Under the pieces are notes generated by a model. That model worked only from the letters and a program-made list of their open reading frames with translations. It did not search any database and was not told the DNA's origin. From positions 124,001-188,000 of the forward strand of contig NZ_JAUSRH010000003.1 of NCBI RefSeq assembly GCF_030811715.1: a stretch of DNA of 64,000 bases. The letters run 5' to 3'. This document shows, piece after piece, positions 1-64,000 of this stretch (its first letter is position 1; every line of letters begins with the position of its first letter). A program made the translations under genes and the position numbers. This DNA comes from Sinomonas atrocyanea (GTDB taxonomy: Bacteria; Actinomycetota; Actinomycetes; Actinomycetales; Micrococcaceae).

Positions 1-358
1 CCACCTCCCGCTGGACGCGCGCCCCCTCCTCGGTGAGGCGGACGACGACGCCGCGGCCGTCCGCCGGGGTGCTCTCCCTCGCCACGAGCCCCTGCCGCTC
101 GAGCCGCTCCACGAGCCTGGACAGGCTGGACTGCGCGAGCAGGACATGGTCGTTGAGCTCGTTGAGCCGGAGCCCGCGTCCCTCGCATCCGCTCAGGGTG
201 AAGAGCACGTCGTAGCTGTTGATGCCGAGCGTGCGGAACGCCGGGTCGCGCTGGAGCCGCCGCATCACGGCGACCTGCGCGCGGAAGAGCGACTCCCATG
301 CCTCGGAGACCTCCCGGACCGACGGCGCCGCGTGGGGCACCGGACCCTCGGCCGTCAT
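1..358 (-). CDS. MarR-family transcriptional regulator (partial, 3' end outside window)
   Basis: The reading frame starts at an ATG at 358 and runs off the left edge, so only about 119 N-terminal residues are seen. They form a winged helix-turn-helix of the MarR type: a recognition-helix stretch (LAQSSLSRLVERLERQGLV) followed by the wing signature ADGRGVVVRLTEEG. The start codon overlaps the TGA stop of the upstream monooxygenase gene in an ATGA arrangement, so the two are translationally coupled. MarR proteins usually bind a palindrome and are released by small aromatic ligands. Here the regulator probably controls its own operon through the near-palindrome at 1514-1535. The ligand is unknown. 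Confidence 0.85.
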   Translation of the reverse strand, partial: MTAEGPVPHAAPSVREVSEAWESLFRAQVAVMRRLQRDPAFRTLGINSYDVLFTLSGCEGRGLRLNELNDHVLLAQSSLSRLVERLERQGLVARESTPADGRGVVVRLTEEGARVQREV

Positions 359-1473
359 TGGGCCGCGGCCTGGGCCACGGCCTCACCGGCAGCGGCCTCC
401 TCGGCGCGGCGTGCAGCCACGCGCGCGGCATGCATCGGCGCCTCGGGGACATCCGCGGGGCGTCCCTCCGCGAAGCCGGCCCGGAGCTCCGGGAGCACCT
501 CGCCGAGCAGGTCGAGCTGCTCGAGGACGGTCTTGAGCGGCAGGCCGGCGTGGTCCACGAGGAACAGCTGCCGCTGGTAGTCGCCGAAGTAGTCGCGGAA
601 GGCGAGGGTCTTCTCGACGAACTCGGCCGGGCTGCCCACCGTCAGCGGCGTCTGGGCGGTGAAGTCCTCCATGGAGGGGCCGTGGCCGTATACCGGGGCG
701 TTGTCGAAGTAGGGCCGGAACTCGCGCTTGGCGTCCTGGGAGTTGGGCCGGATGAAGAACTGCCCGCCCAGGCCCACGGTCGCCTGGTGCGCCTTGCCGT
801 GCCCGTAGTGCTCGAATCGCTCCCGGTAGAGGTTGATGAGCCGGATGTAGTGCTCCTTCGGCCAGAAGATGTTGTTGGCGAAGAACCCGTCGCCGTAGTA
901 CGCGGCGAGCTCCGCGATCTGAGGGGTGCGGATCGATCCGTGCCACACGAAGGGGGCGACGCCGTCGAGGGGTCGCGGCGTGACCGTGAAGCCGTTCAGC
1001 GGGGTGCGGAACTTGCCGCTCCAGGTGACCACTTCCTCGTCCCAGAGGCGGCGCAGGAGCGCGTAGTTCTCGATCGTGAGCTCGAGGGCGTCCTGGGGGT
1101 TCTTGCCGAACCAGGGATAGACCGGGGCCGTGTTGCCGCGCCCGAGCACGAGGTCCGTCCGGCCGCCCACGAGGTGCTGGAGCATGCCGAAGTCCTCGGC
1201 GATCTTCACCGGGTCGTTGGTGGTGATGAGCGTCGTGGTGGTGGAGAGGATGAGCTTCTCGGTCTGCGCGCCGATGTAGGCCAACAGGGTCGTGGGGGAG
1301 CTCGGGTAGAACGGCGGGTTGTGGTGCTCGCCGGTGGCGAAGACGTCGAGGCCCACCTCCTCGGCGTGCTTGGCAATCGTGACGATCGCCTGGATCCGCT
1401 CGCCTTCGGTGGGCAGGTGGCCCGTCGTGGGGTCGAGGGTGACGTCGCCGACGCTGAAGATGCCGAACTGCAT
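355..1473 (-). CDS. Luciferase-like FMN-dependent monooxygenase, CE1758-like
   Basis: This 372-residue protein begins MQFGIFSVGDVT and resembles the CE1758-type luciferase-like monooxygenases, which use reduced flavin and oxygen on an unknown substrate. Recognisable pieces are FATGEHHNPPF near residue 50, STTTTLITTNDPVKIAEDF near 85, GRGNTAPVYPWF near 115, and FRPYFDNAPVYGHGP in the C-terminal half. I chose the ATG at 1473 rather than the in-frame ATG 15 bases upstream because an AAAGG ribosome site lies 7 nt before it. The gene is first in an operon with the MarR gene (4-base overlap). The C-terminus is Ala/Glu-rich and probably disordered. The substrate cannot be deduced from sequence. Confidence 0.85.
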   Translation of the reverse strand: MQFGIFSVGDVTLDPTTGHLPTEGERIQAIVTIAKHAEEVGLDVFATGEHHNPPFYPSSPTTLLAYIGAQTEKLILSTTTTLITTNDPVKIAEDFGMLQHLVGGRTDLVLGRGNTAPVYPWFGKNPQDALELTIENYALLRRLWDEEVVTWSGKFRTPLNGFTVTPRPLDGVAPFVWHGSIRTPQIAELAAYYGDGFFANNIFWPKEHYIRLINLYRERFEHYGHGKAHQATVGLGGQFFIRPNSQDAKREFRPYFDNAPVYGHGPSMEDFTAQTPLTVGSPAEFVEKTLAFRDYFGDYQRQLFLVDHAGLPLKTVLEQLDLLGEVLPELRAGFAEGRPADVPEAPMHAARVAARRAEEAAAGEAVAQAAAQ

Positions 1474-1513
1474 GAAACGACCTTTCATCGGGCCCGGGCG
1501 GCGGCCGCCCGGC

Positions 1514-1535
1514 TAGATCAATGCATTTGCATCTA
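1514..1535. promoter_or_regulatory. Candidate MarR operator
   Basis: A 22-bp AT-rich near-palindrome begins TAGAT and ends ATCTA, with a central AATGCATT. It lies about 40 bp upstream of the monooxygenase start, in a spacer that is otherwise almost pure G and C. A GC palindrome (1491-1513) sits between it and the ribosome site. Binding by the adjacent MarR protein is inferred from position and symmetry. Confidence 0.45.
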
Positions 1536-1548
1536 TCTCAACGGCGGA

Positions 1549-1577
1549 CCGCCGCCGGACATTCCCGGGGGCGGCGG
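1549..1577 (-). terminator. Hairpin downstream of the RND pump gene
   Basis: An 8-bp GC stem (CCGCCGCC / GGCGGCGG) with an 11-13 nt loop lies immediately after the stop codon of the RND gene on the minus strand. There is no clear U-tract, so termination is plausible but not certain. Confidence 0.35.
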
Positions 1578-1579
1578 AG

Positions 1580-4500
1580 TCAGTCCTTCGCGGCGCGGCG
1601 TCCGCTGACCCGCGGCACGGCCCCGGTGGTCCAGTCGCCCTCGGGCTCGGCGCCGTCCTCGTCGGCCGCCTCGGCCACGGGCGTGCGCGTGAGGTCGCGC
1701 AGCAGCCTCCGGCGCTCGAGGCCGCCCTCGACGAGCCGGTACAGGACCGGGACCAGCACGAGGGTGAGCGCGGTGGAGGAGACGAGGCCGCCGATCACGA
1801 CGACGGCGAGCGGCTGGGCGATGAACCCGCCGCCGCCCGTGAGGCCAAGGGCCATGGGCGTGAGGGCGAAGATGGTCGCGAGCGCCGTCATGAGGATCGG
1901 GCGGAGGCGCTGGCGCGCGCCCTGCTCGATCGCCTCCGCGAGGGGCAGGGCCCCGCGGCCGGGCGCAGGCCTCCGGTACTGGTTGATGAGGTCGATCAGC
2001 ACGATGGCGTTCGTCACGACGATGCCCACGAGCATGAGCAGGCCGATGAGGGAGGGCAGTCCGAGGGGGATCCGGGTCGCGAGGAGCAGCAGGATCGCCC
2101 CGGTCGCCGCGAACGGCACCGACACCAGGAGCACGAGCGGCTGGAGCAGGCTCTTGAACGCCGCGACCATGATCACGTACACGATCGCGATGGCGGCGAG
2201 CAGCGCGAGCCCGAGCTGCTGGAAGGACTGCGCCTGCTGGCTCGCAGCACCGCCCACGGACGCCGTCGCCCCGCCGTCGAGCTCAAGTGCGGCCACGCGC
2301 TTGGTGACCTCGCCGCTCACCGAGCCGAGGTTCGCGTCGCCGGGCGTCACGGAGACCGTCGCGGTGCGCTGCCCCGCGGTGCTGGTGACCGTCACCGGGA
2401 CGTCCACGGCCGCCACGGAGGCGATCTGCCCCAGCGTGAGGCCGCCCGGCGCGCCGGGGATCGGGATGGCCCGGACGGCCCCGATGCTCTGGAACTGCGT
2501 GCCCTTGCCGATCCGCACCGGGTAGTCGGTCGTGTCGATGCGCACGGTTCCGGCCGGGATCGGGCTCACCGTCGAGGCCAGCGCGGTGCTGACCTGCTGC
2601 TCGTTCAGCCCAGCGGCGGCAGCCTTCGCACGGTCCACCTTGACCTGGACCACAGGCTGGGCCGCCGCGAGGTTGCTCGCCACGTCCGTCGCGCCGGGGA
2701 CGTCCTTGAGCGCCGCGACCACTGCGTCATTGGCCTTCGCCAGCGAGGCCGAGTCGGGCGCCTTGACGGTCACGTCGACGGTCGACGCCGTGCCGAATCC
2801 GCTCTGCTGGCTCCCCACGGAGACGGTCCCGACCCCGGAGAGGCGGCCGACGGCGTCGCGCACCTGCTGCTGGAGCGCCGCCTGGTCCTTCGACTCGTCG
2901 GTGATGACGGTGAAGGTGGCGTTCGAGGCGCCCGAGGAGAGGAACGCGCTGAAGCCGGTGGTCGAGTTGCCGATCGTCACCTGGACGGTCTGGACGCCGT
3001 CCACGTCCTTGAGCACGTCCTCGACCTTGGCCGCCGCCGCACTCGTCGCGTCCAGGCTCGTGCCCGGGGCGAGCTTCTGCGTGACGGTGAAGTTGTTCTG
3101 GCCCGTGTTCCCGAGCAGGTTGGTGGGCAGGAGCGGCGCGAGGGCGAATGTGCCGACGAGGATGAGCGCTCCAGCCACGAGGGTGATGGCCGGGTGCTTC
3201 TGGGTGCTGCGGAGGATCGGCAGGTAGCCCCGCTGGAGCGGGCTGCGGCGCTCCTTCTCGTGGGCTTCGGCCTCGACCTCGGCCCGGTTCGCCGCCCCGG
3301 TGGGCCTGTGGCCGAGGAACCAGTACGCGAGCACGGGCACGATCGTGAGGGCGACGACGAGCGAGGCGAGCAGCGCCATCGTGACGGTGAGCGCGAACGG
3401 CCGGAACAGCTCTCCGGCGAGGTTCCCCACGAACGCAATCGGCAGGAATACCGCCACGGTCGTGAGGGTGGAGGCTGTCACCGCGGCGGCGACTTCGCGC
3501 ACCGCGTTGAGGATCGCCGTCGTCTTCTCCTCGCCGTAGCTCAGGTGCCTCTTGATGTTCTCGATGACCACGATCGAGTCGTCCACGACGCGCCCGATCG
3601 CGATCGTGAGAGCGCCGAGCGTGAGGATGTTCAGCGAGTAGCCCGCGGCGAACAGCCCGATGAACGTGATGAGGAGTGAGAGCGGGATCGAGACCGCCGT
3701 GACGAGGGTCGATCGGACCGAGAGCAGGAACACGAGGATCGTCAGGACCGCGAAGCCGAGGCCGAGCGCTCCCTCGGTGGTGAGGTCGCGGATGGACTTC
3801 TCGATGAACGGTGCCTGGTCGAATACCGTGGTGAGCTTCGCGTTCGAGCCGAGGTCCGAGGCCAGCTGGGGGAGTGCGTCCCGGACGGCGTGCGAGATGG
3901 CGACTGTGTCACCCTCGGGCTTCTTCGTCACGGACAGGGCGAGGGTCGGCTTGCCGTCAGTCCGGGTGATCGACGTCGCGGCATCGTCCTCGATCGTCAC
4001 GGCGGCGACGTCGCCGACCGTGGTGGGCTGCTTGGCTCCCGTGAGCGGCAGCGACTTGACCGCGTCCGTGGAGTCGACTGGGCTGCCGGCCTGGAGCGAG
4101 AGTGACTTCCCCTGGTCCGTGACGGTCCCGATCGGCACGAGCGCGCCGTTGTTCTGCAGGGCCGTGCGGATCGAGCCGATGTCGACGCCGCGGCCCGCCA
4201 TGGCGGCCGGGTCCGGCTGGATCTGGAGGTGCTGTGTGGCGCCTCCGGTCACGTCCACGCTGCGCACGCCGTCGATCTTCGTGAGCTTCGGAACGGCCTG
4301 CTGGATGAGCTGGGCGTCCAGCTGGCTGAGCGGCTTGTCCGAGGAGGCGGCGATGAAGACGATCGGGAAGTCGCTGATGCTGCCGGCGAGCGTGTTGGGG
4401 GAGGCGTCGGCGGGCAGCTGGGACTTGACGTTGGAGATGGCCCGGTCGATCTGGTTCCGCGCGCGGTCGAGGTTGGTTCCGTACTGGAACGAGAGCCTGA

Positions 4501-4774
4501 TCGTCGATACCCCGGTGCGGGAGGTCGAAGCGCTGCTCTCGAGTCCCTCGACGGCCTGGAGCGACTTCTCCAGGGGCTGGCCGATCTGCTTGTCCACGAC
4601 GTCTGGCGAGGCGCCGGGCATCGAGGTGACGACAGTGAGCTGGGGGAACTCGATGGAGGGGATGAGCTCCTGTTTGAGGCTCGTCGCCGTGATGACCCCG
4701 AAGACCGAGGCGAAGACCATGATGAGCGCGATGAGCGCCCTGTTCGCCATGGACAGGCGGGCGAGCCGGAACAT
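1580..4774 (-). CDS. RND-superfamily efflux transporter permease (AcrB/HAE1-like)
   Basis: The 1,064-residue inner-membrane permease has the usual two-fold RND layout: an N-terminal helix (MANRALIALIMVFASVFGV), a large extracytoplasmic loop, a helix bundle from about residue 330, a second loop, and a second bundle ending near residue 1030. The TM4 proton-relay motif GRVVDDSIVVIENI is present with both aspartates. Proton-driven export of lipophilic compounds is the family role. The ATG at 4774 is preferred over the GTG at 4789 because GAAAGGG lies 6 nt before it. No membrane-fusion or outer-membrane partner lies nearby, as expected in a Gram-positive. The C-terminus carries a charged tail of about 30 residues. 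The substrate is unknown. Confidence 0.9.
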   Translation of the reverse strand: MFRLARLSMANRALIALIMVFASVFGVITATSLKQELIPSIEFPQLTVVTSMPGASPDVVDKQIGQPLEKSLQAVEGLESSASTSRTGVSTIRLSFQYGTNLDRARNQIDRAISNVKSQLPADASPNTLAGSISDFPIVFIAASSDKPLSQLDAQLIQQAVPKLTKIDGVRSVDVTGGATQHLQIQPDPAAMAGRGVDIGSIRTALQNNGALVPIGTVTDQGKSLSLQAGSPVDSTDAVKSLPLTGAKQPTTVGDVAAVTIEDDAATSITRTDGKPTLALSVTKKPEGDTVAISHAVRDALPQLASDLGSNAKLTTVFDQAPFIEKSIRDLTTEGALGLGFAVLTILVFLLSVRSTLVTAVSIPLSLLITFIGLFAAGYSLNILTLGALTIAIGRVVDDSIVVIENIKRHLSYGEEKTTAILNAVREVAAAVTASTLTTVAVFLPIAFVGNLAGELFRPFALTVTMALLASLVVALTIVPVLAYWFLGHRPTGAANRAEVEAEAHEKERRSPLQRGYLPILRSTQKHPAITLVAGALILVGTFALAPLLPTNLLGNTGQNNFTVTQKLAPGTSLDATSAAAAKVEDVLKDVDGVQTVQVTIGNSTTGFSAFLSSGASNATFTVITDESKDQAALQQQVRDAVGRLSGVGTVSVGSQQSGFGTASTVDVTVKAPDSASLAKANDAVVAALKDVPGATDVASNLAAAQPVVQVKVDRAKAAAAGLNEQQVSTALASTVSPIPAGTVRIDTTDYPVRIGKGTQFQSIGAVRAIPIPGAPGGLTLGQIASVAAVDVPVTVTSTAGQRTATVSVTPGDANLGSVSGEVTKRVAALELDGGATASVGGAASQQAQSFQQLGLALLAAIAIVYVIMVAAFKSLLQPLVLLVSVPFAATGAILLLLATRIPLGLPSLIGLLMLVGIVVTNAIVLIDLINQYRRPAPGRGALPLAEAIEQGARQRLRPILMTALATIFALTPMALGLTGGGGFIAQPLAVVVIGGLVSSTALTLVLVPVLYRLVEGGLERRRLLRDLTRTPVAEAADEDGAEPEGDWTTGAVPRVSGRRAAKD

Positions 4775-4844
4775 CGGTGGCCCTTTCACGTGAGGGCGGC
4801 CGTTCCGCGGACGGTGGCCGGGAGTCGTGGACTGGTAGCGAAAT

Positions 4845-4876
4845 GGCCCGCGTCCTCAGCCGAGAGGACGCGGGCC
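4845..4876 (-). terminator. Rho-independent-type terminator after mqo
   Basis: A perfect 13-bp stem (GGCCCGCGTCCTC / GAGGACGCGGGCC) encloses a 6-nt loop just past the mqo stop codon. The weak run ATTTCG follows on the minus strand. It separates mqo from the RND gene. Confidence 0.65.
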
Positions 4877-4892
4877 GGAGACGGACGCTGGC

Positions 4893-6383
4893 CTAGTGGG
4901 CCGGGGCCGCGAGTCCGAGGGCCGCCGAGGTGGTGGCGGCGATCTCTGCGGCGAGGTCCGGGTGGTCGTTGAGCTTGATGCCGTAGCCGGGCATCATCTC
5001 GCTCAGCTTAGGCTCCCAGCCCTTGAAGTTCTTCGGGAACGCGCGCTGCATGAGCTCGAGCATGATCGGCACGGCCGTGGAGGCTCCGGGCGAGGCGCCG
5101 AGGAGGGCGCCGATCGAGCCGTCGCGCGAGGTGATGACCTCGGTGCCGAACTGGAGGACGCCGCCCTTGGCCTGGTCCTTCTTGATGATCTGCACGCGCT
5201 GGCCGGCCGTGATGAGCTCCCAGCCTTCCCCTGAGGCGTCCGGGTAGTACTCCCGCAGCGCCTCGATCTTCTTCTCGTGGCCCTTGGCGACCTCCTTGAC
5301 GAGGTAGGCCGTGAGGTCCATGTTGTCCTTCGCGACCGCGAGCATCGGAATGATGTTGCCCGGCCGGATGGAGAGCGGAAGGTCCCAGAGGGAGCCGTTC
5401 TTGAGGAAGTTCGTGGAGAAGCCGGCGTACGGGCCGAAGAGCAGGGAGCGCTTGCCGTTGACGTAGCGCGTGTCCAGGTGCGGGACGGACATCGGCGGTG
5501 CGCCGACCGAGGCCTGGCCGTAGACCTTCGCATTGTGCCGGAGCGCGATCGACTCGTCCGTGCTGCGCAGGAACTGCCCGGACACGGGGAAGCCGCCGTA
5601 GCCCTTGCTCTCGGCGATGCCCGAGTCCTGGAGCAGGTGCAGCGCACCGCCGCCGGCGCCGACGAAGACGAACTTGGCATGGATGCTGCCGCGCTCGCCC
5701 GAGGCCTTGTGCCGCGTGGAGACGTTCCAGCCGCCCCGCGCTCGCTCGAGCCCGGCCACGTCGGTGCCGTAGTTGACCTCGACGCCGTTGCCCGCGAGGA
5801 ACCCGACGAGCTCACGGGTGAGCTGGCCGAAGTCCACGTCGGTGCCCTCGGCGACCCGGGTCGCCGCGACGCGCCCGGCGCCGCGGCCCTCCATGACGAG
5901 GGGGGCCCACGCGGCGATCTGGGCCGGGTCCTCGCTGTACTCCATCGTGGAGAAGAGGGTGTTGGGGTGGAGCGCCTCGTAGCGCCTGCGGAGGAAGTCC
6001 GCGTGGGCGTCGCCGATGACGAAGCTCATGTGCGGCACGTTGTGGATGAACCCGGACGGGTCGGTGATGCTGCCGTCGGCCACGAGGTGGGACCAGAACT
6101 GGCGCGAGAGCTGGAAGCCCTCGTTGATCCCCAGCGCCTTCGCGGGGTTCACGGAGCCGTCCTTGGCCTGCGGGGTGTAGTTGAGCTCGCAGTACGCGGA
6201 GTGCCCCGTCCCGGCGTTGTTCCAGGGGTCCGAGCTTTCGAGCCCCGCCTCGTCGAGGCGCTCGAAGAGCACGATGCTCCAGCTCGGTTCGAGCTTCTTG
6301 AGGAAGGCGCCGAGGGTGGCGCTCATGATGCCCCCGCCGACCAGAACGACGTCGGCAGATCGGGTGGTGGAAATGAAGGTCAC
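4893..6383 (-). CDS. mqo: Malate:quinone oxidoreductase
   Basis: This 496-residue FAD enzyme oxidises malate to oxaloacetate and passes electrons to the quinone pool at the membrane surface. It fits the Mqo family in length and in its signatures: the FAD-binding [15 protein letters not shown] at the N-terminus, [22 protein letters not shown] near residue 50, and the C-terminal [22 protein letters not shown]. Longer in-frame starts exist, but the GTG at 6383 has AGGGAG 6 nt upstream, so it is the likely start. It stands alone with its own promoter (6438-6466) and terminator (4845-4876). Many actinobacteria use Mqo with or instead of cytosolic malate dehydrogenase. Confidence 0.95.
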
Positions 6384-6437
6384 TGAAGTCTCCCTGCACA
6401 AATGGACCAGTGGCAGAATATCCCCCGGCCGCCCGGA

Positions 6438-6466
6438 TCGCTAAATCCCCGAAGGGTTGCAGTCAA
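6438..6466 (-). promoter_or_regulatory. Predicted mqo promoter
   Basis: On the minus strand TTGACT (6461-6466) and TAGCGA (6438-6443) are 17 bp apart. The mqo start follows about 55 bp downstream. A run of eight A residues (6482-6489) lies upstream of the -35 box and could act as an UP element. Confidence 0.5.
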
Positions 6467-6497
6467 GACCCCTCCGCAGGATTTTTTTTCGGGCCGT

Positions 6498-8177
6498 CTA
6501 TGCGCCGGGGGCGAGCGTCACGTGGTTGAACGTCTCGTTCAGGACGGGCGACGTCGGGTAGGTCGCCACCCGCGCGGAGACCGCCACCGCGGAGATCGGG
6601 TACGCGATCGGCACCGCCGGGGCACTCGAGCCGATCTGGCCGTTGACGTTCTGGTACGCCTGGGTGCGCTCGTTGCCGTCCGGCAGCCCGCGGGCGCGTT
6701 CGATCTTGCTGAAGATCTGGGCGTCGAAGAAGCCGAACTCTCCGCTCTTGGCCCCGAAGAGGGGCGCGAGGAAGTCGTCGGGGTCGCTGTAGCTCCCGTA
6801 GCGGCCCAGCAGGTGGAAGGCGTGGTCCCCGGCGGTCGTGACCTTCTGCAGGTACCCGTCGGCCCAGTCCACCGGCACCGGCTTGATGTTCAGGCCCAGC
6901 AGCGTCAGCTGGGCAGAGAGCTCGGCGTAGACCTTCTCGGGGTCGGGCAGGTAGAGCCGTGTGACATTGAGCGGGTAGTAGAAGGGGAGCTCCTCGCCCT
7001 TGTAGCCCGCCTCGCTCAGGAGCCGCTTGGCCTTCTCGGGGTCGTAGGCCGGGAAGCCGCCCGCGGCGTTGAAGCCGCTGAGCTTCGGTGGGACGAACTG
7101 CGAGGCGGACTTCGTGTCCTCGAGGAAGAACGGCTTGATGACCGCGTCCTTATTGATGCCCATCGCGATGGCCTGGCGCACCTTGTCGTTCTGCAGGAGG
7201 GGCACGGCCTGGTTCATCCCGAGGTACATGACCGAGAACGGGTCGCGCCGCACCACCTGCAGGCCCTTGCGGACCAGGGTCTCGATGTTCTGCACGGTCA
7301 CGGCGTCGTAGCCGTCGATGGTCCCGGCCAGGAGCGCCCGCAGCCGCGCCTGCGGCGTGTCGTACACCACGAGCGTGAGCTGGGAGATCTGGCCCCGGGC
7401 GCCCCAATAGGTCGGCGAGGACTCCAGGACCACGGAGTCCTTGGTCCACTGGCGGAACCGGAACGGGCCGGTGCCCACCGGGTGCTGGGCGTAGCGGGAG
7501 ATCTTCGTCCCCGACGAGGGCTGGTCCTCGACGTCGGCGGTGCCGGCTTTGAGCGCCGCGGGGGAGGAGATCGCGAAGGCGGGGGTGGTCATCGCGGCGA
7601 GGAAGCTCGTGAGCGGCTGGGTGAGCTCGATGCGGACCTCGTGCTCGCTCACTACCGTGCACCGCTTGTAGACGGACAGGGACGCCTGGTCGGAGTGGGC
7701 CTTGAACACCGCGGTGAAGGCGAGCCCTGTGTGGTTCGAGCGGAACTGCGGCGAGAACGCGTACCACCGGTCGAAGTTCGCCTTCACCGCTGCGGCGTTG
7801 AACGGGGTGCCGTCGTGGAAGGTGACGCCCTCCCGGAGGGTGAACGTCCACGAGAGGAGGTCTGTGCTCTGGGTCCACGAGGTGGCGAGGGACGGCGCGG
7901 GCGCCCCCGTGTCGGGGTCGCTCGTCACGAGGCATTCGAGGACCTGGCGCGTGACGCGCCATGACTCGATGTCGGCGGTGACGGCCGGATCGAGTGCGAT
8001 CGGCGGTGCCGGGGTGGCGAAGGTGAAGGACGCGCTGGGCGCAGTGGACCCGCTCGGACTCGGCGACGGCTGCGGATTGGGCGAGGGCGTGCATCCGGTC
8101 AGGAGCACCGCCGCCGCTGCCGCCTGGAGGAGTTCCCTCCGCCTCATGGTCCGCGCGCCACTCACGACCTGTCTCAC
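6498..8177 (-). CDS. ABC transporter substrate-binding lipoprotein, family 5 (peptide/opine type)
   Basis: An extracellular solute-binding protein of about 559 residues. It has a lipoprotein signal peptide (RRRELLQAAAAAVLLTGC) with lipobox cysteine, a Pro/Ser linker, then the SBP family 5 fold. Visible motifs are TFTLREGVTFHDGTPFNAAA, the GTGPFRF element, and KVRQAIAMGINKDAV. Such proteins deliver oligopeptides, nickel or similar ligands to a membrane permease. No permease or ATPase gene follows, so it is an orphan or its partners are elsewhere. The GTG at 8177 has GGGGAG 8 nt upstream; the ATG at 8147 also gives a complete signal peptide, so the start is uncertain by 10 codons. Confidence 0.88.
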   Translation of the reverse strand: MRQVVSGARTMRRRELLQAAAAAVLLTGCTPSPNPQPSPSPSGSTAPSASFTFATPAPPIALDPAVTADIESWRVTRQVLECLVTSDPDTGAPAPSLATSWTQSTDLLSWTFTLREGVTFHDGTPFNAAAVKANFDRWYAFSPQFRSNHTGLAFTAVFKAHSDQASLSVYKRCTVVSEHEVRIELTQPLTSFLAAMTTPAFAISSPAALKAGTADVEDQPSSGTKISRYAQHPVGTGPFRFRQWTKDSVVLESSPTYWGARGQISQLTLVVYDTPQARLRALLAGTIDGYDAVTVQNIETLVRKGLQVVRRDPFSVMYLGMNQAVPLLQNDKVRQAIAMGINKDAVIKPFFLEDTKSASQFVPPKLSGFNAAGGFPAYDPEKAKRLLSEAGYKGEELPFYYPLNVTRLYLPDPEKVYAELSAQLTLLGLNIKPVPVDWADGYLQKVTTAGDHAFHLLGRYGSYSDPDDFLAPLFGAKSGEFGFFDAQIFSKIERARGLPDGNERTQAYQNVNGQIGSSAPAVPIAYPISAVAVSARVATYPTSPVLNETFNHVTLAPGA

Positions 8178-8280
8178 GCCTTTCGCTCCCCGCCGCATGT
8201 CCGGCGCCCTTGTGTCCCTGGGTGTCGACCTGCTCGGCCGGGTGTCCGCCCCGAGGAGGCCGGACTGGGGCCGGAGGCGG

Positions 8281-8362
8281 TGCGCGAGGAGGGACTTGAA
8301 CCCTCACGTCCGAAGACACAGGAACCTAAATCCTGCGTGTCTGCCAATTCCACCACTCGCGC
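8281..8362 (-). tRNA. tRNA-Leu (anticodon UAG)
   Basis: An 82-nt cloverleaf on the minus strand has a 7-bp acceptor stem (GCGCGAG / CTCGCGC), a long variable arm typical of tRNA-Leu, the T-loop GTTCAAGTC, and the anticodon loop TTTAGGT giving UAG. The 3' CCA is not encoded. It would read CUA, a rare codon in this GC-rich genome, and CUN codons by wobble. Confidence 0.95.
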
Positions 8363-8391
8363 GGCACCCCGCCTCTGGCGGGGCAACTCGA

Positions 8392-8886
8392 TCAGTGTAC
8401 CGGCAGGATCTTCAGGTCCCGCTGGAGCTTGGCGACGTGGCCCTTCGCCCGGACGTTGTACTGCGCGAGCTCGATCCGCCCGTCGGCGCCGACCACGAAC
8501 GTGGACCTGATCAGGCCCTGGTAGGTCCGCCCGTAGTTGACCTTCTCGCCCCACGCCCCGTACGCCTCCGCGACGCTGTGGTCCTCGTCGGCGAGGAGCC
8601 GGAACCCGAGGTGCTGATCCGCGGCGAAGCGGCGCACGGCCTCGGCCGGGTCCGGCGAGATGCCCACCACAGTGAGTCCGGCGTCGGCGATCGCCGCGAG
8701 GCTGTCGCGGAAGTCGCAGGCCTGCTGCGTGCACGCCGGAGTGTTGGCCTGAGGGTAGAAGTAGACGACGGTCCTCTGGCCCGCGAGGTCCGCGAGCGAC
8801 GTCGTCCCGCCGTCGGAGTCGGGGAGCGAGAAGGCGGGGGCGGCGTCGCCCGCCGCGAGTCGGTGGGAGGGTCCAGTCGTGGTCAC
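8392..8886 (-). CDS. bcp: Thioredoxin-dependent peroxiredoxin, Bcp/PrxQ type
   Basis: This 164-residue cytosolic peroxidase reduces hydroperoxides. The peroxidatic cysteine is Cys52 in ANTPACTQQAC and the resolving cysteine is Cys57, the five-residue spacing of E. coli BCP. The Trp-less fold core VVYFYPQANTP and the C-terminal STFVVGADGRIELAQYNVRAKGH are typical. The start is a GTG with no ribosome site; a TAGGCT box lies exactly 6 nt upstream, so the mRNA is probably leaderless. It sits between two tRNA genes and is transcribed toward tRNA-Leu. Confidence 0.93.
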   Translation of the reverse strand: MTTTGPSHRLAAGDAAPAFSLPDSDGGTTSLADLAGQRTVVYFYPQANTPACTQQACDFRDSLAAIADAGLTVVGISPDPAEAVRRFAADQHLGFRLLADEDHSVAEAYGAWGEKVNYGRTYQGLIRSTFVVGADGRIELAQYNVRAKGHVAKLQRDLKILPVH

Positions 8887-8984
8887 GCACCGAGCCTAGC
8901 GTCAGTCGGCGCGGTGCCCCGAGAGACCAGTGCGCGGGCCCCAGCTGCGTGTGAGGCACCTCACCTGCGCAGCCGCCCGGTCGA

Positions 8985-9014
8985 TTTCGCTTTTCGAAAG
9001 ACGTCCTGTAGAGT
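8985..9014 (+). promoter_or_regulatory. Possible promoter for tRNA-Lys
   Basis: TTTCGC and TAGAGT are separated by 18 bp and end about 60 bp before the tRNA-Lys gene. The -35 match is weak, so this is a suggestion only. Confidence 0.3.
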
Positions 9015-9075
9015 TTCATGTCGTTGCGGGGCACGGAGACGGGTCGGAAACGGCCGGTCGGACCGCGGCGAAGAT

Positions 9076-9148
9076 GCGCCTCTAGCTCAACTGGCAGAGC
9101 AATTGACTCTTAATCAATGGGTTCCGGGTTCGAGTCCCGGGGGGCGCA
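9076..9148 (+). tRNA. tRNA-Lys (anticodon CUU)
   Basis: A 73-nt cloverleaf has acceptor GCGCCTC / GGGGCGC, D-loop AGCTCAACTGGCAGAGC, and T-arm CCGGG-TTCGAGT-CCCGG. The anticodon loop CTCTTAA gives CUU. Unlike the other tRNAs here, the CCA tail is encoded (9149-9151). Confidence 0.95.
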
Positions 9149-9152
9149 CCAC

Positions 9153-9194
9153 AACCCCTTCCCGACCCGCGGAAACGCGGACCGGGGAGGGGTT
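9153..9194 (+). terminator. Terminator after tRNA-Lys
   Basis: A two-part stem pairs AACCCCTTCCC with GGGGAGGGGTT (one wobble) and an inner CCGCG-GAAA-CGCGG, followed by TTTCTT. It is a typical factor-independent terminator placed directly behind the tRNA. Confidence 0.75.
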
Positions 9195-9310
9195 TCTTCG
9201 TGTTCGCGCAGCATAGATGCCGAGCTGGTCAGCGAGGCGCTGTCTCCGGGCCCTATTCCTCTGGGGACGGCAACCGCCGGGCGCGACCATTGCATGCGGA
9301 GGTGATTCCC

Positions 9311-9703
9311 ATGTTCACTCTTCGCACCCTCGGAGGAATCGGGCTGATCGCAGCAGGAGCCAGCTGGCTTTGGCTCACCCCCGGCTTCGCCAGCCGCGGC
9401 GACACGTCCGGCCCCCTGTGGGCGGTCACCACCGGACTGAGCCTCCTGACTGTCCTCGGCTTCTGCATTGCCACCTGGGGACTCTTCGCGCGGTGGGGAT
9501 GGTGGGAGCAGGCAGCGCTCGCCTCGGCGGCACTGGGCCTCATCGCTGTCGTCTCCTACCTCATCGCCGCGATCAGCGGAGGAGAGGCGCCGTTTGCGGC
9601 AGTGTTCGAGGCCATGGTGCACGTCCTCATGGTCGGGGTCGTTGCCGGCCTCCTGCTCGTCCCTTCCCTGGAGCGGTGGGTCAACCACCAGGTCATGGGC
9701 TGA
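9311..9703 (+). CDS. Small four-helix membrane protein, unknown function
   Basis: A 130-residue protein that is almost entirely hydrophobic. Four membrane helices can be read, at about residues 8-25, 38-60, 68-88 and 100-118, with little soluble sequence between them. The ATG at 9311 has a good GGAGGTG ribosome site 6 nt upstream, so this start is preferred over longer in-frame options. It lies after the tRNA-Lys terminator and is followed by another predicted membrane protein. I recognise no family and propose no function. Confidence 0.65.
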   Translation: MFTLRTLGGIGLIAAGASWLWLTPGFASRGDTSGPLWAVTTGLSLLTVLGFCIATWGLFARWGWWEQAALASAALGLIAVVSYLIAAISGGEAPFAAVFEAMVHVLMVGVVAGLLLVPSLERWVNHQVMG

Positions 9704-9778
9704 CATCCTGTGAAATGCGCTACGGCCGGCACAGCTTCGGCCTGTACCTTGATCCCGGCATTGACAGTTCAGAACACG

Positions 9779-10330
9779 ATGGGGATGCGGATGGGACACG
9801 GTAGCCAGGCCCTTGGCGGGCGCTACGGGGTGAGGGGCGAGGACCTGCCGGATGGTCGGAGGCTCGTACGCCGCGCGATCTTCGACAGCGTGCAGTCAGC
9901 GGCCTTCGCCGCGGACCGGAAGCTGGCGGCGGGGCTCGACGTGGGGCGCCGCGCCGCCCGCGCGGTCTACACCACCGGGAGGGCAGCCGTCGTGGTTCTG
10001 GGACTCGTGCTCGGGCTCCTCGTCATCACCGAGAGCATCAGCCCTGTGGCCGCCGCGCTGCTGGCCGTCGCCCTGCTGATCACGCCCGACCTGCTCGCGC
10101 GCCTCCACCGGATGTGGGAGGCCAGACAGCAGGGCACCCTTGCCGGCCTCTCCGGGCGTGAGGCGTTCTTCCACCATGCCGGGCCCTGGCTGGCTCCGAT
10201 CCCCGCGGGGGAGCGGCTGGCGAAGTACCTGGTGCTGCTGACGGCCGGCGAGGTCGCGCTCTCCGGTGTCCTGCTGACCTTGGAGGCTTCTGACGCCGGA
10301 CCGCTCGCACTGGTCGCGACCACGGTCTGA
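9779..10330 (+). CDS. Hypothetical membrane protein
   Basis: An open frame of about 183 residues. Three in-frame ATGs lie within 12 bases at the start and no ribosome site is evident, so the exact start is unknown. The N-terminal 60 residues are polar and basic. Two hydrophobic segments follow (AAVVVLGLVLGLLVI and AAALLAVALLITPDLLA), and a further one near the C-terminus (YLVLLTAGEVALSGVLLTL). Third codon positions are strongly GC-rich, in keeping with real coding sequence. I do not recognise a family. It is convergent with the small minus-strand genes at 10405-10895. Confidence 0.45.
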   Translation: MGMRMGHGSQALGGRYGVRGEDLPDGRRLVRRAIFDSVQSAAFAADRKLAAGLDVGRRAARAVYTTGRAAVVVLGLVLGLLVITESISPVAAALLAVALLITPDLLARLHRMWEARQQGTLAGLSGREAFFHHAGPWLAPIPAGERLAKYLVLLTAGEVALSGVLLTLEASDAGPLALVATTV

Positions 10331-10404
10331 ACCCAGGGGGCCGTCGGAGTGCCGGCGCGTTGACAGTCCTCGCAGTCCTCGGACCTCCGCGCCGCCATCG
10401 GATC

Positions 10405-10515
10405 TCACTGTCCCCTCCACAGGTGGTAGCCGAGGATGAGGAGCGGCCAGGCGACCGTGGCGCCCAGCAGGAAGACCCCACCGGCCGCGACGGCGATGGT
10501 CTTGACGACCGACAT
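10405..10515 (-). CDS. 36-residue single-helix membrane peptide
   Basis: A very short frame beginning MSVVKTIAVAAGG that consists of one membrane helix (about residues 5-30) and a short basic tail ending in WRGQ. Its ATG overlaps the stop codon of the upstream frame in a TGATG arrangement, which predicts translational coupling. An AAGGAAG sequence lies about 10 nt before the start. The role is unknown; the size and shape are those of small membrane-anchored modulators. Confidence 0.45.
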   Translation of the reverse strand: MSVVKTIAVAAGGVFLLGATVAWPLLILGYHLWRGQ

Positions 10516-10895
10516 CAGTGGATATCTTCCTTCTCGTACTGGACTGCCCCGTGCTGGACTGCCTCGTACTGGACTGCCTCGCGGCGGACTGCATGGTCCT
10601 CGCGCGTCCCGGATCCGGGGTGGAGGACGGCGGCATGACGCGTCCTCGCCGGGCTGCCGTCGAGACTCGGCAGGGCAGGCAGTTCCGCGAGGTGGCCTCC
10701 GCGGTGTCCCGCCCGGAGCTCGCACCTCGACATGAAGCTGGTCTCGTGCAGCTCGAGCTCCGCCCGGTAGGTGCAGCGCTGGCTCTCCGGGAGGGCCGAT
10801 GATTCCGTCACGGTGGTGTCCATTCCGTCCGGGTGGCCCGCGTTCCGGCCCACTGCCTTCTGATGGCGCGTCGATGCCACAGGGGTGCATGGCAT
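10515..10895 (-). CDS. Small Cys/His-rich protein with C-terminal pentapeptide repeats
   Basis: A 126-residue frame starts at the ATG at 10895. A TAGAGT box lies 7 nt upstream, so the mRNA would be leaderless; an internal ATG at 10823 would give 102 residues. The middle has spaced cysteines and histidines (CTYRAELELHETSF, then CELRAGHRGGHLAE) that could bind a metal. The C-terminus is a pentapeptide repeat (AVRRE, AVQYE, AVQHG, AVQYE) encoded by the 15-bp DNA repeat at 10533-10592. The stop overlaps the start of the 36-residue membrane peptide. I know no matching family, and the gene is plausible rather than proven. Confidence 0.4.
   Translation of the reverse strand: MPCTPVASTRHQKAVGRNAGHPDGMDTTVTESSALPESQRCTYRAELELHETSFMSRCELRAGHRGGHLAELPALPSLDGSPARTRHAAVLHPGSGTREDHAVRREAVQYEAVQHGAVQYEKEDIH
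10533..10592. repeat. 15-bp tandem repeat, 4 copies
   Basis: Four 15-bp units (10533, 10548, 10563, 10578) share the form CTCGTACTGGACTGC with a few changes, mostly in the fourth copy. The period is a multiple of three, and the array encodes a pentapeptide repeat at the C-terminus of the small protein at 10515-10895. Confidence 0.85.
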
Positions 10896-10983
10896 GGGTC
10901 ACACTCTAGGTCGCCGCCGGCGCGGAGGAGCGCACGCCGGTCGTGTCGCGCCGTGTCGACTGGCGTTCCGGGAGGCCACCGCG

Positions 10984-11021
10984 AGGGCCCCCGCCCAGAG
11001 GATCATCTGGGCGGGGGCCCT
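10984..11021. other. Perfect 16-bp GC hairpin
   Basis: AGGGCCCCCGCCCAGA pairs perfectly with TCTGGGCGGGGGCCCT across the loop GGATCA. No U-tract follows on either strand. It lies in the 250-base gene-free stretch 10896-11143, downstream of the lipoprotein operon, and could terminate that transcript. The only other structure in the gap is the 17-bp array that follows. Confidence 0.6.
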
Positions 11022-11022
11022 T

Positions 11023-11107
11023 CATCTCGCGCGGCCAGTCATCTCGCGCGGACAGTCGTCTTGCGCGGACAGTTGTCTTGCGCGGACGGTCGTCTCGAGC
11101 GGACGGC
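11023..11107. repeat. 17-bp tandem repeat, 5 copies
   Basis: Five direct 17-bp units begin at 11023, 11040, 11057, 11074 and 11091 with the consensus CGTCTTGCGCGGACAGT. Copies differ at 1-4 positions. The array lies between the 16-bp hairpin and the 3' end of the lipoprotein gene, and no open frame of note crosses it. Confidence 0.85.
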
Positions 11108-11143
11108 TGGGGCCGCCGAGGCAGCCTGAGGCGCTGCGCCGGG

Positions 11144-11995
11144 CTACTGGGCCAGAGGCGTGTTGCCGTAGTTGGCGTGGCACGCACCGCCGGAGAGGAC
11201 ATCACCCGGGGTCACCTTGTAGGTGCGGACGGACGGGTTGACGATGACGGTGTGCGCCGCGCCGTTGGCATCGGTCAGGGTCGAGCCGCACGCGTCGGCG
11301 GCCGCCTGGGTCCCGGAGGAGCCGCCGATCCAGACGTCGAACCAGACGGTGGTGCCTGCAGGGGCACCCGAATGGCAGGGCCCGTCCTGGGGGGTGGCCC
11401 CGTCGCCGCAGGTGTCCTCGACGATGAGGTACTTCTGCAGGTTGGGGATGTAGAGCCGGGTCCCGGCGGGGTAGTCGAGGGTATCGACGCCGCCCGTGAT
11501 GGAGTGGCCGACGGCGACCGTGACCGGATCCGCCCAGGTGCCGGTGCCGCCCGCGGTCTTGTGCACGATGGGGTGGGAGACCTCGGCGGATCCCGCGGGG
11601 GTGTTGTCCCAGTACCCGTACCCGGTCGTGTACGCGGTGGTGACCACCGTCCCCGTCTCGTGGACGACGGCCGGGGCCTTCGGGGCAGCAGGAGCGGGGA
11701 TCCGGGCCACCGGGACGGCGGCAGGGGCCGGGGCCACCGGGCGGTTCGCGGCACTGGGGGCCGGCAGGGCCACGGGGGCGGCGGCCGTGGGCGCGGCAGT
11801 GCTCGGGGGCGCCGTGGTGGGCTTGGCGGTGTGCTGGGCGGCGGGGGACTTCGTCGCGGTCGGCGTCGCATCGGGGGTGGCACTTGCTCCGGCGGAGCTC
11901 GGCAGGGCGGTTCCGTGCTGGGCGGCACCCGCGCACCCGGTCAGGGTGAGCAGCAGGGCGGCCGCGGCGGTGGACAGTTTTCTGGCGTGCTTCAT
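11144..11995 (-). CDS. Secreted lipoprotein with a double-psi-barrel-like domain (copy 1)
   Basis: A 283-residue exported lipoprotein. The signal peptide MKHARKLSTAAAALLLTLTGC ends in a lipobox cysteine. A linker of about 80 residues rich in Ala, Pro and Thr follows, typical of wall-spanning spacers. The C-terminal domain (about residue 110 onward) contains TTAYTTGYGYWDNTPAGS, HKTAGGTGTWADPVTVAVGHS, YLIVEDTCGDGATPQDGPC and WFDVWIGG. This pattern recalls RlpA/barwin-like double-psi barrels, which bind or cleave polysaccharide, but the match is by eye. The next gene upstream encodes a paralogue. The start follows a weak AGAGAGAA ribosome site. Function unknown. Confidence 0.75.
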   Translation of the reverse strand: MKHARKLSTAAAALLLTLTGCAGAAQHGTALPSSAGASATPDATPTATKSPAAQHTAKPTTAPPSTAAPTAAAPVALPAPSAANRPVAPAPAAVPVARIPAPAAPKAPAVVHETGTVVTTAYTTGYGYWDNTPAGSAEVSHPIVHKTAGGTGTWADPVTVAVGHSITGGVDTLDYPAGTRLYIPNLQKYLIVEDTCGDGATPQDGPCHSGAPAGTTVWFDVWIGGSSGTQAAADACGSTLTDANGAAHTVIVNPSVRTYKVTPGDVLSGGACHANYGNTPLAQ

Positions 11996-12113
11996 GCAGG
12001 AGTTCTCTCTGGGTCTTCGTACTCGACATCGGCGCACGGCCCCCCAGTGCGCCAAGTCCAAGAGCGTAGTCGCGCTCCTGCGCGAGGCGAAACCGAGAGT
12101 CTGCCCCCGGCGG

Positions 12114-12779
12114 TCACTGCAGCGTCGGGGCCTCCCCGAAGTTCGCGTGGCACACCTGGCCCGAGAGGACGTCACCGGGGGTCACCCGGTAGTTGTGGAT
12201 GCTCGGATCGAGGATGACGGTGTGGATGCCCGTCAACGTGGCCTGGCACTGCCTGGAGTCGGAGTTGCTGCCGGACGCTCCTCCGATCCAGATGTCGAAC
12301 CATACCGTCGCCCCGCGGCGGGCGGCCCGGCCGAGGTTGTGGCACGGGATGTCCTGCGGGGTGGCCCCGTCCCCGCACGCGTCCTCGACGATGAAGTACT
12401 TCTCGAGGCTCGGGATGTACATGCGTGTCCCCGCGGGAAAATCGAGAGTGTCGACGCCGTTGCTGATCGAGTGGCCGACGGCGAGGGTGACGGGGTCCTG
12501 CCACGTTCCGGTGCCGCCCGCGCTCTGGTGCAGGACGGGGTTGGAGATGATGGTGGACCCGGGCGGGGTGTTGTCCCAGTATCCGTACCCGGTGGTGTAG
12601 GCGGTGCTGATGACCTTGCCGGATTCCTGCGGTGAGACGGTGCGGGCGGCGGAGGCGGACCCGGAGGGGGAGCCGGAGGCAGGAGACGGTCCGGGGCCCG
12701 GGGAGCCGGAGCAGCTGGTCGCCGCGAGCAGCACCGCGGCCGCCGCGGTCCAGGCCAGCCTCCTCCGCAGTGTAGTCAT
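12114..12779 (-). CDS. Secreted lipoprotein with a double-psi-barrel-like domain (copy 2)
   Basis: A 221-residue paralogue of the downstream gene. It has a signal peptide ending at the lipobox AATSC, a short Pro/Gly/Ser linker of about 25 residues, and the same C-terminal domain: STAYTTGYGYWDNTPPGS, HQSAGGTGTWQDPVTLAVGHS, YFIVEDACGDGATPQDIPC, WFDIWIGGASG and VTPGDVLSGQVCHANFG. The domain cysteines are conserved in both copies and probably form disulfides outside the cell. It differs mainly by a shorter linker and a small insertion (NLGRAARRGA). The stop of a small membrane-protein gene lies 4 bases upstream, so the three genes form one operon. Confidence 0.75.
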   Translation of the reverse strand: MTTLRRRLAWTAAAAVLLAATSCSGSPGPGPSPASGSPSGSASAARTVSPQESGKVISTAYTTGYGYWDNTPPGSTIISNPVLHQSAGGTGTWQDPVTLAVGHSISNGVDTLDFPAGTRMYIPSLEKYFIVEDACGDGATPQDIPCHNLGRAARRGATVWFDIWIGGASGSNSDSRQCQATLTGIHTVILDPSIHNYRVTPGDVLSGQVCHANFGEAPTLQ

Positions 12780-12783
12780 GGCG

Positions 12784-12966
12784 TCAGGCGCCCGCGGCGG
12801 GGCGCGGAGGCGCCGGCGTGGTGGCCGACGCCGGGACCGCGCGCACCAGGGGCGCGCGGCCCCGGTGGCGCCCCCGGCGCGCCGTCGAGCGGTCCTCGCG
12901 GAGGACCGTCCAGACGGCGAGCGCGAGAAGGATCACACCCGAGATGGCGATGACCACCCAGTCCAC
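12784..12966 (-). CDS. 60-residue single-helix membrane protein
   Basis: A small protein with one N-terminal membrane helix (DWVVIAISGVILLALAVWTVL) and a basic cytoplasmic tail rich in Arg, Pro and Ala. The GTG at 12966 is chosen because AGGGAGG lies 5 nt upstream; a longer frame begins at 13053 but lacks a ribosome site. It is first in an operon with the two paralogous lipoproteins (spacing 4 bases to the next). It may help the lipoproteins' export or anchoring, but nothing in the sequence shows this. Confidence 0.6.
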   Translation of the reverse strand: MDWVVIAISGVILLALAVWTVLREDRSTARRGRHRGRAPLVRAVPASATTPAPPRPAAGA

Positions 12967-13083
12967 GGCAGCCTCCCTGCGTGAGTAGTCGGCACGGCTG
13001 AGGCCATTAGACCCTCGCGCCACCCTGCCCGTCCAGAGACTTCTGGGGCACAATCACGCCACCGTGCGCCCCGCCGCCATGGG

Positions 13084-13545
13084 CTAGAGGCCCACCAGAT
13101 CGCGCAGGAAGGACGCGAGGTCGGCGGCGTCGTCCTCCTGGGCGAGGGTGACGGCAGAGCCGGCTCCGAGTTCGCAGGCCGGGCGCAGCGTGAAGGTGAC
13201 CACGCGCCCGGTGCTCGTGGCGACGTCGAAGGCGCCGGGGGCCGGCTCCGAGACATACGCGAGGTTGGTGAGGTCGATCGTCGTCGGCTGTCCGGTCCCC
13301 GCGAGGGTCCCCCGGTCGAACGGGGCAAGGACGAGCTCGACGGGCCGGCGGCGGTAGCCGAGGACCAGCCCGGTGGGGACGGGGGCCCCGGGCCGGGGCC
13401 CCAACACGGACCCCCCGCACTCCGTCACACACACGAGGTTGTAGTCCCCGTAGTTGGGAATCTGGCTGTCGAAGACGTAATGGAGCGCGGCCTTCAGCGC
13501 GTCGTCGGGCTCGGGGGCGCGCCCGGTCGGGGCAGTGCTGCTCAC
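13084..13545 (-). CDS. Hypothetical protein, 153 residues
   Basis: A soluble, mostly beta-type protein with no signal peptide or membrane segment. The GTG at 13545 is chosen because GAGAGGAG lies just upstream. Notable stretches are ALKAALHYVFDSQIPNYGDY near the N-terminus, two cysteines in VCVTECGGSV, and an acidic C-terminus. It is divergent from the LysR-type regulator gene, with 130 bases between the starts. I do not recognise the family, and no function is proposed. Confidence 0.65.
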   Translation of the reverse strand: MSSTAPTGRAPEPDDALKAALHYVFDSQIPNYGDYNLVCVTECGGSVLGPRPGAPVPTGLVLGYRRRPVELVLAPFDRGTLAGTGQPTTIDLTNLAYVSEPAPGAFDVATSTGRVVTFTLRPACELGAGSAVTLAQEDDAADLASFLRDLVGL

Positions 13546-13675
13546 AGTTCTCCTCTCGCCGAAGGCCAGTCTACGTACTCGGGGGCCGCCGGGCCCGGTA
13601 CCGCACCGTCCACGCCTGTGCACGTGGCTCCGTCCCGAGCACGGCCCGCGAGCGCCTCGCCAGTACCCTGTGCCC

Positions 13676-14599
13676 ATGGACTTCCGCCGACTGCTCCTGC
13701 TGAGGGAGCTCGCCGACCGCCGTACGATCGGTGCGACGGCCGATGCACTCGGCATCACCGCCTCGGCCGTCTCCCAGCAGCTCAAGCTCCTGCAGGAGGA
13801 ACTCGGCGTCGTCCTCATCCAGCGCCAGGGGAGGGGCGTCCGCCTCACCGAGGCCGGAGAGGCGATGGCCGCGGCGGCGGCCGGCGTCGCCGTCGCGATG
13901 GCGCGCGCCGAGGCCACCGCCGACGGCTACCGCAGGGGCGAGCAGGCGAGGGTGCAGGCCGTGTTCTTCCCCAGCGCGGCCGAGATGTTCCTCCCCGGCC
14001 TGCTCGACCGCGTCGCCGCGTGCGAGGGCCTGCGCCTCGACGCGCGGCTCGAGGACCCCAACGCCCAGGGGTTCGTCGATCTCGCCGCAGACGCCGACCT
14101 CGTCCTGGGCCACTCCGTCAACGGCCCGGAGGAGTTCCTCCGCGATGGGCTCGTGGTCGAGCCGCTGCTCGAGGAGCCGCTCGACGTCGCGCTGCCGGGC
14201 GACCACCCGCTCGCCGCCCGGGACGTCCTCGAGCCCGACGATGTGGCGTCCTGGCCGTGGATCGGCGTCCCAGCGGGCTTCCCCTTCGACACGGTCCTGC
14301 GCCAGATCGAGCTGCAGGCCGGCCGCGTGGTCGACCGCGTCCAGCTCATGCCCGACCTGCGGGCCATGGAGGCGCTCGTCCGCGGCGGCCACGGGCTGAG
14401 CCTCCTGCCGCGCTTCACCTCCCGGGGGGCCCTCCGCAGCGGCCTGGTCCTGCGTCCCCTGACCGGCGTGCAGGCGCGCCGCAGCGTCGTCCTCCTGGCC
14501 CGCGCCGACGTCGCAGCCCGGCCCACGGTGCGCTCGGTCATGGACATGGTCCACGCCGAGGCCGAAAGGATCGTCCGCGAGGACGCCGCGGAGGCGTGA
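13676..14599 (+). CDS. LysR-family transcriptional regulator
   Basis: A 307-residue regulator with an N-terminal helix-turn-helix (GATADALGITASAVSQQLKLLQEELGVVLIQRQGRGVRLTEAG, written here only as the family hallmark region, residues 20-62) and a periplasmic-binding-like effector domain from about residue 85 to the end. The ATG at 13676 has no ribosome site but a TACCCT box exactly 6 nt upstream, so a leaderless mRNA is likely; the longer frame from 13535 is not needed. It lies just upstream of ilvD in the same direction (33-base gap, with ilvD having its own promoter box). Control of ilvD is possible but unproven; the effector is unknown. Confidence 0.88.
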   Translation: MDFRRLLLLRELADRRTIGATADALGITASAVSQQLKLLQEELGVVLIQRQGRGVRLTEAGEAMAAAAAGVAVAMARAEATADGYRRGEQARVQAVFFPSAAEMFLPGLLDRVAACEGLRLDARLEDPNAQGFVDLAADADLVLGHSVNGPEEFLRDGLVVEPLLEEPLDVALPGDHPLAARDVLEPDDVASWPWIGVPAGFPFDTVLRQIELQAGRVVDRVQLMPDLRAMEALVRGGHGLSLLPRFTSRGALRSGLVLRPLTGVQARRSVVLLARADVAARPTVRSVMDMVHAEAERIVREDAAEA

Positions 14600-14632
14600 T
14601 TCCCGCCACACCGCCGTCCTAGACTGTGCGCC

Positions 14633-16375
14633 ATGACTGAGCAGCAGAGCCCCCCTCAGCAGGTCCAGACCGACGCGGCGCCCACGGGTGCGGACGCCAA
14701 ACCCCGCAGCCGGGTGGTGACAGACGGCATCCACGCGGCCCCTGCCCGCGGGATGCTGCGGGCGGTGGGGTTCGGCGACGAGGACTTCGCCAAGCCTCAG
14801 GTCGGGATCGCGAGCTCGTGGAATGAGATCACCCCGTGCAACCTCTCGCTGGACCGCCTCGCCAAGGCAGCCAAGGAGGGGGTCCACGCCGCCGGCGGGT
14901 TCCCAATGCAGTTCGGCACGATCTCGGTCTCGGACGGGATCTCCATGGGCCACGAGGGCATGCACTTCTCGCTCGTCTCCCGCGAGATCATCGCGGACTC
15001 GGTCGAGACCGTCATGCAGGCCGAGCGGATCGACGGCCAGGTCCTCCTCGCGGGCTGCGACAAGTCGCTGCCCGGGATGCTCATGGCCGCGGCCCGCCTC
15101 GACGTCGCGAGCGTCTTCCTCTACGCGGGCTCGATCATGCCGGGGTGGGTCAAGCTCGAGGACGGCACCGAGAAGGACGTCACGCTCATCGACGCCTTCG
15201 AAGCCGTCGGGGCCTGCGCCGCCGGCAAGATGTCCCGGGGAGACCTGGATCGGATCGAACGGGCCATCTGCCCGGGCGAGGGCGCCTGCGGCGGGATGTA
15301 CACGGCCAACACGATGGCCTCGGCTGCCGAGGCGCTCGGCATGTCGCTGCCCGGCTCCGCGGCGCCGCCGTCCGCCGACCGGCGCCGGGACATGTTCGCC
15401 CACCGCTCCGGCGAGGCCGTGGTCAACCTGCTCCGGCGCGGCATCACGGCGCGGGACATCCTCACCCGGGAGGCGTTCGAGAACGCGATCGCGGTGGTCA
15501 TGGCCTTCGGCGGCTCGACCAACTCGGTCCTGCACCTGCTCGCGATCGCGCGGGAGGCTGAGGTCCGGCTCGAGCTCGAGGACTTCAACCGGATCGGGGA
15601 CCGGGTCCCGCACCTGGGGGACCTCAAGCCCTTCGGCCGCTATGTCATGTACGACCTCGACCGGGTCGGGGGAGTGCCCGTCGTCATGCGCGCGCTCCTC
15701 GACGCGGGGCTGCTGCACGGCGACGCCCTGACGGTCACCGGCAGGACGGTCGCCGAAAACCTCGCCGAGATCTCGCCGCCGGACCTGGACGGGAAGATCG
15801 TGCGCGCCATGGACAACCCGATCCACGCCACCGGCGGCCTCTCGATCCTGCACGGCTCGCTCGCCCCGCAGGGCGCCGTCGTCAAGACGGCCGGGTTCGA
15901 CGCGGAGGTCTTCGAGGGCACCGCCCGCGTGTTCGAGCGGGAGCAGGCAGCGCTCGAGGCGCTCGACCGGGGCCAGATCGCGCCCGGGGACGTCGTCGTC
16001 ATCCGCTACGAGGGCCCCAAGGGCGGCCCCGGCATGCGCGAGATGCTGGCCATCACCGGCGCGATCAAGGGGGCCGGGCTCGGCAAGGACGTGCTCCTGC
16101 TCACCGACGGCCGCTTCTCGGGCGGCACCACCGGGCTCTGCATCGGCCACGTCGCGCCGGAGGCGGTCGACGCCGGCCCGGTCGCCTTCGTGCGCGACGG
16201 CGACCGGATCCGCGTGGACATCCCCCGCCGCAGCATCGACCTCCTCGTGGACGAGGACGAGCTGGCTGCGCGCCGGGAGGGCTGGTCGCCGATCCCGGCG
16301 AAGTTCACCCGCGGCGTCCTGGCCAAGTACGCCAAGCTCGTGCACTCCGCGAGCGAGGGCGCCGTCCTCGGCTGA
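14633..16375 (+). CDS. ilvD: Dihydroxy-acid dehydratase
   Basis: This 580-residue iron-sulfur enzyme dehydrates 2,3-dihydroxy-isovalerate and its methyl-valerate analogue, the third common step of valine and isoleucine synthesis. Cluster cysteines are visible at Cys69 (ITPCNLSLD), Cys142 (GCDKSLPGM) and Cys219 ([14 protein letters not shown]). The C-terminal [19 protein letters not shown] is also typical. The ATG at 14633 has TAGACT 7 nt upstream and no ribosome site, so translation is probably leaderless. It lies directly upstream of the ilvBNC operon, separated by the attenuator region, and could also be read through into it. Confidence 0.96.
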
Positions 16376-16399
16376 GCCGGAGACCGGGGCGCCGCAGGC

Positions 16400-16448
16400 C
16401 GTCTCACGAGCGTCTCACGGTGTGGATGGGAGTCCGCATCGTGAGACG
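16400..16448. promoter_or_regulatory. Repeated CGTCTCACG operator-like sites upstream of ilvB
   Basis: The 9-mer CGTCTCACG occurs twice in direct orientation (16400-16408, 16411-16419) and once inverted (16440-16448). All are within 60 bp upstream of the predicted ilvB -35 box. The shared core GTCTCA/TGAGAC also appears in the leuC operator candidate at 36474-36488. A transcription factor site is inferred; the factor is unknown. Confidence 0.5.
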
Positions 16449-16461
16449 CGCCCTGACCAAA

Positions 16462-16491
16462 TTGACACTCAAAAGCCCAATTCGCGAGACT
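16462..16491 (+). promoter_or_regulatory. Predicted ilvB leader promoter
   Basis: A perfect TTGACA (16462-16467) is followed after 18 bp by GAGACT (16486-16491). The start codon of the leader peptide begins 6 nt later. This places the transcription start at or next to the A of that ATG. Confidence 0.6.
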
Positions 16492-16497
16492 GTGGGC

Positions 16498-16560
16498 ATG
16501 CAGATCGCCCCGACGAGCATGGTGCTCGATGTCGTCCTTGCCCAGCGCGTGGCTCACTGA
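16498..16560 (+). CDS. ilvB leader peptide (attenuation)
   Basis: A 20-residue peptide rich in branched-chain residues: one Ile, two Leu and four Val among 20, with Val-Leu and Val-Val-Leu runs in the middle. It precedes an intrinsic terminator and then ilvB, the classical layout for transcription attenuation by charged Val/Leu/Ile tRNAs. No ribosome site precedes the ATG; the promoter -10 box ends 6 nt upstream, so the peptide is predicted to be made from a leaderless mRNA, as reported for amino-acid leader peptides in corynebacteria. Stalling at the Val/Leu codons would favour an antiterminator and open ilvBNC. Confidence 0.75.
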   Translation: MQIAPTSMVLDVVLAQRVAH

Positions 16561-16586
16561 GCCCGTCTGGCACGATCTGTCACGCG

Positions 16587-16624
16587 CAACCCCTCGAAAC
16601 GCCAGGCGGCCGAGGGGTTGTTTT
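16587..16624 (+). terminator. ilvB attenuator terminator
   Basis: CAACCCCTCG pairs perfectly with CGAGGGGTTG across a 14-nt loop that contains an inner GCC/GGC helix; TTTT follows directly. It lies 26 nt after the leader peptide stop and 45 nt before ilvB. This is the strongest U-tract terminator in the window, and it sits in front of a gene rather than behind one. Confidence 0.85.
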
Positions 16625-16668
16625 CGTTGGAGCACACCTTCGCCACGAAGATCCTAAGGAAGAGACTG

Positions 16669-20149
<3,481 letters not shown>

Positions 20150-20159
20150 CCCCGGCACC

Positions 20160-20192
20160 GCAGCGGCGGGCGAGGCCCTCGCCCGCCGCTGC
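20160..20192 (+). terminator. Terminator after ilvC
   Basis: A perfect 15-bp stem (GCAGCGGCGGGCGAG / CTCGCCCGCCGCTGC) with a three-base loop begins 10 bases after the ilvC stop and is followed by TCCTCTCT. It separates ilvBNC from serA. Confidence 0.75.
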
Positions 20193-20283
20193 TCCTCTCT
20201 GGGCGCGGCACCCGGCCCCAGAGACTCCATCGCTCCGCCCCGAACCGCCCCACCCCTGCCTGATCTGGAGAGGCCCCCGCCCC

Positions 20284-21876
20284 GTGACCACCAAGCCTGT
20301 CGTCCTCCTCGCCGAAGAACTCTCGCCCGCCACCGTCGCCGCCCTCGGACCGGACTTCGAGATCCGCTACACCGACGGCGCCGACCGCTCCCAGCTGCTG
20401 TCCGCGATCGCGGACGTCGACGCGATCCTCGTCCGCTCCGCCACGCAGGTGGACGCCGAGGCGATCGCCGCCGCGAAGAAGCTCAAGGTCATCGCCCGCG
20501 CCGGCGTCGGCCTCGACAACGTGGACATCAAGGCCGCCACCCAGGCCGGCGTCATGGTCGTGAACGCCCCGACCTCGAACATCGTCTCCGCCGCCGAGCT
20601 CACGTGCGGGCACATCCTCTCCCTCGCCCGCAACATCCCGGCGGCGAACACGTCGCTCAAGGGCGGGGCGTGGAAGCGCTCCAAGTACGCCGGCACCGAG
20701 CTGCTGGACAAGAAGCTCGGCGTGATCGGCCTCGGCCGCATCGGTGCCCTCGTGGCCGCACGCATGCAGGCGTTCGAGATGGACGTCCTCGCCTACGACC
20801 CGTATGTCACGGCCGCGCGGGCCGCCCAGCTGGGCGTCAAGCTCGTGAGCCTCGACGAGCTCCTCGCCCAGAGCGACTTCATCACCATCCACATGCCCAA
20901 GACCCCCGAGACCGTCGGCATGCTGGGCAAGGACGCGTTCGCGAAGATGAAGAACACCGCCTACGTCGTCAACGTGGCCCGCGGCGGCCTTGTCGACGAG
21001 GAGGCCCTCGCCCAGGCGCTCGAGGACGGCCAGATCGGCGGTGCCGGCATCGACGTGTTCGCCAAGGAGCCCAGCACGGACCTGCCGTTCTTCGGCCACG
21101 AGAACGTCGTCGTCACCCCGCACCTCGGCGCCTCGACGGACGAGGCCCAGGAGAAGGCCGGCATCTCGGTCGCCAAGAGCGTCCGCCTCGCCCTCGCCGG
21201 CGAGCTCGTGCCCGACGCCGTGAACGTCGCCGGCGGCGTCATCGCCCCCGACGTCCGCCCGGGCATCCCGCTCATCGAGAAGCTCGGCCGCATCTTCACC
21301 GCCCTCGCGCACGACTCGGTCACCCAGATCGAGGTCGAGGTGGCCGGCGAGATCGCCAACCTCGACGTCAAGTCGCTCGAGCTCGCGGCCCTCAAGGGCG
21401 TCTTCACCGACGTCGTCTCCGAGAAGGTCTCCTACGTCAACGCCCCGGTGCTCGCAGAGCAGCGCGGCGTGGCCGTGCGGCTGCTCACCACGACCGAGGC
21501 GGAGGACTACCGCAACGTCCTGACCATCCGCGGCCTCCTCCAGGACGGCACCCAGGTCTCGGTGGCGGGCACGCTCACCGGCCCCAAGCAGGTCCAGAAG
21601 CTCGTGGGCATCAACGGCTACGACGTCGAGATCCCGATCTCCGAGCACCTCGTGGTCATGTTCTACTCCGACCGCCCGGGCGTCATCGGCACGATCGGCC
21701 ACATCCTCGGCATGAACCAGATCAACATCGCCGGCATGCAGGTGGCCCGCGCCGACGTGGCCGGCCAGGCCATGGCCCTGCTCACCGTCGACTCCGCGAT
21801 CCCCGCCACCGTCCTCGAGACGGTCAAGAGCGAGATCGGCGCGACCGTCCTGCGCGAGGTCGACCTCGAGGACTGA
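20284..21876 (+). CDS. serA: D-3-phosphoglycerate dehydrogenase (long, ACT-containing form)
   Basis: This 530-residue enzyme makes 3-phosphohydroxypyruvate from 3-phosphoglycerate with NAD, committing carbon to serine. Motifs are the NAD fold KKLGVIGLGRIGALVAARM, the catalytic region NVARGGLVDEEAL, AKEPSTDLP and TPHLGASTDEAQ. It is the long type known from Mycobacterium, with an intervening domain (about residues 320-450) and a C-terminal ACT domain (VMFYSDRPGVIGTIGHILG) that binds serine. The GTG at 20284 follows GGAGAGG; longer upstream frames run through the ilvC terminator and are rejected. Confidence 0.95.
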   Translation: MTTKPVVLLAEELSPATVAALGPDFEIRYTDGADRSQLLSAIADVDAILVRSATQVDAEAIAAAKKLKVIARAGVGLDNVDIKAATQAGVMVVNAPTSNIVSAAELTCGHILSLARNIPAANTSLKGGAWKRSKYAGTELLDKKLGVIGLGRIGALVAARMQAFEMDVLAYDPYVTAARAAQLGVKLVSLDELLAQSDFITIHMPKTPETVGMLGKDAFAKMKNTAYVVNVARGGLVDEEALAQALEDGQIGGAGIDVFAKEPSTDLPFFGHENVVVTPHLGASTDEAQEKAGISVAKSVRLALAGELVPDAVNVAGGVIAPDVRPGIPLIEKLGRIFTALAHDSVTQIEVEVAGEIANLDVKSLELAALKGVFTDVVSEKVSYVNAPVLAEQRGVAVRLLTTTEAEDYRNVLTIRGLLQDGTQVSVAGTLTGPKQVQKLVGINGYDVEIPISEHLVVMFYSDRPGVIGTIGHILGMNQINIAGMQVARADVAGQAMALLTVDSAIPATVLETVKSEIGATVLREVDLED

Positions 21877-21908
21877 CCGCCCGCTCCTGCCCGCCCAGCC
21901 GGGCACGC

Positions 21909-21950
21909 ACGACGGCGACCCCCGCCGCCCGCGGTGGGGGTCGCCGTCGT
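21909..21950 (+). terminator. Terminator after serA
   Basis: A perfect 15-bp stem (ACGACGGCGACCCCC / GGGGGTCGCCGTCGT) encloses a 12-nt loop 33 bases after the serA stop. The left arm begins with GACGGCG, as do several other terminators and REP-like hairpins in this window. Confidence 0.75.
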
Positions 21951-22019
21951 CCGTGGTCACTTTCGCCGCGTTTCGCTGTGCTTTGGCCGTCGGCCCGGCG
22001 GATCCGGTAATTTCTTAGG

Positions 22020-23579
22020 GTGAGTCCCGCATCTGAGAAGACACCCTTCTACATCACCACCGCCATCACGTACCCGAATGGGGCCCCGCACATCGGGCAC
22101 GCGTACGAGTACATCTCCGCGGACGCCATGGCGCGCTTCAAGCGGCTCGACGGCTTCGACGTCTTCTTCCTCACGGGCACGGACGAGCACGGGCTCAAGA
22201 TCGCCCAGACCGCCGAGCGGGAGGGCCTCACCCCCCAGCAGTTCGTGGACCGCCAGGCCGAGGTGTACCGCGAGGTCCACGAGCTGCTCGGCACGAGCTA
22301 CGACCGCCTCATCCGCACCACCGACGCCGACCACTACGGCGCCGCCCAGTCCATCTGGAAGCGGATGGCGGACGCAGGGGACATCTACCTCGACAAGTAC
22401 GAGGGCTGGTACTCGGTGCGCGACGAGGCGTTCTACACCGAGGACGAGACCGAGGTGCGCGACGGCGTGCGGTACTCGAAGGAGACCGACACCGAGGTCA
22501 CCTGGACCGCCGAGGAGAGCTACTTCTTCCGGCTCTCCGCCTACCAGGACCGGCTCCTCGCGTACTACGAGTCCCATCCGGAGTTCGGTGCGCCGCAGTA
22601 CCGGTTCAACGAGGTCATCTCCTTCGTCAAGCACGGGCTCGAGGACCTCTCCATCTCGCGGACCTCGTTCGACTGGGGCGTCCCCGTCCCCGACGCGCCG
22701 GGCCACGTCATGTACGTGTGGGTGGATGCGCTCACCAACTACCTCACGGGCGTGGGCTACCCGGACGTCGAGTCCGAGCAGTTCGAGCGGTTCTGGCCCG
22801 CGGACGTGCACATCATCGGCAAGGACATCTCCCGCTTCCACGCGATCTACTGGCCGGCCTTCCTCATGAGCGCGGGCCTCGAGCTGCCCCGGCGGGTCAT
22901 GATCCACGGCTTCCTGCAGAACAACGGCGTGAAGATGTCCAAGTCGCTCGGCAACGTCGTGGCGCCCGCGGACATGATCGCCCAGTACGGCCTCGACGCC
23001 GTCCGCTACTTCTTCCTCCGCGAGGTGCCCTACGGTGCCGACGGCAGCTACAGTCACGAGGCCATCGTCGGACGCATGAACGCGGACCTCGCCAACAACC
23101 TCGGCAACCTCGCCCAGCGATCGCTGTCAATGGTCGCGAAGAACCTCGAGGGTGTGGTCCCGGAGCCGGGGGAGTTCACCGACGCCGACCGTGCGGTCCT
23201 CGACGCCGCGGCTGCCCTGCTGCCCGCCGTCCGGGGGGCCTTCGACCGGCAGGAGTTCTCCCGCGCGCTCGAGGCGATCTGGTCGGTACTCGGCGACACC
23301 AACGCCTACTTCGCCGAGCAGGCCCCGTGGGTGCTGCGCAAGACCGACCCGGCCCGGATGGCCACGGTCCTGTACGTGACGCTCGAGGTGGTCCGCCAGG
23401 TCGGCGTGCTCGTCCAGCCCGTCATGCCTGCCTCCGCGGCCCGGCTGCTCGACGTCCTCGGCCAGCCCGAGGGCGAGGCGCGCCTGTTCGCGGCACTCGG
23501 CACCCCCATCGCCCCCGGCACCCGGCTGCCCGCCCCGGCGCCCGTCTTCCCGCGCTACGAGGAGCCGGCCGGCGTCTGA
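22020..23579 (+). CDS. metG: Methionyl-tRNA synthetase
   Basis: This 519-residue class I synthetase charges tRNA-Met. The HIGH box appears as PHIGHAYEY near residue 22 and the KMSKS box as [14 protein letters not shown] near residue 305. It is the short form without the C-terminal tRNA-binding extension. The start is a GTG with TAATTT 6 nt upstream and no ribosome site, so the mRNA is probably leaderless. It is monocistronic in appearance; the next gene has its own promoter box. Confidence 0.95.
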
Positions 23580-23654
23580 CGCGCGGAGGCTCCGGGGACG
23601 CGCCCGGGGCGCCGCCGCCGATTCACGCGCGGCCCGGCGGGGTACGGTCCTGAC

Positions 23655-24764
23655 ATGGTGTCGATCGAGCCCGCGAGGGGACTGTCAGCGGACGCGGCCG
23701 CGGAACCGGCAGCCACGGATTCCGCCGCCACGGACTCCACGGCCGCGGACTCCACCGCCGCGGACTCCACGGCGGGGGAGAACATCGCGGAGGCTGCCCG
23801 GGCCGCGGCGGGGGAGTGGCCGGGCCGCGCGCTCGGGCTCGCCCGCCGGCTGGGCGGCACCGCACCGTTCCCCGGCGAGGGCCGGACGAGCGAGCTGTGG
23901 GACCTGTTGGCCGCCCTCGGGGCCGCTGACCTCTCCGTGGCACGGGTCGTCGAGCCCCACCTCGATGCCCTCGCCATCCTCCGCCAGGCCGGGCTCGGCC
24001 GGCCCGAGACCGGGACCGTCTGGGGCGTGTTCGCGGCCGAGGGGCCGGGAGTGAAGCTCAAGGCCCGCCGCACGGCCGAGGGCTGGCGGCTGCAGGGGAC
24101 CAAGCCCTGGTGCTCGCTCGCGGGGGCGCTCAGCCACGCGATCGTGACCGCGCACACCGGCCCGGACACGAGGCGCGCCTTCGCCGTCGGGCTCGGACAC
24201 CCCGGGGTGGCGGTCCGCGAGGGCGGGTGGCACGCGCTCGGCCTCCCCGGCATCCCCAGCGGCCCGGTCGAGTTCGACGGCGTGCCCGCCGAGCCTGTGG
24301 GCGAGGACGGCTGGTACCTCGAGCGGCCCGGCTTCGCGTGGGGCGGGATCGGCGTCGCGGCCGTCTGGCACGGCGGCGCCCTCGGGGTGGCCCGGCGGCT
24401 GTGGGCCGCGGCCTCCCAGCGGACCCCAGACCAGATCGCCCTCGCGCACCTCGGCGCGGCGGACCTCGCGCTCGGGACCGCCCAGGCGGCCCTGGCCGAC
24501 GCCGCCGCGGCCGTGGATGGGGGCGTGGCCGAAGGGGCCGCGGGGGCGCTCCTGGCGCTGCGCGTGCGGGGAACCGTCGCGGCGGCGGCCGAGACGGTCC
24601 TTGGGGTCGTCGACCACGCCCTCGGGCCCGCCCCGCTCGCCTTCGACGCCGAGCACGCCCAGCGGGTCGCGGACCTGCGGCTCTACCTGCGCCAGCACCA
24701 CGCCGAACGGGACACCGCGGCCCTCGGCCGGGCACTGCTGGAGGCGGGGGAGCAGCCGTGGTGA
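23655..24764 (+). CDS. Acyl-CoA dehydrogenase-like flavoprotein
   Basis: A 369-residue protein of the acyl-CoA dehydrogenase superfamily. After a low-complexity N-terminus with a fourfold pentapeptide repeat (ATDSA/ATDST/AADST), it shows the middle beta-domain pattern (WGVFAAEGPGVKLKARR, then GWRLQGTKPWCSLAG) and a helical C-terminal domain ending LYLRQHHAERDTAALGRALL. The usual NA after the WCS position is replaced by LAG, and I could not place a catalytic glutamate, so the reaction is uncertain. The ATG has TACGGT 6 nt upstream (leaderless). Its stop overlaps the start of the PIG-L gene (GTGA). First gene of a three-gene operon. Confidence 0.8.
   Translation: MVSIEPARGLSADAAAEPAATDSAATDSTAADSTAADSTAGENIAEAARAAAGEWPGRALGLARRLGGTAPFPGEGRTSELWDLLAALGAADLSVARVVEPHLDALAILRQAGLGRPETGTVWGVFAAEGPGVKLKARRTAEGWRLQGTKPWCSLAGALSHAIVTAHTGPDTRRAFAVGLGHPGVAVREGGWHALGLPGIPSGPVEFDGVPAEPVGEDGWYLERPGFAWGGIGVAAVWHGGALGVARRLWAAASQRTPDQIALAHLGAADLALGTAQAALADAAAAVDGGVAEGAAGALLALRVRGTVAAAAETVLGVVDHALGPAPLAFDAEHAQRVADLRLYLRQHHAERDTAALGRALLEAGEQPW
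23712..23771. repeat. 15-bp tandem repeat, 4 copies, inside the acyl-CoA dehydrogenase gene
   Basis: Four 15-bp units of the form GCCGCGGACTCCACG start at 23712, 23727, 23742 and 23757. They encode the repeated N-terminal pentapeptide of the dehydrogenase-like protein. The period keeps frame, so the copy number could vary without breaking the gene. Confidence 0.85.
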
Positions 24765-26140
24765 GCTTCAGCCACCTCGACGCCGGCACCCCTGAGGCCC
24801 TCTGGGTCCGTGACGAGCGCCTCGCTGCGACGCCCCCGCTGGACCTCGCGGGGCTCCGCGCCCTCGTGGTCCTCGCCGCCCACCCCGATGACGAGACGCT
24901 CGGCGCCGGCGGCCTCATCGCCCACGCCGCCCGCTCGGGCGCCGCGGTGCATGTGGTCGTCGCGACAGACGGCGAGGCCTCCCACCCCGACTCGCCAACC
25001 TTCAGTCCCGAGCTGCTCGCCGAGATCCGCCGTGGAGAGGTCCGGGCCGCGGTCGGCGCGCTCGCCCCGTCGGCCACCCTCCGATGCCTCGGCCTCCCCG
25101 ACGGCGCCCTCGCCGACCACGGCCCGGCACTCGAGCGGGCGCTGGGAGAGGCCGTCCGCGACGCGCTCGGTGAGGAGGCCGCCGGAGGGGACTGGGCCGG
25201 CGTCGTGCTCGCGGCACCGTGGCGGCACGACGCCCACACGGATCACGACGCCGCGGGCGCCGTGGCCGCGCGCGTGGCGGGCGAGGCCGGCGTGGCGCTG
25301 CTGGAGTACCCCGTGTGGATGTGGCACTGGGCCGCCCCCGGGAGCCCGCAGGTTCCGTGGGCAGAGGCCCGGCGGCTCGAGCTCGCCCCTGCGGTCAGGA
25401 GCGCCAAGGAGCGGGCCCTCGCGCTGCACGTCAGCCAGACGTCGCCGCTGTCGGAGCACTCCGGCGACGAGGCGCTGCTCAGCCCCGGCATGCAGGAGCA
25501 CTTCGAGCGCGGCTTCGAGCTCTACTTCGCCTCGCCTCCGCGGGACGCCGGGGCGACCTTCGACGCGGTGCACGCCGCGAGCCCGGACCCTTGGAACTTC
25601 ACGACCAGCTGGTACGAGCGGCGCAAGCGGGCCGTCACCCTCGCGGCCCTCCCGGCCGCGCGGTACCGGCGGGCGCTTGAGGTGGGCTGCTCGATCGGCG
25701 TCCTCACCGGTGAGCTGGCCGAGCGGGCCGATGAGGTCGTCGCGACCGACGTCAGCCCGCGGGCCCTCGAGCGGGCGGCGGAGCGCCTGCCCCACGCCGC
25801 TGCCATCAGCTGGGAGCACCGCCGCCTGCCGCAGGAATGGCCCGAGGGCGCCTTCGACCTCATCGTCGCCTCGGAGGTCGGCTACTACTTCGGCCCCGCC
25901 GAGCTGGACGAGTTCGTGCGGCGGTGCCTCGGGAGCCTCACGGACGACGGCGCGCTGGTCGCGTGCCACTGGCTCGGCGCCATCGACGGCTGGCAGCTCA
26001 CCGGCGAGGACGTGCACGCGCGCCTGCGGGCCGAGGCTGGCCTCGAGACCGTGGTGCACCACCGAGAGCGGGACTTCCTGCTCGAGGTCTTCGCGAAGCC
26101 CCCCGCAGCGTCCGTGGCGCAGCGCGAGGGCCTCGCATGA
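24761..26140 (+). CDS. Bifunctional PIG-L family deacetylase / SAM-dependent methyltransferase
   Basis: A 459-residue fusion. The N-terminal half (to about residue 230) is a PIG-L/LmbE-type zinc deacetylase with the metal motif AAHPDDETLGAGG near residue 42 and HTDHDAAG near residue 160; this family removes N-acetyl groups from amino sugars. The C-terminal half is a class I methyltransferase resembling NodS, with motif I EVGCSIGVLTGELAERA near residue 308 and ATDVSPRALERA. NodS proteins N-methylate a de-acetylated glucosamine, so the two halves could act in sequence on one substrate. Start overlaps the upstream stop (GTGA); the next gene overlaps the end (ATGA). Confidence 0.85.
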   Translation: MSFSHLDAGTPEALWVRDERLAATPPLDLAGLRALVVLAAHPDDETLGAGGLIAHAARSGAAVHVVVATDGEASHPDSPTFSPELLAEIRRGEVRAAVGALAPSATLRCLGLPDGALADHGPALERALGEAVRDALGEEAAGGDWAGVVLAAPWRHDAHTDHDAAGAVAARVAGEAGVALLEYPVWMWHWAAPGSPQVPWAEARRLELAPAVRSAKERALALHVSQTSPLSEHSGDEALLSPGMQEHFERGFELYFASPPRDAGATFDAVHAASPDPWNFTTSWYERRKRAVTLAALPAARYRRALEVGCSIGVLTGELAERADEVVATDVSPRALERAAERLPHAAAISWEHRRLPQEWPEGAFDLIVASEVGYYFGPAELDEFVRRCLGSLTDDGALVACHWLGAIDGWQLTGEDVHARLRAEAGLETVVHHRERDFLLEVFAKPPAASVAQREGLA

Positions 26141-26844
26141 GCGGAAGGCACGCGATCTCGGACGTCGTGGTGGTCATCCCGGCCAAGGACGAGGAGGAAC
26201 TGCTTCCGGGCTGCCTGCAGTCGGTCGAGGTGGCCGTGCGCGAGCTCGCGGCGGCGGCCCCCCGTGTCCGCGTGGGCGTGACCGTTGTCCTGGACGGCTG
26301 CCGCGACGGATCGGCGGATGCCGTGGCGCGGTGGCCCCGGGCGCGGACGGTCGAGGGCGAGGCCGGGGGCGCGGGCGCGGCGCGGCGCCTCGGGGTGCGG
26401 CATGCGCTGTCCCGGGCAGGGGCGCCGAGGGATCGGGTCTGGATCGCCTCGACCGATGCGGACAGCAGGGTGCCGCGGGACTGGCTCGTCGAGCACGTGG
26501 CCCTCGCGGAGTCCGGCGTCGGGCTCCTGCTGGGCACCGTGGTGCCCGACCCCGCGGACCTCGATCCGGAGCGCCTCGCCGCCTGGCACGGCGCCCACCG
26601 GCTCGCCGACGGACACGGCCACGTCTTCGGGGCGAATCTCGGCGTACGGGCGGACGTCTACGGTGCGGCCGGGGGATTCCCCGCGCGGGCCTCGGGGGAG
26701 GACGAGGCGCTCGTCCTGGCCGCGAAGGCGCTCGGCGTGCGGTGGCGGGCCACCGACGCCTGCCGGGTGGTCACCTCGGGGCGGCTGCGCGGACGGGCGC
26801 CCGGCGGCTTCGCCGACTACCTCGCGGCCGCCCTGCCCTCCTAG
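26137..26844 (+). CDS. Family 2 glycosyltransferase
   Basis: A 235-residue cytosolic GT-A fold transferase. The nucleotide-binding N-terminus VVVVIPAKDEEELLPGCLQS, the VLDGCRDGSADA segment and the metal-binding DXD-type ASTDADSRVP are visible, as is GEDEALVLAAKALG near the C-terminus. It uses a nucleotide sugar; donor and acceptor are unknown. Its ATG overlaps the stop of the deacetylase/methyltransferase gene by four bases, which argues for a joint pathway. No membrane segment is present. Confidence 0.85.
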   Translation: MSGRHAISDVVVVIPAKDEEELLPGCLQSVEVAVRELAAAAPRVRVGVTVVLDGCRDGSADAVARWPRARTVEGEAGGAGAARRLGVRHALSRAGAPRDRVWIASTDADSRVPRDWLVEHVALAESGVGLLLGTVVPDPADLDPERLAAWHGAHRLADGHGHVFGANLGVRADVYGAAGGFPARASGEDEALVLAAKALGVRWRATDACRVVTSGRLRGRAPGGFADYLAAALPS

Positions 26845-26853
26845 CCCGATCCC

Positions 26854-26937
26854 GCGAGGTCACCCCGTGGGTGCGCGAGGTCACCGGGTGGGTGCGCGAG
26901 GTCACCGGGTGGGTGCGTGAGGTCACCCCGTGGGTGC
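26854..26937. repeat. 21-bp tandem repeat, 4 copies (array A)
   Basis: Four units start at 26854, 26875, 26896 and 26917, each a version of GCGAGGTCACC(CC/GG)GTGGGTGC. Each unit contains GGTCACC. The same core in reverse orientation and with the same 21-bp period forms array B at 28022-28126. The two arrays flank the gene at 26973-27938. Confidence 0.88.
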
Positions 26938-26972
26938 TGTACAGGGCGGTACCCGGTCAGCAGGGCCTGTTG

Positions 26973-27938
26973 CTACGCAGCCGGAAACAGGGCGTGCGGG
27001 GTCGTGAGGAAGGCGCGCACCTTCGCACGGAGCGCTACCGGATCGTCGAGTTCCGGCCAGTAGATGTTGAGTACGCGCCACCCGGCGGCCACCAGCCGGG
27101 CTTCTCGTTCCTGCTGAGCGGACACCTTGGCATCCGGCGGCCCGTAATCAAAGTACTTGGCGTATCCGTGGACCTCGATGACGACCCGGCGATCGACCCA
27201 GGCGAAGTCGACGCGCTCGCGGCCGCGCGCCGTCGTGATCCACCGCTGGAGTTCCGGCTCTGGAAGGTTCCATTCCTCCAACAGCAGCCGGAGCCTGGTC
27301 TCAGCGGGTGACTCTGACCGGCCGTCGGCCGCCTCAAGGACCTCGCGTGCCCTCCTGATTCCGCGGGTCCCCTTGGCGTCAGCGACGAGCTGACGCAGGA
27401 CGAGGTGGTCGGCGCCGTGGGCGAGCCCAGAGTCGGCGATGACGACGGCGAGTTCGAACGGCAGCATGCGGGCGCAGTCGAGGATGGTGCGCTCGAGCGA
27501 GGTTACCGCCAGGCCGTTGACAATGCGGATCTGCGTCTCAGGGATGCGCTGGTTGTGGCGCACCACGTCGTCGTTCGGACCGCAATCGCCGCGGCGTCCG
27601 GCGTGCGCGACATGGACGAGAGGGCGGCAGCGCCAGACTGAAAGTCCCCAGATCAGGGCAGCAGAGGTGTAGGAGTAGACGTGCGAGCCGCCGGTTGCGG
27701 CTGCGTTGTGCGCGCAGATGCGGACAACCATGGGATCCGGCGTCCCCGCCAGCGGCGCCGTATAGATGCCTCGCTCGCGCCGCACCAGGTCCCCGGATTC
27801 GGTCAGGGCACGGATGGCGCCGGGACTGATCCCGGCGGAGACCAGCATTGATCGCTGCAGCATCGGGACAGGAGAGAGCGCGTCGTCGCCGAGTTCTTGG
27901 AGCACGCGGCGCTCATGGGGATTGAGGTTGAGGTCCAT
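26973..27938 (-). CDS. AbiEi-like / DUF559 endonuclease-fold protein
   Basis: A 320-residue protein. The N-terminal third resembles AbiEi-type antitoxin winged-helix domains (MLVSAGISPGAIRALTESGD, RRERGIYTAP, then TSAALIWGL). The C-terminus looks like the DUF559/Vsr-like nuclease fold, with ERVDFAWVDRRVVIEVHG and ERDARL-like EREARLVAAGWRVLNIYW. Such orphan proteins are common in Micrococcaceae and their role is untested; defence or DNA repair are guesses. The ATG at 27938 gives MDLNLNPHERRVLQEL; a longer frame to 27998 lacks support. No AbiEii toxin lies nearby. Inverted 21-bp repeat arrays bracket the gene on both sides. Confidence 0.7.
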   Translation of the reverse strand: MDLNLNPHERRVLQELGDDALSPVPMLQRSMLVSAGISPGAIRALTESGDLVRRERGIYTAPLAGTPDPMVVRICAHNAAATGGSHVYSYTSAALIWGLSVWRCRPLVHVAHAGRRGDCGPNDDVVRHNQRIPETQIRIVNGLAVTSLERTILDCARMLPFELAVVIADSGLAHGADHLVLRQLVADAKGTRGIRRAREVLEAADGRSESPAETRLRLLLEEWNLPEPELQRWITTARGRERVDFAWVDRRVVIEVHGYAKYFDYGPPDAKVSAQQEREARLVAAGWRVLNIYWPELDDPVALRAKVRAFLTTPHALFPAA

Positions 27939-28021
27939 GCCTGGAGTCTGGCGCAGCAGTCCCGTTCTTAGACCGACTGGGATGCTGTATGTGGACAACC
28001 GGTGCGGATCGGTTGCCCTAC

Positions 28022-28126
28022 AGGGTGACCTCGCGCCTCCGCGGGGTGACGTCGCGGGCCTTTGGGGTGACCTGGCGCCTCCGCGGGGTGACCTCGCGGC
28101 TCTGCGGGGTGACTTCGCGGCTGCCC
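28022..28126. repeat. 21-bp tandem repeat, 5 copies (array B, inverted relative to array A)
   Basis: Five units start at 28022, 28043, 28064, 28085 and 28106 with the consensus GGGGTGACCTCGCGCCTCCGC. The core GGGGTGACCTCGC is the reverse complement of the array A core. The array lies between the AbiEi-like gene and the leuB promoter. Confidence 0.88.
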
Positions 28127-28191
28127 CGGCGAACCGTCCGAATAGCGAGACTGCGTGCCCAGCATGTGGATGCCTTCGCTAGGCTGACCCC

Positions 28192-29244
28192 ATGACGCAG
28201 ACGCAGCTCGACCTCGCAGTGATCCCCGGAGACGGCATCGGCCCCGAAGTGACGGCCGAGGCGCTCAAGGTCCTCCACCGCGCCCTCGAGGGCACCGGCC
28301 TGGAGGTCAAGGAGACGCACTACAGCCTCGGCGCGCAGCACTGGCTCGAGACCGGCGAGACCCTCTCCGAGGAGACGCTCGCGGACATCCGCGGCCGCGA
28401 CGCGATCCTGTTCGGCGCCGTCGGCGCGGCCCCGGGCGATGCCCGCATCCCCTCGGGCATCCTCGAGCGCGAGGTCCTGCTCAAGCTCCGCTTCAGCCTC
28501 GACCACTGCGTCAACCTCCGCCCGTCGACGCTGTACGCCGGGGTGCCCACCCCCCTGGCGGCGCCGGGCACCATCGACTTCGTGGTGGTCCGCGAGGGCA
28601 CCGAGGGCCCGTACACCGGCAATGGGGGCGCCCTGCGCACGGGGACGCCCCACGAGATCGCCACAGAGGTCTCCGTCAACACCGCCTACGGGGTCGAGCG
28701 CGTGGTGCGGGACGCCTTCCGCCGCGCGACCACGCGCCGGAACAAGGTCACCCTCGTCCACAAGCACAACGTCCTGGTCTACGCCGGCCACCTCTGGAAG
28801 CGCACCGTCGAGGCCGTCGCGGCGGAGTTCCCCGGCGTCGAGCACGACTACCTGCACGTCGACGCCGCGACGATCTTCCTCGTCACCGACCCGTCGCGCT
28901 TCGACGTCATCGTCACGGACAACCTCTTCGGCGACATCCTCACCGACCTCGCCGGCGCCGTCACCGGCGGCATCGGGCTCGCCGCCTCCGGCAACATCAA
29001 CCTCGATGGCACGGCGCCGAGCATGTTCGAGCCGGTCCACGGCTCGGCCCCGGACATCGCCGGCCAGCAGAAGGCCGACCCGACGGCGGCGATCCTCTCG
29101 GCCGCGCTCCTGCTCGAGCACATCGGCCAGGCCGAGGCGGCGGCGCGCATCCAGTCGGCGGTCCGCGCCGACGTCGAGTCCCGAGCCCAGGCCGGCGCCC
29201 GCACCACTGCCCAGATCGGCGACGCGATCGCGGCCCGCCTCTGA
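28192..29244 (+). CDS. leuB: 3-isopropylmalate dehydrogenase
   Basis: This 350-residue NAD-dependent enzyme oxidises and decarboxylates 3-isopropylmalate in leucine synthesis. Family marks are [13 protein letters not shown] at the N-terminus, [25 protein letters not shown], and [27 protein letters not shown] as the cofactor and metal site. The ATG at 28192 has TAGGCT exactly 6 nt upstream and no ribosome site, so translation is predicted to be leaderless. It is separated from leuCD by about 7 kb and from ilvE by a REP-like hairpin. Confidence 0.96.
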
Positions 29245-29264
29245 ACCGGCGCTGGCGGGACGGC

Positions 29265-29290
29265 CGACGGCGGGTGCCCACCCGCCGTCG
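29265..29290. repeat. REP-like palindrome, copy 1
   Basis: CGACGGCGGG and CCCGCCGTCG flank the 6-nt loop TGCCCA, 20 bases after leuB. The same 10-bp arms with different 6-nt loops recur at 33806-33831 and 63229-63254. Besides being a repeat it may terminate leuB transcription. Confidence 0.8.
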
Positions 29291-29391
29291 TCCGTCCCTC
29301 CGTCCGGACACTGCGCAGGCGTAAGCTGGTGGAACTGACAGGCCCCGGGCCCCGGCAGCGACGCCGTCTGCCCGACTGATGTGGAGGAATC

Positions 29392-30504
29392 ATGACTCAG
29401 AACGCCCTCGGCGTTGAATTCGAACGGCGGCTCTCGGAGACCCCGAAGAGCGCCGAGGAGCGTGCCGCGGTCCTGGCGAACCCGGGCTTCGGCGACTACT
29501 TCACGGACCACACGGCGGTCATCGACTGGAAGGTCGATGCCGAGGGCAACGGCGGCTGGCAGAACGCGCGCATCGAGCCCTACGGCCCGATCGCCATGGA
29601 CCCGGCCGCCGCCGTGCTGCACTACGGCCAGGAGATCTTCGAGGGCCTCAAGGCCTACCGGCATGCCGACGGCACGGTGTGGACGTTCCGCCCCGAGGCG
29701 AACGCGCGCCGCTTCAACAAGTCGGCCCGGCGCCTGGCGCTGCCCGAGCTTCCGACCGAGGTCTTCCTCGAGTCCCTGCGCCAGCTGGTCTCCGTGGACC
29801 GCGACTGGGTTCCCTCCGGAGACGGGGAGTCGCTCTACCTGCGCCCCTTCATGATCGCGACCGAGGCCTTCCTCGGCGTGCGCCCGGCCCGTGAGGTGTC
29901 CTACCGGGTCATCGCGTCGCCGGCCGGCAACTACTTCGGCGGCGAGCTCAAGCCCGTGTCGATCTGGCTGTCCGAGAACTACGCCCGCGCCGGCCACGGC
30001 GGCACCGGCGAGGCCAAGTGCGGCGGCAACTACGCGGCGTCGCTCGCGGCCCAGCTCGAGGCCGAGGCGAACGGCTGCAAGCAGGTGCTCTTCCTCGACC
30101 CGACCAACGACTTCGCGGTCGAGGAGCTCGGCGGGATGAACATCTTCTTCGTCTTCAAGGACGGCACGCTCGTCACCCCCGCGCTCAACGGCAACATCCT
30201 CCACGGCGTCACCCGCGACTCCGTGCTCCAGCTGGCCGCCGACCGCGGCCTCACCGTCGAGGAGCGCAAGATCACCATCGACGAGTGGCGCCAGGCCGTC
30301 GCCGACGGCACCCTCGCCGAGGTCTTCGCGTGCGGGACCGCCGCGGTCATCACGCCGATCGGCGAGCTCAAGACGGCCGAGGGCTCGCTGGTCACGCCCG
30401 AGCTGGGCGCCGATTCGGTCGCCATGAGCATCCGCGAGCAGCTGCTCGGCATCCAGACCGGCAAGGTCGAGGACCTGCACGGCTGGCTGACCCAGCTCGC
30501 CTGA
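29392..30504 (+). CDS. ilvE: Branched-chain amino acid aminotransferase
   Basis: This 370-residue PLP enzyme moves the amino group between glutamate and the keto acids of Val, Leu and Ile, the last step of the pathway. The PLP lysine lies in GEAKCGGNYAASLAAQ near residue 207. Other marks are HYGQEIFEGLKAYRHADG, FRPEANARRFNKSARRL and GTAAVITPIGEL. The ATG follows GGAGGAATC, a proper ribosome site, unlike several neighbours. It is convergent with the ABC ATPase gene across a shared terminator. Confidence 0.96.
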   Translation: MTQNALGVEFERRLSETPKSAEERAAVLANPGFGDYFTDHTAVIDWKVDAEGNGGWQNARIEPYGPIAMDPAAAVLHYGQEIFEGLKAYRHADGTVWTFRPEANARRFNKSARRLALPELPTEVFLESLRQLVSVDRDWVPSGDGESLYLRPFMIATEAFLGVRPAREVSYRVIASPAGNYFGGELKPVSIWLSENYARAGHGGTGEAKCGGNYAASLAAQLEAEANGCKQVLFLDPTNDFAVEELGGMNIFFVFKDGTLVTPALNGNILHGVTRDSVLQLAADRGLTVEERKITIDEWRQAVADGTLAEVFACGTAAVITPIGELKTAEGSLVTPELGADSVAMSIREQLLGIQTGKVEDLHGWLTQLA

Positions 30505-30580
30505 GCCCTTGGGCCCCGGGCCCTGAGCACTTGGGCCCTGAGCCCGGCCCCCTTCCGGGCTCCGCGCGAAGGCGCACGAC

Positions 30581-30610
30581 GGCGCGTCCCCGCCCAGGCG
30601 GGGGCGCGCC
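30581..30610. terminator. Bidirectional terminator between ilvE and the ABC ATPase gene
   Basis: GGCGCGTCCCCGCC pairs with GGCGGGGGCGCGCC (one T-G wobble) around a minimal loop. It lies between two convergent genes, so it can serve both. The preceding bases read ACGACGGCG, the start of several hairpins in this window. Confidence 0.65.
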
Positions 30611-30647
30611 GCTCTTCGTGGGGGATCCGCAGCCGCCGGAGCGCCCG

Positions 30648-31280
30648 TCAGCGGTCGGCGAGCGCCACGGTGGCCCCCGCGGTCGCGGCGACCAGGCCGG
30701 CGTCGTGCGAGGCCATGACGATCGCCGTCCCGGACTCGCGGCGGCCCGCGAGGAGGGCGCCGAGCGCGTGGGTCCGCTCGGCGTCGAGCCCCTGCTCGGG
30801 CTCGTCGAGGACGAGCAGTGAGGCCGGCTGCACGAGGGCGAACGTGATCCCGGCGGCCTGGCGCTCCCCGGCGGAGAGCTCCGAGGGGAAACGGTGCAGG
30901 ATGCGGGTCAGGCGCAGCGCCTCGAGGACCGCGGCGAACCGGCCCGTGGCCGCCTCCCCGCCCCAGCTGACCGTCAGGAGCGTGAGGTGCTCCTCGAGCG
31001 TGAGGTCCTCGTAGAACGGCGGCGCGCCGAGGGCGGAGCCGATGTGGGTGTTCCGCCGCCTGGCGAGCGGGCCGCCGTAGGTCAGGGTGCCGGTGGTGGG
31101 CGTGTCGCGGCCGAGGATGAGGCGCAGGAGGGTCGTCTTCCCGGAGCCGTTGGGGCCGGTCACCGCGACGCACTCGCCGGCCGCCACCGAGAAGCTGACC
31201 GGGTCCAGGAGCGGCTCGCCGGCGACCTCCTTCCCGAGCGAGTCGGCGATCAGGAGGGGTACGTCGGTCGGGGTCGCCAC
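30648..31280 (-). CDS. ABC transporter ATP-binding protein (orphan)
   Basis: A 210-residue ABC ATPase. Walker A is GPNGSGKTTLL near residue 42, the signature is LSAGERQAAG near residue 133, Walker B is SLLVLDEPEQGLD, and the switch His is in MASHD. The short length and LTLEEHLTLL region resemble CcmA/ABC-2 exporter ATPases. No permease gene is adjacent, so the partner is unknown. The GTG start has TAGAGT 7 nt upstream, so the message is likely leaderless. Confidence 0.88.
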   Translation of the reverse strand: MATPTDVPLLIADSLGKEVAGEPLLDPVSFSVAAGECVAVTGPNGSGKTTLLRLILGRDTPTTGTLTYGGPLARRRNTHIGSALGAPPFYEDLTLEEHLTLLTVSWGGEAATGRFAAVLEALRLTRILHRFPSELSAGERQAAGITFALVQPASLLVLDEPEQGLDAERTHALGALLAGRRESGTAIVMASHDAGLVAATAGATVALADR

Positions 31281-31399
31281 CCGTTCGACTCTAGGGGAGC
31301 GCGCGCGGCGCGCCCAAGGCGGGACCTCCGCCGCCCCGGGCTCCGGGCCCGTCCCGGCACCTGCGGGCGGCCCGGGGACGCCGCGGTAGGGTAAGGCCC

Positions 31400-32188
31400 A
31401 TGCGCATTGCCCGTTGTGTCAGCATCTCGGCCGCGGACGCGGCCCCCTTCTACGGCGTGGTCCAGGGAGAGCCCGGCCACGAGACGGTCGCCGCCATCAA
31501 GGGCGATCCGTTCTTCAACGGCGTCGAGCCCACGGGGGAGACCCATCCGCTCGAGGACGTCCGCCTCCTGGCGCCCATCATTCCCCGCAGCAAGGTTGTC
31601 GGGATCGGGCGCAACTACGCGGACCATGCCAAGGAGATGGGCAGCGACCTGCCCACCGAGCCGTCCATGTTCCTCGTCGCGAACACGGCCGTGGTCGGCC
31701 CCGGCGATCCCGTGGTGCTGCCCGAGTGGAGCGAGGAGGTCTCCTACGAGGGCGAGCTGTGCGTGGTGATCGGACGGATCTGCAAGGACGTGCCCGCCGA
31801 GAAGGCCGCGGACGTCATCTTCGGGTACACGGTCGGCAACGACTTCACGGCCCGTGACAAGCAGCGCACGGACCTCCAGTGGGCTCGCGCCAAGTCCTTC
31901 GACACGTCCAAGCCGCTGGGGCCGTGGATCGAGACGGACCTCGACGTCGAGGACCTCCGCCTCACCACGACGCTCAACGGCCAGACCAAGCAGGACGGCA
32001 CGACCGCGGACATGGTGTTCGGCGTCAACGAGCTCGTGGCCGCGGTGTCCGCCGCGTTCACCCTCCTCCCCGGCGACGTCATCATGACGGGGACGCCGGC
32101 CGGCGTCGGCCTCGTGCGCGACGGCGACCGCGTCGAGGTCGAGATCGAGGGCCTGGGCGCCCTCGCCAACCCCGTCGTGCGGCGGTAG
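31400..32188 (+). CDS. Fumarylacetoacetate hydrolase family protein
   Basis: A 262-residue metal-dependent FAH-family enzyme. The core includes KVVGIGRNYADHAKEMG, the acidic metal site YEGELCVVIGR, FGYTVGNDFTARDKQRTD and GDVIMTGTPAGVG. Family members hydrolyse C-C bonds of diketo acids or decarboxylate oxaloacetate; this one sits next to gltX in many actinobacteria and its substrate is not known. The ATG has TAGGGT 7 nt upstream, implying a leaderless mRNA. The N-terminal 60 residues form the small FAH lid-type domain. Confidence 0.9.
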   Translation: MRIARCVSISAADAAPFYGVVQGEPGHETVAAIKGDPFFNGVEPTGETHPLEDVRLLAPIIPRSKVVGIGRNYADHAKEMGSDLPTEPSMFLVANTAVVGPGDPVVLPEWSEEVSYEGELCVVIGRICKDVPAEKAADVIFGYTVGNDFTARDKQRTDLQWARAKSFDTSKPLGPWIETDLDVEDLRLTTTLNGQTKQDGTTADMVFGVNELVAAVSAAFTLLPGDVIMTGTPAGVGLVRDGDRVEVEIEGLGALANPVVRR

Positions 32189-32242
32189 CGGGGCCGGAGG
32201 TCCAGGAGGTGGCTTCCGGACGCCCCTAGAATGGGGAGCACT

Positions 32243-33766
32243 ATGACTTCCTCGCCCGCTGAGCCCCTGCTCGATCCCGCCTCGATCCCGTCCGTCATGC
32301 CCCACACCCCGGTGCGCGTGCGCTTCTGCCCGTCCCCGACCGGGACCCCGCACGTGGGCATGGTCCGCACTGCCCTCTTCAACTGGGCGTACGCCCGGCA
32401 CACGGGGGGCACGTTCGTGTTCCGCATCGAGGACACGGATGCTCAGCGCGACACGGAGGAGAGCTACCAGCAGATCGTCGAGGCCCTGCGCTGGCTGGGC
32501 CTGACCTGGGACGAGGGCATCGACGTCGGCGGCCCGCACGAGCCGTACCGCCAGTCCCACCGCCTGGACCTCTACAAGGACGTGGCCGCCAAGCTCAAGG
32601 ACGCCGGCTTCCTCTACGAGTCGTTCTCGACTCCGGACGAGATCGAGGCCCGCCACCGGGCCGCCGGCCGGGACCCCAAGCTCGGCTACGACAACTCGGA
32701 CCGCGACCTCACCGAGGAGCAGAAGGCCGCGTTCCGCGCCGACGGCCGCGAGCCCGTCCTGCGGTTCCGGATGCCGGCGGAGGACGTGGTCTTCGACGAC
32801 CTCATCCGCGGGGAGATCCGCTTCAAGGCCGGCTCGGTGCCGGACTTCGTGGTCGTGCGCGCGGACGGCTCGCCCCTGTACACGCTCGTGAACCCGGTGG
32901 ACGATGCGCTCATGGGCATCACCCACGTGCTCCGCGGCGAGGACCTCCTCTCCTCGACGCCGCGCCAGGTCGCGCTCTACCACGCGCTGCACGCCGTGGG
33001 CGTCGCGAGCTACATGCCGATCTTCGGGCACCTGCCCTACGTCATGGGCGAGGGCAACAAGAAGCTCTCCAAGCGCGACCCGCAGTCGAACCTGTTCCAC
33101 CACCGGGACCGCGGCTTCATCCCCGAGGGCCTCCTGAACTACCTCGCGCTCCTGGGCTGGTCGCTGTCCGCCGACGAGGACATCTTCACCGTGGACCAGC
33201 TCGTGCAGCACTTCGACATCGCCGACGTGCTGCCCAACCCGGCCCGCTTCGACCAGAAGAAGGCCGAGGCCATCAACGGCACCCACGTGCGCATGCTCGA
33301 ACCGGCCGACTTCCGGGACCGGCTCGTCCCCTACCTCCGCGCCGCGGGACTCGTGGGGGAGGCCCTCACGCCGCGCCAGGAGGAGATCCTCACCGAGGCC
33401 GCGCCCCTCGTCCAGGAGCGCATCGCCCTCCTCGGCGAGGCCCCGGAGATGCTCGGCTTCCTCTTCACCGAGGACTCCGACATCACGATCGCCGAGGACG
33501 CGCTCAAGGGCATGCCGGCCAACCTCGCCGAGGTGCTCGACGCGGCCCTGGCCGCCCTCGAGCCGCTCGCCGAGTGGACGGCCGAGGCCATCCAGGACGC
33601 CCTGCGGTCCGCCCTCGTCGACGGCCTCGGCATCAAGCCCCGCCTGGCCTTCGGCCCGGTCCGCACGGCCATCTCCGGCCGCCGGATCTCCCCGCCGCTG
33701 TTCGAGTCGATGGTCATCCTCGGCAAGGAGTCCTCGCTCGCGCGCATCAAGGCCTTCCGTGGCTGA
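32243..33766 (+). CDS. gltX: Glutamyl-tRNA synthetase
   Basis: This 507-residue class I synthetase charges tRNA-Glu, and in organisms without GlnRS also tRNA-Gln for later amidation. The HIGH-type motif is [19 protein letters not shown] and the KMSKS-type motif is [12 protein letters not shown]. The ATG at 32243 has GGGGAG upstream; an ATG at 32231 is too close to the TAGAAT promoter box. Two tRNA-Glu genes and a tRNA-Gln gene lie just downstream, a tidy functional grouping. Confidence 0.95.
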
Positions 33767-34574
33767 GCTCACCGCCGCTGCCCCGGCCCAGACGGCGGCG
33801 ACATACGACGGCGGGGCCGCACCCGCCGTCGTACGCCGCCCTCCGGCGGACCGCACCGCGCTCGTGAAGGGGGTCCTGCTCGACATCGACGAGACGCTCG
33901 TGGACCTCGAGGGCGCGATGGACCGCGCGCTGCGCGAGGTGAGCGCGGCGCTGCTGCCGGGCCTGGACGACGCGGGATGGACCACGTTCTGCAGGATCTT
34001 CACCCGCGGCTCCGACGACATCTACGAGCGGTACGTGGCACGCGAGATCACCTTCGCCCAGCAGCGCGTGCTGCGGGCCGAGCGCTGCCTCGCGCACTTC
34101 GGGCGCGCGTTCGCCTCGGACGCCGAGTCGGCGGCGTGGCTCGAGGCGTACGAGACGGCCCAGCCTGCCTACGTCCGCGCGTTCGACGACGTCGTGCCGC
34201 TCCTGGACGCGCTGGACGCCGCGGGCGTCGCGTACGGGGCCGTGAGCAACAACGTCCACGACTACCAGCGCGCCAAGCTCGACACGGCCGGCCTCCAGCG
34301 CATCGGCGTCCTCGTGGGCATCGACGCGGTCGGGGTGGCCAAGCCGGACCCCGCGATCTTCCACGAGGGGCTGCGCCGGCTGGGGACCGCCGCGCAGGAG
34401 ACGGTGTACATCGGGGACAACCCCGCGCACGACGTGATTGGCGCGGCCTCCGCGGGCCTGCGGGGGATCTGGCTCAACCGCCGGTCCACCGTCCTGGACG
34501 CCGCGATGGCGCCGTCCGTGCCCGACCAGGTCACCGGACTCGAGCAGGTCCCGGCGCTCCTCGGCCTGGGCTGA
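33759..34574 (+). CDS. HAD-family hydrolase
   Basis: A 271-residue phosphatase-like protein of the haloacid dehalogenase superfamily. The nucleophile motif is [14 protein letters not shown] (residues about 39-52), motif II is GAVSNN, and motif III/IV is [13 protein letters not shown] with [18 protein letters not shown]. The GTG at 33759 overlaps gltX by 8 bases. The first 35 residues are low-complexity and contain a REP-like palindrome (33806-33831) read as protein, so the true start could be the GTG at 33864. The substrate is unknown. Confidence 0.85.
33806..33831. repeat. REP-like palindrome, copy 2 (inside the HAD reading frame)
   Basis: The same arms CGACGGCGGG and CCCGCCGTCG surround the loop GCCGCA. 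Outer GGCGGCG/CGCCGCC pairing extends the hairpin. Here it falls about 16 codons into the predicted HAD gene rather than in a spacer. Confidence 0.8.
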
Positions 34575-34614
34575 CCTCGTCTGCGGGGCGCCGGCGGGCC
34601 GAGGGCGCGCCGAT

Positions 34615-34643
34615 TTGTGGCGTGCGGGAGCTTCGGGTAAAGT
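34615..34643 (+). promoter_or_regulatory. Promoter of the tRNA-Gln gene
   Basis: TTGTGG and TAAAGT lie exactly 17 bp apart and end about 67 bp before the tRNA-Gln gene. A second TAAAGT (34838-34843) stands only 5 nt in front of the first tRNA-Glu, which suggests that this tRNA may also have its own start site. Confidence 0.6.
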
Positions 34644-34710
34644 AATTACTCGTGCTGAGGGGCACGGAGCGCATCGGAGGGATCCGGTGGGCGCGGCCCG
34701 GAAGACACAG

Positions 34711-34782
34711 TGGGATATGGTGTAATTGGCAACACTACGGTTTCTGGTACCGTCATTCTAGGTTCGAGTCCTGGTATCCCAG
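34711..34782 (+). tRNA. tRNA-Gln (anticodon CUG)
   Basis: A 72-nt cloverleaf with acceptor TGGGATA / TATCCCA, anticodon loop TTCTGGT (CUG), T-loop GGTTCGAGTCC and discriminator G. CCA is not encoded. Confidence 0.95.
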
Positions 34783-34848
34783 CTCCGGATGTCCTGCCCC
34801 CGGGCAGTGCGGAAGGATCGCTCACTTCTGAGCACGGTAAAGTACCAC

Positions 34849-34921
34849 GGCCCCATCGTATAGCGGCCTAGTACGCCGCCCTCTCACGGCGGTAACGCGG
34901 GTTCGAATCCCGCTGGGGTCA
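34849..34921 (+). tRNA. tRNA-Glu (anticodon CUC), copy 1
   Basis: A 73-nt cloverleaf with acceptor GGCCCCA / TGGGGTC (one G-T), anticodon stem CCGCC/GGCGG around CTCTCAC, T-arm GCGGGTTCGAATCCCGC and discriminator A. A TAAAGT box ends 5 nt before the 5' end. A mismatched hairpin (34924-34949) follows. Confidence 0.95.
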
Positions 34922-35008
34922 CTGAAGGTCCGGCAGCAGCCGGTCCTTCGACAAAGCCATCCACTGCGGATGGCCGGAGCGCGCGCCATCTCGGCGCGTG
35001 CAGTGCGA

Positions 35009-35081
35009 GGCCCCATCGTATAGCGGCCTAGTACGCCGCCCTCTCACGGCGGTAACGCGGGTTCGAATCCCGCTGGGGTCA
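35009..35081 (+). tRNA. tRNA-Glu (anticodon CUC), copy 2
   Basis: Identical over all 73 bases to the copy 160 bases upstream; the flanks differ. The pair is a tandem duplication of a tRNA gene. A tetraloop terminator follows. Confidence 0.95.
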
Positions 35082-35088
35082 CCTCATG

Positions 35089-35116
35089 GAGGGCTCGGTC
35101 TTCGGACCGGGCCCTC
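35089..35116 (+). terminator. Terminator of the tRNA cluster
   Basis: GAGGGCTCGGTC pairs with GACCGGGCCCTC (one T-G) across a TTCG tetraloop, 8 bases after tRNA-Glu copy 2. TCTCTG follows. Confidence 0.75.
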
Positions 35117-35152
35117 TCTGCGTGCCTCAATCTGCAGGCCCCGGAAGGGGCA

Positions 35153-35701
35153 TCAGTCGAACGCCGCCTGGACCTTCTCGAGGGTGCGGAGATTGCGCGT
35201 CGTCGTGGTGGCCTTGAAGGCAGGCTTGGCCGTCGCCTTGGACAGCGGCGCGTCGAGGGTGGACCCCTTGGGGCAGCGCCAGGCGAGGGCCAGCGGGCCC
35301 AGGCGCACGTGGGCACCGTCCTCGTCCTCCCCGCTGGAGGCGCCCGCGTCCAGGAGCACGACGAGCCGGTCGAGGGCCGCGGGATCCGAGGACAGGGTGA
35401 CGTAGGCGTGCACGTCCGGGTTGTCCGGCGGGTACGGGCACGAGCGCACGAGGGCCTCGACGTCCTGCCGCGCGAGGACGATCACCCAGGCGTCATAGCC
35501 GAAGGCCGCGCGCAGGGCCTCCTCGATCCGATCCTTCAGGGCGGCCGCGTCCAGGTCGGTGGACAGCACGGCGTTCCCGCTCGCGAGCAGCGTCTTCACT
35601 CCGCTCACGGGCAGCGCGCCGAGGACCTCGCGCAGCTGAGCCATCTTGATGGTGATGCCGCCGACGTTCACGCCGCGCAAGAAGACCGCGAAATCGGCCA
35701 C
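35153..35701 (-). CDS. DUF1697 family protein
   Basis: A 182-residue cytosolic protein starting FAVFLRGVNVGG, the hallmark of DUF1697. The continuation (MAQLREVLGAL, then KTLLASGNAVLST) fits the same family, whose members are widespread in bacteria without known function. The GTG start has GGGGGAGG upstream. It is convergent with the tRNA cluster and shares strand with the IclR gene 37 bases away, so the two may be co-transcribed. Confidence 0.85.
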   Translation of the reverse strand: MADFAVFLRGVNVGGITIKMAQLREVLGALPVSGVKTLLASGNAVLSTDLDAAALKDRIEEALRAAFGYDAWVIVLARQDVEALVRSCPYPPDNPDVHAYVTLSSDPAALDRLVVLLDAGASSGEDEDGAHVRLGPLALAWRCPKGSTLDAPLSKATAKPAFKATTTTRNLRTLEKVQAAFD

Positions 35702-35738
35702 AGGGCCTCCCCCCGCTCCGGTGGGTGGTCCGGTCCGG

Positions 35739-36458
35739 CTAGTCGTTGCCCTTGCGCAGGGCCTCGGTCAGCAGCCGTCCGGCGTTGCAGATGACCTCAG
35801 CATGCTGGCGGCCCGGCTGACGGGTCAAGCGCTCGATCGGGCCCGAGATCGACACGGCGGCGATCACCCGTCCGGAGGGCCCGCGGACCGGGGCGGAGAC
35901 GGAGGCGACCCCGGGTTCGCGTTCGCCGAGCGACTGGGCCCAGCCGCGGCGTCGGACGCCGGCGAGCACGGTGGGGGTGAATCGGGCGTTGTTGAGGCCT
36001 TCGAGGAGCCGGTCGTGGTCCTCCCAGGCGACGAGGATCTGGGCCGCGGAGCCGGCCTTCATGCTCAGCTGCGTGCCCACGGGGATCGTGTCGCGCAGCC
36101 CCACGGGACGCTCCGCGGACGCCACGCACACGCGCCAGTCGCCCTGGCGGCGGAAGATCTGCGCGCTCTCTCCCGTCGCATCGCGCAGCTGCATCAGGAT
36201 GGGGCCGGCCGCCGCGATGAGCCGGTCTTCCCCGGCCGCGGAGGCGAGCTCCACGAGGCGGGACCCGAGCACGAACCGGCCCTGCATGTCCCGCGCCACG
36301 AGGCGGTGGTGCACGAGGGCAAGCGCCAAGCGGTGGACCGTGGGGCGGGCGAGGCCCGTGGCCGCCACGAGTTGGGCGAGCGTGGTGGGCCCCGCCTCCA
36401 GCGCATCGAGTACGAGGGCAGCCTTGTCGATCACGCCGACGCCACTAGTATTGTCCAT
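35739..36458 (-). CDS. IclR-family regulator of leucine genes (LtbR/NdgR type)
   Basis: A 239-residue regulator. The N-terminal winged helix (VLDALEAGPTTLAQLVAATGLARPTVHRLA) and the C-terminal effector domain (SMKAGSAAQILVAWE, then ASVSAPVRGPSGRVIAAVSISGPIERL) are those of IclR proteins. Its position, divergent from leuCD, is that of LtbR in Corynebacterium and NdgR in Streptomyces, which control leuCD and other branched-chain genes. I give no symbol because the name varies. The ATG at 36458 is immediately next to the candidate operator at 36464-36488; longer frames run into the repeat array and are rejected. Confidence 0.88.
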   Translation of the reverse strand: MDNTSGVGVIDKAALVLDALEAGPTTLAQLVAATGLARPTVHRLALALVHHRLVARDMQGRFVLGSRLVELASAAGEDRLIAAAGPILMQLRDATGESAQIFRRQGDWRVCVASAERPVGLRDTIPVGTQLSMKAGSAAQILVAWEDHDRLLEGLNNARFTPTVLAGVRRRGWAQSLGEREPGVASVSAPVRGPSGRVIAAVSISGPIERLTRQPGRQHAEVICNAGRLLTEALRKGND

Positions 36459-36463
36459 AGGTT

Positions 36464-36488
36464 GATATTGGCGTCTCAATATCTGAGA
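36464..36488. promoter_or_regulatory. Candidate operator between the IclR gene and leuC
   Basis: Two nested perfect dyads lie here: GATATTG-N6-CAATATC (36464-36483) and TCTCA-N5-TGAGA (36474-36488). They are the only AT-rich patch in the spacer and lie just before the regulator start. Autoregulation plus control of leuCD is the expected role. Confidence 0.6.
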
Positions 36489-36565
36489 TGCAAGTCGACG
36501 AGGTGGCCAGCGCGGCCGGCTCGCTGGTCCACTGGTACCAGGCAGCCAGGAGGCGGGCCAGGCGA

Positions 36566-36648
36566 GCACTGGCCTGATCGGCGCTGGACGATCAGCACTG
36601 GCCTGATTGGCACTGGACATCAGCACTGGACATCAGCACTGGCACGAG
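36566..36648. repeat. 13-15-bp degenerate tandem repeat upstream of leuC, 6 copies
   Basis: Six units start with GC(A/G)CTGG at 36566, 36581, 36595, 36610, 36623 and 36636, with periods of 13-15 bp; two adjacent copies of GCACTGGACATCA are identical. The array occupies the space between the operator and the leuC ribosome site, so it would be part of the leuC 5' untranslated region or promoter. Confidence 0.8.
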
Positions 36649-36664
36649 TCGGAGGGAGCAGGCC

Positions 36665-38104
36665 GTGGGACGCACACTGGCCGAGAAGGTCTGGGACGCA
36701 CACGTGGTGCGCAAGGGCGAGGACGGGCAGCCCGATCTGCTCTACATCGACCTCCACCTCGTGCACGAGGTCACCTCCCCGCAGGCGTTCGAGGGCCTCC
36801 GCCTCGCGGGCCGGAGGCTCCGCCGCCCGGATCTGACGATCGCGACCGAGGACCACAACACGCCGACGATCGACATCGACAAGCCGATCGCGGACCCGAC
36901 GAGCCGGACCCAGATCGAGACCCTGCGGGCCAACTGCGCCGAGTTCGGGGTGCGCCTGCACTCGCTCGGCGACAAGGAGCAGGGCATCGTGCACGTCGTC
37001 GGCCCCCAGCTCGGCCTCACCCAGCCGGGGCTGACCATCGTCTGCGGCGACTCGCACACCTCGACCCACGGCGCGTTCGGGGCCCTCGCGATGGGCATCG
37101 GCACCTCCGAGGTCGAGCACGTCATGGCGACCCAGACGCTGCCGCTGAAGCCCTTCAAGACGATGGCCATCACGGTGGAGGGAACCCTCAAGCCCGGCGT
37201 GAGCAGCAAGGACATCATCCTCGCCGTCATCGCCAAGATCGGCACCGGCGGGGGCCAGGGATACGTCCTCGAATACCGGGGGTCGGCGATCCGGTCCCTG
37301 TCGATGGAGGCCCGCATGACCATCTGCAACATGTCGATCGAGGCCGGCGCGCGCGCGGGGATGGTCGCCCCGGACGAGACGACCTATGCCTTCATGAAGG
37401 GCCGCCCGCACGCCCCGCAGGGCGCGGAGTGGGACGCGGCGGTCGACTACTGGAACACCCTCCGCACGGACGACGACGCGGTCTTCGACGCCGAGGTCTT
37501 CCTCGATGCCGACGAGCTCGAGCCGTTCGTCACGTGGGGCACCAACCCCGGCCAGGGGGTGTCCCTCTCGCAGTCCGTCCCCGACCCGGAGAAGATGGCG
37601 GACGAGAACGCCAAGGCCAACGCCCGCCGCGCCCTGGAGTACATGGGGCTCGCCGCGGGCACGCCCATGAAGGACATCCGCGTCGACACCGTCTTCCTCG
37701 GCTCGTGCACGAACTCGCGCCTCGAGGACCTGCGCGCTGCCGCGGAGATCATCCGCGGCCGCACCAAGGACCCGAACGTGCGGATGATGGTGGTTCCCGG
37801 CTCCGCCCGGGTGCGCCTCGAGGCCGAGGCCGAGGGGCTGGACAAGGTCTTCACCGAGTTCGGGGCCGAGTGGCGCTTCGCCGGCTGCTCGATGTGCCTG
37901 GGCATGAACCCGGACCAGCTCCAGCCGGGGGAGCGGTGCGCATCCACCTCGAACCGCAACTTCGAGGGCCGCCAGGGCAAGGGCGGGCGCACGCACCTCG
38001 TCTCGCCCGTCGTCGCTGCGGCCACCGCGGTCCGCGGGACGCTCTCGTCGCCGTCGGACCTCGACCCCATCCCCGCGGACACCGCCGCCGGCGCGGCAGC
38101 CTAA
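36665..38104 (+). CDS. leuC: 3-isopropylmalate dehydratase, large subunit
   Basis: This 479-residue subunit carries the 4Fe-4S cluster of isopropylmalate isomerase. Cluster cysteines are seen in [17 protein letters not shown] (near residue 353) and [14 protein letters not shown] (near residues 413-416). ATEDHNTPT and [16 protein letters not shown] are also diagnostic. The GTG start has GGAGGGAGC upstream. leuD follows after 14 bases. Likely repressed by the divergent IclR-type protein. Confidence 0.96.
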
Positions 38105-38118
38105 GGAAGGACCCAGCC

Positions 38119-38736
38119 ATGGAGAAGTTCACCACCCACACCGGCATCGGCGTGCCGCTGCGCCAGTCCAATGTGGACACCGACCAGATCATCCCCGCGG
38201 TGTTCCTCAAGCGCATCACCCGCACCGGGTTCGAGGACGCCCTCTTCGCCTCGTGGCGCAAGGACGAGTCCTTCATCCTCAACCAGGCCCCCTTCGACGC
38301 AGGCTCCGTGCTCGTGGCCGGACCCGACTTCGGCACTGGCTCCTCCCGCGAGCACGCCGTGTGGGCGCTGAAGGACTATGGCTTCAAGGTGGTCCTCTCG
38401 TCCCGGTTCGCGGACATCTTCCGCGGCAACTCCGGCAAGCAGGGGCTCCTCGCCGCCGTCGTGGCCCAGGACGACATCGAGCTCATCTGGAAGGAGCTCG
38501 AGAACCACCCCGGCACGCAGGTCACGGTCGACCTTGCCTCCAAGACCGTCACGTGCGCGAACATCGTGGCCCCGTTCGAGATCGACGACTACACGCGCTG
38601 GCGACTGCTCGAGGGCCTCGACGACATCGGCCTGACCCTCCAGCACGAGGAGGCCATCACCGCGTACGAGGCCTCGCGGCCCTCCTTCAAGCCCACCACC
38701 CTCCCCGAGCCCACCACCCTGCCCGCCAAGGCCTGA
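38119..38736 (+). CDS. leuD: 3-isopropylmalate dehydratase, small subunit
   Basis: This 205-residue subunit completes the isomerase with LeuC. The active-site loop [21 protein letters not shown] and [16 protein letters not shown] are diagnostic. The ATG at 38119 has AAGGAAGG 8 nt upstream. The C-terminus ends with a small duplicated [10 protein letters not shown] motif. A strong terminator follows. Confidence 0.96.
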
Positions 38737-38754
38737 GCGGGCCGACGCGCCAAG

Positions 38755-38796
38755 GAAGCTCGCCCCGGGGTTTTCACTGCCCCGGGCGCGAGCTTC
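38755..38796 (+). terminator. Terminator after leuD
   Basis: GAAGCTCGC-CCCGGGG and CCCCGGG-GCGAGCTTC form a long stem with a 9-nt loop containing TTTT. A TATGCT box (38797-38802) follows at once and may be the murA promoter. Confidence 0.75.
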
Positions 38797-38868
38797 TATG
38801 CTTAGCAGGGTCTCCGCGCGGGCGGAGCTGCAGCAGTGGCTATGGGGGCCAGTGAGGAAAAGGTGCGC

Positions 38869-40194
38869 ATGAGCAGTGTTCTGACCATCCGGGGCGGCAT
38901 CCCCCTTTCGGGCAAGGTGACGGTCCGGGGCGCGAAGAACCTCGTCCCCAAGGCCATGGTGGCCGCCCTCCTCGGCAACGAGCCGTCGAGGCTCCGCAAT
39001 GTGCCGGAGATCCAGGACGTCGACATCGTCACGAGCCTGCTCCAGCTGCACGGCGTCGCCGTCGAGCGCGATGCCGCCACAGGCGACCTCACGCTGGACC
39101 CGACGAACGCCAAGACCGCCAAGGTCGCGGACATCGACGCCCACGCCGGCGACTCCCGCATCCCGATCCTGCTCTGCGGGCCGCTCATCCACTCGATCGG
39201 GGAGGCGTTCATCCCCGACCTGGGCGGCTGCCGGATCGGCGACCGCCCCATCGACTACCACCTCGACGTCCTGCGCCAGTTCGGCGCCGTCGTCGACAAG
39301 CGCCCCGGCGGCATCAGCATCTCCGCGCCGCGCGGACTCAGGGGCGCCAAGATCACGCTCCCGTACCCGAGCGTGGGGGCGACGGAGCAGGTGCTCCTCA
39401 CCGCGACGCGGGCCGAGGGCGTCACCGAGCTCAAGGGCGCGGCGATCGAGCCCGAGATCATGGATCTCGTCGCGGTGCTGCAGAAGATGGGCGCGATCAT
39501 CGCCGTCCTCAACGACCGCACCATCCGCATCGAGGGCGTGCGCGAGCTCGGCGGCTACACCCACCGCGCCCTCTCGGACCGCAACGAGGCGGCGTCCTGG
39601 GCCTCGGCGGCCCTCGCGACCCACGGCGACATCTTCGTTGAGGGCGCGAGCCAGCGCGACATGGTGACCTTCCTGAACGTCTACCGCAAGCTCGGTGGCG
39701 GCCTCTCGATCGAGGACGAGGGCATCCGGTTCTTCCACCCGGGCGGGAAGCTCTCGCCCCTCGTGCTCGAGACAGACGTCCACCCCGGCTTCATGACCGA
39801 CTGGCAGCAGCCCCTCGTCGTCGCCCTGACCCAGGCCGAGGGCGTGTCGATCGTGCACGAGACCGTGTACGAGAACCGCTTCGGCTTCACCGAGGCCCTC
39901 GGCCGCATGGGCGCGACCATCCAGCTGCACCGCGAGTGCCTGGGCAGCGTGCCCTGCCGGTTCGGGCAGCGGAACTTCCTGCATTCGGCGGTCATCTCGG
40001 GCGCCACGCCACTGCACGGCGCCGACTTCGACGTCCCGGACCTCCGCGGCGGCTTCAGCCACCTCATCGCGGCCCTCGCGGCCGACGGCGTCTCCCGCGC
40101 CACCGGGGTGGGCGTCATCCGCCGCGGGTACGAGTACTTCACCGAGAAGCTGGGCGCCCTCGGCGCCGACTTCGACCTCGAGGAGGGCCAGTGA
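38869..40194 (+). CDS. murA: UDP-N-acetylglucosamine 1-carboxyvinyltransferase
   Basis: This 441-residue cytosolic enzyme adds enolpyruvate to UDP-GlcNAc, the first committed step of peptidoglycan synthesis. The substrate loop RGAKNLVPKAMVAALL, the catalytic-loop cysteine in GGCRIGDRPIDYHL (fosfomycin-sensitive type), and the C-terminal RGGFSHLIAALAADG are visible. The ATG at 38869 has GAGGAAAAGG upstream; an ATG at 38842 would add nine residues. Its stop overlaps the plsC start (GTGA). Some actinobacteria have a second MurA-like copy; none is seen here. Confidence 0.93.
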   Translation: MSSVLTIRGGIPLSGKVTVRGAKNLVPKAMVAALLGNEPSRLRNVPEIQDVDIVTSLLQLHGVAVERDAATGDLTLDPTNAKTAKVADIDAHAGDSRIPILLCGPLIHSIGEAFIPDLGGCRIGDRPIDYHLDVLRQFGAVVDKRPGGISISAPRGLRGAKITLPYPSVGATEQVLLTATRAEGVTELKGAAIEPEIMDLVAVLQKMGAIIAVLNDRTIRIEGVRELGGYTHRALSDRNEAASWASAALATHGDIFVEGASQRDMVTFLNVYRKLGGGLSIEDEGIRFFHPGGKLSPLVLETDVHPGFMTDWQQPLVVALTQAEGVSIVHETVYENRFGFTEALGRMGATIQLHRECLGSVPCRFGQRNFLHSAVISGATPLHGADFDVPDLRGGFSHLIAALAADGVSRATGVGVIRRGYEYFTEKLGALGADFDLEEGQ

Positions 40195-40973
40195 GCCGCG
40201 CGCCGAAGACGGCCCTGAGGGAGAGCACCGGCGAACGGGTCGCGTTCGCGATCGCCGGCGCCGTGGTCCGGCCCCTCCTGAACCTCCTGATGCGCAAGGA
40301 GTGGCGCGGCACGGAGAAGCTCGTCGGCCTGCCGGGGCGCGGCGGGTTCATCGCGTGCGTGAACCACTGCACCGAGATCGATCCGCTCACCGTGGGCCAC
40401 ATGCTCTACAACCAGGGGCGCCCGCCGCACTTCCTGGCCAAGGCGGGCCTGTTCAAGCCCCCGGTGCTCGGCCAGATCATGAAGGGCACCAAGCAGATCC
40501 CCGTGGACCGCGGGGGCACCGGAGCCGGCGCGTCCCTCGAGGTCGCCCGCGAGGTGATCGACGAGGGCGGGGCGATCATCGTCTATCCCGAGGGCACCCT
40601 CACCCGCGACCCGGGGCTGTGGCCCATGAAGGGCCACACGGGCGCCGCCCGGCTGGCCCTCAAGACCGGCGCCCCCGTGGTCCCGATCGCCCACTGGGGG
40701 GACCACGAGCTGTTCCCGCGCTACGCCAAGCGGCTCTACCCCTTCCCGCGCAAGAAGGCCGTGGTCCTCGTAGGGGACCCCGTGGACCTGTCCGACCTCG
40801 TAGGTCGTCCGCTGGACAAGACCACCCTCGTCGAGGCCACCGAGCGGATCATGGACGCGATCACGGCGCTCCTGGCGGAGCTGCGCGGCGAGCAGCCGCC
40901 CGCGCAGCGGTGGGACCCTGCCCAGCACCAGCAGTCCCTCCACGGGCGCGACGTCGAGCGCGGCGGGGCCTGA
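40191..40973 (+). CDS. plsC: 1-acyl-sn-glycerol-3-phosphate acyltransferase
   Basis: A 260-residue acyltransferase that forms phosphatidic acid at the membrane. The HX4D motif is NHCTEID near residue 60, followed by KGTKQIPVDRGG and YPEGTLTRDPGLWPMKGHTG. The GTG start overlaps the murA stop. The next gene is gpsA, so glycerol-3-phosphate supply and acylation are co-expressed with murA and ddl, linking lipid and wall synthesis. Confidence 0.92.
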   Translation: MSRAPKTALRESTGERVAFAIAGAVVRPLLNLLMRKEWRGTEKLVGLPGRGGFIACVNHCTEIDPLTVGHMLYNQGRPPHFLAKAGLFKPPVLGQIMKGTKQIPVDRGGTGAGASLEVAREVIDEGGAIIVYPEGTLTRDPGLWPMKGHTGAARLALKTGAPVVPIAHWGDHELFPRYAKRLYPFPRKKAVVLVGDPVDLSDLVGRPLDKTTLVEATERIMDAITALLAELRGEQPPAQRWDPAQHQQSLHGRDVERGGA

Positions 40974-40975
40974 GG

Positions 40976-42022
40976 GTGGCCGCGGAGCATCGGGGCCGCG
41001 GGCCGCTCGAGCGCATCGCCGTCATGGGCGCCGGGAGCTGGGGGACCACCTTCGCCAAAGTCCTCGGCGATGCCGCGGCGAACCACGGCAGCACCCGCTC
41101 GGTCCGCCTCTGGGGCCGCAGCCCCGAGGTGGTCGCCGACGTGGCCCGCCACCGGAACGCCCGCTACCTCGGCGACATCGAGCTGCCCGCCTGCATCACC
41201 GCGACCCTCGACCCGGCCGAGGCTCTCGAGGGGGCGCAGCTCGTGGTCCTCGCCGTCCCCGCGCAGTCCCTGCGCGCCCAGCTCGCCGCCTGGAGCGCGC
41301 ACGTGCCGCGCGACGCCGTCGTGCTCTCCCTCATGAAGGGGCTCGAGCTGGGCACGGACAAGCGGATGAGCGAGGTCATCGCCGAGGTCACCTCACTGCC
41401 CCCCGAGCAGATCGCCGTGCTTTCAGGCCCCAACCTCGCGCTCGAGATCGCGCGCTCCCAGCCCACCGGCGCGGTCGTCGCGTGCACCGACCACGCCACC
41501 GCCCAGTGGATCGCCGAGTCCTGCACGGCGCCGTACTTCCGGCCCTACATGAGCACGGACGTGACCGGAGTGGAGATCGGCGGCATCGTCAAGAACGTGA
41601 TCGCCCTCGCCGTCGGGATCTGCGAGGGCAAGGAGATGGGCGACAACACGAAGGCCACCGTCATCACGCGGGGCCTGGCCGAGACCACGCGGCTCGCCGT
41701 GGCGCTCGGGGCCGACCTCACCACGATGGCCGGGCTCGCCGGGCTGGGCGACCTCGTGGCCACCTGCTCGTCCAAGCTCTCCCGCAACCACACGGCCGGG
41801 CGGCTCCTGGGCCAGGGGCTCGACACCGAGGCCGTGGGCGCCCGCATGACCCAGGTCGCCGAGGGCATCAAGTCCGCCCCGGCCGTCCTGGAGCTCGCAC
41901 AGCGCCACGGCGTGGACATGCCCATCACCGCCGGAGTCGTGGCCGTCCTGCGGGGCGAGCTGCCGGTGGAGAAGCTCGAACCGCTGCTGCTGGCGCGGCA
42001 GCTCAAGTCAGAAGGCGACTAA
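40976..42022 (+). CDS. gpsA: Glycerol-3-phosphate dehydrogenase [NAD(P)+]
   Basis: This 348-residue enzyme makes sn-glycerol-3-phosphate from dihydroxyacetone phosphate for phospholipids. The nucleotide fold is IAVMGAGSWGTTFAKVLGD, with SGPNLALEIARSQPTG and the catalytic lysine region GIVKNVIALAVGICEGKEMGDN. The GTG at 40976 lies two bases after the plsC stop. The first 13 residues (AAEHRGRGPLER) are not part of the fold and could be dispensable. Confidence 0.95.
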   Translation: MAAEHRGRGPLERIAVMGAGSWGTTFAKVLGDAAANHGSTRSVRLWGRSPEVVADVARHRNARYLGDIELPACITATLDPAEALEGAQLVVLAVPAQSLRAQLAAWSAHVPRDAVVLSLMKGLELGTDKRMSEVIAEVTSLPPEQIAVLSGPNLALEIARSQPTGAVVACTDHATAQWIAESCTAPYFRPYMSTDVTGVEIGGIVKNVIALAVGICEGKEMGDNTKATVITRGLAETTRLAVALGADLTTMAGLAGLGDLVATCSSKLSRNHTAGRLLGQGLDTEAVGARMTQVAEGIKSAPAVLELAQRHGVDMPITAGVVAVLRGELPVEKLEPLLLARQLKSEGD

Positions 42023-42024
42023 CC

Positions 42025-43143
42025 GTGACAGAGACCAGGAAGACCCGCGTTGCCCTCCTCTTCGGGGGCCGCTCGAGCGAGCACGCCGTGAGCTGCGTGA
42101 CCGCCGCGGGCGTCATGGGCGCGATCGACACGGACAAGTACGAGGTCGTGCCCGTCGGCATCACCCGGTCGGGGCAATGGGTCCTCTCCCAGGGGGACTG
42201 GCACCAGTGGGCCCTCGACTCCGGCCGGCTGCCGGAGGTCGAGGCCGCCGAGGCCACCGTCCGGCTCGCCGAGAACGACGGCGCGGCCCGGCTCCTCGTC
42301 AGCGAGCCCGGCCAGGTGCCGCGGGAGCTCGGCGAGGTCGACGTCGTCTTCCCGCTCCTGCACGGCGCCTTCGGTGAAGACGGCACGATCCAGGGCCTCC
42401 TCGAGCTCGCCGACGTCCACTACGTCGGCGCGGGCGTCCTCGCCTCCGCGGTCGGGATGGACAAGCACTTCATGAAGGTCGCCTTCGCGGCGGCAGGCCT
42501 CGCCGTCGGCCCGTACACCACGGTGACCGACAAGCAGTGGCGGCGCGACCCGCAGCAGGTGCGGGACGCCGTCGCGCGCCTCGGCTACCCCGTGTTCGTC
42601 AAGCCGTGCCGCGCGGGCTCATCGGTGGGCATCTCCAAGGTGGACCGCCCGGAGGAGCTCGACGCCGCCATCGCCGAAGCGCGGCGGCACGACCTGCGCC
42701 TCGTGATCGAGGCCGCGATCGTGGGCCGCGAGATCGAGTGCGGCGTGCTCGAGGGCCGCGGCTGCGACGCCCCGCGCACGTCCCTCCCGGGCGAGATCGT
42801 GGTCCAGGGCGGCGCGCACACGTTCTACGACTTCGCCGCGAAGTACGTCGAGAACGACGCCGCGTCGCTCTCGTGCCCGGCCGACCTGCCGCCGGAGGCG
42901 ATCGAGCAGGTCCGCGAGCTCGCGGCGACCGCCTTCGACGCCGTCTCCGCTGAGGGACTCAGCCGCGTGGACTTCTTCTACACGCCCGAGGGCGAGTTCG
43001 TCATCAACGAGATCAACACCATGCCCGGGTTCACGCCGATCAGCATGTACCCCGCAATGTGGGCGGCGACGGGGCTGGGCTACCGGGAGCTGATCGACGA
43101 GCTCATCCAGCTGGCCCTCGACCGCCCCACAGGGCTGCGGTAG
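42025..43143 (+). CDS. ddl: D-alanine--D-alanine ligase
   Basis: This 372-residue ATP-grasp enzyme makes the D-Ala-D-Ala dipeptide for peptidoglycan. Visible are LFGGRSSEHAVSCVTAAGV, HGAFGEDGTIQGLLELAD, the ATP loop KPCRAGSSVGISKV and the metal site NEINTMPGFTPISMYPAMW. The GTG start lies two bases after gpsA. It ends the murA-plsC-gpsA-ddl run, convergent with the DUF3515 gene. Confidence 0.96.
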   Translation: MTETRKTRVALLFGGRSSEHAVSCVTAAGVMGAIDTDKYEVVPVGITRSGQWVLSQGDWHQWALDSGRLPEVEAAEATVRLAENDGAARLLVSEPGQVPRELGEVDVVFPLLHGAFGEDGTIQGLLELADVHYVGAGVLASAVGMDKHFMKVAFAAAGLAVGPYTTVTDKQWRRDPQQVRDAVARLGYPVFVKPCRAGSSVGISKVDRPEELDAAIAEARRHDLRLVIEAAIVGREIECGVLEGRGCDAPRTSLPGEIVVQGGAHTFYDFAAKYVENDAASLSCPADLPPEAIEQVRELAATAFDAVSAEGLSRVDFFYTPEGEFVINEINTMPGFTPISMYPAMWAATGLGYRELIDELIQLALDRPTGLR

Positions 43144-43158
43144 CGCCCGGCGCGCGGC

Positions 43159-43740
43159 TCAGCCGTTCGCCGGCAGGGTGGCCAGGTCCTCCTGCCCCAC
43201 GCAGTGGCGGGTGGCCGGGACCTTGGAGACGGCCGGGGACAGGGTCGCCAGGACGGTCGCGGAACTCGCCCGGCTCGCGTCCAGGAGCAGCTCCGTGGCG
43301 GGCTCGCGACCGAACGTGGTGAGCGTGTAGGTGCCCCCGTCGCCCGTCCCGGGCGAGCCGCCGGTCCCGGGCGAGCCGCCCGCCCCGGCGGGCGACGGTG
43401 CGCCCGGGGTTCCGGGGGAGTCCTGCCTGATCACCCAGTCCACGCCGTTCACGCTCACGCACCGGTCCGTGGTCGGGCCCGGCGCGGGGACGCCGCAGCG
43501 GAGCACGACGGCGGCCGGGTCGCCCCACGCCGCCGTGGCCTGGCTCGTCGTGGTGCGCAGCCGGGCGTCGCCGATCGCGTCCGGGAGGGCGAGCATGAGC
43601 GGTGCGCACGCGGGATCCGCCGCGCCCGCGGCCGGCTGCACGGAGACCGGGGCGGAGCATCCGGCGAGTGCGGCGACCAGGGCAACGAGGGCCGCCGGGA
43701 TGCCGTACCGGGCTGCGCGGGGGTGGCTTCGTGCGGACAT
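43159..43740 (-). CDS. DUF3515 family lipoprotein
   Basis: A 193-residue exported lipoprotein with a signal peptide ending in the lipobox ALAGC and the DUF3515 pattern (CAPLMLALPDAIGDARLRTTT, LRCGVPAP, GVDWVIRQD). A Gly/Pro/Ser insertion of about 25 residues with a repeated SPGTGG unit interrupts the domain and is encoded by an 18-bp DNA repeat. The gene's usual place is between ddl and thiL in actinobacteria, as here. Function unknown. Confidence 0.85.
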   Translation of the reverse strand: MSARSHPRAARYGIPAALVALVAALAGCSAPVSVQPAAGAADPACAPLMLALPDAIGDARLRTTTSQATAAWGDPAAVVLRCGVPAPGPTTDRCVSVNGVDWVIRQDSPGTPGAPSPAGAGGSPGTGGSPGTGDGGTYTLTTFGREPATELLLDASRASSATVLATLSPAVSKVPATRHCVGQEDLATLPANG

Positions 43741-43819
43741 GCTTCTCCATCCGGGGGGCGAGGGGGTCCTTCCAGACTACCGCCGCCGCGGACGCCGCCC
43801 GCGCCGATAGGCTGGGTGC

Positions 43820-44839
43820 GTGACAGATTCCCAGCGTCTGGCGGCGCGCGTGAGCGAGGTGAGCGAGCGGGAGCTGCTCGAGCGGATCTTCCCCCGGCTG
43901 GCGGTCCTCGGATCGCCGATCCTCGGCCCGGGCGACGACGCAGCGGTGCTCGCCGCCCCGGACGGCCGCGTGGTGGTCAGCACCGACACGCAGACCGAGG
44001 GACAGGACTTCCGGCTCGCCTGGCCCAACGGGTACCGCACCAGCGGAGCGGACGTGGGCTGGAAGGCCGCGGCGCAGAACCTCAGCGACATCAACGCCAT
44101 GGGAGCGGTCGCGACCGGCATGGTGGTGAGCCTCACCCTGCCGGCCGAGACGGAGATCGCCTGGGTCGAGGGCCTCGCCGACGGCCTCGTCGAGGCCATC
44201 GTCGGGCTCGGCGCCCCCGGCTGCACGGTGGCCGGAGGAGACCTCGGCCTCGGCGGCGAGCTGTCGGTGACCGTCACGGTCCTCGGGAGCCTCGAGGGCC
44301 GCGCGCCCGTGCTGCGCTCCGGGGCACGGCCAGGAGACGTCGTCGCCGTCGCCGGACGCCTCGGGCCCGCCGCCGCCGGACTGGCCCTCCTGGAGCACGG
44401 CCCCCGGTACGCCGAGCTCGATCAGGAGGCCCTCGGCGTCATCCGTTCCTTCTGCCGACCGAGGCCGCCCCTTGCCGCGGGGCCCGACGCGGCACGCGCC
44501 GGGGCCACAGCCCTCATGGACCTCTCCGACGGCCTGCTCAAGGACGGCGACCGCCTGGGGCGGGCGAGCGGCGTCGTGCTCGACCTCGACCCGGCCGCGC
44601 TCGCGGCCCACGCGGCGCTCCTGGCGGGGCCGGCAGCGGCCGTCGGCGCGGATCCCCTCCGCTGGGTCCTGGGCGGGGGAGAGGACCACGGCCTGCTCGC
44701 GGCGTTCCCGCCGTCCTCACAGCTGCCTCAGGGATTCACTGCGATAGGCTCGGTGGTGCCCCCGGCCGGCGGGCCGGGTGGGGTGGCCATCGGCGGGCGC
44801 CCCGCGGAACCGAGCGGATGGGACCACTTTGCACGCTAA
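43820..44839 (+). CDS. thiL: Thiamine-monophosphate kinase
   Basis: This 339-residue enzyme phosphorylates thiamine monophosphate to the active diphosphate. Motifs are GPGDDAAVLAAPDG, STDTQTEGQDFRL, the MDLSDGLLKDGDRLGRASG segment and GGGEDHGLLAAF. The GTG start has TAGGCT exactly 6 nt upstream and no ribosome site, so a leaderless mRNA is likely. It heads a thiL-DAK2-recG-rsmD run with small overlaps. Confidence 0.94.
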   Translation: MTDSQRLAARVSEVSERELLERIFPRLAVLGSPILGPGDDAAVLAAPDGRVVVSTDTQTEGQDFRLAWPNGYRTSGADVGWKAAAQNLSDINAMGAVATGMVVSLTLPAETEIAWVEGLADGLVEAIVGLGAPGCTVAGGDLGLGGELSVTVTVLGSLEGRAPVLRSGARPGDVVAVAGRLGPAAAGLALLEHGPRYAELDQEALGVIRSFCRPRPPLAAGPDAARAGATALMDLSDGLLKDGDRLGRASGVVLDLDPAALAAHAALLAGPAAAVGADPLRWVLGGGEDHGLLAAFPPSSQLPQGFTAIGSVVPPAGGPGGVAIGGRPAEPSGWDHFAR

Positions 44840-45845
44840 GATCGCCTCGAACGCCGCTGCGATGCGGCGGTGGCTCGCCGATGCCGAGACCGCGCTCGCC
44901 AACCACAGCGACCGGCTCAACGCGATCAACATCTTCCCCGTGGCCGACGGCGACACCGGCACGAACCTCTATCACACCGTCCGCGCCGCCTCCACGACCG
45001 CTGCCGCGACCGAGGGTACCGATCTCGGCCTGCTCCTCGGCGCCGCGGGCCAGGCCGCCATGGAGGAGGCGTGGGGCAATTCCGGGACCCTCTTCGCCGT
45101 CTTCCTCGACGCCTTCGCGGCGGCGCTGGCGGGCCACACGCGGCTCAGCGCGCCCCTGCTGGCCCGCGCCCTCCACCGTGCCCAGATCCGGGCGTGGTCT
45201 GCCCTCAGCGAGCCGGTCGGCGGGACCATGCTCAGCGTCCTCGAGGCCGCCGCCGACGGCGCCGCGGCCGCGGCCGGCGCCGGGGCCCACGAGGACAGCA
45301 ACCTCGCGCTCGCTGCGGCGCTCGACGGCGCGGTCGAGGCAGCCCTCGGCGCAGTGGTCGAGACCGAGGCCCAGCTGGGCGTCCTGACGAACGCCCGCGT
45401 GGTCGACGCCGGCGGCGTCGGCCTGCTCCTCGTCCTCGCCGCACTGCGCACCACGGTCCTCGGACAGGGGATCCCGGAGGACACCCTCGAGACCCTCCAC
45501 GGCTTCCGGGTCCAGGACCCCCACATCCACGGTGCGCAGCCCGAGGCGCTCGGCGTCGAGATCATGTGCACCATCCAGCTCAGCCCGCTCGATGCCGCGG
45601 TCCTGCGCCAGCGGCTCGACGAGATCGGCGAGTCTGTGATCATGAGTCCCGTCGGTGCGTTCGACGACGAGGCGGGCCTGTGCCGCTGGCGCGTGCACGT
45701 CCACGTCCTGGACCCGGACGCCGCCGTCGGCCTCATCCGCGAGATCGGCGAGCCCGAGCGGGTCGCGTTCACGGAGCTGCGCTCGCAGGGCCCCGGCGCC
45801 GACGATCCCGCCGGGCAGGTCACCGAGGACAGCCGTGGCCACTGA
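44829..45845 (+). CDS. DAK2-domain protein (FakA-related)
   Basis: A 338-residue protein whose N-terminal DhaL-like domain is clear: NAINIFPVADGDTGTNLYHTV (nucleotide/Mg site) and WGNSGTLFAVFLDAF. In Firmicutes, FakA phosphorylates fatty acids held by FakB. This protein is shorter than FakA (about 550 residues); the middle part is present but the C-terminal domain seems missing or reduced. Start is uncertain: the TTG at 44829 overlaps thiL by 11 bases, and the ATG at 44862 is an alternative. recG overlaps its end by 11 bases. Confidence 0.8.
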   Translation: MHAKIASNAAAMRRWLADAETALANHSDRLNAINIFPVADGDTGTNLYHTVRAASTTAAATEGTDLGLLLGAAGQAAMEEAWGNSGTLFAVFLDAFAAALAGHTRLSAPLLARALHRAQIRAWSALSEPVGGTMLSVLEAAADGAAAAAGAGAHEDSNLALAAALDGAVEAALGAVVETEAQLGVLTNARVVDAGGVGLLLVLAALRTTVLGQGIPEDTLETLHGFRVQDPHIHGAQPEALGVEIMCTIQLSPLDAAVLRQRLDEIGESVIMSPVGAFDDEAGLCRWRVHVHVLDPDAAVGLIREIGEPERVAFTELRSQGPGADDPAGQVTEDSRGH

Positions 45846-48060
45846 ACGCGGCCGGGACCTCACGCGGCTCGTGGGAGGAGCCTCCGCGAAGAAGCTCAAG
45901 GACCACCTCGGCCTCGTCACCGCGGGCGACCTGCTCGACTACTTCCCGCGGCGGTACGCCGAGCGCGGCGAGCTGACCAGCATCGCCGGGCTGCCGCTCG
46001 ACTCGGACGTGACCCTGCTCGCGCGCGTCGTGAAGGCCACGAGTCGGAAGATGGCCACGCGCAAGGGCACTATCACGGACGTGGTGGTCACGGACGGTGC
46101 CGAGGGCGCCCTCGACACCATCAGCCTGACGTTCTTCAACAGCTTCGCGGCCTCCCGGCAGCTGCGGCCGGGAACGGTGGCGATGTTCTCCGGGCGCGTG
46201 GGCTCCTACCGCGGACGGCTCCAGCTGACCAACCCGGACTACGTCCTGCTCGACGGCGAGGCCGAGGACGGCTCGAGCGCCGAGGAGCTGGCCGGGAAGC
46301 CGATCCCGGTCTACCCGGCCACGGCGAAGCTGCCGAGCTGGCGGATCGCCCAGGCGGTCGCAACGGTCCTCGGGCAGGTCGACCTCGAGAGCCTCGAGGA
46401 CCCGCTGCCGGAGCAGCTGCGCTCGAAGCACCGCCTGCCCGGGATCGCCGAGGCCTACCGGATGATCCACATCCCCGCCACCGCCGAGGAGTGGGCGGCT
46501 GCCCGGCGCAGGTTCCAGTATGAGGAGGCCCTCGTACTGCAGACCGCGCTCGCCCGGCGCAAGGCCCAGCACGCCCAGCTCCCCTCGCGGCCGAGCCCCG
46601 CGCGCCGGGGCGGGATGCTCGACGCGTTCGACGCCGGACTGCCGTTCACGCTCACCGACGGCCAGCGGGAGGTCGGCGAGGTCCTCGCACGCGAGCTCTC
46701 CGCGGCGCACCCGATGAACCGGCTCCTGCAGGGCGAGGTCGGTTCGGGCAAGACCGTCGTGGCCCTGCGCGCCATGCTGCAGGTGGTCGACGACGGCGGG
46801 CAGGCCGCGCTCCTGGCCCCGACCGAGGTGCTCGCCGCCCAGCACTACGAGTCGATCCGGCGCACGCTCGGGCCGCTCGCCCGGGACGGCATCCTCGGGG
46901 CGTCCGACGGCGTCGAGGTGGTCCTGCTCACCGGCAGCCAGAGCGGCGCGGAGCGCAAGAGGTCGCTCCTCGCGGCGGCGAGCGGGGAAGCGGGGATCGT
47001 GGTGGGCACCCATGCCCTGCTCTCGGAGCACGTGCAGTTCGCCGACCTCGGGCTCGTCGTCGTGGACGAGCAGCACCGCTTCGGCGTCGAGCAGCGCGAC
47101 GCCCTGCGCGCGAAGAGCCTCGCCACCCCGCACCTGCTCGTCATGACGGCGACCCCGATCCCGCGCACCGTGGCCATGACCGTGTTCGGCGACCTCGAGA
47201 CCTCGATGCTGCGCGAACTGCCCGCCGGACGCGCCCCGATCGCGACCCACGTGGTCGGCCTTGCCGAGAACCCCTTCTGGGAGCGGCGCATCTGGGCGCG
47301 CGCCCGCGAGGAGATCGACGCCGGACGCCAGGTCTACGTCGTCTGCCCGACGATCGGCGGATCGGGCGAGGACGAAGGCGACCTCGAGGCGCTCGACGAG
47401 GCGACCTGGGGCGGGACGGCGCTCGGACCGTCGGGAGAGCGCAGCCCTGCCGCCTCCGTCGCGGCCACCTTGGAGCAGCTGGCCGGCGAGCCCGCCCTCG
47501 CGGGCACCCGGATCGCGGCCCTCCACGGCCGGCTCGACGGCACCGAGAAGGGCGCGGCGATGGAGGGCTTCGCCGCGGGGACCACCGACCTGCTCGTGGC
47601 GACCACCGTCATCGAGGTCGGGGTCGACGTGCCGAACGCGACCCTCATGGTGATCCTCGACGCGGACCGCTTCGGCATCGCCCAGCTGCACCAGCTGCGT
47701 GGCCGCGTGGGCCGCGGCGGCCACGCCGGGACGTGCCTCCTCGTGACCTCTCTCGAGCCCGGGCATCCGAGCAGGGCTCGCCTGGACGCGGTGGCGGCGA
47801 GTACCGACGGGTTCGTCCTGGCCCAGAAGGACCTCGAGCACCGGCGGGAGGGCGACATCCTCGGCGCGTCCCAGTCCGGGCGCCGTTCGACCCTGCGGCT
47901 CCTGCGCGTCCTGCGGGACGCCGACGTCATCGAGCGGGCCCGCGCGGACGCCCTCGGCATCGTGGCCGAGGACCCGGGCCTCGAGGCGCACCCTGCGCTG
48001 AAGACGGCCATCGACGCCTATCTGGAACCGGAGAAGGAGGTGTTCCTCGAGCGTGGCTGA
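45835..48060 (+). CDS. recG: ATP-dependent DNA helicase RecG
   Basis: This 741-residue branch-migration helicase rewinds stalled replication forks. The N-terminal wedge/OB domain (about residues 50-170) precedes the helicase core: Walker A GEVGSGKTVVALRAM, the DEQH box VVVDEQHRFGVEQRD, MTATPIPRTVAMTVFGDL and QLHQLRGRVGRGGHAGTC. The GTG at 45835 overlaps the DAK2 gene, so the two are coupled. rsmD follows 18 bases later. Confidence 0.95.
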   Translation: MATERGRDLTRLVGGASAKKLKDHLGLVTAGDLLDYFPRRYAERGELTSIAGLPLDSDVTLLARVVKATSRKMATRKGTITDVVVTDGAEGALDTISLTFFNSFAASRQLRPGTVAMFSGRVGSYRGRLQLTNPDYVLLDGEAEDGSSAEELAGKPIPVYPATAKLPSWRIAQAVATVLGQVDLESLEDPLPEQLRSKHRLPGIAEAYRMIHIPATAEEWAAARRRFQYEEALVLQTALARRKAQHAQLPSRPSPARRGGMLDAFDAGLPFTLTDGQREVGEVLARELSAAHPMNRLLQGEVGSGKTVVALRAMLQVVDDGGQAALLAPTEVLAAQHYESIRRTLGPLARDGILGASDGVEVVLLTGSQSGAERKRSLLAAASGEAGIVVGTHALLSEHVQFADLGLVVVDEQHRFGVEQRDALRAKSLATPHLLVMTATPIPRTVAMTVFGDLETSMLRELPAGRAPIATHVVGLAENPFWERRIWARAREEIDAGRQVYVVCPTIGGSGEDEGDLEALDEATWGGTALGPSGERSPAASVAATLEQLAGEPALAGTRIAALHGRLDGTEKGAAMEGFAAGTTDLLVATTVIEVGVDVPNATLMVILDADRFGIAQLHQLRGRVGRGGHAGTCLLVTSLEPGHPSRARLDAVAASTDGFVLAQKDLEHRREGDILGASQSGRRSTLRLLRVLRDADVIERARADALGIVAEDPGLEAHPALKTAIDAYLEPEKEVFLERG

Positions 48061-48078
48061 GACGACTCGGGCGGCCCG

Positions 48079-48690
48079 ATGAGCAGGATCATCGCCGGCA
48101 TCATCGGCGGCACACCCTTGGCCTCGGTGCCGGGATCCGCGACGCGCCCCACGACGGACCGCGTCAAGGAGGCCCTCTTCTCGCGCCTCGACGCCCTGGG
48201 CATGGTCTCGCGGGCCCGCGTCCTCGACCTCTATGCGGGCTCCGGCGCCCTCGGGGTGGAGGCGGTGAGCCGGGGGGCCTCGACGGCCGAGCTCGTCGAA
48301 GCGGATGCCAAGGCGGTGGGCGTGTGCCAGCGCAACGCCCGGCTCGTCAACGACGCCGTGGGCCGCCGCGCCGTCACCGTGCACCGGGGCAAGGTGGGCT
48401 CCTTCCTCGACGGGACGGGGCCCGGCCGCCATTGGGACCTCGTCTTCATGGATCCGCCGTACCCCCTCGGGGAGGACCAGGTCTCCCGCGTCCTCGCGGC
48501 GCTCGCGCCCCATCTGGCCGAGGACGCCCTCGTCGTCGTCGAACGTTCGGCCCGTTCGCCCGAGCCCGACTGGCCGGAGGGGCTGCAGCACTTCGCGGAG
48601 CGCAAGTACGGGGAGACGCGCCTCTGGTTCGCAGAGCCGACGGCGGACGCGCCCGCGCCGTCCGGCTCCCCGGAGGCCGTGGCGCCATGA
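48079..48690 (+). CDS. rsmD: 16S rRNA (guanine966-N2)-methyltransferase
   Basis: This 203-residue SAM-dependent enzyme methylates G966 of 16S rRNA. Motif I is DLYAGSGALGVEAVSRGA and the catalytic motif is FMDPPYPLGEDQ. The N-terminal IIAGIIGGTPLASVPGSATRPTTDRVKEALF region matches the family. The C-terminal 20 residues are Ala/Pro-rich. coaD, its usual downstream neighbour, is about 2.9 kb away here. The next small gene overlaps by four bases (ATGA). Confidence 0.93.
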   Translation: MSRIIAGIIGGTPLASVPGSATRPTTDRVKEALFSRLDALGMVSRARVLDLYAGSGALGVEAVSRGASTAELVEADAKAVGVCQRNARLVNDAVGRRAVTVHRGKVGSFLDGTGPGRHWDLVFMDPPYPLGEDQVSRVLAALAPHLAEDALVVVERSARSPEPDWPEGLQHFAERKYGETRLWFAEPTADAPAPSGSPEAVAP

Positions 48691-49121
48691 CGGCCCTGTT
48701 CCCCGTCGGCCTGCCCGCGCTCGTCCCCTCCGCGGACCTTGCCTCCGCACCGCAGTGGTGGGAGATCGTCGCAGCCCTGGCGCCCGTGGGCACGCTCGCC
48801 GCCGCCCTCGTCGCGGCCGTGGTCGGGCTCGGCACCATCCGCCAGCGCTCATACTCGGACCGCCGAGCGGAATTCTGGCGGCGCACCGAGTGGGCACTCG
48901 AAGCCTCGACCTCCCAGGACCCCCAGCTCGCGGCCATGGGCACCATGGTCCTGGCCAGCCTGGCCAAGAGTGACCTCATCGCCAGCGACGAGGAGCTCCA
49001 ACTGCTCGATGCGGTGTGGATCGACCCGATTGCGGAGGCCGAGGAGGCCGGACTCGACGAGGAGCTGGGCGACGGCGACGAGGACCGTGCCGGGGACGAG
49101 CCCGGCCCCGAGCGGCCCTAG
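48687..49121 (+). CDS. Hypothetical membrane protein, one helix
   Basis: A 144-residue protein with one N-terminal membrane helix (about residues 24-48, WWEIVAALAPVGTLAAALVAAVVGL), a cytoplasmic helical segment (SYSDRRAEFWRRTEWALEASTSQ) and an acidic C-terminus. The middle (MGTMVLASLAKSDLIASDEELQLLDAVW) could be an alpha-helical domain. The ATG overlaps the rsmD stop, indicating coupling. I do not recognise the family. Confidence 0.65.
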   Translation: MTALFPVGLPALVPSADLASAPQWWEIVAALAPVGTLAAALVAAVVGLGTIRQRSYSDRRAEFWRRTEWALEASTSQDPQLAAMGTMVLASLAKSDLIASDEELQLLDAVWIDPIAEAEEAGLDEELGDGDEDRAGDEPGPERP

Positions 49122-49277
49122 GCCGAACCGGACCGGCCCTCCGGGCCAGGGCTGCAGCCGTCGGCGGGCCGTGGACGGCCGGGGGCGGCTGAGGCGATAC
49201 TGGAAGGGAGCCTGCGGCGCAGTCCGTCCTGCACGGGCATCCCGCAGCAGCGACGGGCAGGCAAGGAAGGAGGAGCC

Positions 49278-49475
49278 GTGAGCAAGCACGAGGCGCTCCC
49301 CGGCGAGGACACCGGGCGGCACACGGGCGAGAAGGCCGGAGAGCGGCGTCCCGGTGCCTCGGACCGCCGAGTCCAGATCGCCGCGGCCAAGCTCCGCGTC
49401 GTCCTCGACGAACGGCTCAACCGGCCGACCCCCGAGTGGGTCAAGCGCCTCGCCGAGCAGAAGCTCGCGAGCTGA
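49278..49475 (+). CDS. Hypothetical 65-residue protein
   Basis: A small charged protein with a polar, probably disordered N-terminal half and a predicted helical C-terminal half (VQIAAAKLRVVLDERLNRPTPEWVKRLAEQKLAS). The GTG start has a strong AAGGAGGAG site 5 nt upstream, which supports a real gene despite the size. It converges with the spermidine-synthase-like gene five bases on. No function can be assigned. Confidence 0.55.
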   Translation: MSKHEALPGEDTGRHTGEKAGERRPGASDRRVQIAAAKLRVVLDERLNRPTPEWVKRLAEQKLAS

Positions 49476-49479
49476 CGGG

Positions 49480-50265
49480 TCATCCCGCGAGCGGGTCGAG
49501 CTCGACCCCGCGGACCAGGCGCGTGGGGTGCGGCCCGGCGGCGGGCAGCCCTGTCGTCCACGACTCGGGCCACGGGCCCGCGAGCCCGATCGCGACGATG
49601 TTCCCCGGGAACCTCGCCGTGAACATCTCCGGTTCGGCCAGCGCCGCGACCTCCCCGAACACCGAACGCATGGCGGCCAGCTGGGACCGTACGAGCGTCA
49701 GCGGCGGGTCGTCGCCGATGTTCACCAGGAGCGCCCCGCCTGGGGCCAGGAGCTCGGCGGCCTCGGCGTAGAAGCCGGGCTCCGCGAGGTGGCCGGGTGC
49801 CTCGGGGCCGGAGAAGATGTCCAGCACGATCACGTCGAACGGTCCCCGCGCGGCGGCCTCCGGAAGCTGCCACCGGGCGTCGCCCAGATGGACGCTGAGG
49901 TCGGTCCCCGGCGCGAGCGGGAGGCGCTCGAGCACGAAGTCGAGCAGCTCGCGCTCGAGCTCGACCGCGCCCTGGACCGAGCCGGGACGGGTTGCGGCGA
50001 TGTACCTGGCCAGGGTGAGCGCGCCGGCGCCCAGGTGCAGGGCTCGGATCGGAGCCCCGGCCGGGGCGATGGCGTCGACCACATTCGCGATCCGGCGAAG
50101 GTAGGCGTAGAAGACGTGGCCCGGGCGCGCGAGGTCCACGTGGGACTGCTCCGCGCCGCCGATCGAGAGCACGTACGCCCCGGGAACGAGCGGGTCGGGC
50201 TCGACGCTCGCGTGCGCCCCGATGCCGCGGAGGTACCTGCTCGGGCCGGGCCGCGCCGAGGTCAC
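49480..50265 (-). CDS. Spermidine-synthase-like methyltransferase-fold protein
   Basis: A 261-residue protein with the spermidine synthase Rossmann fold: YVLSIGGAEQSHVDLARPGHVFYAYLRRIA, ALHLGAGALTLARYIAATRPG, VELERELLDFV and DVIVLDIFSGPEAPGHL. True spermidine synthases have a GGGDG motif; here it is HLGAGAL, so polyamine synthesis is doubtful. Stand-alone SpeE-like proteins of this type are frequent in actinobacteria without known function. The start overlaps the aminotransferase stop (GTGA). Confidence 0.8.
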   Translation of the reverse strand: MTSARPGPSRYLRGIGAHASVEPDPLVPGAYVLSIGGAEQSHVDLARPGHVFYAYLRRIANVVDAIAPAGAPIRALHLGAGALTLARYIAATRPGSVQGAVELERELLDFVLERLPLAPGTDLSVHLGDARWQLPEAAARGPFDVIVLDIFSGPEAPGHLAEPGFYAEAAELLAPGGALLVNIGDDPPLTLVRSQLAAMRSVFGEVAALAEPEMFTARFPGNIVAIGLAGPWPESWTTGLPAAGPHPTRLVRGVELDPLAG

Positions 50266-51491
50266 ACGAGCTCCGCGAGCCGCGAGAGCCGGGTCGCGGC
50301 CTCGTCCAGGAGCGGCTCCTTCTTGCAGAAGGCGAAGCGCAGGAGCGACCGGGTGCGCTCGGCGCCCTCGGGATGGCAGAAGACGGAGACGGGAATCGCG
50401 GCGACGCCCACGAGCTCCGGCAGGCGCCGCGCGAGGTCCACCGCGCTGTCGAACCCGAGGCCCGCCGTGTCCGCGGTGATGAAGTACGTGCCCTCCGGAC
50501 GGAAGACGTCCAGGCCGGCCGCCTCCAGGCCCTCGGCGAGGATGTCCCGCTTTGCCCTCAGCGCCGCGGCGATGCCCTCGAAGAAGCCGTCCGGGTAGCC
50601 CAGGCCGAGGGCAACCGCCTCCTGGAACGGGGTCCCCGAGCTGTAGGTGAGGAACTGCTTGATCGTGCGGACGCGCGCCACGAGCTCCTCCGGCCCGGTG
50701 ACCCAGCCGACCTTCCAGCCCGTGAACGAGAACGTCTTCCCCGCGGAGGAGATCGTCAGGGTGCGCTCCGCCGCCCCCGGCAGGGACGCGACCGGCACGT
50801 GGCGGGGGCCGAACACGAGGTGCTCGTAGACCTCATCGGTGACGATCACGGCGTCGTGCTCCGCGGCCAGCTCAACGATCCGGGAGAGCATCTCTCGGCC
50901 GAACACTGCGCCGGTCGGGTTGTGGGGGTTGTTCACGACGACGACGCGCGTCCGCGGGCCGAACGCGGCCTCGAGCTCGGCGAGGTCGGGCTGGAACGAG
51001 GGCGCGCCCAGCGGGACGGTGACGTGCTCGGCGCCGGCGAGGGCGATCATGGCCCCATAGGAGTCGTAGAACGGCTCGAAGGTGAGGACCTCGTCGCCAG
51101 GGCCAGCGAGTGCGAGGAAGGCTGCGGCGATGCCCTCCGTCGCCCCGGTCGTCACGATCACCTCCCGCCAGGGATCCAGTGCGATCCCATAGAAGCGCGC
51201 CTGGTGCGCCGCGACCGCCTCGCGCAGCCGCGGGATGCCCTGCCCGGGGGCGTACTGGTTCGCGCCGGCGAGGATCGCGGACCGGGCGGCCTCTGCCATC
51301 TCGGCCGGCCCGTCCTCGTCGGGGAACCCCTGGCCGAGGTTGATCGCGCCGTGCCGGACCGCGAGGGCGGTCATCTCCTCGAAGATCGTCACGCCGAGCC
51401 TGCCGTCGGCGCCGAGGAGATTCGCTCCGGCCGCGGTGCGCTGCCACGCCGAGGCGTGCTGTCCTGCTGGTCCCTGCCCTGCGGAAGTCAC
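50262..51491 (-). CDS. PLP-dependent aminotransferase, class I/II
   Basis: A 409-residue fold-type I aminotransferase. The PLP lysine is in SSAGKTFSFTGWKVGWVTG near residue 253, with NNPHNPTGAVFG and TDEVYEHLVFG as supporting motifs, and INLGQGFPDEDGP at the N-terminus. This group includes methionine/kynurenine aminotransferases and succinyl-DAP aminotransferase DapC; the substrate cannot be settled here. The GTG start has only a weak site (GGGCGG). It is coupled to the SpeE-like gene and divergent from coaD. Confidence 0.88.
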   Translation of the reverse strand: MTSAGQGPAGQHASAWQRTAAGANLLGADGRLGVTIFEEMTALAVRHGAINLGQGFPDEDGPAEMAEAARSAILAGANQYAPGQGIPRLREAVAAHQARFYGIALDPWREVIVTTGATEGIAAAFLALAGPGDEVLTFEPFYDSYGAMIALAGAEHVTVPLGAPSFQPDLAELEAAFGPRTRVVVVNNPHNPTGAVFGREMLSRIVELAAEHDAVIVTDEVYEHLVFGPRHVPVASLPGAAERTLTISSAGKTFSFTGWKVGWVTGPEELVARVRTIKQFLTYSSGTPFQEAVALGLGYPDGFFEGIAAALRAKRDILAEGLEAAGLDVFRPEGTYFITADTAGLGFDSAVDLARRLPELVGVAAIPVSVFCHPEGAERTRSLLRFAFCKKEPLLDEAATRLSRLAELV

Positions 51492-51570
51492 CCGCCCATG
51501 CTATCGGCGCGGGCCACGCCGGTGGTCGCGCGCCCGCGGCGGCGGAGGGGCCATGCAGTATGTTGGCGGT

Positions 51571-52053
51571 ATGCGACGCGCGGTGTGCCCTGGCTCCTTC
51601 GACCCCATCCACAACGGGCATCTCGAGGTCATCGCCAGGGCCGCGAACCTCTTCGACGAGGTCATCGTCGCGGTGTCGACCAACTACGCGAAGAAGTACC
51701 GCTTCGCCCTTGAGGAGCGGCTCACCATGGCCCGCCGCACGCTCGGTGCCATCAGCGGGATCCTCGTGGAGCCCATGGGGGAGGGCCTCCTCGCCGACTT
51801 CTGCCGGGAACGGGGCGCGAGCGCCATCGTCAAGGGGCTCCGCTCGTCGTCCGACTTCGACTACGAGCTGCCCATGGCCATCATGAACCGCCAGCTCACC
51901 GGGGTCGAGACCGTGTTCCTCCCCGCCGAGGCCCACTACGTCCACCTGTCGTCAACCCTCGTCAAGGAGGTCCACGACTTGGGCGGGGACGTCGCGGACT
52001 ACGTGCCCCGGTCGGTCCTGGCGCGGCTCGCCGAGACCCGTCCGCAGAACTGA
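51571..52053 (+). CDS. coaD: Phosphopantetheine adenylyltransferase
   Basis: This 160-residue enzyme makes dephospho-CoA, the penultimate step of coenzyme A synthesis. The nucleotidyltransferase motif CPGSFDPIHNGHLEVIARA and the C-terminal LSSTLVKEVHDLGGD are clear. The ATG at 51571 matches the family's usual start and has TATGTT 6 nt upstream, a leaderless arrangement. An ATG at 51553, with GGAGGGG close by, would add six residues. Confidence 0.94.
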   Translation: MRRAVCPGSFDPIHNGHLEVIARAANLFDEVIVAVSTNYAKKYRFALEERLTMARRTLGAISGILVEPMGEGLLADFCRERGASAIVKGLRSSSDFDYELPMAIMNRQLTGVETVFLPAEAHYVHLSSTLVKEVHDLGGDVADYVPRSVLARLAETRPQN

Positions 52054-52129
52054 GGACGCCGCGCGAGCGGCTAGAATGAACGGGCACCGTACGCTGGACA
52101 CTGTCCCGGTGCGCGGCGGCACCGCTGGT

Positions 52130-52158
52130 TTGGGCCTCGATGCTGCAGCGGCTAGGAT
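52130..52158 (+). promoter_or_regulatory. Promoter of the yceD-rpmF-rnc operon
   Basis: TTGGGC (52130-52135) and TAGGAT (52153-52158) are exactly 17 bp apart. Transcription would begin near 52165 and give a 5' leader of about 26 nt with AGGAG ahead of the first gene. Confidence 0.6.
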
Positions 52159-52190
52159 AGTGTGTCGGTCTATGTTCTACAGGAGTTCTC

Positions 52191-52745
52191 ATTAAGCGCG
52201 AAGCACGTTCGCCTTTGATGTTCGACGTCAAAGACCTCGGGCGCAGCCCGGGGAGTATGCGGACCCTTGAGGAGCATGTACCCGCGCCGGGTGAACTCGG
52301 CGTGGCACTCATCGGCGTCAGGGAAGGATCCCCCGTGGATCTGGACCTGACCTTCGAGTCAGTGCACGAGGGGATCCTGGTCTCGGGGACCGCGCACGTC
52401 ACGGTAACGGGCGAGTGCGGCCGCTGCCTGGATCCCATCGAGTACGGACTCGACGCCGAGGTGCAAGAGCTTTTCTTCTTCGAGAGCCTCGGGCTCTCGG
52501 ACGGAGAAGACGATGAAGAGCAACGTCGAGTCGAGCACGATTCCATCGATCTTGAGCCGGTGTTGCGGGACGCAGTGGTACCACTGCTGCCGTTCCAGCC
52601 GGTGTGCCGGGAAGACTGCGAGGGCCTGTGCTCCGAATGCGGAGTGCGTCTCGCGGACGAGCCGGGGCACCACCATGAGGTCGTCGACCCCCGGTGGGCT
52701 GCCTTGGCAGATCTGGCGAAGCCAGACCGGCACGACGATGAGTAA
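52191..52745 (+). CDS. YceD/DUF177 family protein, apparent AUU start
   Basis: A 184-residue cytosolic protein of the YceD family, linked to 23S rRNA and encoded before rpmF in most bacteria, as here. The conserved opening SPL(M)FDVKDLGRSPGSM and the cysteine pairs GECGRCLDP and CREDCEGLCSECG are present. The conserved Ser-Pro-Leu lies upstream of the first ATG (52218) and TTG (52215). The only candidate that fits it is ATT at 52191, with AGGAG five bases upstream; no ATG, GTG or TTG exists between the upstream stop at 52158 and 52215. An AUU start is therefore inferred. Confidence 0.75.
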   Translation: MKREARSPLMFDVKDLGRSPGSMRTLEEHVPAPGELGVALIGVREGSPVDLDLTFESVHEGILVSGTAHVTVTGECGRCLDPIEYGLDAEVQELFFFESLGLSDGEDDEEQRRVEHDSIDLEPVLRDAVVPLLPFQPVCREDCEGLCSECGVRLADEPGHHHEVVDPRWAALADLAKPDRHDDE

Positions 52746-52776
52746 GTGTTGGCACTAAGAGAGAAATGAGTTAGCC

Positions 52777-52980
52777 GTGGCTGTTCCCAAGCGGAAGATG
52801 TCTCGCTCGAATACCCGCGCCCGCCGCTCGCAGTGGAAGGCCTCCGTCCCCACGCTGGTCAAGACCGTTGAGAACGGCCGCGTGACGTACAGCCTTCCCC
52901 ACCAGGCCAAGGTCGTCACCGACTCGGCCGGGACCGAGCTGTTCCTCGAGTACAAGGGCCGCAAGGTCGCCGACGTCTGA
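52777..52980 (+). CDS. rpmF: 50S ribosomal protein L32
   Basis: This 67-residue basic ribosomal protein starts [20 protein letters not shown], the L32 signature. The usual zinc cysteines are absent: the corresponding positions carry other residues ([14 protein letters not shown]), so this is the zinc-free form. The GTG start is 31 bases after yceD; rnc follows 18 bases later. Its place in a yceD-rpmF-rnc operon is standard. Confidence 0.95.
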
Positions 52981-52998
52981 TCCGGCGGAATCTCGCGC

Positions 52999-53700
52999 AT
53001 GAGCCCTCATGACGAGCTTTTGAAGCGTCTCGGCGTCGACATCGACGCCGAGACGCTTCGTCTTGCCCTCACCCACCGCTCGTTCGCCTACGAGAACGGC
53101 GGCATTCCGACGAACGAGCGCCTCGAGTTCCTCGGCGACTCCGTCCTCGGCTTCTCCGTCACGGAGCACCTCTACCGGGAGTACCCCGATCTGAGCGAGG
53201 GCGACCTCGCGAAGCGGCGTGCCGCCGTCGTGAGCACCCGCGCCCTCGCCTCGATCGCCCGGCGCCTCGGCGTGGGCGAGTTCATCTACCTCGGCCAGGG
53301 TGAGAAGGTCACCGGCGGGAAGAACAAGTCCTCGATCCTGGCGGACACGATGGAGGCGCTCATCGGGGCGACCTATATCTCCAACGGACTCGAGACGGCG
53401 CGCCGCTTCGTCGTCGGCCTCATCGAGCCGCTCCTCGCGGACGCCGCGGTGCTCGGAGCGGGCACCGACTGGAAGACCCACATCCAGGAACTCGCCGCGA
53501 GCCGGCAGCTCGGCCCGATCCACTACGCGGTGGTCGGAGATGGGCCGGACCACGCGCGAACCTACACGGCCACCCTCCTCATCGGCGGGACCGAGTACGG
53601 GACCGGCACGGGGAACTCGAAGAAGGAAGCCGAGCAGCAGTCAGCGGCGAACGCCTGGAAGGTCCTCGGGACCGACAGCGCCGCCTCCGCGCAGGCCTGA
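52999..53700 (+). CDS. rnc: Ribonuclease III
   Basis: This 233-residue double-strand-specific endonuclease matures rRNA and cleaves structured mRNAs. The catalytic signature NERLEFLGDSVLGFSVTEHLY is at residues about 39-58, the second acidic site is ADTMEALIGATYI, and the C-terminal dsRNA-binding domain runs from about residue 160 (DWKTHIQELAASRQL) to GNSKKEAEQQSAANAWKVL. mutM follows after six bases. Confidence 0.95.
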   Translation: MSPHDELLKRLGVDIDAETLRLALTHRSFAYENGGIPTNERLEFLGDSVLGFSVTEHLYREYPDLSEGDLAKRRAAVVSTRALASIARRLGVGEFIYLGQGEKVTGGKNKSSILADTMEALIGATYISNGLETARRFVVGLIEPLLADAAVLGAGTDWKTHIQELAASRQLGPIHYAVVGDGPDHARTYTATLLIGGTEYGTGTGNSKKEAEQQSAANAWKVLGTDSAASAQA

Positions 53701-53706
53701 GCCGCG

Positions 53707-54675
53707 ATGCCCGAACTGCCCGAAGTCGAGGTCGTTCGCCGTGGCCTCGCCTCCTGGGTCGCGGGGCGGACCATCGAGGCGGTGGACGTCGTGGATGCCC
53801 GCTCCGTGCGGCGCCATCCGCTCGGCCCCGAGGACTTCCGCGGCCAGCTCGAGGGCGCCCTCGTGCTCGACGCCGTCCGCCGCGGAAAGTACCTCTGGCT
53901 GCCCCTGTCCGATCCGGACGTCCCCGAGGCCCGCGTCCATGACCCCGGGGCCGGCCCGCACACCGCGCTCCTCGCGCACCTGGGTATGAGCGGGCAGCTG
54001 CTCGTCGAGGAGCCCGAGGCGCCCGACGAGAAGCACCTCAAGGTCCGGCTCACCCTCAGCGACACCCTCGGCATGCCCCGCGAGCTGCGCTTCGTGGACC
54101 AGCGCATCTTCGGCGGCCTCGCCGTCGTGCCGCTCGTGCCGACGCACGACAGCGGCCCCGGCGGACGCGGGGACTCCGACCTTCCGCTCATCCCGGGGGA
54201 GGCGGCGCACATCGGGCGCGACCCGCTCGACCCGCTGTTCGACCCGGAGGCGTTCCACCTGCGCCTGCGCGCCCGGCGCACGGGCATCAAGCGCGCCCTC
54301 CTGGACCAGCGCCTCGTGTCCGGCATCGGGAACATCTACGCCGACGAGGCCCTCTGGGGCGCCCGCCTGCACTACGCGAGGCCGACTGACACCCTCCGCC
54401 GCCCCGAGACGGAACGGCTCGTGCACGCGGTGCGGGACGTGATGGGCCGGGCCCTCGTGGCCGGCGGCACGAGCTTTGACTCGCTCTACGTCAACGTCAA
54501 CGGCGCGTCAGGGTACTTCTCGCGTTCTCTGGACGCCTACGGCCGCGCCGGCCGGGCCTGCCGGCGGTGCGCGGCGGCAGGGGAGGGCGGTGTGATCGTC
54601 CGGGAGCGGTTCATGAACCGGTCCTCCTACCGCTGCACCCGCTGTCAGCCGGTTCCGCGCAACGCCCGCTGGTAG
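53707..54675 (+). CDS. mutM: Formamidopyrimidine-DNA glycosylase
   Basis: This 322-residue base-excision enzyme removes 8-oxoguanine. The N-terminal catalytic [13 protein letters not shown] (Pro1 nucleophile, Glu2), the [14 protein letters not shown] segment, the helix-two-turn-helix ([18 protein letters not shown]) and the C-terminal zinc finger ([11 protein letters not shown] to [10 protein letters not shown]) are complete. It is somewhat longer than E. coli MutM because of an inserted loop near residue 150. It lies in the rnc-smc operon. Confidence 0.95.
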
Positions 54676-54768
54676 CCCGGTTCCGTCGGTGCCCGGTGGC
54701 ACAATGACGGACAACCGCCCGCCCGTCGCCCGTCCGCCCCGGCTAGCCCAGAGGAGACCCGCAGTCCC

Positions 54769-57700
54769 TTGCACCTCAAGACCCTGACGATCCGAGGCTT
54801 CAAGTCGTTCGCCTCGGCCACGACGTTCGAGTTCGAGCCCGGCGTGACCGCCGTCGTCGGGCCGAACGGCTCGGGCAAGTCGAACGTCGTCGACGCCCTG
54901 GCCTGGGTCATGGGGGAACAGGGCGCCAAGACCCTGCGCGGGGGCAAGATGGAGGACGTCATCTTCGCCGGAACGGCGGGGCGGCCGCCTCTCGGACGTG
55001 CCCACGTGTCCCTCACGATCGACAACGCCGACGGCGCCCTCCCCATCGAGTACGCCGAGGTCACGATCTCGCGCACCCTCTTCCGCTCGGGCGGGTCCGA
55101 GTACGCGATCAACGGCAGCCAGTGCCGGCTGCTCGACATCCAGGAGCTCCTCTCCGACTCGGGGCTCGGCCGCGAGATGCACGTGATCGTCGGGCAGGGC
55201 CAGCTCGACCGGGTCCTGCACGCGACTCCCGAGGACCGGCGCGGGTTCATCGAGGAGGCCGCGGGCATCCTCAAGCACCGCCGACGCAAGGAACGCACCG
55301 TCCGCAAGCTCGAGGCGATGCAGGCCAACCTCTCCAGGCTCGGCGACCTCACGGCGGAGCTGAGGCGCCAGCTCGGGCCGCTGGGCCGGCAGGCGCAGGT
55401 TGCGCGCCGCGCGCAGACCATCCAGGCCGACGTCCGGGACGCCCGCGCACGGCTCCTCGCCGACGACATCGCGACCCTGCGCGCCGCGATGGAGCAGGAG
55501 GAGGCGGATCAGAGTGCGCTCGATGCCCGCCGCGCCGCCGTGGAGGGCGGGCTCGACGCCGGCCGCCGCGCCCAGGCGGACGTCGAGCGGTCGGCCGCCG
55601 CGGCGACCCCGCGCGTCAACGCCACCCGCGACACGTGGTACCGCCTCTCCCAGAGCCGGGAGCGCCTGCGGGCCCTGGCTTCCCTCGCCGACGAGCGCCG
55701 GCGCCTGCTCGGGTCCTCGGAGCCTCCGGTCCGTGGCCGCGACCCGGAGGCCCTCGAGCGGCAGGCACGCCAGCTGCGTGCCGAGCTCGAGGCCGTCGCG
55801 GACGCCGTGGAGGTCCGGGTCGAGAGCCTCGCCGAAGCCGAGGATGCCCGCACCTGCGCAGAGGAGGCCGCCTCCGCCGAGGACCGCCGCCACACAGCGC
55901 TGCTGCGCGCCCAGGCCGACAGGCGCGAGGGCCTGGCCCGGCTCGCCGGCCAGGTCGCAGCGGCCCGCAGCCGCGTCGAGTCGGCCGAAGGCGAGGTCGG
56001 GCGCCTCCGCGAGACGCTGGCCGGTGCCGCCGAGCGGCAGCGTGCGGCGGCGGCCGAGTACATGGCCCTCGAGTCGCAGATTGCCGGGGTCGAGGCCGGC
56101 GAAGAGGACCTCGACACCGCCTATGAGGAGGCCGCCGCGGAACTCGAGGAGGCTGAGGCCGAATGCGAGTCCCTCCTCGAGCGCCGGCGGCGCGCCGCCT
56201 CGGACAAGCAGGCCCAGGAGGCCCGGATCGAGGCGCTCCTGACGGGATTCAAGGACCGCGATGCCACGGCCTCCGTGGCCGCGTCCGCCGCCGGGGTGCT
56301 CGGCCGGGTCGCGGACCTGGTCCGCGTCGAACCGGGGTTCGAGGCCGCCGTCGCGGCGGTCCTCGGGCCCTTCGCCGAGGGCCTCGCGATGGCGGGGGCC
56401 CCCGAGGCGGCGGAGGCCCTCGCGGGGCTCAAGACGGACGACGCCGGGCAGGCGGCCCTGCTCGTCGGCTCGCCCCAGACGAGCCGCGCGTACCCGGAGG
56501 AGCGGATCGGCGACGAGATGCGTACCCGAGACGGGGAATCGGGGGCGAGATCCGTACCCGGAACGCAGGGGGTGGAGGGGGAGCGCCCGCACAGGACAGA
56601 GGCCGTGCCCGCCCTGCCGCAGGGCGCCCGCTGGCTCGCAGACGTCGTCGACCCGGAGGCGCCCGTGGCCGCCGCGGTCTTCCGCCTGCTGCGGGACGCC
56701 GCCGCGGTCCCGACCCTGCAGGCCGCGGTCGCGCTGGTCGCCGAGCACCCGGGTCTGGCTGCCGCGACGCCGGACGGCGACCTGGTCACCGCCGCGGGCC
56801 TGCTCGGCGGCTCTGCCGGTGCCCCCTCGACCATCGAGCTGCAGGGACTCCTCGACTCCGCGCGGGACCGCCTCGCCGACGCGCAGGCAGAGCACGAGCG
56901 GTGCGGCTTCGCCCTGTCCGGCGCGCAGGAACGGGAGCGCGAGGCCCGCGGCCGCGCGGAGGCCGCCCTCGCCGCGCTGCACGACTCGGACGCCCGCTTC
57001 GCGGCGGTGGCCGAGAAGCTCGCGGCCCTGGGCACCCAGCTGCGCGGCGCGGAGGCCGAGGAACAGCGCCAGCGCGCCGCCCTCGAGACCGCGCGCACCC
57101 AGCTCGAGTCGGAGCAGGTCGCGCTCGAGGCGGCGGCCGAGCGGCTCGAGCTCGCCGAAGAGGCGCCGGATGCCGAGGAGCCCGACTCCTCCGACCGCGA
57201 CCGGCTCCAGGCAGAGGCGTCCGCCGCCCGGGCCCGCGAGCTCGAGGCCAGGCTCGCCCTGCGCGCCGCGGAGGAGCAGCACCGCACCCTCGAGGCCCGC
57301 GCCCAGTCGCTCGAGCGGGCCGCGGAATCCGAGCGGCGCGCCGCTGAGGAGGCCCGCCGCCGGGCCGAACGGCGCGCCCGGGAGGCCGCGCGCGCCGGCG
57401 CCGTAGCGGCCACCGCCAGGGAGGGCCTGTCCCGGCTGGACGGTGCCGTCGAGGCGGCCGCGGGCGAGCGCGACGCGGCCGAGGCACACCGGGCGGAGCT
57501 GGACGAGCGCCTCGGCACCCTGCGCCGGCGCAACGACGAGCTCGCCCGCGAGCTCGGCGACCTGAATGACGCCGCCCACCGCGACGAGCTCGCGCGCGCG
57601 GAGCAGCGCCTCCGGCTCGAGGCGCTCGAGGAACGCGTCGTCGACGAGCTGGGCATGGCGGCGGAGGACCTCGTGCGCGACTTCGGCCCACACCGGCCCG

Positions 57701-58455
57701 TGCCCGTTCCGCGGGAGGAGGGCGGGGACAAGTGGGCCGCGCTCCGTATCGAGGTCGACGATGACGGCAACCCCGTCCTGGACGGCATCCCGTTCGTCCG
57801 GGCCGAGCAGGAGAAGCGGTTCAAGAAGGCCGAGCGGGACCTCGCCGCCCTCGGCAAGGTCAACCCGCTCGCCCTCGAGGAGTTCGCGGCCCTCGAGGAG
57901 CGCCACCGCTTCCTTGCGACGCAGCTCGAAGACCTCCAGAAGAGCCGCAAGGACCTCCTGCAGATCATCGCCGAGGTGGACGAGCGCGTGCAGCGCGTCT
58001 TCGCCGAGGCCTTCGCCGACACCGCGGTCCAGTTCGAGCGGGTCTTCGGCCGGCTCTTCCCGGGCGGGGAGGGCCGGCTGGTCCTGACCGATCCCGAGGA
58101 CCTCCTCACCACCGGGATCGAGGTCGAGGCCCGGCCGGCGGGCAAGAAGATCAAGAGGCTCTCGCTCCTCTCCGGAGGAGAGCGCTCGCTCACGGCCGTG
58201 GCCCTCCTCGTGGCGATCTTCAAGGCGCGGCCCTCGCCGTTCTATGTCATGGACGAGGTCGAGGCCGCGCTCGACGACACGAACCTCGGCCGGCTCATCA
58301 CGATCTTCGAGGAGCTGCGCGAGTCGAGCCAGCTCATCGTCATTACGCACCAGAAGCGCACCATGGAGGTCGCCGACGCCCTCTACGGCGTGTCGATGCG
58401 CGGGGACGGCGTCTCGACGGTGATCAGCCAGAAGCTCGAGCGTGTCGAGGCGTAG
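54769..58455 (+). CDS. smc: Chromosome segregation ATPase SMC
   Basis: This 1,228-residue SMC loads on DNA with ScpAB to compact and separate chromosomes. Walker A GPNGSGKSNVVDALAWVMGEQ is near residue 25. Two coiled coils (about 165-500 and 690-1010) flank the hinge (about 505-690), and the C-terminal head has LLSGGERSLTAVALLVAIF and the Walker B region YVMDEVEAALDDTN. Start is a TTG with GAGGAG 12 nt upstream. The hinge contains an unusual inserted segment at about residues 574-600 encoded by a 32-bp repeat (56488-56560) also found downstream of ftsY. Length is slightly above the usual 1,190-1,200. Confidence 0.95.
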   Translation: MHLKTLTIRGFKSFASATTFEFEPGVTAVVGPNGSGKSNVVDALAWVMGEQGAKTLRGGKMEDVIFAGTAGRPPLGRAHVSLTIDNADGALPIEYAEVTISRTLFRSGGSEYAINGSQCRLLDIQELLSDSGLGREMHVIVGQGQLDRVLHATPEDRRGFIEEAAGILKHRRRKERTVRKLEAMQANLSRLGDLTAELRRQLGPLGRQAQVARRAQTIQADVRDARARLLADDIATLRAAMEQEEADQSALDARRAAVEGGLDAGRRAQADVERSAAAATPRVNATRDTWYRLSQSRERLRALASLADERRRLLGSSEPPVRGRDPEALERQARQLRAELEAVADAVEVRVESLAEAEDARTCAEEAASAEDRRHTALLRAQADRREGLARLAGQVAAARSRVESAEGEVGRLRETLAGAAERQRAAAAEYMALESQIAGVEAGEEDLDTAYEEAAAELEEAEAECESLLERRRRAASDKQAQEARIEALLTGFKDRDATASVAASAAGVLGRVADLVRVEPGFEAAVAAVLGPFAEGLAMAGAPEAAEALAGLKTDDAGQAALLVGSPQTSRAYPEERIGDEMRTRDGESGARSVPGTQGVEGERPHRTEAVPALPQGARWLADVVDPEAPVAAAVFRLLRDAAAVPTLQAAVALVAEHPGLAAATPDGDLVTAAGLLGGSAGAPSTIELQGLLDSARDRLADAQAEHERCGFALSGAQEREREARGRAEAALAALHDSDARFAAVAEKLAALGTQLRGAEAEEQRQRAALETARTQLESEQVALEAAAERLELAEEAPDAEEPDSSDRDRLQAEASAARARELEARLALRAAEEQHRTLEARAQSLERAAESERRAAEEARRRAERRAREAARAGAVAATAREGLSRLDGAVEAAAGERDAAEAHRAELDERLGTLRRRNDELARELGDLNDAAHRDELARAEQRLRLEALEERVVDELGMAAEDLVRDFGPHRPVPVPREEGGDKWAALRIEVDDDGNPVLDGIPFVRAEQEKRFKKAERDLAALGKVNPLALEEFAALEERHRFLATQLEDLQKSRKDLLQIIAEVDERVQRVFAEAFADTAVQFERVFGRLFPGGEGRLVLTDPEDLLTTGIEVEARPAGKKIKRLSLLSGGERSLTAVALLVAIFKARPSPFYVMDEVEAALDDTNLGRLITIFEELRESSQLIVITHQKRTMEVADALYGVSMRGDGVSTVISQKLERVEA
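56488..56560. repeat. 32-bp repeat array inside smc
   Basis: Units start at 56488, 56520 and 56552 (partial) with the shared element GCGTACCCG and, between, GACGAGATGCGTACCCGAGA. The period is 32 bp. The reverse complement of the same element, with the same period, forms the array at 59807-59882. Here it is translated as a stretch rich in Arg, Glu and Gly within the SMC hinge. Confidence 0.85.
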
Positions 58456-58509
58456 GCCTGGCCGCCCGGCCGCCGGGCGCGGCCGCCGCCCTGTGAGAAG
58501 CTAGGAACC

Positions 58510-59730
58510 GTGACAGACCTTTCCGCCCTGCTGCCCGTCATCATCATCGTCGCGATCGTGATCCTCGTCGTCGCCGGGGTCGTCATCGGCCTCGTGAGCG
58601 GCCGCCGGAAGAAGATCACCTACACCGGCCCCCGAGACGCCAACGACCAGGTCGTCGCCCCGCCCCGGCCCGGCACTTCCGAGGCCGACCAGGCCCCGCC
58701 CGGGGGCGTCGGCACGCTGCCGGCTCCGGCCGAGCCCGCGGGCGAGGCGCCCACGGAGGACGTCCTCGACGAGGCCGTCGTCGAGCGCGTCCCCACCGAG
58801 ACGCCCGCCCCGGTCGCCGGCCGGCTCCAGCGCCTGCGCGAGCGGCTCGTCAAGAGCAACAGCCTCTTCGGCAAGGGACTGCTGGCCCTGCTCTCGAGCG
58901 ACAGCATCGACGAGAACGTGTGGGACGAGGTGGAGGAGACCCTCCTGCTCGCGGACATCGGCACGGAGCCGAGCCTCGAGCTCGTCGACACGCTCCGCGA
59001 CCGCGTGAAGGTCATGGGCACCCGCAGCCCCGAGGACGTCAAGGCGATGCTCCGCGAGGAGCTCGTCAAGCTCGTCGACCCCTCCATGGACCGCTCGCTC
59101 AAGGTCTCCCGCGCCGACGGCAAGCCCGCCGTCGTGCTCGTGGTCGGCGTCAACGGCGTGGGCAAGACCACCACCGTGGGCAAGCTCGCCCGCGTCCTCG
59201 TGGCCGAGGACAAGGACGTCCTGCTCGGCGCGGCGGACACCTTCCGCGCCGCCGCGGCCCAGCAGCTCGCCACCTGGGGCGCCCGCGTGGGCGTGCCGAC
59301 CGTCAAGTCGGACGTCGACGGCGCCGACCCCGCCTCGGTGGCCTTCGAGGCGGTCAAGGCCGGGATCGAGCAGGAGGTCGACGTCGTGATGGTCGACACC
59401 GCCGGGCGCCTGCAGAACAAGGTCGGGCTCATGGACGAGCTCGGCAAGGTCAAGCGCGTCATCGAGAAGCAGGCAGAGGTGGACGAGGTCCTCCTCGTCC
59501 TCGACGCGACCACCGGGCAGAACGGGTTGAACCAGGCCAAGGTGTTCGGCGAGGTCGTCGACATCACCGGCATCGTGCTGACCAAGCTCGACGGCACCGC
59601 GAAGGGCGGCATCGTCGTCGCGATCCAGAAGCAGCTCGGCGTGCCGGTCAAGCTCGTCGGCCTCGGCGAGGGCCCCGACGATCTCGCCCCGTTCGACGCC
59701 GAGGGGTTCGTGGACGCCATCCTCGCCTGA
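58510..59730 (+). CDS. ftsY: Signal recognition particle receptor FtsY
   Basis: This 406-residue GTPase docks SRP-ribosome complexes at the membrane. It begins with a real membrane helix ([23 protein letters not shown]), as in other actinobacteria, followed by a Pro/Ala/Glu linker and the NG domain. G1 is [17 protein letters not shown], then [20 protein letters not shown] and [10 protein letters not shown]. The GTG start is close to AGGAACC. It ends the long yceD-to-ftsY operon. Its last codons are partly duplicated downstream (59718-59773). Confidence 0.95.
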
Positions 59731-59773
59731 CGGTACATCCTCGCCTGACCGGCACATCCTCGCCTGACCGGCC
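59718..59773. repeat. 18-19-bp repeat over the ftsY stop codon, 3 copies
   Basis: CATCCTCGCCTGACCGG(C/T)A-type units start at 59718, 59736 and 59755. The first covers the last codons and the stop of ftsY, the other two follow it. The array thus looks like tandem copying of the gene's own 3' end. Confidence 0.75.
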
Positions 59774-59806
59774 CCACCCGGCCTCGCTCCACCCGGGCCA
59801 CCCCAC

Positions 59807-59882
59807 CGTCTCGGGTACGCATCTCGTCGCGGTTCTCCCGTCTCGGGTACGCATCTCGTCGCGGTTCTCCCGCCTCGGGTAC
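59807..59882. repeat. 32-bp repeat array downstream of ftsY (inverted relative to the smc array)
   Basis: Units start at 59807, 59839 and 59871 (partial). The first two are identical over 32 bp and contain CGTCTCGGGTACGCATCTCG, the reverse complement of the smc element. The 250-base gap 59731-59981 holds nothing else but the 18-19-bp repeat before it and the terminator after it. Confidence 0.88.
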
Positions 59883-59913
59883 ACCGGGCGACCGGGTGGA
59901 CCAGACGCACGAC

Positions 59914-59944
59914 GGCGCCCGCCTCCTTCCCGGGGGCGGGCGCC
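59914..59944. terminator. Bidirectional terminator between ftsY and the MFS gene
   Basis: GGCGCCCGCC and GGCGGGCGCC form a perfect 10-bp stem across an 11-nt loop. It lies between convergent genes. The left arm is preceded by GCACGAC, shared with other hairpins in the window. Confidence 0.65.
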
Positions 59945-59981
59945 TCGCGCGTCCGGCGGCAACCTTGGCGGCAGCGCAGCT

Positions 59982-61226
59982 TCAGGGGGCGTCGGGGCGC
60001 TCGGCGGCCAGGTCCTCCGGGTCGGCGGCCGGCGCCGCGGGCGCGCTGGCCGGCGTACGCGTGGCCCACAGCGGCACCGCCGCGAGGAGGCACGCCCCGG
60101 AGACGGCGAACGCCCACCCGTACCCGAGGCCGTCCGCCAGTGCGCCGGCGGCCAGCGGGCCGAGGATGCTGCCGACGTCGGAGGCCATCTGGAACACGGC
60201 GAGCGGCCGCCCGCCGCTGCGGCCCGAGCCGATCGTGTCCGCCACCGTCGCCTGCAGCGAAGGACCGAGGAAGCCCGCGCCGAAGCCCGCCGCGACGGAG
60301 AGCGCGAGGAACACCGCCTCGGATCCGCTCGCGCCGAGGAACGCCGTCGGCAGCGCGGTGCCCACGAGGCCCACAACGGCCACGGGACGCCGGCCCCAGC
60401 GGTCCACGAGGCGCCCCGTGAACGTCAGAGCAGCCGCCGTGCCCCCGGCGTAGAGGGCCAGCGCAAGCCCGGCGGCCTGGGGTCCAGCGCCGAGGGCGGC
60501 CGTGGCGAACAGGGGCACGAGGGCCATCCGGATCCCCAGCGCGGCCCACCCGTTGGCGAAGTTCGAGCCCACGGCCGCCCGGTAGGGCGCATGGGCGAGG
60601 GCCTCTGCCAACAGGAGCTGGGGCCGGGCTCCCGTTCCCGTGCGCGCGGGCGCCGCGGCCCTGCGCCCGAGGAACGAGTGCACCACGGCGGCCGCGACCA
60701 CGAGGGCCCCCGCGTAGACGAGGAACGGCACCCGCAGCCCGAAGGCCGCCAGGAGCCCGCCGATCACCGGCCCGGCGATGTTGCCCAGCAGGAACGAGGC
60801 AGCGTAGAGGCCGCTCACCCTGCCCCGGGCGTCCGGCGGGGCGAGGCGCACGATCAGCCCCGAGGCGGAGATCGTGAACATCGTCGACCCGATGCCGCCC
60901 AGCCCCCGAACGGCCAGCAGCGTCCAGTAGTCGGGGGCGAACGCGCACGCCGCGCTGGAGGCCGCGACGAGGAGCAGGCCCGTGACGTACACGGGCCGCT
61001 CGCCCAGCCTGTCGACGAGGGACCCCGCCGCAGGCGCGAGGACCAGCCGGGCGAGCGCGAACGCGCTCACGATCACGGAGGCCGCCGTCGCCCCGACGCC
61101 GAAGCTCGTGGCCAGCTGCGGCAGGACGGGGGCCACGAGCCCGAAGCCGACGGCGATGACGAACGCGGCGGCGACGAGGACCCAGACGTCGCGGGGCACC
61201 GGCGTCCGCGGGGATGTGCGGGGCAT
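59982..61226 (-). CDS. MFS transporter, drug-resistance type
   Basis: A 414-residue transporter with twelve predicted membrane helices. The first half has VLVAAAFVIAVGFGLVAPVLPQL and the motif-A-like loop LVDRLGERPVYVTGLL between helices 2 and 3; the second half repeats this as LVDRWGRRPVAVVGLV. These are features of DHA1-type exporters; the substrate is unknown. The ATG at 61226 has TAAGGT 6 nt upstream, so the message is probably leaderless. It is divergent from amtB. Confidence 0.88.
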   Translation of the reverse strand: MPRTSPRTPVPRDVWVLVAAAFVIAVGFGLVAPVLPQLATSFGVGATAASVIVSAFALARLVLAPAAGSLVDRLGERPVYVTGLLLVAASSAACAFAPDYWTLLAVRGLGGIGSTMFTISASGLIVRLAPPDARGRVSGLYAASFLLGNIAGPVIGGLLAAFGLRVPFLVYAGALVVAAAVVHSFLGRRAAAPARTGTGARPQLLLAEALAHAPYRAAVGSNFANGWAALGIRMALVPLFATAALGAGPQAAGLALALYAGGTAAALTFTGRLVDRWGRRPVAVVGLVGTALPTAFLGASGSEAVFLALSVAAGFGAGFLGPSLQATVADTIGSGRSGGRPLAVFQMASDVGSILGPLAAGALADGLGYGWAFAVSGACLLAAVPLWATRTPASAPAAPAADPEDLAAERPDAP

Positions 61227-61294
61227 GGGACCACCTTAGCGACGGGGCACGACGGCGGCACGGCGGGCCGCGCGCCCGTCCCGGGGGGAGGGGC

Positions 61295-61363
61295 GAAACA
61301 TCATGGAAACGCGGGCGTGACAGCCCCTTAACGCCGGGGAGCAAGATGTAACGGGCGTGCAAT
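61295..61363 (+). promoter_or_regulatory. GlnR-like operator cluster upstream of amtB copy 1
   Basis: Six half-sites can be read: GAAAC (61295), GAAAC (61306), GTGAC (61317) and TTAAC (61328) at exact 11-bp steps, then GTAAC (61348) and GCAAT (61359), again 11 bp apart. This is the (G/T)NNAC-N6 pattern of actinobacterial GlnR, which activates ammonium transport genes under nitrogen limitation. GlnR itself is not in the window. Confidence 0.6.
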
Positions 61364-61475
61364 GTGGGCCGCCTGCGGCGGAAACACCACGGGAGGAATC
61401 TGTTCTCAGCGGCCCACGGGCGCCGGGAACGGCGCAGGGCCGGGCAGGTCCCGTTCCATCCCTGAAAGGCACACC

Positions 61476-62867
61476 ATGACCCCCACCCTCAGCGCGGGAG
61501 ACACCGCCTGGGTGCTCGCCTCGGCAGCGCTCGTGCTGCTCATGACGCCCGGGCTCGCGTTCTTCTACGGCGGCATGACGCGCGCCAAGTCGGTCCTGAA
61601 CATGATGATGATGAGCTTCGGCGCCATCGCCCTCGTGGGCGTGCTCTGGACCCTCGTCGGCTACTCGATGTCCTTCGGCTCCGACTGGTTCGGCGGCCTC
61701 GTCGGCAATCTGGACAAGTTCGCCCTCCACGGCATCCTCGCCACGGGCAACGGCATGCAGCTCGCCGGGACCATCCCCGAGCTCGCCTTCGTCGGCTTCC
61801 AGGGCGTGTTCGCGATCATCACTGTCGCGCTCATCTCCGGCTCGATCGCGGACCGCGCCAAGTTCGGCGCCTGGATGGTCTTCGCGTTCTTCTTCTCGAT
61901 CCTCGTCTACTTCCCGGTCGCGCACTGGGTCTTCGACGCGAACAAGGACGCCAACGGCAACTTCATCGGCGGCTGGCTCAACGGTCTCGGCGTGATCGAC
62001 TTCGCAGGCGGCACGGCGGTCCACATCAACGCCGGCGCCGCAGGCCTGGCCCTCGCGCTCATCCTCGGCCGCCGCAACGGCTTCGGCAAGGACCCCAACC
62101 ACCGCCCCCACAACCTGCCGTTCGTCATGCTCGGCGCGGGCCTGCTGTGGTTCGGCTGGTTCGGCTTCAACGCCGGCTCGGCCCTGGGCGCCAACGGCGT
62201 GGCCGCGTTCGCCTGGATCAACACGCTCGTCGCCCCGTGCGCCGCGGTCCTCGGCTGGCTCGTGGTCGAGAAGCTGCGCGACGGCCACGCAACCTCGCTC
62301 GGCGCCGCCTCGGGCGCGGTGGCCGGGCTCGTTGCCATCACCCCGGCCTGCGCCGCGGTCTCACCGCTGTGGGCGATCGTCCTCGGCGTCCTCGCCGGCG
62401 CGGTCTGCGCCCTGGCCGTGGGCCTGAAGTACCGCTTCGGCTACGACGACTCACTCGATGTGGTGGGCGTCCACCTCGTCGGCGGCATCATCGGCACGCT
62501 CTTCATCGGCCTCGCTGCCAACCCCGGCGCGCCCTCGGGCGGCCAGGGCCTCTTCTACGGCGGCGGCTTCGAGCTCCTGGGCAAGCAGGCCCTCGGCGCC
62601 GGCTCGGTCCTGGTGTACTCGTTCGCCCTCTCGCTCGCGATCGGCTGGATCATCAGCAAGACCATGGGCTTCCGGGTCTCGAGCGAGGCCGAGGAAGCCG
62701 GTGTGGACATCGCCCTGCACGCCGAGACGGCGTACTCGGGCAACAGCATGGGCGGCTCGTCCGGGTCGGCGTTCCACCCGCTCGGGGCGAAGAACGAGGC
62801 AGAGGTCGCGGCGTTCAACGCGGACGACCTGCTCACTGAGGCAGCACGGAAGAAGGTCCAGGCGTGA
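61476..62867 (+). CDS. amtB: Ammonium transporter
   Basis: This 463-residue membrane protein conducts ammonium. It opens with DTAWVLASAALVLLMTPGLAFFYGGM and the family motif RAKSVLNMMMMSFGAIA, and carries FAGGTAVHINAGAAGLALALILGRR and FNAGSALGANGVAAFAWINT, with conserved pore histidines (VHINAG; VGVHLVGG). Eleven membrane helices are expected. The ATG at 61476 follows GAAAGG by 7 nt. The glnK start overlaps the stop (GTGA). Four GlnR-like half-sites at 11-bp steps, plus two more, lie upstream. Confidence 0.95.
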   Translation: MTPTLSAGDTAWVLASAALVLLMTPGLAFFYGGMTRAKSVLNMMMMSFGAIALVGVLWTLVGYSMSFGSDWFGGLVGNLDKFALHGILATGNGMQLAGTIPELAFVGFQGVFAIITVALISGSIADRAKFGAWMVFAFFFSILVYFPVAHWVFDANKDANGNFIGGWLNGLGVIDFAGGTAVHINAGAAGLALALILGRRNGFGKDPNHRPHNLPFVMLGAGLLWFGWFGFNAGSALGANGVAAFAWINTLVAPCAAVLGWLVVEKLRDGHATSLGAASGAVAGLVAITPACAAVSPLWAIVLGVLAGAVCALAVGLKYRFGYDDSLDVVGVHLVGGIIGTLFIGLAANPGAPSGGQGLFYGGGFELLGKQALGAGSVLVYSFALSLAIGWIISKTMGFRVSSEAEEAGVDIALHAETAYSGNSMGGSSGSAFHPLGAKNEAEVAAFNADDLLTEAARKKVQA

Positions 62868-63202
62868 AGCTCATCACCGCGATCGTCCGCCCCGAGAAGC
62901 TCGACTCCATCCGCGAGGGGCTCGAGGCCTACGGGGTCCAGGGCCTCACGGTCAGCGCGGCCAGCGGGTACGGCCGACAGCGCGGGTACACCGAGGTGTA
63001 CCGCGGCGCCGAGTACAGCGTGGACCTGGTCCCCAAGGTGAGGATCGAGGTGCTCGCCACCGATGACCAGACCGACGACATCCTCGACGTGCTCATCACC
63101 ACCTCAAACACCGGCCGCGCGGGGGACGGCAAGGTGTGGACCGTGGACGTGCACGAGGCGATCCGCGTCCGGACGGGGGAGCGCGGGGCGGCGGCGATCT
63201 AG
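62864..63202 (+). CDS. glnK: Nitrogen regulatory protein P-II (GlnK type)
   Basis: This 112-residue signalling protein binds ATP and 2-oxoglutarate and blocks AmtB when nitrogen is ample. The T-loop tyrosine for adenylylation or uridylylation is Tyr51 in RGAEYSVDLVPK, and TGRAGDGKVWTVDVHEAIRVRTGERG closes the nucleotide site. The GTG overlaps the amtB stop, the usual amtB-glnK coupling. No glnD lies before the next amtB copy. Confidence 0.96.
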   Translation: MKLITAIVRPEKLDSIREGLEAYGVQGLTVSAASGYGRQRGYTEVYRGAEYSVDLVPKVRIEVLATDDQTDDILDVLITTSNTGRAGDGKVWTVDVHEAIRVRTGERGAAAI

Positions 63203-63221
63203 GCGCCCCGAGCGCCGCGGA

Positions 63222-63261
63222 GGGCGGACGACGGCGGGAACCCACCCGCCGTCGTCCGCCC
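63222..63261. repeat. REP-like palindrome, copy 3 (between glnK and the second amtB)
   Basis: The arms GGGCGGACGACGGCGGG and CCCGCCGTCGTCCGCCC pair perfectly over 17 bp around the loop AACCCA. The inner 10 bp are the core shared with copies at 29265 and 33806. It follows glnK by 20 bases and can also serve as terminator. Confidence 0.85.
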
Positions 63262-63332
63262 GCCTCGGGGACGCGGCGGCAGCAGGAGGCAGCGGGCGGC
63301 CGACCCGCAGGAGGGCCAAGGGGCGAGGGCGC

Positions 63333-63401
63333 GAAACACGCCGTTAACACGGCCGTGACGAACCCTTAACCCCGGGGGGATTCCTGTAACACGAGGGCAA
63401 C
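63333..63401 (+). promoter_or_regulatory. GlnR-like operator cluster upstream of amtB copy 2
   Basis: GAAAC (63333), TTAAC (63344), GTGAC (63355), TTAAC (63366), then GTAAC (63386) and GCAAC (63397). The offsets 11, 11, 11, 20 and 11 are identical to those before the first amtB. Flanking bases differ, so the operator grid itself is conserved. The rest of the spacer (63262-63521) shows no other feature. Confidence 0.6.
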
Positions 63402-63521
63402 ACGGACGGAGCGGACCGGTAACACCGCCACGGGATTCTTGTTCAGGTGGTCCCGCAGACCGTCGCCGGGGACGGCGGACGGGGGCCGAGAACCGTGAAC
63501 GTCCCTCGAAAGGCCTCACCC

Positions 63522-64000
63522 ATGAACGCTGGCGACACCGCCTGGGTCCTCGTCTCGGCAGCCCTCGTCCTCCTCATGTCACCCGGCCTCGCCATCTTCT
63601 ACGGGGGCATGACCCGGGTGAAGTCGATGCTCAACATGATGATGATGAGCTTCGGGGCCCTCGCCCTCGTCGGCGTCCTGTGGGTCCTGTTCGGCTACTC
63701 GATCGCCTTCGGCACGGACGCAGGGGACGGCCTGTTCGGCAACCCGTTCGAGGACTTCGGCCTCCACAACCTGCTCGCCACGGGCGGCTCGATGCCCCTC
63801 GTCGGCACGATCCCGGAGATCGTCTTCGTCGGCTTCCAGGGCGTCTTCGCCACCGTGACCGTGGCCCTCGTCTCGGGCGCGATCGCTGACCGGGCCAAGT
63901 TCGGATCCTGGATGGTCTTCGCCGGCGCCTTCGCTGTGCTCGTCTACTTCCCGGTGGCGCACTGGGTCTTCGACTCCAAGAAGGACGCGCACGGGACGTT
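63522..64000 (+). CDS. Ammonium transporter, second copy (partial, runs off window)
   Basis: About 159 N-terminal residues of a second AmtB are seen; the frame is open at the right edge. It starts NAGDTAWVLVSAALVLLMSPGLAIFYGGM and continues RVKSMLNMMMMSFGALALVG, close to the first copy 2 kb upstream, with a distinct loop (TDAGDGLFGNPFEDFG). The ATG at 63522 follows GAAAGG. It has its own GlnR-like cluster. Whether it is full length cannot be judged. Confidence 0.92.
   Translation, partial: MNAGDTAWVLVSAALVLLMSPGLAIFYGGMTRVKSMLNMMMMSFGALALVGVLWVLFGYSIAFGTDAGDGLFGNPFEDFGLHNLLATGGSMPLVGTIPEIVFVGFQGVFATVTVALVSGAIADRAKFGSWMVFAGAFAVLVYFPVAHWVFDSKKDAHGT

Follow-up and report, generated by a model that had tools for sequence, protein, structure and literature searches.

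In Nod-factor tailoring (NodC/NodB/NodS), a GT2 enzyme makes an amino sugar that is deacetylated and then N-methylated. The synthesis of mycothiol and bacillithiol (MshA/MshB and BshA/BshB, respectively) uses a glycosyltransferase (GT), followed by de-N-acetylation of a small GlcNAc conjugate by a PIG-L enzyme, and PIG-L enzymes usually act on small conjugates of this kind. Glycosyl transfer, PIG-L deacetylation and N-methylation are also the strategy of the aminoglycosides and lincosamides.

The window analysed here, a stretch of 64,000 nucleotides from Sinomonas atrocyanea, carries three overlapping genes encoding a flavoprotein with the acyl-CoA dehydrogenase (ACAD) fold, a PIG-L deacetylase fused to a NodS-like methyltransferase (MT), and a GT. 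The three genes are one unit with four enzyme activities, kept together in distantly related bacteria. The features are as follows.

23655–24764, + strand: gene 1 (ATG start, 369 aa), ACAD-fold flavoprotein, probably a flavin-dependent oxygenase, with Gln347 at the catalytic Glu position
24761–24764, + strand: GTGA stop/start overlap of genes 1 and 2; same 4-base ACAD/PIG-L overlap in 52/79 related loci (starts assigned by script)
24761–26140, + strand: gene 2 (GTG start, 459 aa), PIG-L deacetylase/NodS-like methyltransferase fusion
24866–25273, + strand: PIG-L domain, residues 36–171, with AHPDDE and HxDH zinc motifs (Pfam; invariant residues in 46 rows)
25580–26095, + strand: NodS-like class I methyltransferase domain, about residues 274–445 (Pfam and fold)
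26137–26140, + strand: ATGA stop/start overlap of genes 2 and 3; 4-base MT/GT overlap in 38/63 related loci (starts assigned by script)
26137–26844, + strand: gene 3 (ATG start, 235 aa), GT2-type glycosyltransferase with TDAD and ED motifs and no membrane-like segment

Both overlaps are as the original prediction described them. It had also treated the genes as one unit, and a survey of gene neighbourhoods revealed that they do stay together in other genomes: among 80 loci fetched with the PIG-L/MT fusion as query, the flavoprotein was present in 79 and the GT in 76. Profile matches to the flavoprotein and the fusion coincide in 29/34 carriers among 296 genomes of the phylum; three of the remaining carriers matched the flavoprotein only and two the fusion only, and in three of these five the partner was adjacent after all. 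One carrier of the phylum (G096) has the flavoprotein and PIG-L with neither MT nor GT within about 18 kb. The cassette was also found in other phyla, where the gene order is reshuffled and the fusion often split. In 20 Pseudomonadota windows (from 38 genomes with a match, picked for a strong match and sufficient contig) the flavoprotein was found in 20/20 and the GT in 14/20, the GT being absent from six and the PIG-L of this family from five, one of which has another PIG-L. Five Rubrobacteraceae-type loci lack an HPDDE open reading frame up to a distance of about 18 kb. Distances between cassette members are correlated (r 0.66–0.86, without species-tree control) over 68 loci, a set that leaves out nine listed loci and those lacking a GT call. 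As the same parts recur together, often with the same 4-base overlaps, the arrangement is more than chance. A scan for promoters and terminators found none.

The middle protein is a fusion of the two predicted activities, with both Pfam families above cut-off: PIG-L (PF02585) at 80.4 bits (cut-off 28.2, residues 36–171) and NodS at 56.7 bits (cut-off 24, residues 274–399). The putative zinc-site residues of the PIG-L half (H41, D43, D44, E45, D157, H159, D161 and H162) are invariant across 46 rows, made up of 45 of the 67 fused loci and the window protein. The likeness of the second half to NodS holds by fold as well as by profile, with a TM-score by target of up to 0.84 against NodS 3ofk; the closest solved structure is PDB 4isc (43% identity, TM by target 0.94). 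A role of the fusion as a defence-system part was rejected because the only PADLOC match, to mad2 (61.6 bits), is to a generic methyltransferase domain; PADLOC returned nothing for the flavoprotein or the GT.

Gene 3 matches Glycos_transf_2 (44 bits, cut-off 23.3), and its DXD-like and ED motifs (T106, D107, D109 and E188) are invariant across 46 rows. None of the three window proteins has a membrane-like segment and none is an acyltransferase by Pfam. The suggestion that the product might be acylated or lipid-linked was therefore not borne out, the flavoprotein also lacking the dehydrogenase Glu, and it was dropped, no partner gene having been seen. A related explanation, which we consider unlikely, is decoration of a surface glycan, in which the GT2 enzyme would add HexNAc to a polyprenyl or cell-wall glycan and de-N-acetylation with N-methylation would then alter its charge. 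The GT is weakly similar to EpsD, MftF and PpgS-type GTs, the cassette has an ABC exporter and a second GT nearby in Bacteroidota and has glf and further GTs nearby in Deinococcus, and a hydrophobic stretch above 1.6 occurs in some relatives (17/54 flavoprotein, 5/46 GT and 11/46 fusion rows), all of which would suit such a role. The lack of membrane-like segments in the window proteins speaks against it, as does the preference of PIG-L enzymes for small GlcNAc conjugates, and no flippase, polymerase or polyprenyl-phosphate enzyme is found among those recurrent neighbour families that were named, which are only some of the families.

The flavoprotein matches a single Pfam family, Acyl-CoA_dh_M, at 34.2 bits (cut-off 33.3). 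Its predicted model (pLDDT 91) has the ACAD fold, the best 50 Foldseek matches listed all being proteins of the ACAD superfamily. The column of the catalytic Glu of acyl-CoA dehydrogenases, which we take to be the YEGT position, holds Gln in 54/54 aligned cassette flavoproteins and in 29/29 further sequences. The alignment comprises the window protein and 53 of the 79 loci; it omits partial or overlong calls (L090, L111, L127, L129 and L131) as well as further relatives. Compared with eight ordinary ACADs of the same genome, the window protein has Gln347 (or His348, in the ungapped register) in place of Glu, and the RxxFGxxL motif, presumably FAD-binding in acyl-CoA dehydrogenases, is absent from the seven cassette rows set beside them. 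The original prediction had doubted a role in beta-oxidation on the grounds that no NA motif follows WCS; the window sequence does read KPWCSLA, and the Gln in the catalytic column strengthens that doubt. Because this column holds Gln throughout, the "ACAD" is, judged from its sequence, probably not an acyl-CoA dehydrogenase, and flavoproteins with this Glu-to-Gln change that are annotated as such are probably misannotated.

An oxygenase of the DszC/nitrososynthase kind is probably the better description, the best PDB profile matches being the DszC/TdsC monooxygenases (near 1e-14). Curated families for group D flavin monooxygenases (DszC, SfnB and KijD3) were missed at their cut-offs by all flavoproteins tested. 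SfnB was the top-scoring NCBIfam family, below cut-off, for two of three relatives tested, from Deinococcus (SfnB 81, cut-off 430.9; DszC 50.6, cut-off 850) and from a Pseudomonas-like genome (SfnB 46, under cut-off), while the window and Acinetobacter flavoproteins had no NCBIfam match. PF08028 was discarded as a monooxygenase marker, since it also matches ordinary Glu-bearing ACADs, and Foldseek on the model did not separate dehydrogenases from oxygenases. A Pyr_redox_2 gene lies within Rubrobacteraceae-type cassettes; the window cassette contains no reductase gene.

Alternatively, the flavoprotein could use an unusual base and act as a genuine dehydrogenase or oxidase, so that a sugar or acyl intermediate would be desaturated and not oxygenated. 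Within the genus, a Glu-bearing acyl-CoA dehydrogenase scores higher with the flavoprotein profile (46–61 bits) than SfnB-like proteins do (21–26 bits), and the better matches include ColB1, which has the ACAD fold and dehydrogenates a tethered cysteine. We nevertheless think it improbable given the Gln in every cassette sequence examined, the missing RxxFGxxL motif in the rows shown and the lack of an ETF gene among the recurrent neighbours identified.

Of the 20 Pseudomonadota windows, 8 have trehalose, alpha-glucan or stress genes close to the cassette, compared with 0/20 control windows, a count that leaves out SDR and PfpI. The list of stress genes, taken from plasmid loci and an actinobacterial SDR, was fixed, slightly altered from an earlier version, before these windows were examined; the controls were drawn from 13 genomes, including one (G310) that is outside the 20 cassette genomes. 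With GlgX, which was added afterwards and also looked for in the controls, the count is 11/20. SDR genes are equally frequent in both sets (2/20 and 2/20), and at other loci Dps, SigB and SDR genes were counted without control windows. The order otsB-otsA-ACAD-PIGL-MT-GT is found at two loci (L202 and L211), the cassette lies between otsA and otsB at a third (L062), and in a Pseudomonas-like genome glgA and treZ are followed by glgX and then the flavoprotein gene. In some bacteria, then, the cassette lies beside genes for trehalose and stress survival. The original prediction mentioned neither this link in Pseudomonadota nor the split versions of the fusion.

We propose that the GT2 enzyme would transfer a sugar, most likely N-acetylhexosamine, onto a small acceptor; that the PIG-L half, whose zinc motifs are present, would remove the N-acetyl group; that the NodS-like half, to judge from its fold, would methylate the freed amine with SAM; and that the flavoprotein may oxidise the amino sugar or its aglycone. 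The end product would be a soluble metabolite that stays inside the cell; the catalase genes and trehalose operons that neighbour the cassette in Pseudomonadota suggest that it is made in response to osmotic, desiccation or oxidative stress. That the unit is one four-activity biosynthetic cassette for a soluble, stress-linked, N-methylated and oxidised amino-sugar metabolite, with a flavoprotein that is no working acyl-CoA dehydrogenase, we judge about evenly balanced between right and wrong. In the window (17–34 kb read), the cassette is surrounded mainly by amino-acid and tRNA-synthetase genes and not by stress genes, which counts against a stress metabolite. More tentatively, many bacteria of at least five phyla may share, in this cassette, a branch of stress metabolism that has yet to be described. 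Its product would be an amino-sugar glycoside that is both N-methylated and N-oxidised, perhaps built on trehalose or one of its precursors, with the flavoprotein (invariant Glu-to-Gln) performing a nitrososynthase-like oxidation.

The product might also be a specialised metabolite, aminoglycoside-like or thiol-like, that serves competition rather than stress protection. Such a role would agree with the aminoglycoside and lincosamide strategy, with patchy carriage inside the genus (5/15 genomes), as for an accessory metabolite, and with a LacI-type regulator gene recurrent near eight loci; yet no resistance gene is among the recurrent neighbours identified, and the genes form a compact set that occurs across phyla and, in some Pseudomonadota, inside trehalose operons, so that we rate this the least likely of the explanations considered. 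The cassette is shared from Micrococcales to Pseudomonas, Acinetobacter, Bacteroidota and Deinococcus, and since four activities stay together over such distant groups it probably makes something useful. As it sits next to trehalose and alpha-glucan genes in some Pseudomonadota, an unseen metabolite could account for a share of the benefit that has been credited to those operons.

No described pathway or product for the cassette was found in the open-access papers searched, PMC8982409 and PMC8719888 among them. The cassette resembles Nod-factor tailoring in its MT half, which matches NodS by Pfam and fold but falls below the NodS equivalog cut-off (NCBIfam, 66.5 vs 300 bits); it differs in having PIG-L rather than NodB as the deacetylase, a short GT that lacks membrane segments in place of NodC, and an additional flavoprotein. 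The MT half is closest to PDB 4isc, a putative methyltransferase from Pseudomonas syringae, which is single-domain and has no substrate assigned in its entry. Trifunctional glycosyltransferase/methyltransferase/polysaccharide deacetylase proteins (e.g. from Sulfitobacter) have the same three activities named in one protein and a stretch resembling the MT half, but their deacetylase is of the polysaccharide-deacetylase type and not PIG-L, their architecture differs, and no flavoprotein is present in the stretch seen. Unlike mycothiol and bacillithiol synthesis, the cassette includes N-methylation and a flavoprotein, and its PIG-L half scores below the MshB/BshB equivalog cut-offs (31.3 vs 224.35, 37.8 vs 195.25 and 35.1 vs 182.5 bits). 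The flavoprotein is shorter than the group D flavin monooxygenases (DszC/SfnB and KijD3/DnmZ) and misses their NCBIfam cut-offs, but resembles them in fold, in its best PDB profile matches and in lacking the catalytic Glu, and shares the CS and W..xG motifs in alignment with DszC.

In the window, the cassette was read as three open reading frames, with an AbiEi-like ORF and two repeat arrays on its 3′ side:
23655-24764, plus strand: flavoprotein gene, first
24761-26140, plus strand: PIG-L/NodS-like methyltransferase (MT) fusion gene, middle
26137-26844, plus strand: GT2 glycosyltransferase (GT) gene, third
26852-26936: 21-base tandem array GCGCGAGGTCACC..GTGGGTG, flanking the AbiEi-like ORF
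26973-27998, minus strand: AbiEi-like ORF, between GT and leuB
28015-28122: 21-base tandem array GGGGTGACCTCGCG, in the opposite sense, flanking the AbiEi-like ORF on its other side

The gene overlaps of the original prediction are borne out by the sequence at both junctions (GTGA between genes 1 and 2, ATGA between genes 2 and 3). Pfam assigned a PIG-L domain (residues 36-171) and a NodS-like methyltransferase domain (274-399) to the middle protein and GT2 to the third, while the sole match of the first was the acyl-CoA dehydrogenase (ACAD) middle domain, scoring just over the cut-off; no NCBIfam family exceeded its cut-off for any of the three. Based on reading of the translations, ilvB, ilvC, serA and metG lie 5′ of the cassette and, beyond the AbiEi-like ORF on the opposite strand, leuB and ilvE lie 3′. 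No counterpart of the AbiEi-like ORF separates GT from leuB in three close relatives, where the gap is about 60-120 bases, but a fourth has it.

The cassette is real and widespread. Five of the 15 genomes of the genus, the window's own counted, carry the fusion; leuB and metG border the cassette in the four carriers besides the window's genome, one of which has some 5.5 kb more sequence ahead of metG. One of the five has a frame break within the MT half (L043, in close relative G297, about 8630-9220), which may reflect gene decay or sequencing error. Among 296 sampled genomes of the phylum, one or both halves of the fusion were matched in 31 and the flavoprotein in 32; comparison of both lists showed that these coincide in 29 (Fisher p about 2e-34). 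In three of the five mismatched genomes the partner adjoins, scoring lower or at a contig edge, and the stretches read in the remaining two hold a flavoprotein only and an MT only. Neither MT nor GT was found in about 18 kb at G096, one of the 29 and a carrier of flavoprotein and PIG-L. Profile matches to PIG-L/MT, some of them single-domain, occur in 38/299 Pseudomonadota and 6/148 Bacteroidota genomes.

From one scan of a genome collection, the best 80 of at least 500 loci encoding a relative were analysed, a choice that biases the sample to close relatives. As these were retrieved via PIG-L and MT, linkage is tested only by the counts for the flavoprotein (79/80) and GT (76/80); all four parts occur in 75 of the 80, with PIG-L and MT as a single gene in 67 and as two adjacent genes in 13. 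Gene order varies, GT leading in several loci and lying on the opposite strand in those from Bacteroidota. In 20 Pseudomonadota cassette windows, flavoprotein and MT were always present, the family's PIG-L in 15 and GT in 14. Named plasmids of Acinetobacter, Comamonas, Cupriavidus, Bradyrhizobium, Kitasatospora and Deinococcus carry copies, some of which lack a part or have one displaced, and a Nostoc plasmid has matches to the fusion and to the flavoprotein and GT clusters. The cassette genes very probably act in a joint pathway.

Aligned against eight ordinary ACADs encoded in its own genome, the cassette flavoprotein has Gln347 at the catalytic Glu column (His348 in the gapless register); the cassette rows shown also lack the RxxFGxxL motif. 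All 54 aligned sequences (Actinomycetota, Pseudomonadota and Bacteroidota) have Gln347, as do 29/29 further flavoproteins (Actinomycetota, including three copies of the Rubrobacteraceae type, Pseudomonadota and Deinococcota); H102 and R305 are never replaced in the latter or in the window protein, and position 100 is Asp in three of these and Glu in the rest. The family profile ranked DszC and TdsC top in the PDB (about 1e-14), alongside 5z8t, titled a flavin-containing monooxygenase, and 5gj7, titled a putative acyl-CoA dehydrogenase; ColB1 came next, then SCADs (near 1e-10) and nitrososynthases (near 1e-6). SfnB was the best NCBIfam match for two of three relatives tested, one of which also matched DszC, far under the cut-offs; the third had no match. 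Counting against an oxygenase, the cassette profile within the genus scores Glu-bearing ACADs (46-61 bits) above SfnB-like proteins (21-26 bits), and Foldseek intermingles acyl-CoA dehydrogenases and oxygenases. The reading that the protein is not an ordinary acyl-CoA dehydrogenase is therefore firm, and that of an oxygenase has moderate confidence. The Deinococcus flavoprotein (L065, 5560-6840) has about 400 extra N-terminal residues, with no Pfam match there.

A list of stress genes was drawn from plasmid neighbourhoods (catalase, OtsA, OtsB, GlgE, Ku, LigD, Dps, ferritin-like, PA2169, DUF72 and others). Its members occur in 8/20 Pseudomonadota cassette windows vs 0/20 control windows (p 0.003), or 11/20 vs 0/20 with GlgX, which was added afterwards. 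Direct joins with trehalose genes are found in Comamonas (otsA-ACAD-PIGL-MT-GT-otsB) and at two further loci, L202 and L211 (otsB-otsA-ACAD-PIGL-MT-GT). At L201, where no GT was found, the flavoprotein ORF begins at the end of GlgX; glgA and treZ lie on that strand too, farther upstream. One report describes PSPTO3125-3130 of P. syringae DC3000 as glgA, treZ, malQ, treY and glgX, deletion of which left trehalose no longer detectable (PMC8982409). We infer that the cassette follows these genes in DC3000; no open-access paper was found on the locus tags after them. No stress or trehalose neighbours were seen among the genes read around the window cassette (17-34 kb), and the stress reading is therefore transferred from Pseudomonadota; a stress role of the cassette is considered somewhat probable.

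The predicted structure of the fusion has a mean pLDDT of 94.7, and the MT half of the model can be superposed on both 4isc (43% identity) and SAH-bound NodS. The zinc residues of the PIG-L half are invariant in the fusion alignment, and GT keeps its TDAD and ED motifs (46 rows). No 19-residue window of the three window proteins has a hydropathy >1.6, a value exceeded in some relatives (17/54 flavoprotein, 5/46 GT and 11/46 fusion rows). A second PIG-L gene adjoins the set in some Pseudomonas or Pseudomonas-like cassettes (L201, 10308-11123; L198, about 8020-8787; L134, about 7590-7964), which hints at two deacetylations. The main loose end is the group of loci lacking PIG-L, among them the Rubrobacteraceae-type cassettes (L052, L055, L056, L057 and L059), in which a pyridine-nucleotide oxidoreductase separates MT and GT and a search of about 18 kb found no HPDDE ORF.

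In the proposed pathway, GT2 would add an amino sugar, the PIG-L half would free its amine and the NodS-like MT would methylate it, with the flavoprotein contributing an oxidation step; amino-sugar N-methylation by the cassette is considered likely. No description of the cassette was found in the open-access papers searched; it unites enzymes of known kinds in a new combination. GT2, PIG-L and a NodS-like MT form a toolkit to add, free and methylate an amino sugar; these steps are used in Nod factors, and mycothiol and aminoglycosides do likewise with PIG-L.
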